From: an uncultured Lachnospiraceae bacterium
GTDB taxonomy: Bacteria; Bacillota; Clostridia; Lachnospirales; Lachnospiraceae
NCBI GenBank assembly: GCA_947179245.1
Contig: CAMXBD010000024.1
Span: forward strand, 1-32,328
Direction of reading: 5' to 3'
Length of the DNA stretch: 32,328 nt
Both the position numbers and the translations under genes were made by a program. The notes beneath the pieces were generated by a model. The model saw only the letters and a list, made by a program, of their open reading frames with translations, ran no database searches and had not been told where the DNA came from. How positions within the stretch are numbered: position 1 is the stretch's first letter; the number at the start of each line of letters is the position of its first letter. Shown one piece after another: positions 1 through 32,328 of this stretch.

Positions 1-83
1 TGCAAAAATAACTCCACCACAAATCCATCCTCATTATAGCACGCCATCTTTCCGGCCATCTGGTATATGAAATTATCGGCGAG
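1..83 (-). pseudogene. Detached C-terminal remnant of the histidine kinase ATPase domain
   Basis: The minus-strand frame after the TAG stays open for 27 codons to the window edge. It reads as the normal end of a HATPase_c domain: a Leu-Ala-Asp helix start, a Met-Ala-Gly-Lys turn and a final hydrophobic strand (FVVELFL). There is no start codon with a ribosome site, so it is probably not translated alone. The true end lies outside the window. Confidence 0.7.
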
Positions 84-1256
84 CTACAGTCCCAGCCCGG
101 AACCGGATTTTCCTTCTGGGTTGCTTCCCCTGTAAAACTTTTCTTTAATTAAGGCAAGCTCCTCCTCCTCGATCCCCTGTCCAAAATCCCTGATCTTTAT
201 CACGATGCCTTCCTCATTCTCAGTAAACCTCACCTCCACCCGTGTACCCGCATATTTATAAGAATTATTTATAATGTTGTCCAGCACCTGCTGCAATCTC
301 AATTTGTCAAAATACAACAGGCATTCCGGCATATCATTTTCCAACGTGATCTGCCCGTAATATTTGAAATCTTGAAACATATCCAAAATAAGTAATGAAC
401 TTTCTTCCGCCGGCTCTACTTTAAGCATCTCCAGTTCTTCCAATGTTGCATGAAACATATTGTTTATCAGATTGTCGATCATCTCCGCCTTGCCCGCAAT
501 GACACCGATCTTGCGAAGCGTATCCTCCTTCCGTTCCTTCACCTGCAAAACCTCACAGGTTGCCTTAATGGTTGCCACCGGTGTCTTGATATCATGAGAA
601 AGCTCTGCAATCAGTTCTTTCTTACTGATATTTGCCTGATACTCACTTTCTCTCGCCCGTTTCAGTTCCTGCCGCATCAAATCAAAACTCTCCGTAAATG
701 CCCCAAAGAAATTGTTCCTGCGTATAGGTAATGCCAGCTCCAGATTTCCCTTTGCCACCTGTGCCGTAAAATCCTGTAATGTGTGGAAAGGTCTGATATA
801 GCTGAGATAAAGTATCAGCAGCAATGCATATGTTACGAGTAGAAGAAGCCCGCCAAACATAATAATTTCCCATTTCAATTTCTCCCGAAGTTCTTCGTAA
901 TAATCCCGTTTTGTCTGCCAGACCACCTTTCCAGCAAAAATATTTTCTCCGGAAGCATTACCTAAAGCATCTTTTATATACAGGTCCAGAATCATGGCAT
1001 CACTACCTATACACTCGTTTAATCTGCTCTGATAATCTGCATCTGCCAGAAACAATATCAGACAATCATGCTCCTTCTCTATTGTCTCTTTGACAGATCC
1101 GTCTTCCAGTTCGCCTGCTATGGACTTTAGCTCACCGTTATACCAGACCATGTCCGGTATATTTTCTTCTCCACATCTCTGTACTTGTATAACCGCAGTC
1201 ATAATAAAAGCGAGAATACATATGGTAATTCCCGCCGTAATCTGTCTAATCTTCAT
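84..1256 (-). CDS. Membrane sensor histidine kinase, cut by an in-frame TAG near the C-terminus
   Basis: This is the sensor of a two-component system. The 390 residues contain a transmembrane segment at about 7-26, an extracellular region to about 128, a second membrane segment at about 131-152, a HAMP-like linker, the phosphoacceptor His221 in ELSHDIKTP, an N box around 326-335, a G1 box DFGQG at 357-361 and a G2 box GSGLGL at 385-390. The frame ends in TAG (84-86) immediately after GSGLGL. Beyond the stop the same frame continues open to the window edge and encodes what looks like the normal family C-terminus (LADNFIYQMAGKMACYN and on). The position after GLGL is usually Tyr, and TAC or TAT to TAG is one base change. 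The product therefore lacks the last strand and helix of the ATPase domain and is probably impaired, unless the stop is suppressed or is a sequence error. Its ATG overlaps the regulator's stop by 4 bases, so the pair is translationally coupled. Confidence 0.85.
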   Translation of the reverse strand: MKIRQITAGITICILAFIMTAVIQVQRCGEENIPDMVWYNGELKSIAGELEDGSVKETIEKEHDCLILFLADADYQSRLNECIGSDAMILDLYIKDALGNASGENIFAGKVVWQTKRDYYEELREKLKWEIIMFGGLLLLVTYALLLILYLSYIRPFHTLQDFTAQVAKGNLELALPIRRNNFFGAFTESFDLMRQELKRARESEYQANISKKELIAELSHDIKTPVATIKATCEVLQVKERKEDTLRKIGVIAGKAEMIDNLINNMFHATLEELEMLKVEPAEESSLLILDMFQDFKYYGQITLENDMPECLLYFDKLRLQQVLDNIINNSYKYAGTRVEVRFTENEEGIVIKIRDFGQGIEEEELALIKEKFYRGSNPEGKSGSGLGL

Positions 1257-1936
1257 TTATTCTGCCCCGTCTCCAAAATATATCCCGTTCCCCACACTGT
1301 CTTGATTAACTCCGGTTCGTCAGGATTCTTTTCCAGTTTCTCCCGCAATCTGCGGATATGGACATTCAATGTTCCGTCACTGTAAAAAGTATCTCCCCAG
1401 ACCGTATCAAAAAGAACCTCTTTTGTAACAATAGTATTTCGCCGTTCAAACAGGCAGACAAACAATTTAAACTCTTTTGCCTTAAGCTGTACCTCCCGTT
1501 CCCCCACGCCTACCCGCATGGTTGTCTCATCCACCCAGATGCCGCCATGATCTGCTCTGTCGCGTGCACCCATGTTTAGACGTTTCAACACCGCTTTCAC
1601 CTTTGCTAACAGCACACTGAGAGTGTATGGTTTCTTAATATAATCATCACCACCGATATTCAGCGCCACAAGAATATCCTCGTCACTCTGTCTGGCACTG
1701 ATAAAAAGAATCGGAATATCTGAGGTATCCCTGATCTTTTTACACAGTTTAAACCCGCTTTCTTCTTTCAGGTTAATATCAAGCAGCAGCAGATCAAAAG
1801 AATTAGTCTGCATCAGCTCCCCGCATCCTTGTATCGTATCGGTCCAGATGCAGGATACATCAAACAAATTAAAATATTCACATGTCATCTGTGCCAATTC
1901 TTTTTCATCATCTACGATCAGACAATTATAATGCAT
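1253..1936 (-). CDS. OmpR/PhoB-family response regulator
   Basis: This is the DNA-binding regulator partner of the downstream kinase. Its 227 residues hold an N-terminal receiver domain with acidic pocket Asp9/Asp10, phosphoacceptor Asp53 (LLLLDINL), Ser80 and Lys102 (KKPY). A C-terminal winged helix (about 130-222) contains the family signature VWGDTFYSDGTLNVHIRRLREKL. All phosphorylation residues are intact, in contrast to the damaged kinase. It begins 47 bases after the diguanylate cyclase gene on the same strand, and the two may be cotranscribed. The purine-rich GGAGAGG upstream of ATG is rather far away (about 15 bases), so the start is slightly uncertain. The target genes are not in the window. 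Confidence 0.93.
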   Translation of the reverse strand: MHYNCLIVDDEKELAQMTCEYFNLFDVSCIWTDTIQGCGELMQTNSFDLLLLDINLKEESGFKLCKKIRDTSDIPILFISARQSDEDILVALNIGGDDYIKKPYTLSVLLAKVKAVLKRLNMGARDRADHGGIWVDETTMRVGVGEREVQLKAKEFKLFVCLFERRNTIVTKEVLFDTVWGDTFYSDGTLNVHIRRLREKLEKNPDEPELIKTVWGTGYILETGQNK

Positions 1937-1983
1937 CGTTTTCTATCTCATCCTCTCCGTCTCACAGCGCAAATCCAATCGTA

Positions 1984-3216
1984 CTATCTTTTCCGCTCCT
2001 TCTCGCGGTACATAAACGCATCCGCCTCACCTACTAACATATCGAAAGCCTCTTTACCTTTGTCAGAGTGTGCGGCACCCACACTGGCAGAAATAGCCTT
2101 GAAATTTTCCTCCCCGGCATATGCTGTGTCAATCCGCTGTTCAATCATCTTCCTCGTCTCTTCAATTTCCTGCTCTGTATGCTCTCCCGGCATAACAATC
2201 AGAAATTCATCTCCGCCGGTCCGCGCAATAAGAGATTCCGGCATACACTCTTTCAGGACATTTGCAGTCAATACAAGAGCCCTGTCACCTTCCTGATGTC
2301 CATAGACGTCATTGATACTCTTAAATTTATTCAAGTCAATACAGAATATTGTTATATGCCCTTCCGTCATCTGCTCAATATACTCATATACAAATCTTCT
2401 GTTATAGAGTCCTGTGAGGAAATCCGTATTTGCATTCTTAATAATCATCTGCTCGTAAAGCCGCTCCTGCGTCACATCAACAGCGATACCAACAGTCCCC
2501 ATAACGCTTCCGTCCAGATCAAACAACGGAGATTTATAGGTCTCCAACTGTCTCATACTGTCACCGATCTTTACGTTTTCATTAAACACACAGGTTTTTC
2601 TTTTCTCCATGACCTCGTATTCAGATTCCATACAGATAAATTCGCCTTTGGCGTACTCTTCCGGATCAATGTCCCAGATATAATAATGTCCACGTCCCTC
2701 AATCTGTTCCATAGTCTTATTCACAGCTTTACAAAAATAGTTGTTCACCTTCATATGTGCGCCTTCCTTATCTTTAAACCAGATAAGGTGTGGAACGCTG
2801 TTGATTGTAGAATCCAGATAATTTCTATTCTGCCAGAAGTCCTTAGCCATCTTATAAGTCTCCTGCCATTTTCTAAAACGAAACTGTATCTCTTCGTCAG
2901 AAAGCGGCAGCAGCCATATGTCAGTAATTTCGGAACCACCCCGTTCCATAAGCTCCTGAATCTGCTCTTTATGTGCAAGTAGGAGCAATTCAGCTTCTTT
3001 CTTCTTATGAGAAAGAAGCATATAAAGTGCCTTCACAGCATCCGGCCCACTCATATCTATCACGATTACATCCGCCTGCTTTACCAGTGTTTCCTCCGGT
3101 TTCAGACTCTCCGCGAATTTATGTGTAAAATGCGGAAGCGGCGGTATTTCTTTCAAATTCTTTAATAAAACATCCGAAGCCCCAATCAGATAAAAACATA
3201 TATTACAATGATACAT
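1984..3216 (-). CDS. PAS-GGDEF diguanylate cyclase with a degenerate receiver-like N-terminus
   Basis: It makes cyclic di-GMP from two GTP. The 410 residues begin with a region (1-115) resembling a response-regulator fold: a hydrophobic strand ending in Asp54 (VIVIDMSGPDA) and a later strand WLLPLSDEEI where the usual Lys-Pro is absent, so ordinary phosphotransfer is doubtful. A PAS domain follows (about 131-250), ending in the common GTVGIAVDVTQ linker, then a GGDEF domain (about 260-410) with NANTDFLTGLYNRR, the metal-site strand FCIDLNKFKSIND and the intact catalytic GGDEF at 334-338. The residues that would form an RxxD inhibitory site five residues before GGDEF are not RxxD, so product inhibition may be lost. 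A clear ribosome site (CGGAGG) precedes ATG and a good promoter lies upstream. Confidence 0.92.
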   Translation of the reverse strand: MYHCNICFYLIGASDVLLKNLKEIPPLPHFTHKFAESLKPEETLVKQADVIVIDMSGPDAVKALYMLLSHKKKEAELLLLAHKEQIQELMERGGSEITDIWLLPLSDEEIQFRFRKWQETYKMAKDFWQNRNYLDSTINSVPHLIWFKDKEGAHMKVNNYFCKAVNKTMEQIEGRGHYYIWDIDPEEYAKGEFICMESEYEVMEKRKTCVFNENVKIGDSMRQLETYKSPLFDLDGSVMGTVGIAVDVTQERLYEQMIIKNANTDFLTGLYNRRFVYEYIEQMTEGHITIFCIDLNKFKSINDVYGHQEGDRALVLTANVLKECMPESLIARTGGDEFLIVMPGEHTEQEIEETRKMIEQRIDTAYAGEENFKAISASVGAAHSDKGKEAFDMLVGEADAFMYREKERKR

Positions 3217-3255
3217 AACAATCCTCCGTACACCATAAGAATCATTTTTATCTCA

Positions 3256-3284
3256 ATTATATTAAAATTCTATAGTATTTGCAA
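3256..3284 (-). promoter_or_regulatory. Sigma-A type promoter for the diguanylate cyclase gene
   Basis: On the minus strand TTGCAA (3279-3284) and a perfect TATAAT (3256-3261) are separated by exactly 17 bases. The site lies just past the pckA terminator and 40 bases before the cyclase start, so it probably drives the cyclase and possibly the two-component genes after it. Confidence 0.7.
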
Positions 3285-3289
3285 TTCGT

Positions 3290-3324
3290 TAAAAAGCAAC
3301 AAGGGGTATATCCATACCCCTTGT
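3290..3324 (-). terminator. Rho-independent terminator of pckA
   Basis: A perfect 11-base inverted repeat (3299-3309 with 3314-3324, four-base loop) contains a run of four G:C pairs. On the minus strand it is followed by a T-rich tail (TGCTTTTT). It lies 32 bases beyond the pckA stop. Confidence 0.85.
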
Positions 3325-3355
3325 CTGTTATAATCTTTTTGCCGATTATTTATGA

Positions 3356-5071
3356 TTAGCTCAATGCATCAACCAGTCTCTTAAGTGCTGCTAATGCTTC
3401 ATCCGGAAGTTTATCATATCCTTCCTTCTTTGTAGCAAAGTCTTCAACTGCTTTTACACGAGTTTCCATAGCGCTCTTAAGCTGTGCCTTATAATCAGCA
3501 TCGCCAAGATCAGCCTTGAAGTTCTTGAAGCCTTCTGTCTGGCCATCCCATGTGTTCATGATCTCGATATCTTCAAAAGGTCCCCACTGCTCGAACTGAG
3601 CCTTGCCTTCTACGATTGTCTCAAGGATTCCAAGAGTATCTGCAGGTTTAACCTTCTCACCCATGAAGTCGCCTGTATTAACGATATAGCAAGCTACGTT
3701 CTTCTCTTCTACTAACTTCTTAAACTTATCATAGTCGTTAACCAGAGGATATGTTCTGAACGGGTTAGCATAAGGCACGATACGGATTGCATTAAGGTCT
3801 GTACCTGCTGCAACACGCTCTGCTGTGGATGTCTTTGTTGCCAGTGTAGCACCCATAACAGATGCTAAAGCTGCACCTTTTAATTTTACTACCGGCGGAA
3901 TCGTAGGATCTTTCATGATCCAGAAGATTGCGTTAACCGGAGCATCAATCTTATCTACACGGTTAGGAGACCATAATTTGGACTTAATCGCACGACCGTT
4001 ACCATTTCTGATATCCTCTGTAACAAGCTGAATCTTGCCTTCGCTGTCCATTGTACAAGAGCAGTTCTGCGCAGATAACAGATACTCATTATCAGGACAT
4101 CCTGTAGGATAATCTGCTGTCTTATCAAAATAAGTAGGCTCAAGCGCTACAGATGCACAGGTATCTGTGTTGATGATGAATGCATCATCATGAAGCACCT
4201 TAATCTCATACTTGCCGCCATGCTTAGCATGTGTCAATGTAGATTTACCGGAACCTGACAGACCGTATACGGATGCAACGAACTTAGAACCATCCTTAAG
4301 CAGATACTCTTTCTGTCCGCCGTGGCAGGATGCATAACCGTTTCTGTTAGCAAGCGCCCAAGCCATTGTCAGTGTACCTTTCTTGTGCTCACCGAAATAT
4401 TTCATACCGAGAATTGCTGCACAGTTCTCATTGGTATCGAAATAGCAAAGTGTAAGAGGATCGCTCAAGCAGCTGTAATCTACATCAGGAGCCTCATGAG
4501 GAGCCCACTGAGGATCGGAGAAGATATAGATATCAGGCTCTTTGCCGTCTCCTACCGGTTTGGAGTTCTTGTACATCTTAACGTACTCGTCAGACATATA
4601 CTGGAAATTGATCATCCAGTTATACAGTAAGTTCTCCTCTCCTTCCGGAATCAGAAGGTGAGCTTTTACCATAAATTCAGGATCAAGACCTACGAAACAC
4701 TCTGCATGATACATTGTTTTCCAACGTGTCTCATAGATTGCGTCCATAACTACCTTGTCAAGCTTTGTAGCGTCTACTCCGGGTTCGCCTTTGATACGGC
4801 GTGCTGCTGCGTAACGACCTGTTACAGCGCCATCATTGAACAGAAGAACCTTTGCATCAGCAGGAAGACCAAATGTCTCACCACTCTTAACCGGCATGTC
4901 TGTTACAACCGTACCGGGTGAATTTTTAGCTAATTCATAAGCTTCTCTTAATGTGTTAACTTTTACTACGTTGTTTCCGTAGAATGCTGCCTCGATGATA
5001 GAACGGGTCTTGGAAAAACCAACCTTGCCGGCACCAATCTCGGAAATGGGATAATACGCTTTTGTTGCCAT
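3356..5071 (-). CDS. pckA: Phosphoenolpyruvate carboxykinase (ATP)
   Basis: It interconverts oxaloacetate plus ATP with PEP, CO2 and ADP. In fermentative anaerobes it often runs in the CO2-fixing direction to supply oxaloacetate. The 571 residues contain the kinase-1a P-loop GLSGSGKST (270-278), a following metal-binding His-Asp-Asp (294-296), and nucleotide-side motifs such as GNGRAIKSKLWSPN. This is longer than the roughly 530-540 residues of enterobacterial PckA. The start is supported by AAGGAGG at a suitable distance from ATG. It is monocistronic by context: its own promoter lies in the gap after deoC and a strong terminator follows. A citrate synthase lies nearby on the opposite strand, consistent with an oxaloacetate-to-citrate branch feeding glutamate synthesis (inference). 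Confidence 0.97.
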   Translation of the reverse strand: MATKAYYPISEIGAGKVGFSKTRSIIEAAFYGNNVVKVNTLREAYELAKNSPGTVVTDMPVKSGETFGLPADAKVLLFNDGAVTGRYAAARRIKGEPGVDATKLDKVVMDAIYETRWKTMYHAECFVGLDPEFMVKAHLLIPEGEENLLYNWMINFQYMSDEYVKMYKNSKPVGDGKEPDIYIFSDPQWAPHEAPDVDYSCLSDPLTLCYFDTNENCAAILGMKYFGEHKKGTLTMAWALANRNGYASCHGGQKEYLLKDGSKFVASVYGLSGSGKSTLTHAKHGGKYEIKVLHDDAFIINTDTCASVALEPTYFDKTADYPTGCPDNEYLLSAQNCSCTMDSEGKIQLVTEDIRNGNGRAIKSKLWSPNRVDKIDAPVNAIFWIMKDPTIPPVVKLKGAALASVMGATLATKTSTAERVAAGTDLNAIRIVPYANPFRTYPLVNDYDKFKKLVEEKNVACYIVNTGDFMGEKVKPADTLGILETIVEGKAQFEQWGPFEDIEIMNTWDGQTEGFKNFKADLGDADYKAQLKSAMETRVKAVEDFATKKEGYDKLPDEALAALKRLVDALS

Positions 5072-5140
5072 ATTATGTTCTCCTCCTTAAAATTGTATTA
5101 TTTAACGAAAGATGCTATATCTTCCGCCACATGCATGATA

Positions 5141-5159
5141 TGTACGGAACGCCCGTACA
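5141..5159. repeat. Inverted repeat in the pckA leader
   Basis: TGTACGG and CCGTACA (7 bases each) face each other across a five-base spacer. It begins just downstream of the predicted pckA transcription start, where an operator or a 5' hairpin would affect expression. No specific regulator can be named. Confidence 0.45.
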
Positions 5160-5167
5160 CCGCTCTA

Positions 5168-5196
5168 ATTATCTCAAAACCGCCTTTAAAAGTCAA
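5168..5196 (-). promoter_or_regulatory. Sigma-A type promoter for pckA
   Basis: On the minus strand TTGACT (5191-5196) and GATAAT (5168-5173) are separated by 17 bases. They lie about 100 bases before the pckA ATG, leaving a leader that contains the inverted repeat at 5141-5159. Confidence 0.7.
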
Positions 5197-5223
5197 TAAT
5201 GAAATCCATTTCCTTGGTAAAAT

Positions 5224-5871
5224 TTAGTCTTTCAATAGTCCTACCGCTCTGGATGTTCCAATCCTGTCGCATCCCTCTGCCACAAATGCTTCCAGATCCT
5301 CCAGCGTGGAGATGCCTCCGGCTGCTTTAATCTTGACATTATCCCCGATATTATTCTTAAAAAGCCGGATGTCCTCTATTGCAGCGCCTCCTGTACCAAA
5401 ACCGGTGGAAGTCTTAATATAATCGGCTCCCGCATTTGTCACCGCCCTGCACATGGCAATCTTCTCATCTTCTGTCAGATAGCATGTCTCAATGATCACC
5501 TTGAGGATATGATCACCACATGCCTCTTTGAGCGCACGGATTTCCTCTTCTGCCTCATCATACATACCGTTCTTAACATGGCTGATATTGATCACCATAT
5601 CGATCTCATGTGCACCATCCGCTATTGCCTGCTTCGTTTCCGCAAGTTTTGCCTCTGTCACAGAATACCCCAGCGGAAAACCAACCACTGTACAGATGTT
5701 GATCTTATCGCCGTAAGTATCATGGATTCTCTTGATATAAGTGGGTGGCACACAGACGGACGCCGTCTGATTTTCAATCGCCTCATCGCACAATTTCACG
5801 ATGTCCTCCCAAGTTGCAAACGCCTTTAGCTGAGTGTGATCCACACGCTGTAAGATTTCTTTTTTATTCAT
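5224..5871 (-). CDS. deoC: Deoxyribose-phosphate aldolase
   Basis: It cleaves 2-deoxyribose 5-phosphate to glyceraldehyde 3-phosphate and acetaldehyde in deoxynucleoside catabolism. The 215 residues form a class I aldolase barrel with all key positions: Asp91 (DMVINI), the Schiff-base Lys153 in YIKTSTGFGTGGA, Lys182 in KIKAAGG, and the phosphate-binding GCDRIGTSR near the end. The length is normal for the short bacterial form. It stands alone here, without deoA, deoB or deoD neighbours, and is separated from pckA by that gene's promoter. The ribosome site is not optimally spaced from ATG. A 13-base segment covering the ribosome-site region is duplicated upstream. Confidence 0.95.
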   Translation of the reverse strand: MNKKEILQRVDHTQLKAFATWEDIVKLCDEAIENQTASVCVPPTYIKRIHDTYGDKINICTVVGFPLGYSVTEAKLAETKQAIADGAHEIDMVINISHVKNGMYDEAEEEIRALKEACGDHILKVIIETCYLTEDEKIAMCRAVTNAGADYIKTSTGFGTGGAAIEDIRLFKNNIGDNVKIKAAGGISTLEDLEAFVAEGCDRIGTSRAVGLLKD

Positions 5872-5885
5872 TTTCTGTATGTGCT

Positions 5886-5929
5886 CCTCTCCTGATTTAA
5901 TATTCCGGCAAACTCACCTCTCCTGATTT
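5886..5929 (-). repeat. 13-base direct repeat carrying the deoC ribosome-site sequence
   Basis: The plus-strand string CCTCTCCTGATTT occurs at 5886-5898 and again at 5917-5929, a 31-base period. Each copy followed by TTCCGG-like bases suggests a small tandem duplication. On the minus strand both copies contain a purine-rich ribosome-site-like AGGAGAGG. Confidence 0.6.
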
Positions 5930-5949
5930 CCGGACAGTCATACTCTTTA

Positions 5950-6080
5950 TTTATATCATTGTAATACTATTCCCTGTAAAATACCAGCAAAAGAAAAAAA
6001 GTGTATAATCGTATAAAAAACATTATTTTTAAATATATGAACATTTTTTGAATAATGTTAAATCTTTCTTAAATTACCGA
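5950..6080. other. AT-rich divergent intergenic region between deoC and citrate synthase
   Basis: The gap from 5872 to 6171 is 300 bases. It holds the deoC leader, an AT-rich centre rich in A and T tracts, and the citrate synthase promoter. I see no RNA gene or credible small coding frame in it. The A/T tracts could be UP elements or regulator sites for the divergent promoters, but no specific operator is recognised. Confidence 0.4.
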
Positions 6081-6086
6081 TTTTTC

Positions 6087-6116
6087 TTGTTTCACACTTT
6101 TCGTTCATGTTATGAT
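6087..6116 (+). promoter_or_regulatory. Extended -10 promoter for citrate synthase
   Basis: TATGAT (6111-6116) is preceded by TG one base upstream, forming an extended -10. A weak -35 TTGTTT (6087-6092) lies 18 bases away. The gene starts 55 bases downstream. Confidence 0.5.
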
Positions 6117-6171
6117 AACAATGTATATGAGAGAAAATGGAAAATGAAAAATATGAAGGGAGGCACCTATC

Positions 6172-7542
6172 ATGGAACAGAACAGTTTTTCTGAAATCAC
6201 ACCCGAAATTATACGACTTGCAGGCTTAAGTGAGCAAGCCGGTATTATAGATACCGAATTATTTACAAAATATGATGTCAAACGCGGTCTGCGCGACCTA
6301 AACGGTAAAGGCGTACTCGCAGGTCTTACCAATATTTCCGATGTACGTGCAAATAAGATTGTTGATGGCGTTCAGGTTCCCACACACGGGAAGCTTTTTT
6401 ATCGTGGTTATAACGTCAAAGATCTTGTGGAAGGTTTCGCCGGCGAGGACCGCTTCGGTTTTGAAGAAGTCGCATATCTTCTTCTCTTTGACAAATTACC
6501 GGACAAACAGGAACTTAATTCGTTTTCCCGTCTGTTATCCAGCTACCGTTCTCTACCCACCAGCTTTGTACGCGATATCATCATGAAGGCTCCCAGCAAT
6601 GATATGATGAATACACTTGCAAGAAGTGTCCTGACTCTTTATTCTTATGACGACAGGGCTGACGACACTTCCCTGCCCAATGTACTGCGCCAGTGTCTGC
6701 AGTTGATTGCTCTATTCCCCATGCTGTCTATTTACGGTTATCAGGCATACAGCCATTACCACAACGGGGAAAGTCTTTACATACATCAGCCGCAGGCAGA
6801 ACTATCCAATGCCGAAAATATCCTGCATATTCTGCGTCCGGACAGTAAATATACGCCTCTGGAAGCTAAGATACTTGATATTGCCTTGATCTTACATATG
6901 GAACACGGCGGCGGTAACAATTCCAGTTTTACAACACATGTTGTTACTTCTTCCCTGACGGATACCTATTCTGTCATCGCTGCCGCGATCGGTTCTCTGA
7001 AAGGTCCCCGTCACGGCGGCGCCAATATCAAAGTTGTACAGATGTTTGAGGAAATGAAACGGGAAGTAAGCGATTGGAGCAATGAGGGACAGGTAGCGGA
7101 CTATCTTGCCAAACTTCTCCACAAAGACGCTTTCGATCATGCTGGTCTGATCTACGGTGTAGGACACGCCGTATACTCTAAATCTGATCCGCGTGCTGTT
7201 ATCTTTAAATCCTTTGTGGAAAAACTCTCTGAAGAAAAAGGGCTTCATGACGAGTTCTCACTCTACTCTTTAGTAGAACGGCTTGCACCGGAGATCATCT
7301 CCAAAGAACGTCCCATCTACAAAGGTGTTAATATCAACGTGGACTTCTATTCCGGCTTCGTATATAACATGCTGAATCTTCCCATGGAGCTCTATACCCC
7401 GATATTTGCTATCGCCAGAATCGTCGGATGGAGCGCACACCGCATGGAGGAGCTCGCCAACAATGGTAAGATCATCCGGCCAGCTTACAAAACAATCTGC
7501 ACGGAAAGAGATTATGTAAAAATGGACAAAAGAGATGCTTAA
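6172..7542 (+). CDS. gltA: Citrate synthase
   Basis: It condenses oxaloacetate and acetyl-CoA to citrate. The 456 residues include the catalytic set: His245 in LHMEHGGGNNSSF, His281 in GPRHGGAN, His332 in GVGHAVYSKSDPR and Asp391 in NVDFYSGF. The N-terminal about 50 residues precede the core motif GLTNISDV and are typical of the longer clostridial form. The start is supported by GGGAGG eight bases before ATG. In organisms with an incomplete TCA cycle it supplies 2-oxoglutarate for glutamate (family knowledge). No aconitase or isocitrate dehydrogenase gene is in the window. The stop codon lies in the loop of the terminator hairpin. Confidence 0.96.
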   Translation: MEQNSFSEITPEIIRLAGLSEQAGIIDTELFTKYDVKRGLRDLNGKGVLAGLTNISDVRANKIVDGVQVPTHGKLFYRGYNVKDLVEGFAGEDRFGFEEVAYLLLFDKLPDKQELNSFSRLLSSYRSLPTSFVRDIIMKAPSNDMMNTLARSVLTLYSYDDRADDTSLPNVLRQCLQLIALFPMLSIYGYQAYSHYHNGESLYIHQPQAELSNAENILHILRPDSKYTPLEAKILDIALILHMEHGGGNNSSFTTHVVTSSLTDTYSVIAAAIGSLKGPRHGGANIKVVQMFEEMKREVSDWSNEGQVADYLAKLLHKDAFDHAGLIYGVGHAVYSKSDPRAVIFKSFVEKLSEEKGLHDEFSLYSLVERLAPEIISKERPIYKGVNINVDFYSGFVYNMLNLPMELYTPIFAIARIVGWSAHRMEELANNGKIIRPAYKTICTERDYVKMDKRDA

Positions 7543-7558
7543 AAGCATCTCTTTTTAT
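7531..7558. terminator. Bidirectional terminator shared by citrate synthase and the membrane-protein gene
   Basis: AGAGATGC (7531-7538) pairs with GCATCTCT (7545-7552), with six bases in the loop, then TTTTATTT. The citrate synthase stop codon (7540-7542) falls within the loop. On the minus strand the stem follows the converging gene end at 7555, and A-rich plus-strand bases before it give a U-rich tail. Confidence 0.85.
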
Positions 7559-7935
7559 TTCTGTTTATCTTTCCTATTCTGTTTACTCCATTGAGGCATA
7601 TATTTTTTCTGCCCTCGTGAAAATGCAACCGTATACATGACAAGCGCCGCAAATATCAGTACAATTCCCACCCATGTAAGAGGCTGGGAATGAATATAAT
7701 AATCATTAACCAGATGTATTACGGAAGCAATACAGATCATCACACCGGTCAGAAGGATTTTCTTATACATATATTCAATATATCCCGCTTTGTCAGCAAT
7801 ATCCTTCTCATTCGCATTCTTGCTCAGCATAACGTTTGCCGCAATCGTATTACGCTTCTTCGCGGCTATAGCTGTATAGATCAGATAGATTCCACTTGCA
7901 AGAAACAGAAAATCTATCATTCCTCCCATACCCAT
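7555..7935 (-). CDS. Small membrane protein of unknown function, three predicted membrane segments
   Basis: I do not recognise a family. The 126 residues have hydrophobic segments at about 6-24, 58-79 and 86-107, separated by a basic, Lys/Asn-rich loop (KKRNTIAANVMLSKNANEKD). The C-terminus is very basic (SKQNRKDKQK). The start is chosen at the first ATG because GGAGG lies about ten bases upstream. It begins 5 bases after the stand-alone receiver gene and is the last gene of the minus-strand run sleB-like, thrC, receiver, membrane protein, ending at the shared terminator. Co-occurrence with the receiver suggests a possible link but nothing in the sequence proves it. Confidence 0.75.
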   Translation of the reverse strand: MGMGGMIDFLFLASGIYLIYTAIAAKKRNTIAANVMLSKNANEKDIADKAGYIEYMYKKILLTGVMICIASVIHLVNDYYIHSQPLTWVGIVLIFAALVMYTVAFSRGQKKYMPQWSKQNRKDKQK

Positions 7936-7940
7936 CTTAC

Positions 7941-8309
7941 TTATTCCTCCATCTCCCAGATTACATCTATTCTGTCAAGAAGATCCTGCGGCTCAAACGG
8001 TTTCCTGATAAAATCAGCCGCTCCCAACGCTAATCCCTTCTCTTCACTTGACTGTCCGCTGTCAGCCGTCAGAAAAATAACAGGAATATCAGCCGTCTTG
8101 GGATTATCTTTCATGCGTTCTATCACCTCATAGCCATCCATATCTTTCATACAGATGTCTAACAGTACCAGATCCGGAATCATGGCATTCAGACATTCTA
8201 GTGCCCTTGCTCCAGATTTTGCCATGGTCACTTTGTACTTATCCCTTAAGATAAGCTCTATGCATTTAAGGTTGGTGGACACATCATCAACTAACAGAAT
8301 ATGTTTCAT
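7941..8309 (-). CDS. Stand-alone receiver domain (CheY-like response regulator)
   Basis: The 122-residue protein consists only of a receiver domain. It has the acidic pocket Asp8/Asp9 (LLVDDVSTN), phosphoacceptor Asp51 (LVLLDICMKDMDG), Thr81 in VIFLTAD and Lys103 in IRKPFEP, so it should be phosphorylatable. There is no output domain, so it must act through a partner protein. No kinase is adjacent. Its ATG lies two bases after the thrC stop with no obvious ribosome site of its own, suggesting translational coupling to thrC. Confidence 0.93.
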   Translation of the reverse strand: MKHILLVDDVSTNLKCIELILRDKYKVTMAKSGARALECLNAMIPDLVLLDICMKDMDGYEVIERMKDNPKTADIPVIFLTADSGQSSEEKGLALGAADFIRKPFEPQDLLDRIDVIWEMEE

Positions 8310-8311
8310 GG

Positions 8312-9805
8312 CTATGAACCAATCCCCAGAAATTTCTTTACAACTGCCTTCATTTCCGTCTTATCACAGACATTGTCATGAAGGACAGGCGCTGTTCTGA
8401 TCTCTTCTATCGCATTAGGCACTGCCACGTTCCCGATTTTGGAAAGTTCGTCCACCAGATCAAAATCTGACATGGCATTATATTTTGTGTCAATTGCGTT
8501 CATAACATTTCTTGTAAACTTGAAGGGACTTGCCGTAGATGCTATTACTGTTGTAGTCACATCTTTCGTATCTTCTACATATTTCTTATACACTGCACTT
8601 GCCACCGCTGTATGCGTATCCAATATGTATCCCGTACTCTCATACAACTCTTTGATCCGTTCTGCAGTCTCCTTTTCATCGGCATAATTCCCATAGAAAT
8701 CTGCAAGCTGCTCTTTCATCTGCTCCGTAATTTCATAGCTGCCGGTCTCAGACAATGATTTCATCAAGGAAGCATTTTTCCCGGCATCATTACCGGCAAT
8801 GCGATAAATCAGACGTTCCAGATTGCTGGAAATCAAAATGTCCATGGAAGGAGAACTTGTCAGAACAAACTCCCTGTTCCGGTCATATTTGCCACTTATA
8901 AAGAAATCATACAAAACCTTATTCTCATTAGAAGCACAGATTAGTCTGCCGATTGGCACACCCATATTCTTAGCGTAGAACGCAGCAAGAATATTTCCGA
9001 AGTTACCTGTAGGCACTACAACATTAATTTTCTCACCGTCGCTGATCTTGCCCTCTTCCAGTAACTTCGTATAGGCATATACATAGTACACGACCTGAGG
9101 CACAAGACGTCCAATGTTAATGGAGTTTGCAGATGAAAACTGTAGTCCTGCATCCGCCATCTCATCCCTCAATTCCTGATCGTTAAATAATGTCTTCACT
9201 CCGGTCTGCGCATCATCAAAATTCCCCCGGATTCCCACTACAAAAGTATTATCACCCTTCTGGGTCACCATCTGCTTCTCCTGTATAGGACTCACACCGT
9301 CCTTGGGATAAAACACGATGATCTTCGTCCCTTCCACACCCGCAAAGCCTGCTAAAGCCGCCTTGCCCGTATCCCCGGATGTGGCTGTAAGGATAACGAT
9401 CTCATTCTCCACATGATTCTTCTTCGCCGCAGTAATCATCAGGTGCGGAAGAATAGATAGCGCCATATCTTTAAAGGCTATGGTTGACCCATGAAACAGC
9501 TCTAAATAATATGTACCCCCGGCTTCTACAAGCGGCGCGATCACCTCCGCGTCAAACTTGGAATCATATGCACGTTCAATACAATTTTTAAGCTCGTCCT
9601 GTGTAAAATCTGTCAAAAAAAGTCTCATTACTTCATACGCAATCTCCTGATAAGACTTTCCTGTCAATTCGCGCATAGAATACTCAAGCGCCGGAATATG
9701 ATCCGGCACAAACAAGCCTCCATCATCTGACAATCCCTTCAAAATCGCCCAAGAAGCCGTGACCTTGCTCTCATCGTTTCTCGTACTGCTGTATAATACA
9801 CCCAT
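8312..9805 (-). CDS. thrC: Threonine synthase
   Basis: It converts O-phosphohomoserine to threonine with pyridoxal phosphate. The 497 residues match the long form of the family: N-terminal YSSTRN and GLSDDGGLFVP, the PLP-lysine segment HGSTIAFKDMA (Lys112), and the phosphate-binding ATSGDTGKAAL loop. The C-terminal region has TASPFKFTRNV. The ribosome site before ATG is weak. A sigma-A promoter lies in the 98-base gap upstream. No other threonine-pathway genes adjoin it. The receiver and membrane-protein genes follow at 2 and 5 bases. Confidence 0.96.
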   Translation of the reverse strand: MGVLYSSTRNDESKVTASWAILKGLSDDGGLFVPDHIPALEYSMRELTGKSYQEIAYEVMRLFLTDFTQDELKNCIERAYDSKFDAEVIAPLVEAGGTYYLELFHGSTIAFKDMALSILPHLMITAAKKNHVENEIVILTATSGDTGKAALAGFAGVEGTKIIVFYPKDGVSPIQEKQMVTQKGDNTFVVGIRGNFDDAQTGVKTLFNDQELRDEMADAGLQFSSANSINIGRLVPQVVYYVYAYTKLLEEGKISDGEKINVVVPTGNFGNILAAFYAKNMGVPIGRLICASNENKVLYDFFISGKYDRNREFVLTSSPSMDILISSNLERLIYRIAGNDAGKNASLMKSLSETGSYEITEQMKEQLADFYGNYADEKETAERIKELYESTGYILDTHTAVASAVYKKYVEDTKDVTTTVIASTASPFKFTRNVMNAIDTKYNAMSDFDLVDELSKIGNVAVPNAIEEIRTAPVLHDNVCDKTEMKAVVKKFLGIGS

Positions 9806-9842
9806 CTTATCTGTCCATGCCTTTCAATCATATTCATCGCAC

Positions 9843-9871
9843 ATTGTAACACACAATTCCACGGTGCGCAA
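9843..9871 (-). promoter_or_regulatory. Sigma-A type promoter for thrC
   Basis: On the minus strand TTGCGC (9866-9871) and TACAAT (9843-9848) are separated by 17 bases, about 37 bases before the thrC start. No T-box or attenuator fits between them. Confidence 0.55.
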
Positions 9872-9903
9872 CAGCCCATATTATCATTTCTCCAGTAATT
9901 TCC

Positions 9904-10524
9904 CTAATAAAAAAATTCATGGTTCCCGTAAGCGAACAATCTCGTTAATTTTCTATCAAACCATTGCAGCTTCTCAGAATCTGCCTTCTCTCTCGCACAG
10001 AAATACAATGCTCCCTGAGAAATATCCTCGCCATATAGCGCACGCTCCACTGCTTCCTTCGTATCTTCACTTACCTTAACACTCTGGTATCTGCCATCTA
10101 CAGTAGGTGAGAACTGCGCGATTCCCTGCTCTTTCTGCATCACGACTTCCCACACTGTATTCGGAAAATTCTCACTGTTTACCCTGTTCAGCACTACGTT
10201 TGCCACCAACAGTTTACCGTCCTGATCTTCCCCGCCGGCTTCCGCCTCCACGATACGCAACAGAGCTTCCTGATCCTTGTCCGACAAATGATACTGCATC
10301 GTCTGTTCCAGCACTTCATAATCCACTACTCTTTGTCCTGAAGAAACACTGGATATCATTTCTATAAAGCTGTGTTTATCTTCCGCCATAGTCTCGTCCA
10401 AATATTCCATTCGGAAAGCGGGCTTAGCTGCGATCCGATTGATCTTCAGCTCTCTGGCACACACCCATGATGTAACAAACATCATGCTCGCCAGAAGAAG
10501 CCCTGTCATATATTTCTTGTACAT
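9904..10524 (-). CDS. Secreted cell-wall hydrolase, SleB-type
   Basis: It probably cleaves peptidoglycan. The 206 residues start with a signal peptide or anchor (MYKKYMTGLLLASMMFVTSW). The C-terminal half (about 85-206) is a hydrolase_2/SleB catalytic domain with the opening motif DQEALLRIVEAEAGGED, whose first Glu after RIV is the likely catalytic acid, then ANVVLNRV and the GALYF / FAYGNHEFFY end typical of this family. In spore formers relatives degrade spore cortex, but other members act in vegetative wall turnover, so the exact role is open. It is divergent from the AP2/HNH-like gene and precedes thrC by 98 bases. Confidence 0.9.
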   Translation of the reverse strand: MYKKYMTGLLLASMMFVTSWVCARELKINRIAAKPAFRMEYLDETMAEDKHSFIEMISSVSSGQRVVDYEVLEQTMQYHLSDKDQEALLRIVEAEAGGEDQDGKLLVANVVLNRVNSENFPNTVWEVVMQKEQGIAQFSPTVDGRYQSVKVSEDTKEAVERALYGEDISQGALYFCAREKADSEKLQWFDRKLTRLFAYGNHEFFY

Positions 10525-10533
10525 TTTTCCTCC

Positions 10534-10548
10534 ATTCTATAATAGAAT
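10534..10548. repeat. 15-base palindrome next to the SleB-type gene start
   Basis: ATTCTAT and ATAGAAT flank a single A. The site sits 10 bases upstream of the hydrolase start, overlapping its leader, in the 137-base gap shared with the divergent AP2/HNH-like gene. It could be an operator. Confidence 0.4.
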
Positions 10549-10612
10549 TGTTACAAAAGTATTTTTTACATGTTAATATTCTATACAGGATACAGGAAAA
10601 ATATTTCTGAAT

Positions 10613-10640
10613 TTGTTTTTTTTCTCAAAAATGGTACAAT
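10613..10640 (+). promoter_or_regulatory. Extended -10 promoter for the AP2/HNH-like gene
   Basis: TACAAT (10635-10640) is preceded by TG one base upstream. A weak -35 TTGTTT (10613-10618) lies 16 bases away. A strong AAAGGAGG ribosome site follows before ATG at 10662. Confidence 0.5.
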
Positions 10641-10661
10641 CATATAAAAGGAGGATACACC

Positions 10662-11459
10662 ATGGAACAGCAGTTTCCCGGCGTATATACGGCAAAACGC
10701 AAGGATGGCAGCGTCTACTGGCGCGCTTCATTAACTTATCGCAATAAACACATCAGTCTGGGAAGTTTCGACAGTGCCGAAGCCGCGCATCAGGCATATC
10801 TGCTTGCCGGTTCTCTTCTTGGTAATTCTTCTTTTTCTCTAAACCACTATCAGACTGATTCCCCGCTTTCCTTTGACAAATGGGTCAGTCTGCTCAATTA
10901 TCGTGACAATGGCATCTACTTTGCTACGCCAATCTATATAAGACCTAAGTTTTTTTATTACTATTTTACTCCCTCGGAATTTTTTATTTTTGATACGGAA
11001 GATCTGTTTTACTACTCCTCCCGTAAGATTTCCCGCAGAGGCGGTCACTATTTCGTCGCCGACTACGGAATGCAGGTGAATATTATGAGCCGTTACGGCA
11101 TCAAAAACTATGCAGTGGAGGGCAGAGACTATCGTTTTATAAACGGAAATAATCAGGATCTGCGCTATGAAAATATTGAGATTATCAATCGGTATAACGG
11201 CGTAAATGCCATAGAGGACAAAGGCAAAATACGTTATCAGGTAAAGATCCATGTAAAAGGTAATATAAATGTAGGAACCTACGATACTGAAATGGAAGCG
11301 GCGGTCGCGTACAACAAAGCCGTAGATCTACTCAAAAAAGCCGGCGTAGACAAAGCTTACATTCCTAATTATATGGAAGGAATGTCGCCCGCCGCTTACG
11401 CCGACTTATATTCTTCTATCAAAGTATCTTCCGGAGTCAGACACTATCGCTGTGAATAG
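10662..11459 (+). CDS. AP2-HNH-AP2 protein with degraded nuclease core, probable DNA-binding protein
   Basis: The 265 residues have two AP2-like DNA-binding segments: residues 6-50 (GVYTAKRKDGSVYWRASLTY, then ISLGSFDSAEAAHQAY) and residues 179-226 (GVNAIEDKGKIRYQVKIHV, then NVGTYDTEMEAAVAYNKA). Between them is a segment (about 128-176) that aligns by eye with HNH homing endonucleases: RDYRFINGNNQDLRYENIEI corresponds to the usual DHINGN-DNR-ENL pattern, but the catalytic His is Tyr. AP2 plus HNH is the architecture of phage and intron homing nucleases. Here there is no intron or phage context, the gene has its own promoter, and the His is lost, so I infer a domesticated regulator. Its last 16 bases overlap the 3' end of the converging lysozyme gene. 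Confidence 0.75.
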   Translation: MEQQFPGVYTAKRKDGSVYWRASLTYRNKHISLGSFDSAEAAHQAYLLAGSLLGNSSFSLNHYQTDSPLSFDKWVSLLNYRDNGIYFATPIYIRPKFFYYYFTPSEFFIFDTEDLFYYSSRKISRRGGHYFVADYGMQVNIMSRYGIKNYAVEGRDYRFINGNNQDLRYENIEIINRYNGVNAIEDKGKIRYQVKIHVKGNINVGTYDTEMEAAVAYNKAVDLLKKAGVDKAYIPNYMEGMSPAAYADLYSSIKVSSGVRHYRCE

Positions 11460-12622
11460 CCGATAAAACAAATATTTAAATTAGCATCTCCTTTGATACC
11501 ATTCAGGACACCTTTCGTAGAGTACTGCCACATGGCATATTGATACGGATAATCCGGAATGTCCTCTTCCTGTGTAAGCCATACATCATAATTTTGCAGT
11601 TTTGCCAGATCGACCTCCTTGATCAGCCACTCCTTGTCTCCGTAGATCATCGGTACATATCCTGCCGCTTTCACACCGTCCAAAAAGAAAGTCGCTATTG
11701 ATGTTTTCTCTTCCCTGCTTAATCCGTCGATTCTTGCCTCGTCATTGGCTACAAACTCCATATCAAAAGCTACCGGATACTTAACGTGTGCCCTGTATGG
11801 TTCCAAGTTCTGAACTATGAAATTAACTTCCTCAATCGCCTCATCCTGATTAATCGCCTGAGAATAGAAATAAACGCCTACATCTAAGCCTTCTGCGATC
11901 GCTCCCTCGATATTTTCTTTAAAATTCTCATCTAAAGTAATCTGTCCGCTGCTGTAACCCCTGCCGCCGAGACGAATCATCACATAATCTACGCCTGCTG
12001 CTTTCAGGCTGGCGAAATTAACATTCCCTGTCTGCTTAGAAATATCTGTCCCCACATAGGAAATCTTCTTTCCGTTCTCCATGTAACGCTTGAGACCGGC
12101 TTTATCCTCCATTTTGGTAAAATCGTAAGTACATTTATTCAGATACGGACTGATCAGCACCCACTCGTCCGTACCATCCGGATTTGTGACAAGCGTATGT
12201 TTGCCGTCAGTAGAAGGATCATTGAGTGCCTCCTGCTCTTCCTGTTCCCGCTGTTCTTCCCGTTCCTTCTCAGCTCTCTCTGTAAAAGTATTTTGAACAG
12301 ACTTATCTGACACAGCCGGTGTTGTGGAACTTGACGGTTCCTCTCCGTTTTCCTCACCTTCCACCGGATACATGTCCCAGAAATCCAGATCCTCCGCCCG
12401 CAGCTTGCGCTCTGGCGCCTCAAGTTCTTCCGTTTCCCCGGCTGCCGCTTCTTCCTGCTGTTGCTGCTGCATCTCTTTTAAATAATCACTTCCGCTTTTT
12501 TGCTCATTATTGCTTTTCAACAACACAAACAATAGAACAAGCATAAATGCTGACACACCGACAACCATATAAAAAACCGGAAGTCCTCCTCTTCCGGACT
12601 CTTCCTCTCCAGGTAATTTCAT
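11444..12622 (-). CDS. Membrane-anchored glycoside hydrolase family 25 lysozyme
   Basis: It is expected to cut the N-acetylmuramic acid to N-acetylglucosamine bond of peptidoglycan. The 392 residues begin with a short cytoplasmic tail, one membrane anchor (about 15-36), then a long low-complexity linker (about 45-140) rich in Gln, Glu and Ser/Thr, including QQQQQ and EREEQREQEEQE stretches. The GH25 domain runs from about 187 to the end with GTDISKQTG (Asp193), the catalytic pair Asp287/Glu289 in YPVAFDMEF, and the final YAMWQYSTKG and DANLNICF. The start has GGAAGGGTG upstream, and a good promoter lies 41 bases further up. The gene ends inside the tail of the AP2/HNH-like gene. Confidence 0.93.
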   Translation of the reverse strand: MKLPGEEESGRGGLPVFYMVVGVSAFMLVLLFVLLKSNNEQKSGSDYLKEMQQQQQEEAAAGETEELEAPERKLRAEDLDFWDMYPVEGEENGEEPSSSTTPAVSDKSVQNTFTERAEKEREEQREQEEQEALNDPSTDGKHTLVTNPDGTDEWVLISPYLNKCTYDFTKMEDKAGLKRYMENGKKISYVGTDISKQTGNVNFASLKAAGVDYVMIRLGGRGYSSGQITLDENFKENIEGAIAEGLDVGVYFYSQAINQDEAIEEVNFIVQNLEPYRAHVKYPVAFDMEFVANDEARIDGLSREEKTSIATFFLDGVKAAGYVPMIYGDKEWLIKEVDLAKLQNYDVWLTQEEDIPDYPYQYAMWQYSTKGVLNGIKGDANLNICFIGYSQR

Positions 12623-12662
12623 ATTTTCACCCTTCCTTATATATTAACATTATGCTTCTCAT

Positions 12663-12691
12663 ATTATATCTATCATAATGCGAAAATACAA
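12663..12691 (-). promoter_or_regulatory. Sigma-A type promoter for the GH25 lysozyme gene
   Basis: On the minus strand TTGTAT (12686-12691) and a perfect TATAAT (12663-12668) are separated by 17 bases, about 40 bases before the gene. Confidence 0.65.
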
Positions 12692-12717
12692 GCCTCGTGA
12701 TTTCTTTTATATCCATT

Positions 12718-12745
12718 TTGACATCTACATGATAAAATATAGATT
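12718..12745 (+). promoter_or_regulatory. Possible promoter for apbE
   Basis: A perfect TTGACA (12718-12723) is followed after 16 bases by TAGATT (12740-12745). A perfect TATAAT (12745-12750) lies at a too-long 21-base spacing. One of these probably serves apbE, starting 31-36 bases downstream. Confidence 0.45.
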
Positions 12746-12780
12746 ATAATATTTCAATATTTTCGAAAGGAACCCGCATA

Positions 12781-13773
12781 ATGCGCGATAAACACCATCT
12801 TCTTGTATTGACTATATTAGTCATTATCTTCCTGACAGGATGCACCCACACAGCAGAACCTGTCTCGCAAGTGGGATTTTATCTTGATACAGTGGTACAG
12901 ATAACTTTATATGACACAGGAGACAGTGAATTCTGTATCAAAAATATTCAGGAGTGTTTTACACTGATCGACAATTACGAGCATCTATTCAGTGCGACAC
13001 TGGAAGGTTCCGACATATGGAACATTAACCATAGCGGCAGCAGAGGTGTAATTGTCTCTGATGATACTGTCAGCCTGCTTCAAACTGCCCTATACTACTC
13101 AGAACTTTCTGACGGCAAAGTTGACCTTACCGTTCTGCCTCTGAGCAGCTTGTGGAATTTCGGTTCAGAAGGCAGCTCACTTGTTCCTGACGATACTGAT
13201 ATACAGGAAGCCGTATCGCATATTGATTACCATATCGTTGAACTGGACGGCAATTTGGTGACGCTCACCGATCCCTATGCATCCATCGACCTTGGTTTCA
13301 TCGCCAAAGGATATATTGCCGACCGCCTGAAAGAATATCTTCTGTCACAGGGCGTAGAACATGCCTGCATCAGTCTGGGCGGAAATCTGATCACCATCGG
13401 CAATAAACCGGACGGACAGCCTTACCGCATCGGAATCCAAAAACCCTTTGCTGACGAAGGTGAGACCATTACGGCTATCGATGTGGCCGATTTTTCCGTT
13501 GTCTCTTCCGGTATCTACGAGCGTTACTTCTATGAAGATGATATTCTCTATCATCATCTCCTAGATACACAAACCGGCTATCCTGAGGACAATAATATAG
13601 CAGGTGTGACCATTCTGGCTCCCACCTCCACAGAAGCGGATGCCCTGTCTACCACCTGCTATTTTCTCGGCATTGATGCCGGCATGGAACTGATTGAATC
13701 ACTGGACGATACTGAAGCGCTCTTTATCACGAAGGATGGAACGCTCCATCGTACAAGCGGATTCCCGCAATAA
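12781..13773 (+). CDS. apbE: FAD:protein FMN transferase, ApbE family lipoprotein
   Basis: It transfers FMN from FAD to a Thr/Ser of target proteins such as RnfG and RnfD. The 330 residues start with a lipoprotein signal and lipobox LTGC (Cys21), placing it on the outer face of the membrane where the flavinylated domain of RnfG is exposed. Family motifs include FYLDTVVQITLYD, DLGFIAKGYIADR, SLGGNLITIG and the metal-site region DTQTGYPEDNNIAGVTI followed by STEADALSTT. The length is normal. Its likely substrates RnfG and RnfD are encoded about 8 kb away in this window and both carry the modification motif. A terminator follows. Confidence 0.95.
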   Translation: MRDKHHLLVLTILVIIFLTGCTHTAEPVSQVGFYLDTVVQITLYDTGDSEFCIKNIQECFTLIDNYEHLFSATLEGSDIWNINHSGSRGVIVSDDTVSLLQTALYYSELSDGKVDLTVLPLSSLWNFGSEGSSLVPDDTDIQEAVSHIDYHIVELDGNLVTLTDPYASIDLGFIAKGYIADRLKEYLLSQGVEHACISLGGNLITIGNKPDGQPYRIGIQKPFADEGETITAIDVADFSVVSSGIYERYFYEDDILYHHLLDTQTGYPEDNNIAGVTILAPTSTEADALSTTCYFLGIDAGMELIESLDDTEALFITKDGTLHRTSGFPQ

Positions 13774-13782
13774 ACAGTTTGC

Positions 13783-13807
13783 CGAGTTTGCGAAGCAAAT
13801 CTTAATT
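13783..13807 (+). repeat. Intergenic repeat copy A (CGAGTTTGCGAAG core)
   Basis: The core CGAGTTTGCGAAG (13783-13795) runs into AGCAAATCTTAATT (13794-13807). The same core recurs at 20295-20307 and, on the minus strand, at 25855-25867. The second block recurs inverted at 20336-20349 with one mismatch. It lies directly after apbE. Confidence 0.6.
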
Positions 13808-13874
13808 TTGTATTCTATAGGAAATTGCGACAGTGTAACACCTTGAGGGAGAATGCGAAGCATTCTCTGAATCG

Positions 13875-13898
13875 TCGCCGCTGGGCGGCGATTTATTA
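13875..13898 (+). terminator. Rho-independent terminator of apbE
   Basis: A GC-only-rich stem TCGCCGC / GCGGCGA (13875-13881 with 13885-13891, loop TGG) is followed by TTTATTATA. A second perfect hairpin, GAGAATGC / GCATTCTC with a GAA loop (13849-13867), precedes it. Confidence 0.75.
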
Positions 13899-14921
13899 TA
13901 CCCGAACTTCTCCTGCCAGAACCTTCTTATAATCCTCCAGATTCTTCTGTAGCAGCGTCGGTGTATCCAAACCGTAAGGACACTTACTCTTACACTGATT
14001 ACAATGGATACAGTTCTCGATCTTCATCATCTTCTCCTGCCCCTCCGGGCTAAGATGCCCTGCAGACGGTGACCGTCTCAGAAGAAGTGACATTCTCGCA
14101 CAGTTGTTGATCTCGATTCCTGCCGGACACGGCATACAGTAGCCACACCCTCTACAGAAATCTCCTAGGAGTTCCTCTCTGTCACGGCGAATCACTTCGG
14201 CAAGCTCTTCCGTCATCGCCGGCGGATTATCAATATAAGATAAAAATTCATCCAGCTCTGCTTCTCTCTGTACACCCCAGATTGGAAGTACATTGTCATA
14301 CTGTGCCAGATAAGCATATGCCGCCGCGGAATTATTGATCAGTCCGCCGGACAATGCCTTCATGGCGATAAAGCCCATATCAGCCTTTTTACACTTATCA
14401 ACCAGCTCGATATCCTTATCCGTTGCCAGATAACAGAACGGAAACTGCAACGTCTCATACAGTCCGCTGTCAATTGCCTCATGCGCCACTGCCAGACGAT
14501 GATTCGTGATGCCGATATGGCGTATCTTCCCTTGTTCCTTCGCCTTAAGCGCCGCGTCATACAAGCCGCTCTCATCTCCCGGTTTCGGACAAAAAGCCGG
14601 ATTATGGAACTGATATATATCAATATGATCTGTTTTAAGATTGGTCAGACTGGTCTCAAGATCCTGCCAGAAACCTTCCGCATTCTGCGCCCCGGTCTTC
14701 GTTGCAATAAAAACTTTCTCCCGCATTCCTTCAAAAGCAAGCCCTACCTTATGCTCACTATCCGTATACCATCTCGCCGTATCAAAAAATGTAATTCCAT
14801 TCTCGTATGCTTTCTTAAGCAGATGCACCGCCTCATCATCGGTTATCCGCTGAATCGGTAATGCGCCAAAAGCATTTTTATTCGTTACTATCTCTGTTTT
14901 ACCAAGTCTGACTGTCTCCAT
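13896..14921 (-). CDS. Aldo/keto reductase with C-terminal [4Fe-4S] ferredoxin domain
   Basis: It is an aldo/keto reductase-fold oxidoreductase of unknown substrate. From the chosen start there are 341 residues. The barrel contains FDTARWYTDSEHKVGLAF (catalytic Asp/Tyr region) and IATKTGAQ (Lys), and HIDIYQFHNPAF. The C-terminus carries two Cys clusters, CRGCGYCMPCP and CIHCNQCKSKCPY, each fitting a [4Fe-4S] site, so electrons may come from or go to ferredoxin. The ATG at 14921 is preferred over the upstream frame start because AAGGGGTG lies just before it, directly after the preceding stop. It follows the zinc-ribbon gene by 13 bases and is the last gene of the kinase/phosphatase cassette. 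Confidence 0.88.
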   Translation of the reverse strand: METVRLGKTEIVTNKNAFGALPIQRITDDEAVHLLKKAYENGITFFDTARWYTDSEHKVGLAFEGMREKVFIATKTGAQNAEGFWQDLETSLTNLKTDHIDIYQFHNPAFCPKPGDESGLYDAALKAKEQGKIRHIGITNHRLAVAHEAIDSGLYETLQFPFCYLATDKDIELVDKCKKADMGFIAMKALSGGLINNSAAAYAYLAQYDNVLPIWGVQREAELDEFLSYIDNPPAMTEELAEVIRRDREELLGDFCRGCGYCMPCPAGIEINNCARMSLLLRRSPSAGHLSPEGQEKMMKIENCIHCNQCKSKCPYGLDTPTLLQKNLEDYKKVLAGEVRV

Positions 14922-14934
14922 ACATTCACCCCTT

Positions 14935-15294
14935 CTATATATCATTGCCCGACCCAAAGCCGGAACCGTCATATTTTCCCAGCGTACCGGTCAGCCCACA
15001 CCAGTTACATGTAAATTTACCGGCACCTCCGTTATGACAGCTCAATTTTCCACAGTTGCAGACAACAAAATCCATTGTTTTGCAATAGGGACATCCCGGA
15101 TAGCCGTCATCCGGTACAAGATTGCCGACAATCTTTGTTTTGTCATAATTTTCCCGCTTTGCAGATGCTTCCTTTACCGGAAAAGCCCATGTATATTTCC
15201 AGCTGTCTCCCAGCCTTTCAAAACGTACTCCATATGTTCTTCCGCCTTCTTTACACTTACACAGTGCAATTCGGGCTTCCATTTTTTCAGCCAC
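14935..15294 (-). CDS. TerY-C-like zinc-ribbon protein
   Basis: The 119-residue protein has a C-terminal cysteine array: CPYC (68-71), CNCGKLSC (79-86) and CNWCG (96-100), preceded by a conserved-looking WKYTWAFPV strand. This resembles the TerY-C metal-binding domain that is normally fused to the end of TerY vWA proteins; here it is a separate gene. The tail is Gly/Ser-rich. I place the start at GTG 15294 because AAAAGGAGG lies six bases upstream; the longer frame begins at a TTG before that ribosome site. It follows the PP2C gene by 36 bases. Family assignment is by visual resemblance. Confidence 0.72.
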   Translation of the reverse strand: MAEKMEARIALCKCKEGGRTYGVRFERLGDSWKYTWAFPVKEASAKRENYDKTKIVGNLVPDDGYPGCPYCKTMDFVVCNCGKLSCHNGGAGKFTCNWCGLTGTLGKYDGSGFGSGNDI

Positions 15295-15330
15295 GGCAAT
15301 CCTCCTTTTCAAAGTACGACACCGGCAGTA

Positions 15331-16164
15331 TCACTCACAATTCCGACCATCGTAATAGGCAAAAAGCGCCGTAATATCATCTCCGCATCCTAACTCGCTC
15401 GTTTCACTAAGCCATGTTTTCAGATGATCGGACACCACCTTTACTCCGTGCTCATTAAGCATTGTATAGTAATCGTTACAAGTCTTTCTAAATTCATCGT
15501 CATTTGTGAAGCTGTTTGCTAATCCATCTGAGGAGAGCATATACATAACAGGCTGCTGCTCATCTTCTTCCTCTTTTTTCACAAAAGTGATCACCTTTTT
15601 CCATGACTCTGCCTTACTGAGCGAATGCGTCTCCGTCCCCAGAATTTTATCCGCCTCTATAATATTCTGTACGCCCGTCTTAGACACTTTTACAATATCT
15701 CCGTCGCCAAGCTGGAAGGCAAAAAGAAATTCATTTGTGATTACAAGTCCCAGAAGTGTGCTGCCATACATCTTATAGATTGCTTCTTTATCTTTATTGT
15801 TTTCCGCATCCAGAATTACTTCCCGTTTGCAGTTGGCATGAATCTTTAATATTCTGCGCTTCCATTCAGCATCGATTGCCTGTGCCACTTTCGTATCGCC
15901 TTCACGTTTCAGAAACGTCATAAGAAGCTCCGGCTGTCCGTCGTAAGTTTCCAGATAGTCGCCCAGAATTTTGCAAAATACATTCACCGCCACATAGGAG
16001 CCGGTCTTACTGTACGGGCAGGAATCACTTCCATGTCCGTCTGCCACCGCCAATATGACTGTGTTTTCGTTCTTTTCCACCTTTTTCAAGCTGTCCTGAC
16101 ATTCTCTGCCCATTCTGATATGGGATGCTCCCTGCACAGATTCCCCGAATACACTTCGTATCAT
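15331..16164 (-). CDS. PP2C-family Ser/Thr protein phosphatase
   Basis: It should remove phosphate from Ser/Thr of proteins, presumably opposing the kinase of the same cassette. From ATG 16164 it has 277 residues. The PP2C motifs are present: motif 1 QGASHIRMGRECQDS, the metal-site AVADGHGSDSC (41-45 for ADGHG), a central GSTLLGLVI strand, LSSDGLANSF and the final metal Asp pair GCGDDITALFAYY. This ATG is chosen over the upstream TTG because AAAGGA lies eight bases before it. The gene starts 14 bases after the vWA stop. No membrane segment is visible, so it is cytoplasmic. Confidence 0.92.
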   Translation of the reverse strand: MIRSVFGESVQGASHIRMGRECQDSLKKVEKNENTVILAVADGHGSDSCPYSKTGSYVAVNVFCKILGDYLETYDGQPELLMTFLKREGDTKVAQAIDAEWKRRILKIHANCKREVILDAENNKDKEAIYKMYGSTLLGLVITNEFLFAFQLGDGDIVKVSKTGVQNIIEADKILGTETHSLSKAESWKKVITFVKKEEEDEQQPVMYMLSSDGLANSFTNDDEFRKTCNDYYTMLNEHGVKVVSDHLKTWLSETSELGCGDDITALFAYYDGRNCE

Positions 16165-16178
16165 ATGCAACGTCCTTT

Positions 16179-16901
16179 CTACCAAACATCACCTTCCTGA
16201 ATGTCATCAAGATCAGGGATTCTTCCGCCCATGTCCACGATTACCGGATTTGCGCTGCCATCTCCGGCTGTCCCTTCATCGTCCATTGCAACGCTCGCGG
16301 GCGCTGAAACAAGAGATGCAGCAGTAGATGCCCACTTGATCATCTTCGTGAGCGCCGCCGCATTGTTCGCCTGCAAAACCAGCTCTTTATTTCCTGTAAA
16401 CTCTTCCAAAACGTCATCGTCCGCATCCTGTCCGATAGAAATTGCTATCTTTACGGCTTTCTTTCCCCATGGAAGTTTTTTGAGTTCCGCAAGTGATTTC
16501 TTATAATCATCTGTAGGCTGTCCATCTGACAACAGCACCAATACGGGCGGTAACGCTCTGTCTGACATTGGCGGAATTGTAAGCTGCGCCGATAAAAGTT
16601 CAAATGCCTTCCCTAAATCTGTTACACCTTCCGCTTCCAAGTCATCCCATGCAAAATCTTCCACATTTACCGGACTGCTCGTCACCCATGACGCGCCCGT
16701 GGAAAACTTTAAAGTACGGATCAAAAGCTGGGCATTCGGATTATTCTCCGCCGCCGAAACCATCTCTGGTATTGTTGACTGAATCGCATGATTCACCGTA
16801 CCGATCTTCTCACCAAACATGGAGCCGGAACAGTCCACGATCCAAAAGAAATGTAAAGGTCTGCTCGCCAGTTCTCCTCCCGGTCTTTTCAGTCCTGACA
16901 T
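16179..16901 (-). CDS. TerY-like von Willebrand factor A domain protein
   Basis: It is a metal-ion-dependent binding protein of the TerY type, probably a scaffold or ligand sensor for the kinase and phosphatase. The 240 residues have an intact MIDAS: DCSGS at 23-27, Thr94 in EGVTDLG and Asp126 in LLSDGQPTDD. After the vWA fold (about 15-195) comes an Ala/Ser-rich then acidic tail ending in PDLDDIQEGDVW. The zinc ribbon usual for TerY is absent and appears as a separate gene two positions downstream. A strong AAGGAGG begins right at the stop of the preceding LRR gene, 12 bases apart. Confidence 0.9.
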   Translation of the reverse strand: MSGLKRPGGELASRPLHFFWIVDCSGSMFGEKIGTVNHAIQSTIPEMVSAAENNPNAQLLIRTLKFSTGASWVTSSPVNVEDFAWDDLEAEGVTDLGKAFELLSAQLTIPPMSDRALPPVLVLLSDGQPTDDYKKSLAELKKLPWGKKAVKIAISIGQDADDDVLEEFTGNKELVLQANNAAALTKMIKWASTAASLVSAPASVAMDDEGTAGDGSANPVIVDMGGRIPDLDDIQEGDVW

Positions 16902-16913
16902 AGTATTTCCTCC

Positions 16914-18101
16914 TTAATATCGTGCGCTCGCACATCTAATTTGTTGTGTTCTGGCATACTGCATTGCATAAGAGCCAGCATTGCATAAAATAGTAAGGTC
17001 TTCCCGCCTTTCCTCAGGTTCCCCGAATGTCTGCAGGAATCCGTTTCCTCCTTTTCCGCCGCCGATTTCCACTACGGAATCCGGTATATAAATGCTTTCC
17101 AGATTTTTACATCCTGCAAAAGCGCCTTCTTCGATGCTCATCACACCCTCCGGCAGATCAATGTTTTTTATCGATTCACATCCTTCAAACGCCGATATTC
17201 TGACAGCTTCCAAGTCTCGCGGAAGTACCACTTCCTCAAGACTTTTGCACCATTGAAAAGTACTCTTGTGAATCTCCTTTAGCTTAGGCGGAAGCACGGC
17301 TTTTTTCAGTTTCCCGCAGCCTGCAAAGGTGTTCTCACCAACATATCCTACACGATCCGGTATCTTGATACTCTCTAAGGCAGTATATTCAAAAGCGCCT
17401 TCCAGCTTGGTCATACTGCCTAGTATTGCCGGACATCCCGTCGGGTCTGTCGTTCCGATACGCCTCAAAGTGCTCGGCAAAACCGCCTCTTTGAGCCTTT
17501 TACAGTTCAAGAACACCCCATTCCCCAGAACTTCTATCCCTTCTGAAATAATGATCTGCTCAATTCCGACGCATCCTTTGAAAGCATGATTCCCAACCGC
17601 AATCACTTTTTTCCCTTCTATGACATTGGGAATGACTACAACGTCCTCATCAAAATCGACAAACTTCAGAATCTTAAGCCCTCGCGGTGTTTCTTCACAC
17701 TCGTATAAACTGTCGCTGTCAACTGCCTCCCATTCTTTCACGCGCTCATCTTCCGCCGCTCTCTCCTCCGGCGCGCCGCCATATCTAGCAGATGGCATAT
17801 TATTATCCAGCTGCAGTCCCATTGCCTGCGCCCACGTAAACACCGCATTCTCTGCATTTCTCGTCCTTATGCCATATCCCTGCTCAACAGACTTAACAAA
17901 CCGATGCATCACGATCTGGTCCATCTGCGTCAGCCCTTTCATCTCCGTTACGATGCCGTCGTCAAATACCATCAACAATGTATTTCTTTTAAGCCTGTCC
18001 TGCGGAAAATAATCCGAGAATAAAGCATGCAGTTTCTTTCTCTCCGAAAGAGCATCCGGATAATCCTGTATGATTTTTGCTAGAACTTGATAGTCTTCCA
18101 T
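16914..18101 (-). CDS. Intracellular BspA-type leucine-rich-repeat protein
   Basis: The 395 residues lack a signal peptide. Residues 1-98 form a helical-looking domain (YPDALSERKKLHALFSDYFP, then FDDGIVTEMKG and WAQAMGL) that I cannot name but which reads as a distinct module. After a charged linker, residues about 140-345 hold about seven LRR_5 repeats of roughly 23 residues with the pattern I-xx-AF-x-GC-x-L-xx-I-x-LP. The end, ILCNAGSYAMQYAR, is typical of BspA repeat tails. BspA LRR proteins are mostly secreted; a cytoplasmic copy between a kinase and a vWA protein suggests a partner-binding or substrate role (inference). It starts 48 bases after the kinase stop with a weak ribosome site. 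Confidence 0.88.
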   Translation of the reverse strand: MEDYQVLAKIIQDYPDALSERKKLHALFSDYFPQDRLKRNTLLMVFDDGIVTEMKGLTQMDQIVMHRFVKSVEQGYGIRTRNAENAVFTWAQAMGLQLDNNMPSARYGGAPEERAAEDERVKEWEAVDSDSLYECEETPRGLKILKFVDFDEDVVVIPNVIEGKKVIAVGNHAFKGCVGIEQIIISEGIEVLGNGVFLNCKRLKEAVLPSTLRRIGTTDPTGCPAILGSMTKLEGAFEYTALESIKIPDRVGYVGENTFAGCGKLKKAVLPPKLKEIHKSTFQWCKSLEEVVLPRDLEAVRISAFEGCESIKNIDLPEGVMSIEEGAFAGCKNLESIYIPDSVVEIGGGKGGNGFLQTFGEPEERREDLTILCNAGSYAMQYARTQQIRCASARY

Positions 18102-18149
18102 AACTAATCTTCCATAAAATAATCTTCTTTTCTTGATCAGCCTGCTCTG

Positions 18150-19448
18150 TTAATGAAACTCTCCTGTCAACTGTCCAAAATCAATCTTCGTATCTTTGGC
18201 AATCGCCGCTGAACGTCCTTCCGTTACAGGAATCTGCGTTCCATCCGCTTTGATATATGTCCAGTTATCCTTTGTCAGATTTCTAATCCCCCAAAGATTC
18301 GGGTTATTCGGATTCTGTACCACTTCTCCTGCCACGGTTTCCATATCATGCCCACCGTCTATATGATGTCTGTAAATCTTCGTATTAGCCATAAGCAGTA
18401 TTGTGCTTCTGCCGATCACAAGTTTAGATGGAACAGGCACCGGTTTCTGGCAATTCCAGCATGTATGCATAACACCGCTTGCTTCTTTGTGTTCATCGTA
18501 AAATATCTCCGAACCGCAGCTTGGACAGATCATTATCCCTGACATAAGATTGACGAATGTTTCCAGCCATTTACTTTCTGTTATTCTCCGGTTAGGCTGC
18601 TGTAAACCTACCGTAAATGACACCGTAAACAATTCTTTTAACTGCTGCGGATACAGATCCCAGAAAATAAGCGCATTATCCTGATATCCGGCAAGCGGAC
18701 GATTGTCCTTATTGTCCGAATCAAAAATAAACAATGGGTCTGTTCCGTATAACTTGTTCATCGCATGAATATCCATACATTTAATCTGTGCTTCCCGTCT
18801 GCCCTCCAGCGGGTGATTCAGCATAAACATATAAAACAACAGCACCGCCAGTGAAAACAAATCTGTGTTTCTGGAAGGTTTCGCTTTACCTGTAACGATT
18901 TCTGGTGCCATAAACCGGGGCGTTCCATAAATACCGGTTTTCGCCCCGTTATAAGAAACATTATCATTATCGCATATGAGTACCTCTCCCGTATCCGGAT
19001 CAAAAAAAACATTACCGAAAGAAATATCCCGATAGCTGTAGCCCTTTCCATGCAGTGCATTGTACCCTTTGGTCAGGTTATAAGCAGCCTTACACAGACA
19101 GTAAAAAGACGGCTCCGCCTTTCTTTTCATCATATCCACAATGCTTTTATAATTCTTCGGCCGAAGCGGCATAATATAGCCAAAAGACTCGCCATATGAT
19201 GTAAAAATCATATCCTGCGGCCACAAAAAAGAGGTGTCCGGCGGTCCACTCTGAATCAGATTATCCAATATTTCTTTCTGATTCTTAGTCGCGGTATTTT
19301 TATAATACCATTTCAGTGCATATGTTTTGTGATTGGCAATTACTGAATACACTTCACCCTGCCCGCCGGCTCCTAACAGCTTATCAACCATATATTTGTT
19401 ACCGCTTTCAGAGATAAGAGTTGTTCCGCTCTTTAACTGTCCATCCAT
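18150..19448 (-). CDS. Ser/Thr protein kinase with zinc ribbon and FHA-like C-terminus
   Basis: It is a eukaryotic-type protein kinase with no membrane segment. In 432 residues: Gly-rich loop LGAGGQGEV (25-33), ATP Lys46 (YALKWY), catalytic loop YRDISFGN (139-146, Tyr replacing the usual His), metal site DND at 160-162 in place of DFG, and APE at 181-183. All strictly catalytic residues (Lys46, Asp141, Asn146, Asp160) remain. A zinc ribbon follows (CPSC 308-311, CWNC 330-333). Residues about 340-425 (LVIGRSTILL through WTYIKADG to KIDFG) resemble an FHA fold by eye. GAGAGGAG lies before ATG. The gene starts 15 bases after rnfB and heads the cassette. Confidence 0.9.
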   Translation of the reverse strand: MDGQLKSGTTLISESGNKYMVDKLLGAGGQGEVYSVIANHKTYALKWYYKNTATKNQKEILDNLIQSGPPDTSFLWPQDMIFTSYGESFGYIMPLRPKNYKSIVDMMKRKAEPSFYCLCKAAYNLTKGYNALHGKGYSYRDISFGNVFFDPDTGEVLICDNDNVSYNGAKTGIYGTPRFMAPEIVTGKAKPSRNTDLFSLAVLLFYMFMLNHPLEGRREAQIKCMDIHAMNKLYGTDPLFIFDSDNKDNRPLAGYQDNALIFWDLYPQQLKELFTVSFTVGLQQPNRRITESKWLETFVNLMSGIMICPSCGSEIFYDEHKEASGVMHTCWNCQKPVPVPSKLVIGRSTILLMANTKIYRHHIDGGHDMETVAGEVVQNPNNPNLWGIRNLTKDNWTYIKADGTQIPVTEGRSAAIAKDTKIDFGQLTGEFH

Positions 19449-19463
19449 AAAAAAGCTCCTCTC

Positions 19464-20255
19464 TTAGATGATTACTTTCTTCGGGCACTTCTCCTTACAT
19501 GTACCGCATCCGGTACACTTCTCCTGATCGATCGTCGCATGGAAATCTTCAATCGTGATCGCATCTGCCGGACAATTTCTCTTACACAACTGACAGGCGA
19601 TACATCCCACGTCACATGCCTTGATCGTAGCCGGGCCTTTCTCTTTGGAACTGCATGCAACCACATGTTTCGCATCATAAGGAATCAGCGTGATCAGATT
19701 CTTAGGACATACGGCGATACATTTGCCGCATGCTTTACAAGCCTCTTTGTCTACTACTGCCACGCCGTTTACCACGTGAATAGCGTCAAAAGGACACACT
19801 TTAACGCAGCTTCCAAAACCGAGACATCCGTCATTACAGGATTTCGGACCACCGTTAGGTACAAATGACAACATACGGCAGTCTTCGATGCCAGTATAAT
19901 CGTAGTCCATTCTCGTACGTTCCCTGTCACCCTGACATCTGACAAAAGCAACCTGACGCACACTGTCACCAGCCTCTACGCCCATAATCTTCGCAATCTG
20001 ATTACCGACTTTCTCACCGCCTACCGGACAGGCATTCACAGGAGCCTCCCCCTTAGCAATCGCCGCCGCCAGACCAGAGCAGCCTGCAAAACCGCATCCG
20101 CCGCAGTTATTACCCGGCAGGACGCCTAATACCGCTTCTTCTTTTTCGTCCACTTCCACTTTAAATTTGATACCGGCAATGCCCAGAAACAGCCCCACAA
20201 ACAATCCCACTGCTCCTACAATCAGCGTTGCCGTCAATATTCCGGTCACACTCAT
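19464..20255 (-). CDS. rnfB: Rnf complex subunit B, polyferredoxin
   Basis: It carries electrons from reduced ferredoxin into the Rnf complex. The 263 residues have an N-terminal membrane anchor (about 7-29), then a Cys cluster CGGCGFAGC with Cys76 (51-76) for the RnfB-type [4Fe-4S], then four ferredoxin-type clusters: CNDGCLGFGSCVKVCP, CKACGKCIAVCP, CDVGCIACQLCKRNCP and CTGCGTCKEKCP. It is the last rnf gene, 98 bases after rnfA with a repeat element between, and 15 bases before the kinase gene. Confidence 0.97.
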   Translation of the reverse strand: MSVTGILTATLIVGAVGLFVGLFLGIAGIKFKVEVDEKEEAVLGVLPGNNCGGCGFAGCSGLAAAIAKGEAPVNACPVGGEKVGNQIAKIMGVEAGDSVRQVAFVRCQGDRERTRMDYDYTGIEDCRMLSFVPNGGPKSCNDGCLGFGSCVKVCPFDAIHVVNGVAVVDKEACKACGKCIAVCPKNLITLIPYDAKHVVACSSKEKGPATIKACDVGCIACQLCKRNCPADAITIEDFHATIDQEKCTGCGTCKEKCPKKVII

Positions 20256-20294
20256 ATTCTTACCTCACTTTATATAAAATTGTACCGAATCATC

Positions 20295-20349
20295 CGAGTT
20301 TGCAAAGATGCGCAGCATCGCAGGCAATATCTCGTAATTAAGTTTTGCT
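20295..20349. repeat. Intergenic repeat copy B between rnfA and rnfB
   Basis: Core CGAGTTTGCAAAG at 20295-20307, then a small hairpin GATGC/GCATC (20307-20319), CTCG pairing with the initial CGAG, and AATTAAGTTTTGCT at 20336-20349, the inverted form of the second block of copy A. In the mRNA this lies between rnfA and rnfB, where a folded element could influence relative expression. Confidence 0.6.
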
Positions 20350-20353
20350 CAAT

Positions 20354-20932
20354 TTATAGTAACCCTGAGAATCCACAGAAGGCAATCGCCATCAATCCCG
20401 CTGTGACAAGGACAATCGGCATACCCTTGAAAGATTCCGGTATATCATTATAGGTCATCTTCTCTCTGATACCTGCCAGAATAACGATAGAAATTGTAAA
20501 TCCTACCGCTGTGGCAAATCCGTTCACGATTCCGGTTCCGATACCATAATTCTTCTGTACGTTAGTGAGCGCCACACCGAGCACAGCACAGTTGGTCGTG
20601 ATAAGCGGCAGATATACGCCCAGCGACTGATACAGTGACGGAATAAATTTCTTTAAGAACATCTCCACAAACTGTACCAATGCCGCTATGACAAGAATAA
20701 ATACGATTGTCTGTAAATATGTAATGTCCAAAGGCACTAATATATATTTATAAATTGCACCTGCTACCGCCGAAGCCAGCGTAATAACAAATATGACAGC
20801 CACGCCCATACCCGTTGCCGTATCGGTCTTCTTGGATACTCCAAGGAACGGACACAAGCCAAGGAACTGACTTAGCACTACATTATTGACCAGTGAAGAT
20901 GAAATCAAAATTACCAGTAATTCTTTAACCAT
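20354..20932 (-). CDS. rnfA: Rnf complex subunit A, integral membrane protein
   Basis: It is a membrane subunit of the ferredoxin:NAD+ oxidoreductase and with RnfE holds the intramembrane iron-sulfur site. From ATG 20932 it has 192 residues, six membrane segments, and the conserved SSSLVNNVVLSQFLGLCPFLGVS with its Cys and the second half-repeat LITTNCAVLGVAL. The later ATG is chosen because AAGGAGG abuts the first ATG directly but is nine bases from this one. It overlaps the rnfE stop by 8 bases. Confidence 0.96.
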   Translation of the reverse strand: MVKELLVILISSSLVNNVVLSQFLGLCPFLGVSKKTDTATGMGVAVIFVITLASAVAGAIYKYILVPLDITYLQTIVFILVIAALVQFVEMFLKKFIPSLYQSLGVYLPLITTNCAVLGVALTNVQKNYGIGTGIVNGFATAVGFTISIVILAGIREKMTYNDIPESFKGMPIVLVTAGLMAIAFCGFSGLL

Positions 20933-21647
20933 TCTTCTCATCCTCCTTCGTCACTTTTTCGTCGTATAGTCTGTGCGTACATCCGCTGTCGGAGCAGTTC
21001 ATACAATCCGAATTACAGCCGGATTGAATCTTAGACATATCTTTGCCCTTCTTCTCTCCGTTAATCTTCACTTTATTCTGAATCGCCGTCAGAAGCGCCA
21101 GCACGAAAAATGCTCCCGGCGCCATGATAAAGATACTTACCGGAACAAAGCTTTCAGGCATCACGTGGATTCCGAATAATTCACCCGCGCCCAGCAGTTC
21201 GCGCACCGCACCGATACAGGTAAGCGCCACCGAGAAACCAAGTCCCATACCGATTCCGTCAAACAGAGACGGCAGAACGGGATTCTTATAGGCATATGCC
21301 TCCGCACGCCCCAGAATAATACAGTTTACAACGATCAGCGGAATATAAATTCCCAACGCATCATACAGGAATGGCAGGAAACCTTGTAATAATAGTTCCA
21401 CCACCGTCACGAAGGAGGCAATAATTACAATAAACGCCGGAATACGTACTTTATCCGGTATGATATTTCTAAGTAAAGAAATGAAAACATTACTCAAAGC
21501 AAGCACTACCATCGTAGTAAGTCCCATACCCAGTCCGTTTATTGCCGAGGTCGTAACCGCCAGTGTGGGACACATCCCAAGCATCAATACAAATGTAGGA
21601 TTTTCTTTTATAATACCATTGACAAGACGTTCTTTTGCACTATTCAT
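20925..21647 (-). CDS. rnfE: Rnf complex subunit E with cysteine-rich tail
   Basis: It is the membrane partner of RnfA. From ATG 21647 (preceded by GGGAGGAGG at a good distance) there are 240 residues with six membrane segments and the conserved NPTFVLMLGMCPTLAVTTSA and IPLIVVNCIILGRAEAYA motifs. After the last membrane segment it has a soluble tail with four cysteines in the pattern C-x3-C-x2-C-x4-C (Cys211, 215, 218, 223) and an acidic end. The tail is not needed for the basic fold and may bind metal. It overlaps rnfG by 8 bases and rnfA by 8 bases. Confidence 0.95.
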   Translation of the reverse strand: MNSAKERLVNGIIKENPTFVLMLGMCPTLAVTTSAINGLGMGLTTMVVLALSNVFISLLRNIIPDKVRIPAFIVIIASFVTVVELLLQGFLPFLYDALGIYIPLIVVNCIILGRAEAYAYKNPVLPSLFDGIGMGLGFSVALTCIGAVRELLGAGELFGIHVMPESFVPVSIFIMAPGAFFVLALLTAIQNKVKINGEKKGKDMSKIQSGCNSDCMNCSDSGCTHRLYDEKVTKEDEKNG

Positions 21648-22248
21648 TACCACTACCTCCTCCCAATTTCGTCTGGAAATAGTATAAACCTGCATTGACT
21701 CCATTAGTCACTGCATTCGTGGTGATTGTAGCACCGGAAATCGCATCAATCTGGCTCTCCGATGTAGCACCACTCTTAGTATACTCAAACTTTTCTACTT
21801 GTTTATCAGCAAACTGCGGTTTCAATACTTCCTCTGCCCGCATACCAAGACCTGCCGTCTCCGAAATGGAAAGAATCGATATCCCATTCACTGTGCCATC
21901 CATACGGATGCCGATGGAAAACTGTATGTCTCCGCCGTATCCTTCCTTAGTCGTCACTGTGATCACATATCCCAGCAGATTACCGGATGCATCCGCTGCG
22001 CTCATCACTTCGTCGATGCTCTCCTGTGCATATCCGGCCTCTGTCCATCCGGCATCATCTGCCATCTCAACTTCCATTGTCTCAAAAGCTGCCGCATCCT
22101 GAAAGACTTCCTGACATGCCTCCTGCTTTGCTTTCGCTTCCTGTTGGGCAATAGGGTCTTTTGTAATCTGGTATACAAAACCGAGTACCAATCCGGCAAC
22201 GATTGTGATTGCCAGCATGATTCCTGTGTTTTTCATCATTTCTTTCAT
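21640..22248 (-). CDS. rnfG: Rnf complex subunit G, covalent-FMN subunit
   Basis: It carries covalently bound FMN on the outer side of the membrane. The 202 residues start with a membrane anchor (about 9-28), then an FMN-binding domain with GYVITVTTKEGYGGDI, the SETAGLG motif and the flavinylation motif DAISGATITT, in which Thr174 should receive FMN from ApbE. The ATG overlaps the rnfD stop (ATGA), with AAGGAGG inside the end of rnfD. The apbE gene is present in the window. Confidence 0.96.
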   Translation of the reverse strand: MKEMMKNTGIMLAITIVAGLVLGFVYQITKDPIAQQEAKAKQEACQEVFQDAAAFETMEVEMADDAGWTEAGYAQESIDEVMSAADASGNLLGYVITVTTKEGYGGDIQFSIGIRMDGTVNGISILSISETAGLGMRAEEVLKPQFADKQVEKFEYTKSGATSESQIDAISGATITTNAVTNGVNAGLYYFQTKLGGGSGNE

Positions 22249-23177
22249 GCTTTTTCTCCTCCTTTACCAAATGCTTTCGGAAGAGTGATCTTCTCAATAA
22301 GCGGCACCAGTAAATTGCCGATGATGATCGCGTAGGACACTCCCTCTGAGGAAGGTCCGAACAGACGGAAGATTCCTGTCAGAATACCAAGCAGGATGCC
22401 AAAGAGATACTGACCGTTCTTGGTAATCGGTCTTGTCACATAGTCTGTCGCCATAAAGAAAGCGCCAAGCATCAGACCACCTCCTGCCAGATGTGCGGAA
22501 ATATATGCCGCATCCAGCCCGTGACCACCGAATATACTGATAAAAATCACGAAGCTTACTATGTAACTTCCGGGAATGCGGAGATCAATTATACCCGTTA
22601 AAATCAAGAAGCAGGCGCCAATCACGATTGCAATCATGGAAGTCTCTCCTATCGTTCCCGCAGTTTTGCCTATCACCATATTCAGGATATTCACATCCAC
22701 GCCGCTCTTTAAGTCAGCAAGCGGAGTTGCGCCGGTATAAGCATCACAATCAAAATTAGTCATAATAGAAGTAAAAGAGATCAACAGAAAACATCTCGCT
22801 CCGAGAGCCGGATTCATGAAGTTCTGACCAAGCCCTCCGAATAACATCTTGACTACCAGAATCGCGAAAACGCCGCCAACAACGCCGATCCACCATGGTG
22901 CGGATACCGGAAGATTCAGCGCCAGCAGAAGTCCTGTCACCACCGCCGAATAATCTTCGATCGTTACTTTTTTCTTACATATTTTTTCAAAAACAAACTC
23001 GGTCAGCACTGTGGTCACCACAGTAATCACGATCGTGATTAATGCCTTTAAACCGAAATTATAAATTCCGAATCCCGCCGCCGGAAGAAGGCCAATCACT
23101 ACAGCCAGCATAATATTGCTTGTTCCTGTCTTGGACCTGACGTGGGGATTGGAAGATACTTTCATTAAGTCACTCAT
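22245..23177 (-). CDS. rnfD: Rnf complex subunit D, membrane subunit with covalent FMN
   Basis: It is the multi-spanning membrane subunit thought to couple electron transfer to ion movement. The 310 residues include SSNPHVRSKTGTSNIM at the N-terminus, the conserved GGLGQNFMNPALGARCFLL segment, and a flavinylation motif TGAT (148-151) where Thr151 is the expected FMN site. It starts 24 bases after rnfC and is coupled to rnfG by a 4-base overlap. Confidence 0.96.
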   Translation of the reverse strand: MSDLMKVSSNPHVRSKTGTSNIMLAVVIGLLPAAGFGIYNFGLKALITIVITVVTTVLTEFVFEKICKKKVTIEDYSAVVTGLLLALNLPVSAPWWIGVVGGVFAILVVKMLFGGLGQNFMNPALGARCFLLISFTSIMTNFDCDAYTGATPLADLKSGVDVNILNMVIGKTAGTIGETSMIAIVIGACFLILTGIIDLRIPGSYIVSFVIFISIFGGHGLDAAYISAHLAGGGLMLGAFFMATDYVTRPITKNGQYLFGILLGILTGIFRLFGPSSEGVSYAIIIGNLLVPLIEKITLPKAFGKGGEKA

Positions 23178-23201
23178 ATCCTTATTTGTGCTCCTTTCTT
23201 C

Positions 23202-24518
23202 CTACTTTTTCTTCTTTGCAAGCTGTATTTTACGCATGGATTTGATTGACTGTGTCAGCGGACGCTTTGCAGGACAAACGAAACTGCAGCAGCCACATTC
23301 AACACACTCCAAACCGTCAAGCGCCAAAAATTCTTCTTCTGCATAATTTTGTGCGTAAACCGCCAATTTGTTCGGAACCAGACGGCTTGGACACGCTTCA
23401 ACGCACCTTCCACACTTAATGCATGCACTTGGTTCCATCCGGGATACATCATCCTCGGTCAGACAAAGAAGCGCCGATGCCGTCTTTGTCGTTGGCACAT
23501 CAAGATCAAAAATACCGAATCCCATCATAGGCCCGCCGGAAACAATTTTGACAGGCTCTTTCTTAAAACCTCCTGCTTCCTCGATCAGTTCATGATAATT
23601 AGTACCGATTCTCACAATGAAATTACGTGGATCAGTCACTGCATCACCTGTCACGGTCACAATACGATTCATAAGCGGTTTGCCTTCATAAATGGCATGA
23701 TAGATTGCTACGATGGTGTCCACATTGTTTACCACACATCCAGCATCTGCTGGAAGCATCGATGAATTGATTGCCCTGCCTGTAGTCGCATAAATGATCT
23801 GTCGTTCTGCCCCCTGCGGATACTTAGTCTTCAGCGCCTTGACGCTGATACGAGGCTCATCTTTTGTGAGTTCTTTTAATTTCTCTATACAATCAGGTTT
23901 GTTATCTTCTACAGCCAATATACCTCTGGCATTCTCAAAAAGCTGCAAAGAAACCTTTAATCCCTTAATCAGTTTCTCCGGCTCTTCAAGCATTCTTCTG
24001 TAATCAGATGTAAGATAAGGCTCACATTCCGCACAGTTAGCGATCACATAATCAATCTTATCCGGTTCCTTCGGTGAAAGCTTGATAAAAGTCGGGAAAC
24101 CTGCGCCGCCCATACCGACAATTCCGGCTTCTTTGATCCTCTCTATAATCTCTTCTCTGGACATCTCCTCTAGCGGCTTTACTTTCGGATACTCTACTTC
24201 TTCATACAGTCCGTCATTCTCGATAATAATGCTCATCACATTATCGCCGGTAACTACACGTCTCGGCTCAATCGATTTAACAGTACCCGATACAGTCGCA
24301 TAAATCGGCGCAGACACGAATCCTCCCGCCTCTGCGATCTTCTGTCCGGTCAGTACATGATCTCCTTTTTCTACGATTGGTTTTGCAGGTGCTCCAATAT
24401 GCTGCGATAACGGATATACCAGATCACCTTTTGGCAGTACAGCTTTGATAGGCTTATCCTTAGACAATTCTTTACCGTCATAGGGATGAATACCGCCTTG
24501 AAATGTTCGTTTTGCCAT
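23202..24518 (-). CDS. rnfC: Rnf complex subunit C, NADH-binding iron-sulfur subunit
   Basis: It is the cytoplasmic subunit that reduces NAD+ with FMN and two [4Fe-4S] clusters. From ATG 24518 (AGGGGCGGA just upstream) it has 438 residues. It starts TFQGGIHPYDGKE, has a biotinyl/lipoyl-like region with GTVKSIEPR, the nucleotide-binding GIVGMGGAGFPTFIKL and ANCAECEPYL motif, and two C-terminal clusters CIKCGRCVEACP and CVECGCCSFVCP. It is the first rnf gene, giving order C-D-G-E-A-B as in clostridia and acetogens. Confidence 0.97.
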   Translation of the reverse strand: MAKRTFQGGIHPYDGKELSKDKPIKAVLPKGDLVYPLSQHIGAPAKPIVEKGDHVLTGQKIAEAGGFVSAPIYATVSGTVKSIEPRRVVTGDNVMSIIIENDGLYEEVEYPKVKPLEEMSREEIIERIKEAGIVGMGGAGFPTFIKLSPKEPDKIDYVIANCAECEPYLTSDYRRMLEEPEKLIKGLKVSLQLFENARGILAVEDNKPDCIEKLKELTKDEPRISVKALKTKYPQGAERQIIYATTGRAINSSMLPADAGCVVNNVDTIVAIYHAIYEGKPLMNRIVTVTGDAVTDPRNFIVRIGTNYHELIEEAGGFKKEPVKIVSGGPMMGFGIFDLDVPTTKTASALLCLTEDDVSRMEPSACIKCGRCVEACPSRLVPNKLAVYAQNYAEEEFLALDGLECVECGCCSFVCPAKRPLTQSIKSMRKIQLAKKKK

Positions 24519-24570
24519 TTCTCCGCCCCTCTTTCCATATAGTATGATTGGATTCCCATATATTACTGTC

Positions 24571-24590
24571 CGGTATGCCCACACATACCG
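24571..24590. repeat. Inverted repeat in the rnfC leader
   Basis: CGGTATG and CATACCG, 7 bases each, flank six bases. The site lies about 55-70 bases upstream of the rnfC start and could be an operator or leader hairpin of the rnf operon. Confidence 0.4.
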
Positions 24591-24645
24591 CTTACTGAAT
24601 ACGGGAATAATTCTCATCTGTTTCAACCTAATATTAAATATACTA

Positions 24646-24660
24646 TTTTTCGACGAAAAA
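24646..24660. repeat. 15-base palindrome between rnfC and the exonuclease gene
   Basis: TTTTTCG and CGAAAAA flank a single A. It lies in the 205-base divergent gap, 64 bases from the exonuclease start. It is a candidate regulator site; no clear promoter pair was identified for either gene. Confidence 0.4.
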
Positions 24661-24723
24661 AACTACTGTTATTTCAAAAAATATGTTAGTATATACCTAA
24701 GTTATTTGTAGTGGGAGAACATT

Positions 24724-25827
24724 ATGCGGACAATTAACCAAACTTTAGACAATTTTACAATCCAATATCCATTAGAGAAAATTGCACCTCTTGATAAACT
24801 GCTGTTCATTGACATTGAAACCACAGGTTTTACTGCCAAAAGCTCCTCTCTGTACCTGATCGGAGCAGCATACTTCTATTCTGGCCGCTGGCATATTAAG
24901 CAATGGTTTGCACCGAACTACGAGGACGAGCGGGCTTTGCTTGAGGATTTCTTTCCTTTTGCTAAAGATTTCACCCATCTGATTCATTTTAACGGCAACA
25001 ATTTCGATCTTCCGTATTTACTGCAGAAGTGTGAAATGTATAAGTTACCTTATAATTTCGACAAATTTGAAGGAATCGACATTTACAAGCGGATCTCTCC
25101 ATACAAATTTTTCCTGCATACCCCAAACTGTAAGCAGAAAACTTTGGAGGAGCTGCTCGGTATTGATCGGGATGATGTCTATAACGGCGGTGAACTGATC
25201 GGGTTATACCATGAATATGTTAAAAAACCTACCGAGGAAATATACCGTTTCCTTCTTCTTCACAACAGTGATGATATGAAAGGCATGTTACAGATACTGC
25301 CGCTTTTAGCTTTTTATGATCTGTTTAACTGCCCGCTTAAGGCTAAAAAAGTACAGTCCAACCGATACGTTGACTACCATGGGCATAACAAGCAGGAGCT
25401 CTTAATGAAGTTAGAACTTCCTACCCCGCTCCCGCTTACGATCGCAAACCTGTCAAATGGATGTTATTTCAGCGGTGAGGCAAGTGAGGGAATCTTAAAA
25501 GTACCGGTCTATGAGGAAGAAATGAAATATTTCTATTCTAACTATAAAGACTACTACTATCTTCCCGATGAGGATGTGGCGCTCCACAAATCCATTTCCT
25601 CCTTTGTGGATAAAGAACACCGCGTACAGGCGTCTGCCGCCACATGCTATACGCGCAAATATTCTACATACCTGCCCCAGTGGGACATATTTATGGAACC
25701 TTTCTTTAAGCGAGATTATAAAAGCAAAGATTTATTCTTTGAATTAACTGATGAAATCAAGAAAGACAGAGCGATGTTCTCACAATATGCCCAGTATTTA
25801 CTCGGCAGAATGGCTAAAACCTATTAA
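24724..25827 (+). CDS. YprB-like RNase H-fold 3'-5' exonuclease
   Basis: It is a DEDD-type nuclease acting on DNA or RNA; substrate unknown. The 367 residues have motif I FIDIETTG (Asp30, Glu32), motif II FNGNNFDLPYL and motif III HNSDDMKGML, matching the ribonuclease H-like YprB family. The C-terminal half (about 200-367) is less conserved and rich in Tyr/Lys. The start is supported by GGGAG six bases before ATG. It is a single gene between the divergent rnf operon and the convergent cheR. Confidence 0.88.
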   Translation: MRTINQTLDNFTIQYPLEKIAPLDKLLFIDIETTGFTAKSSSLYLIGAAYFYSGRWHIKQWFAPNYEDERALLEDFFPFAKDFTHLIHFNGNNFDLPYLLQKCEMYKLPYNFDKFEGIDIYKRISPYKFFLHTPNCKQKTLEELLGIDRDDVYNGGELIGLYHEYVKKPTEEIYRFLLLHNSDDMKGMLQILPLLAFYDLFNCPLKAKKVQSNRYVDYHGHNKQELLMKLELPTPLPLTIANLSNGCYFSGEASEGILKVPVYEEEMKYFYSNYKDYYYLPDEDVALHKSISSFVDKEHRVQASAATCYTRKYSTYLPQWDIFMEPFFKRDYKSKDLFFELTDEIKKDRAMFSQYAQYLLGRMAKTY

Positions 25828-25830
25828 AAA

Positions 25831-25867
25831 AAGTAAATTTACTTCGCAAATTAACTTTGCAAACTCG
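25831..25867 (-). repeat. Intergenic repeat copy C (CGAGTTTGCAAAG core)
   Basis: On the minus strand the core CGAGTTTGCAAAG (25855-25867) is identical to copy B and is followed by an AT-rich partial palindrome around GCGAAG. It lies just past the exonuclease stop. Confidence 0.55.
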
Positions 25868-25874
25868 AAATAAT

Positions 25875-25902
25875 GAGGGACACTTCTAATAAAGTGTCCC
25901 TC
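25875..25902. terminator. Bidirectional terminator between the exonuclease and cheR
   Basis: A perfect 11-base inverted repeat (25875-25885 with 25892-25902, six-base loop) with a GAGGG/CCCTC base. It lies between two converging gene ends. The tails are AT-rich but not pure T, so efficiency is uncertain. Confidence 0.65.
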
Positions 25903-25936
25903 TAAATATCTTGTTATATCTATGCAGTTCTTGTTG

Positions 25937-26716
25937 CTACATTGGTCTCTGATAGAAGAAAGAGTTCTTCCGATCAAAACCGACTTCCTTATGATTGATA
26001 ATCTGCTCCGTACTGCCAATAAACAGATATCCACCCGGTTTAAGGCTCTTCTGGAACTTACGGAAAACTTCATCCTTCGCTTCCTCAGTAAAATAGATAA
26101 GCACATTACGACACACGATCAAATGATAGTCTGTCGGGTATGTATCTTTCAATAAATTATGTTCTTTAAATTCTACTCTCGCCTTCACCTCATTAGAAAT
26201 CTGGTAAGATGGTCCGATCTTCGTAAAGAATTTCTTCTTCAAATCATCCGGAACACCGGCAATACTCTTCTCTGAATATAATCCTGCTTTTGCCTTGGCA
26301 ATAACCTGCTTATCCAAGTCAGTCGCATAAATCTTGATCTGATTCATCGGTAAATGTTTGGAAAGCGCCATTACAAGGGAATATGGCTCATCACCCGTAG
26401 AGCACGCCGCACTCCAAATCTTAAGGTTATTCCCGTAACGTTTGATCAAATCAGGGAAAATCTCCTGATCTAAAAGTTTCCACTGATCAACATTACGATA
26501 GAACTCAGATACATTGATCGTCAGATAATTTACAAACTCTTCAAACATGTTACGATCTGATTTTAAAGCAGCCACATATTTATCATATCCAACAACCTTA
26601 TTTTTTGCAATCAGCGTATCGATCCGACGTTTCATCTGCTTCTCTTTATAAGCATTCAAATCAATCTTAGTCAAATCGAAAATAGCCTTTTTGAAATACT
26701 CATAATCATATGCCAT
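25937..26716 (-). CDS. cheR: CheR-type chemoreceptor methyltransferase
   Basis: It methylates glutamates of chemotaxis receptors with S-adenosylmethionine. From ATG 26716 it has 259 residues: an N-terminal helical domain (about 1-75) and a methyltransferase domain with NVSEFYRN, the SAM motif IWSAACSTGDEPYSL, IYATDLD, HLIVCRNVLIYF and PGGYLFIGSTE. The ATG is preferred over the GTG three codons upstream because of the AGGCGG spacing. No other chemotaxis gene is near. It follows the S1-domain gene by 42 bases on the same strand, so it may be cotranscribed. Confidence 0.93.
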   Translation of the reverse strand: MAYDYEYFKKAIFDLTKIDLNAYKEKQMKRRIDTLIAKNKVVGYDKYVAALKSDRNMFEEFVNYLTINVSEFYRNVDQWKLLDQEIFPDLIKRYGNNLKIWSAACSTGDEPYSLVMALSKHLPMNQIKIYATDLDKQVIAKAKAGLYSEKSIAGVPDDLKKKFFTKIGPSYQISNEVKARVEFKEHNLLKDTYPTDYHLIVCRNVLIYFTEEAKDEVFRKFQKSLKPGGYLFIGSTEQIINHKEVGFDRKNSFFYQRPM

Positions 26717-26758
26717 AATCTTCACCGCCTGTTAATTATCTTAATTTTATTTTATAAC

Positions 26759-27913
26759 TTATGCCTCTGTTTCCTCTTCGGCATTTTCGTTTGAGATCAT
26801 TGCTTCTATGTCTACAGAAACAACATCTGCATCATCATCGGCTTTTTCTTCCTCCGGTTCGGGAGCAAACATAGCCTTCACGCTCAGACTAATCTTCTTG
26901 TCTGCTTCATTGAAATCAACAACCTTAGCCGTCACCTCCTCACCTACTTTAAGTACATCAGCAGGTTTCTCGATATGCTCTTTAGAAATCTGTGATACAT
27001 GAAGCAGAGCGTCAATGCCAGCTTCCAATTCAATGAATGCACCAAAGTCTGTCATGCGTGCAACTTTACCGGTCACTACATTGCCAATAGCATATTTGCT
27101 TGCAGCATCTTTCCAAGGATTCTCATCCTCAAATTTAAGACTGAGCGCAATCTTCGTGCCGGAGATTTCCTTAATTAAAACTTTAACTGCATCTCCAACC
27201 TTAAATACTTTCTTCGGGTTCTCCACTCTGCCCCATGACATCTCAGAGATGTGAAGCAGTCCGTCACAGCCGCCAAGATCAATGAATGCACCGAAGTCTG
27301 TTACATTCTTGACTGTTCCCTCGACGGTATCGCCCTCTTTGATCGTCTCAAATAATTTCTTCTGTAATTCAGCTTTCTCAGCCATGATCAGCTGTTTTCT
27401 GTCGCCGATATAACGTCTTCTCTTAGGATTATATTCACTGATTACAAATTCAATCTCCTGACCTGCATACTTTGTCAGATCTTTCTCGTAAGTATCGGAT
27501 ACAAGGCTTGCCGGAATGAAAATTCTCACTTCCTCTACAACAACACTTAAGCCGCCGTCAAGTACCTGCGCAACTTTCGCTTTAAGTACCTCTCTGCTAT
27601 TGTATGCTTCCTCAATTCTTTTATTGCCTCTGTCTGCCGCGAGACGTTTGTAAGTAAGGAGAACTTGTCCCTCACCATCGTTTACTTTAAGTACCTTCAC
27701 TTCCATGGTATCGCCGGGTTTGGCAATGGTTGTCAAATCTACATTAGGTTCATTTGTATATTCATTTCTGGTAAGAACACCATCTGATTTATATCCGATG
27801 TTGAGTATGATCTCTTCCGGTTTCACATCAATAACGGTACCTTCAACAACCTCTCCTGTGTGTATTGTCTTAAAAGACTCTTCTAACATTTGTTCAAAAG
27901 TTAATTCTGACAT
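26759..27913 (-). CDS. rpsA: S1 RNA-binding domain protein (ribosomal protein S1-like)
   Basis: It binds mRNA and probably assists translation initiation. From ATG 27913 it has 384 residues with four S1 repeats: about 19-85, 105-170, 189-260 and 274-345. Repeats 3 and 4 carry the classic VTDFGAFIDL / MTDFGAFIEL and LLHISEMSW / LLHVSQISK; repeat 2 is divergent. The end is acidic (EPEEEKADDDADVV and EEETEA). Its start overlaps the ispH end by 20 bases and its ribosome site GAGGAGG is inside ispH. Related Firmicutes often have ispH and S1 fused in one protein; here they are separate but coupled. Confidence 0.93.
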   Translation of the reverse strand: MSELTFEQMLEESFKTIHTGEVVEGTVIDVKPEEIILNIGYKSDGVLTRNEYTNEPNVDLTTIAKPGDTMEVKVLKVNDGEGQVLLTYKRLAADRGNKRIEEAYNSREVLKAKVAQVLDGGLSVVVEEVRIFIPASLVSDTYEKDLTKYAGQEIEFVISEYNPKRRRYIGDRKQLIMAEKAELQKKLFETIKEGDTVEGTVKNVTDFGAFIDLGGCDGLLHISEMSWGRVENPKKVFKVGDAVKVLIKEISGTKIALSLKFEDENPWKDAASKYAIGNVVTGKVARMTDFGAFIELEAGIDALLHVSQISKEHIEKPADVLKVGEEVTAKVVDFNEADKKISLSVKAMFAPEPEEEKADDDADVVSVDIEAMISNENAEEETEA

Positions 27914-28742
27914 AATTTTGAACCTCCTCGATAATATTGTTTGGGGTAGACGCCCCTGCTGTAATACCCACCAGTCGGACAGATTTAGGTAAATCCAAAT
28001 GCAAGTCATCAAGTGTCTGTATAAAATACGTATTTGCACACTCCTGCATGCAGATCTCATATAGTTTCCGTGTATTAGAACTATGTTTGCCACCTATTAC
28101 TATCATAACATCAACCTTAGCGGCTATCTTCCTAGCCTCGGTCTGTCGTACTTCCGTAGCGTTACATATAGTATTCACAACACTAACATTGTAACCTTTT
28201 TTCATGAAAATTTCAACCATATCTTGAAATTTATTGTAGTTAAATGTCGTCTGGGAAACAATACAAATCTCTTCATCCTCCCCACACACAAAATTATGAG
28301 CTTCCTCCAGCGACTCAATCACCGTTGTCGGCGCCGCTGACCACCCCATAGTTCCCTCTACTTCCGGATGTCCGACATTGCCGATAATAACGATCCGTTT
28401 TCCCTTTTTACTCTCTCTTTCCACAATATTATGAATACGTTTTACAAAGGGACAGGTAGCATCCACACATTCCAATCCCTGCGACTCTATCAGTTCATAT
28501 ACTCTTTTCGGCACACCATGGGAGCGTATCACCACGGTTCCTTCCGTGATTTGTTGAAGCTGCTTTTCTGTATCAATAACACGCACACCCTTCTGCTCCA
28601 GATCCTTCACTACTTCCTCATTGTGTATGATAGATCCGTATGTATAGATCGGCTTCCCCATATCAGCCTGCTCATATACCTGTTCCACCGCTCTTTCCAC
28701 ACCAAAACAGAATCCTGCATGTTCCGCCAGAATCACTTCCAT
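27894..28742 (-). CDS. ispH: 4-hydroxy-3-methylbut-2-enyl diphosphate reductase
   Basis: It makes isopentenyl and dimethylallyl diphosphate in the last step of the MEP pathway, using a [4Fe-4S] cluster. From ATG 28742 it has 282 residues with the three cluster cysteines Cys12 (HAGFCFGVERAV), Cys97 (DATCPFVKRIH) and Cys193 (NTICNATEVRQ), and substrate histidines in IIHNEEVV, RSHGVP and GHPEVEGTMGW. A GTG two codons earlier is an alternative start. It begins 16 bases after cmk and overlaps the S1-domain gene. Confidence 0.96.
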   Translation of the reverse strand: MEVILAEHAGFCFGVERAVEQVYEQADMGKPIYTYGSIIHNEEVVKDLEQKGVRVIDTEKQLQQITEGTVVIRSHGVPKRVYELIESQGLECVDATCPFVKRIHNIVERESKKGKRIVIIGNVGHPEVEGTMGWSAAPTTVIESLEEAHNFVCGEDEEICIVSQTTFNYNKFQDMVEIFMKKGYNVSVVNTICNATEVRQTEARKIAAKVDVMIVIGGKHSSNTRKLYEICMQECANTYFIQTLDDLHLDLPKSVRLVGITAGASTPNNIIEEVQNYVRINF

Positions 28743-28758
28743 AATCACTCTGCTCCCT

Positions 28759-29412
28759 TCACATCAATGCAATAACCGCATCCACTACTTCATCTATGCT
28801 CATATACGAGGAATCCACCAACGTGGCATCCTCTGCCTGCATAAGCGGAGAAATCTCTCTTGTCATATCCTGATGATCCCGCTCAATAATATCTTTTTCT
28901 ATCGTGTCTATATCACACGAAACACCCTTTTGCGTCAGCTCTTTGTATCGTCTTCCGGCACGTACCCTGCTGTCCGCCGTCAGATATACTTTAACCTGCG
29001 CATGAGGCAGCACACATGTGCCGATATCTCTGCCGTCCATAACAACATCTTTGCTTGCCGCCAATTTCTGTTGTAACTTCACAAGTTTCTTGCGGACATT
29101 GGGATTAGGGCTGCTGACAGAAGCCATATTACCCACTTCCTCTGTTCTGATCAGACTGTTGACATTCTCACCGTTTAGATATACAATCTGCTCTCCATTC
29201 TCATAACCGATTGAAATATCTGCTTCCTCACATTTAGCATTGATTCGTTCCGTGTCTGACGGATCAATTTTTTCCCGCAGCAGATACAACGCCATGGCAC
29301 GGTACATAGCTCCCGTATCCACATAAATGTATCCCAGTTTCTTTGCAATCATCTTCGCTATCGTACTCTTACCGGCACCTGCCGGTCCGTCAATGGCAAT
29401 ATTAAAACTCAT
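28759..29412 (-). CDS. cmk: Cytidylate kinase
   Basis: It phosphorylates CMP and dCMP. From ATG 29412 it has 217 residues with P-loop GPAGAGKST (9-17), YVDTGAMYRA for nucleotide-monophosphate binding, VVMDGRDIGTCVLP and the Arg-rich lid RRYKELTQKG. The later ATG is used because the longer frame has no family sequence before MSFNIAIDGP and AGAAGAGGG lies just upstream. cmk followed by ispH and S1 is a common Firmicute order. Confidence 0.96.
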   Translation of the reverse strand: MSFNIAIDGPAGAGKSTIAKMIAKKLGYIYVDTGAMYRAMALYLLREKIDPSDTERINAKCEEADISIGYENGEQIVYLNGENVNSLIRTEEVGNMASVSSPNPNVRKKLVKLQQKLAASKDVVMDGRDIGTCVLPHAQVKVYLTADSRVRAGRRYKELTQKGVSCDIDTIEKDIIERDHQDMTREISPLMQAEDATLVDSSYMSIDEVVDAVIALM

Positions 29413-29459
29413 ACAATTTCCCTCTTCTTTCTCTCTGTGGCATTTATCTGACATTAATC

Positions 29460-30704
29460 TCAACATGATTCCGCATTCGGTATACTGCTTCCTGCAAGAT
29501 GTCCTGTTGACCACGCGATCTGCAAATTAAACCCTCCCGTGACTGCATCCAGATCCAGCAGTTCTCCAGCGAAATAAAGTCCTTTTACCAGCTTAGACTC
29601 CATCGTTGACGGATTCACTTCTTTTACTTTAATGCCGCCCTGTGTTATAATCGCCTCCGCATAATCCCTGAGCCCTGTCACCTGAATCTTAAGCCCTTTG
29701 GTAATCTCCACCAGTCTGCTGCGTTCCTGTTTCGTAATCTCGTGGATTTTTTTCTCCGCGTCAATGCCTGACAGTTCAATCATCACAGGCGTCAGTTTCG
29801 CCGGATACAATCCTCCAATCACATTTTTAAACTGCTTGTTCAGATTTTGTTCAAAATCTCTTAGTATCCGCTTGTCCAACTGTTCTACAGTGAGTGCAGG
29901 TTTCAAATCAACTGAGACCGTAACCTGCTGTTTATCCTTACACTTACTGTAATAGCTGCTGGCTGACAACACTAACGGTCCGCTGATCCCAAAATGAGTA
30001 AAAAGCATTTCTCCAAATCCCTGCCATATCTTTTTGGTCCCGCAGGACATCGTCAGCGTAACATTCTTAAGAGACAATCCCTGCAAAGAGCTGCACCATG
30101 GTTCTCTGATTTCCATCGGCACCAGCGCCGGTACACACTCTTTCAGCGTATGACCAAACATCTGCGCCATGCGGTATCCGTCCCCTGTAGCTCCCGTCGT
30201 CGGATAAGACAATCCGCCCGTTGCAAGTATGACCGCATCCGCCGCAAGCCTCTCTCCGTTCGTAAGCAGCACCCCCGTCACAACACCTCCCTGCGCAGTC
30301 ACTTCTTTGACGGCTGTCTTAAGCCGTACAGTAACTTTTTGCGCCCGCAGGAGCCGCTCTAATGCCGCTATAATATCTGATGAGTGATCAGATACCGGAA
30401 AGACCCGCTCTCCACGCTCCGCTTTCAGCGGACAGCCCGCCCTTCTTAGCAGTTCCATCATCTGCTTATTATCAAAATCATAAAATGCACTGTATAAGAA
30501 TTTGGGATTGCTCACTATATTCTCAAAAAGCTTGTCCTGATCACAGGCATTGGTCACATTGCACCGCCCTTTGCCCGTAATAAACAGCTTCTTCCCAAGT
30601 TTCTCATTCTGTTCTATCAACGTGACATTATGTCCACATTCTGCGGCGGCGTACGCTGCCATCATGCCAGCCGCGCCGCCGCCTATCACGATCACACTTC
30701 CCAT
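29460..30704 (-). CDS. HI0933-family FAD-dependent oxidoreductase (BaiN-like flavoprotein)
   Basis: It is a Rossmann-fold flavoprotein whose true substrate is unknown. The 414 residues begin with VIVIGGGAAGMMAA (FAD-binding Gly motif 8-13), then LGKKLFITGKGRCNVTN, ATGGLSYPTTGATGDGYRMA, FTHFGISGP and the C-terminal AGELLDLDAVTGGFNLQIAWSTG second FAD motif, all hallmarks of the HI0933 family. It starts 9 bases after the RpiR regulator and precedes cmk by 47 bases. Some relatives are annotated as bile-acid enzyme BaiN, but the family is wide and the neighbours here do not support that role. Confidence 0.92.
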   Translation of the reverse strand: MGSVIVIGGGAAGMMAAYAAAECGHNVTLIEQNEKLGKKLFITGKGRCNVTNACDQDKLFENIVSNPKFLYSAFYDFDNKQMMELLRRAGCPLKAERGERVFPVSDHSSDIIAALERLLRAQKVTVRLKTAVKEVTAQGGVVTGVLLTNGERLAADAVILATGGLSYPTTGATGDGYRMAQMFGHTLKECVPALVPMEIREPWCSSLQGLSLKNVTLTMSCGTKKIWQGFGEMLFTHFGISGPLVLSASSYYSKCKDKQQVTVSVDLKPALTVEQLDKRILRDFEQNLNKQFKNVIGGLYPAKLTPVMIELSGIDAEKKIHEITKQERSRLVEITKGLKIQVTGLRDYAEAIITQGGIKVKEVNPSTMESKLVKGLYFAGELLDLDAVTGGFNLQIAWSTGHLAGSSIPNAESC

Positions 30705-30713
30705 ATTTTCTTC

Positions 30714-31643
30714 TTAATCTTCTTTCTTGCGTAACGAATAATTCAACATTGGTTCTTCGTCAATAAAATTGATCTCATCATTCAGATAAACCTGATAGTT
30801 ATTCCATGCTTCTTCCAGATTCTTCAAATTCATCTTCACATCTTCCGGCCGTTTCAGACACATGGCTACGACAAGCGCATTAATCACACTAAGAGGCGCC
30901 ACCAGAGAATCTACGATCGACACCATATCACTTCTGGCAAGCAAATTACACGACGAATACAGATTCATTGGAGAATGCACGGAATCCGTAACGGTGATCA
31001 CCTTAGCATTCCTGTCATTGGCAAACTCCATTGCCTTTAGCGTACGCATGGAATATCGGGGGAAGCTGATACCGATCATGGCATCCTGCTCATCAATACG
31101 TATCATCTGTTCAAATGTCTCCGACACGCTTGTAGTCTTTAACAGTATCACATTCCCTCGAATCATATTCAGATAAAAGTGTAAGAAATCGGCTAATGGT
31201 TCACAGCTTCTGACCCCCATCACATAGACATTTTTAGCCTCCAGAATAATGTCCACCGCCGTCTCAAAGGCAACCGGATCAAGACTCTGTATCGTGTCCT
31301 GTATCTTCTCTATATCCGCCTCTAAGACAGAAGTTAATATCTCCGACTGCGTACTTTTGCCGTACTTTGCGCCGATCTTCTGCACAGAATTGATCTTATT
31401 CTGTACCCAATCCTCCAAATCCCGCTGAAACTCCGGATACCCACTATAACCGATAAACATCGCATAACGAACAACTGTAGACTCACTGACGCCCACCGTT
31501 TCCCCCAGTTTAGCAGCAGTCATGAATACTGCCTGATCATAGTGGTCATAAATGAATGCAGAGATTGCCTTCTGCCCCTTGCTCATCTTGCCATAATGCT
31601 CATTGATTCTTGTGATAATATCATAACGATTCTGTATAACCAT
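30714..31643 (-). CDS. MurR/RpiR-family transcriptional regulator
   Basis: It is a DNA-binding regulator sensing a phosphosugar. The 309 residues have an N-terminal helix-turn-helix (about 1-77; KLGETVGVSESTVVRYAMFIGYSGYPEFQ) and a C-terminal SIS sugar-isomerase-like domain (about 125-260; VYVMGVRSCEPLADFLHFYL, then GISFPRYSMRTLKAMEFA). No sugar-utilisation genes adjoin it, so the ligand is unknown. It is tightly followed by the HI0933-type gene. The ribosome site is weak. Confidence 0.92.
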   Translation of the reverse strand: MVIQNRYDIITRINEHYGKMSKGQKAISAFIYDHYDQAVFMTAAKLGETVGVSESTVVRYAMFIGYSGYPEFQRDLEDWVQNKINSVQKIGAKYGKSTQSEILTSVLEADIEKIQDTIQSLDPVAFETAVDIILEAKNVYVMGVRSCEPLADFLHFYLNMIRGNVILLKTTSVSETFEQMIRIDEQDAMIGISFPRYSMRTLKAMEFANDRNAKVITVTDSVHSPMNLYSSCNLLARSDMVSIVDSLVAPLSVINALVVAMCLKRPEDVKMNLKNLEEAWNNYQVYLNDEINFIDEEPMLNYSLRKKED

Positions 31644-31726
31644 GTTTTACCGCAAATATGTCCTTCCCTGTTCTCTGATACTTTCATTTTACATATTTAT
31701 CGTTTCCCTGTATATCCTGCTGTTCC

Positions 31727-32278
31727 CTATACATTTAAGAAAGCTTTGTACGATTCCTCCAACAGCTTTACCGTATCTTCTTCCTGAAGATCGTAATCGC
31801 CTGTAAGAGACATACATGCTGACCCATGAATAAATATCCACATTCTCATAAACATACCGCTGGGATCTTTACAGCCATAAAATTTGGCGTTATTGATTTC
31901 CTTGACAACCGAACTGTTATCACCATTCAACAAATCATACAAGCTTTTGCCGTGACGGTTCTCCGCCATAAAAAGCAATTTAAATAACTGCTGCTCCTCT
32001 TGTGCAAACCGGATGTACGCAAGCCCCATATTCACAAAAGGCGTTTCATTTGTCTTCGGAAAGCTGTCATAGTAATCATGGAAGAACTCAATCGCTTTAT
32101 TGTATATATCCTCACCCAGCTCTTCCATATTCTTATATACCCGAAAAATCGGCTGAGTAGAACATCCCGCTTTCGCAGCCAGCGTTCTCGCACTCACCTG
32201 TGTAACCCCGTCTTGTCTGGTCATCTGAAATGCCGCGTTTAATATTTCATCCTTTGTAATCGTCTCTTTTCTAGCCAT
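31727..32278 (-). CDS. TetR/AcrR-family transcriptional regulator
   Basis: The 183 residues have an N-terminal helix-turn-helix (about 8-53; TKDEILNAAFQMTRQDG, ARTLAAKAGCSTQPIFRVYKNMEEL) and an all-helical C-terminal ligand domain ending in a WIFIHGSACM segment typical of TetR WHG-type domains. GAGAGG precedes ATG. It is upstream of the RpiR gene by 83 bases; whether they are cotranscribed is unclear. The regulated genes may lie beyond the window. Confidence 0.9.
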   Translation of the reverse strand: MARKETITKDEILNAAFQMTRQDGVTQVSARTLAAKAGCSTQPIFRVYKNMEELGEDIYNKAIEFFHDYYDSFPKTNETPFVNMGLAYIRFAQEEQQLFKLLFMAENRHGKSLYDLLNGDNSSVVKEINNAKFYGCKDPSGMFMRMWIFIHGSACMSLTGDYDLQEEDTVKLLEESYKAFLNV

Positions 32279-32328
32279 AAGACATAACCTCTCTTGTGTA
32301 ATAAAATATCTTCTTTTGGTAACATATG

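Follow-up and report, generated by a model that had tools for sequence, protein, structure and literature searches.

A TerY-P-like kinase-phosphatase module, probably of defence origin, as an apparent insert in the Rnf operon of a Lachnospiraceae genus

Does a kinase-phosphatase cassette that directly follows an Rnf operon serve Rnf, or does it merely lie there? This question is raised by the window, the whole stretch of 32,328 nucleotides from an uncultured Lachnospiraceae bacterium, in which twelve ORFs on the minus strand encode RnfCDGEAB, a Ser/Thr kinase, a leucine-rich repeat (LRR) protein, a vWA protein, a PP2C phosphatase, a TerY_C zinc protein and an aldo/keto reductase (AKR). A sequence-only reading had proposed a phosphosignalling module tied to Rnf. 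The identities of RnfC, RnfD, RnfG and RnfB rest on TIGR model scores above cut-off, and the features are as follows.

23202..24518, minus strand: rnfC (TIGR01945, 511 bits; PF01512; PF13375)
22245..23177, minus strand: rnfD (TIGR01946, 278 bits)
21640..22248, minus strand: rnfG (TIGR01947, 121 bits)
20925..21647, minus strand: rnfE (by gene order and homology; present in the compared rnf loci; start read manually)
20354..20932, minus strand: rnfA (by gene order and homology; present in the compared rnf loci; start read manually)
19464..20255, minus strand: rnfB (TIGR01944, 115 bits, cut-off 68.7; ferredoxin domains)
19449..19463, minus strand: rnfB-kinase junction of 15 nt, left edge of the insert, containing GAGAGGAG
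18150..19448, minus strand: Ser/Thr kinase with Cys4 zinc ribbon and all-beta C-terminal domain (PF00069)
16914..18101, minus strand: adaptor-LRR protein, an unnamed domain of about 90 residues plus BspA-type LRR (PF13306, LRR_5; adaptor profile)
17814-18083, minus strand: the unnamed adaptor domain within the adaptor-LRR gene
16179..16901, minus strand: stand-alone vWA protein with full MIDAS (PF00092)
15331..16164, minus strand: PP2C phosphatase (PF13672, PP2C_2, 123 bits; start read manually)
14935..15294, minus strand: TerY_C zinc protein, right edge of the insert (PF15616, 43 bits, cut-off 28.4; start read manually)
13896..14921, minus strand: [4Fe-4S] AKR (PF00248, Aldo_ket_red; PF13534, Fer4_17)
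12781..13773, plus strand: ApbE family protein, convergent neighbour (PF02424, 273 bits)

The one-strand gene order with 15 nt between rnfB and the kinase gene was confirmed from the ORFs. The following gaps measure 48 nt (kinase-LRR), 12 nt (LRR-vWA), 14 nt (vWA-PP2C, to a manually read ATG; automated figure 17), 36 nt (PP2C-zinc protein, to a GTG after AGGAGG; the automated figure of 45 refers to a later codon) and 13 nt (zinc protein-AKR). The earlier description of a tightly packed operon therefore holds from rnfB to the AKR gene, where gaps are 12-48 nt, but not for the rnfA-rnfB gap of 98 nt. Since this gap also contains a promoter-like match (9/12, at 20306-20279), of a kind frequent by chance (32 found vs 23.5 expected), rnfB and the module could form a sub-operon. 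The earlier reading saw no terminator along this run of genes, and no minus-strand terminator-like site was found in the rnfB-kinase junction; such sites numbered 9 in 12.4 kb, where 8.9 were expected. An Rfam scan yielded no element above the gathering score. The convergent apbE gene is of a family whose members flavinylate RnfD and RnfG.

Comparison of 60 genomes of the genus showed that the module is present in 34, of which 24 carry it behind rnfB, 8 elsewhere and 2 without an assigned placement. As a simple gene picker mislabels some rows (e.g. L045, L049, L064 and L088), these counts are based on tblastn. Apart from the window, 27 named loci show the rnfB-kinase junction, so that the arrangement is more than chance, and over all 28 the spacer ranges from 15 to 285 nt with a median of 39. 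Carriers of the junction whose records bear no MAG label are RAYR01 (strain 0.1xD8-71, L059) and RAYM01 (strain 1xD42-87, L068). In the family the vWA gene is scarce (7/250). The limits of the module show in rnf loci without the cassette: in 29 of the 30 that were resolved, rnfB is followed, among module and operon genes, directly by the AKR gene. This marks the AKR gene, which the earlier reading had listed in line with the cassette genes, as a gene of the Rnf operon, and the module as an insert; assignment of the AKR gene to the cassette was therefore dropped. Judged from these gene orders, the insert comprises five genes and separates rnfB from the AKR gene. A second site exists in another clade of the genus, where ftsY-ilvA-like genes directly precede the kinase gene.

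The five genes carry the marks of the TerY-P triad, which consists of a TerY vWA protein, a PP2C phosphatase and an STK-ZnR kinase (PMC11090510, citing Anantharaman 2012 and Gao 2020). The MIDAS residues of the vWA protein (D23, S25, S27, T94 and D126) are intact in 29/29 loci of the rnf-site clade, 10/10 of the ilvA-site clade and 38/38 outside the genus (77/77). The Cys4 ribbon of the kinase (C308, C311, C330 and C333), which a predicted model also supports, is kept in 75/75 loci with a kinase match, and the metal-site Asp of the PP2C, which belongs to the same gene set as kinase and vWA across the compared loci, is conserved. A sequence search of the PDB with the PP2C found no relative at 0.001. 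A structural alignment of the kinase (VIA-align) spans mostly residues 9-316, and for its C-terminal beta domain an FHA-like or OB-like fold is no more than a guess.

A TerY_C metal-binding domain is often listed with TerY. The zinc protein is the sole PF15616 match in its own genome, and this match supports the TerY-P label; by similarity, TerY_C was found in 25/29 loci of the rnf-site clade, 0/10 of the ilvA-site clade and 14/38 outside loci. The term 'TerY-like' for the vWA protein rests on its company and on TerY_C, as no TerY-specific vWA model was found. By its sequence features, i.e. MIDAS vWA, kinase-ZnR, PP2C and TerY_C, the window cassette is thus a TerY-P-type set. TerB, TerC and TerD gave no match among the scanned window proteins, which agrees with the earlier description of a triad without them.

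Known TerY-P triads share these components and are described as accessory modules of defence-type systems (PMC11090510). Unlike in those triads, TerY_C here has an ORF of its own, an adaptor-LRR gene accompanies the set, and the setting is an Rnf operon with no Ter or CoCoNuT genes recognised. The same three-protein architecture occurs in the GAP1-N2 set (kinase-ZnR-beta-rich, PP2C and lone vWA), which, as described in PMC7159879, is actinobacterial and GTPase-centred, whereas no GAP1 was recognised here and an LRR-adaptor is added. Likewise, the T7SSc cluster combines TscD (kinase), TscE (vWA) and TscF (PPM phosphatase), but its kinase is described as having a transmembrane helix and its setting is a type VII secretion cluster (PMC11217815); no secretion genes were recognised here.

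The idea that adjacency reflects function, with the module responding to redox or metal state by modifying Rnf or proteins that work with it, draws on the tight rnfB-kinase junction of the 28 loci (window included), on the Fe-S domains of the AKR and RnfB/C, and on the metal binding that would be possible for TerY_C and the zinc ribbon. Moreover, the module stays at rnf in 24 of the 34 carriers in the genus, which is more than a mere parking place demands and counts against parking. Among the loci compared, however, the adjacency is confined to this one genus: rnf was absent from all 38 named outside loci within the stretches examined, and from 5/5 loci of other genera of the family (one of which duplicates a named locus). 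The neighbourhood survey that had been suggested as a check therefore supports recurrence inside the genus and not beyond it, and in the stretches examined the cassette lies away from rnf in every outside relative, the outcome that the earlier reading had named as speaking against its proposal. Within the genus, 26 of the 60 genomes lack the module and 24 of these have rnfD, and another clade keeps the module behind ilvA. The term 'Rnf' was absent from the main text of a C. difficile phosphoproteome paper. Regulation of Rnf, against which the discordant trees and BREX-borne relatives described below also speak, is in our judgement improbable.

The history of the module also differs from that of its neighbours. 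In the cassette tree, L037 groups with the clade of the window (99*); for the AU test on the cassette, L088, L149 and L151 were dropped. When imposed on the rnf tree (60 rows; L148, L134 and L135 dropped), the window clade plus L037 was rejected by the AU test (p 4.4e-57), as was a single group of all rnf-adjacent rows (p 1.4e-85); the rnf trees carry row L144 (G002) as rnf-adjacent even though its junction is hidden by a contig end, and L060 is its cassette contig. The conflict between cassette and rnf trees shows that the cassette moved laterally, and from the AU tests on both a single insertion inherited vertically was rejected as the whole story. Such movement could also be that of a mobile passenger, spreading by recombination between conserved flanks with little benefit to the host. 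The same slot is occupied in species distant on the rnf tree, one close cassette relative (L040) adjoins a serine recombinase, and gene content farther downstream is variable. Nevertheless, active sites are intact in essentially all copies, and the median dN/dS of 0.03-0.11 across the module genes is far below 1, which indicates purifying selection; a mere passenger is the account to which we give the least credence. The LRR gene is the least conserved and fastest of the module (0.11). As the neighbouring ApbE (0.109) and GH25 (0.103) genes are equally fast, this rate alone does not point to an arms race.

What accompanies the module elsewhere suggests its likely source. Among the 38 outside loci, six of which are represented by stretches of less than 7 kb, 11 contain BrxL and 8 a giant helicase-nuclease (union 18), and 20 contain neither; BrxL and the helicase-nuclease are found in 0/82 other loci (78 of the genus including duplicates, and 4 rnf loci of other families). 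In the 11 BrxL loci the module sits directly behind BrxL, and in 6 of them PglZ precedes BrxL on the same strand of one contig. A complete type-1 BREX set was found upstream in two of three loci examined further: L164 (contig of L079) and L167 (contig of L076) encode BrxA, BrxB, BrxC and PglX by PADLOC together with PglZ and BrxL, the latter called by similarity to the BrxL of L070 (PADLOC, 1137 bits).

The module itself is not BREX. At the window locus neither PADLOC (six cassette and AKR proteins) nor the Pfam-scanned proteins gave BrxC, PglX or PglZ, and no nuclease, BrxL or other DNA-attacking part was recognised among the scanned proteins. The genome of the window (88% complete) has no BrxL_N match, and the idea that the module belongs to a BREX system of its own genome was therefore rejected. 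PADLOC, within the systems that it models, had no match for the vWA, PP2C, LRR and zinc proteins. Its matches to the kinase cover the kinase domain partially (best MAD6, 63 bits) and were rejected as a basis for naming window proteins.

The lack of a recognised effector at the locus would also suit domestication as a general switch for envelope, oxidative or metal stress, in which the triad is kept without a role in phage defence. Purifying selection also fits this, and in C. difficile tellurite sensitivity is raised in STK mutants (PMC9674922), a precedent that concerns kinases only. Patchy presence and lateral movement, however, resemble an accessory system, and the defence genes that accompany nearly half of the outside relatives also argue against it; we regard a pure stress switch as unlikely.

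The adaptor domain, with which the LRR protein begins, gave no convincing match in Pfam (best E 0.026 for 45 adaptor sequences) or the PDB (best E 0.27). It occurs in 37/39 genomes with the vWA gene and 0/59 without (Fisher 5e-25, kinship ignored), and in 31/38 outside loci. Elsewhere its fusion partners are helicases, WD40, TPR, ankyrin or FGE, and none of the core proteins (kinase, vWA or PP2C) was seen among them. It resembles the EADs of PMC7159879 in being a small domain, without known enzymatic family, at either end of variable cargo. As with EADs, some loci (L077, L089, L092 and L099) have several adaptor copies. Unlike EADs, the adaptor is single-copy in the genome of the window and is known here from sequence alone, and no EAD was found among the Pfam matches of the 45 adaptors, a comparison limited to EADs with Pfam models. 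The adaptor tracks the module closely and offers a handle for identifying additional cargo.

One far-reaching reading, to which we attach little probability, is that this domain defines a docking family linking a kinase-vWA-PP2C(-TerY_C) core to swappable cargos, and that in this genus the core is wired into Rnf, the kinase de-energising infected cells. Cargos in such a scheme would comprise BREX-linked LRR proteins, helicases, helicase-nuclease partners, WD40, TPR and FGE. If it were true, the BREX half would be absent in the genus and the activated kinase would act on energy coupling.

Taken together, we favour, with some confidence, the explanation that the module is a defence-derived insert in the Rnf operon and not an Rnf regulator, its defence role and that of its relatives being deduced from the kinship of gene neighbourhoods. 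The 20 outside loci with neither BrxL nor the helicase-nuclease, the PADLOC negatives, the missing BrxL_N match and the scarcity of the vWA gene in the family count against it. Many relatives of this TerY-P-type module (kinase-ZnR, adaptor-LRR, vWA, PP2C and TerY_C) make up the 3' end of phage-defence operons, and within the genus the module stands behind a housekeeping operon, rnf or, in another clade, ftsY-ilvA. There it would most likely be read from the promoter of that operon, and it probably uses the expression of the Rnf operon rather than controlling Rnf. The LRR may sense an insult, such as phage or a damage product, and may be docked by its adaptor onto the kinase/vWA/TerY_C core, whose kinase could then phosphorylate cell proteins and halt growth; the PP2C would hold the kinase off or reset it. 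As a detailed switch, this scheme of LRR sensing, docking, growth arrest and reset is tentative and may well be wrong. A precedent for kinase-phosphatase defence is KKP (PMC11341870), likewise accessory and with kinase activity opposed by a phosphatase. KKP serves as a working analogy only: it has two kinases, is prophage-borne and, in the available part of that source, lacks vWA, LRR or TerY_C.

No prior description of a BREX-attached module or adaptor of this kind was present among the literature matches listed, nor did a term search in the accessible text of one BREX survey reveal one, although such a description may still exist. A literature search for rnfB together with PP2C found no paper. 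With the explanation favoured here, the tempting story of redox signalling shifts towards defence biology. The locus serves as a warning on inferring function from operon adjacency, since one can see here where the module was inserted, what that site looks like without it, and a likely donor context. Beyond the genus, the findings point to a kinase-phosphatase module with an unnamed adaptor domain on type-1 BREX operons of Clostridia.

ORF calls and family models confirmed the gene order of the sequence-only reading, namely rnfC, D, G, E, A and B followed by genes for a kinase, a leucine-rich repeat (LRR) protein, a vWA protein, a PP2C phosphatase, a zinc protein and a [4Fe-4S] aldo/keto reductase (AKR), all on the minus strand of contig 24, which belongs to a draft genome of 3.4 Mb. 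The 15 nt between rnfB and the kinase gene include the ribosome-site-like sequence GAGAGGAG, and the reported absence of a visible terminator at this junction was borne out, as no terminator-like site was found there. PF15616 identified the zinc protein as a TerY_C domain, the single match to this family in the whole draft, which is 88% complete. The next gene is convergent and encodes an ApbE family protein; ApbE attaches flavin to Rnf subunits. In the window, the 98-nt rnfA-rnfB gap (20256-20353) contains a hairpin-like repeat and a promoter-like match, while the genes upstream overlap instead.

The kinase/phosphatase cassette had been proposed to be a phosphosignalling module tied to Rnf. 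Adjacency to rnf does recur within the genus, in 24 of the 34 carriers, but not outside it, where none of the 38 loci among the best 80 of 92 contains rnf genes within its stretch of 3-21 kb. The vWA search covered 98 genomes, 60 of them from the window's genus including its own genome, and these 60 yielded 33 nearly full-length matches at 86-100% identity and one fragment at a contig end (G019). When the same 98 genomes were searched for rnfD, vWA and rnfD were found about 5-7 kb apart on one contig in 23 of the 24 rnf-site genomes; the remaining one, G026, was assigned via locus L036, whose contig begins in rnfG. Eight carriers (G004, G009, G011, G013, G018, G025, G054 and G055) have the module away from rnf, and G019 as well as G002, whose contig is broken exactly at the junction, were placed in neither group. 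The order of the genes was taken from 26 named loci and L150, not genome by genome. By the vWA search, no genome has two close copies; in the carriers G018 and G027 a further vWA match is weak, at 30-32% identity.

For comparison, rnf loci were taken from 24 of the 26 genomes that lack the module (G001 and G051 gave no rnfD match) and from 8 genomes with the module elsewhere or fragmentary, 32 loci in total. 30 of these extend past rnfB, and in 29 of the 30 AKR follows at a spacing of 13-413 nt. The longest spacing, in L116, holds a 78-aa ORF, and the exception, L119, has ApbE after rnfB. The plain operon is therefore rnfCDGEAB-AKR, and since AKR lies next to rnfB in cassette-free loci, the five genes from kinase to TerY_C are an insert between the two. 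The rnf-site clade is represented by 29 named loci; 28 have rnfB on the contig and 24 have AKR, which is absent from L037, L056, L086 and L101 and not judgeable in L041, where the contig ends; TerY_C is absent from L041, L056, L086 and L101.

By eye, the long rnfB-kinase spacers of L036, L053, L061, L068 and L104 contain palindromic elements (e.g. AGTACTTCT...AGAAGTACT and GAGAATGCC...GGCATTCTC), those of L056 and L086 share another repeat, and the 207-nt spacer of L063 seems to encode a short membrane protein, some 60 residues long. The gene content between AKR and ApbE/GH25 varies in L046, L047, L048, L055, L057, L061, L062, L068 and L104, suggesting a hot spot for insertions downstream of the Rnf operon.

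In a phylogeny of the concatenated Rnf proteins, with 60 rows from the genus and 3 outgroup rows, the rnf-adjacent rows are scattered, with at least 5 changes, and a single clade of them is rejected (AU p 1.4e-85). On the cassette tree, one branch (95, starred) unites all rnf-site copies with L039 and L040, both of unseen context, and the copies of the second site stand apart from it (90). This tree rejects a grouping of the second-site copies with the window's clade (p 9.6e-5), although the rnf tree places their carriers close to that clade (93, not starred), and also a grouping of L037/L039 with L041/L101/L056/L086 (p 3.5e-4). The clearest conflict is L037, which falls with the window's clade by cassette (99, starred) and far from it by rnf (p 4.4e-57), one contig holding both. 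These conflicts indicate either transfer of the module between species into one and the same slot or its exchange there by recombination. The 8-kb contig L040 (711-7962) carries a module copy without LRR and adaptor, which adjoins genes for a serine recombinase and BlaI/BlaR1-like regulators and is perhaps on a mobile element.

At the second site, the ilvA site of the clade with the module away from rnf, the kinase gene is preceded by one for a PLP/ACT-domain enzyme (threonine dehydratase-like), itself behind that of an FtsY-like SRP GTPase, with YitT and GH25 next; owing to our simple gene picker, this order was clear in most rows but not all. The spacing before the kinase is 42-136 nt in nine rows, two being duplicates of others. 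These copies have kinase, LRR, vWA and PP2C, and no TerY_C was recognised in any of the 10 loci.

Among the 38 outside loci (best 80 of 92), BrxL occurs in 11, always upstream on the same strand, a PDC-S37/Hhe-like helicase-nuclease in 8, and one or the other in 18; the remaining 20 have neither, and six of the 38 stretches are shorter than 7 kb. Neither protein was found in the 82 other loci (78 from the genus including duplicates, 4 rnf loci of other families), and by our own arithmetic, with one BrxL in each of 38 genomes of about 3.5 Mb, BrxL would by chance lie less than 10 kb from a random gene about 0.2 times. The typical order is BrxL, LRR, a 170-aa protein without Pfam match, kinase, vWA, PP2C, TerY_C and a transglutaminase-like protein; neighbours seen at single loci include PglZ, PtuAB-like, GajB-like, Schlafen-type and TmtA-like proteins. 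The protein of about 170 aa (c20 family, L070:7517-8041, no Pfam match) lies near the kinase in 18 of the 38 loci (best 80 of 92) and in none of the 82 others. PglZ is upstream on the same contig and strand in 6 of the 11 BrxL loci, and in a seventh (L070) the stretch opens with a partial PglZ match. Three upstream regions were scanned further (ten proteins): two have BrxA, BrxB, BrxC and PglX, and the third BrxC and PglX, its BrxA/BrxB not being among the scanned proteins. Type-1 BREX operons of Clostridia (L164, L165 and L167 with L079, L087 and L076) run past brxL into genes for LRR-adaptor, mostly the 170-aa protein, kinase, vWA, PP2C, often TerY_C, and a transglutaminase-like protein. The module behind brxL may be a BREX extension that has not been described.

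Across the wider family, only 7 of a draw of 250 genomes have the vWA, two of them in the genus, and none of the five loci from other genera has rnf nearby; one is the L099 contig again, with the full series helicase, c40, BrxL, LRR, 170-aa protein, kinase, vWA, PP2C, TerY_C and transglutaminase. Related quartets occur on plasmids; in Prevotella pE2-28 the genes for TerY-C, kinase, vWA and PP2C are consecutive. vWA matches were found in 2274 of 72,556 plasmid records, mostly enterobacterial and at about 31% identity among the matches listed; these may be TerY proteins of ter operons.

The N-terminal ~90 residues of the LRR protein, here termed the adaptor, gave no convincing match in Pfam (45 members scanned, best E 0.026) or PDB (best E 0.27). 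With a profile built from 18 genus sequences, the adaptor was detected in 31 of the 38 outside loci (best 80 of 92). In ten proteins examined, it lies at one end or the other of LRR proteins, of the c40 protein beside the helicase-nuclease, of DEAD or UvrD helicases and of ankyrin, Sel1/RpoA-CTD, TPR, WD40 and FGE-sulfatase proteins. The adaptor is present in 37 of the 98 genomes, i.e. all 34 genus carriers plus G060, G084 and G085; the profile did not find it in G074 and G097, which have the vWA (E below 1e-30), nor in any of the 59 genomes without vWA. The Fisher value for this co-occurrence (5e-25) overstates the evidence, as the genomes are related.

TerY-P has been described as a triad with STK-ZnR and as a partner of restriction-like systems, with stand-alone antiphage variants also cited (PMC11090510). 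A paper that sets out the EAD principle also describes PP2C and a lone vWA next to a kinase that carries a zinc ribbon and a beta-rich domain (PMC7159879). T7SSc includes kinase, vWA and phosphatase (PMC11217815), and a kinase-phosphatase module acts as toxin-antitoxin-like defence (PMC11341870). By term search, 'TerY' and 'leucine-rich' do not appear in a BREX survey, and its vWA passage concerns MoxR systems (PMC12839542). The reading favoured here is that the module is a phospho-switch of the TerY-P type whose LRR sensor is borne by the adaptor; it would originate from defence operons, or be shared with them, and sit parked here behind housekeeping operons.
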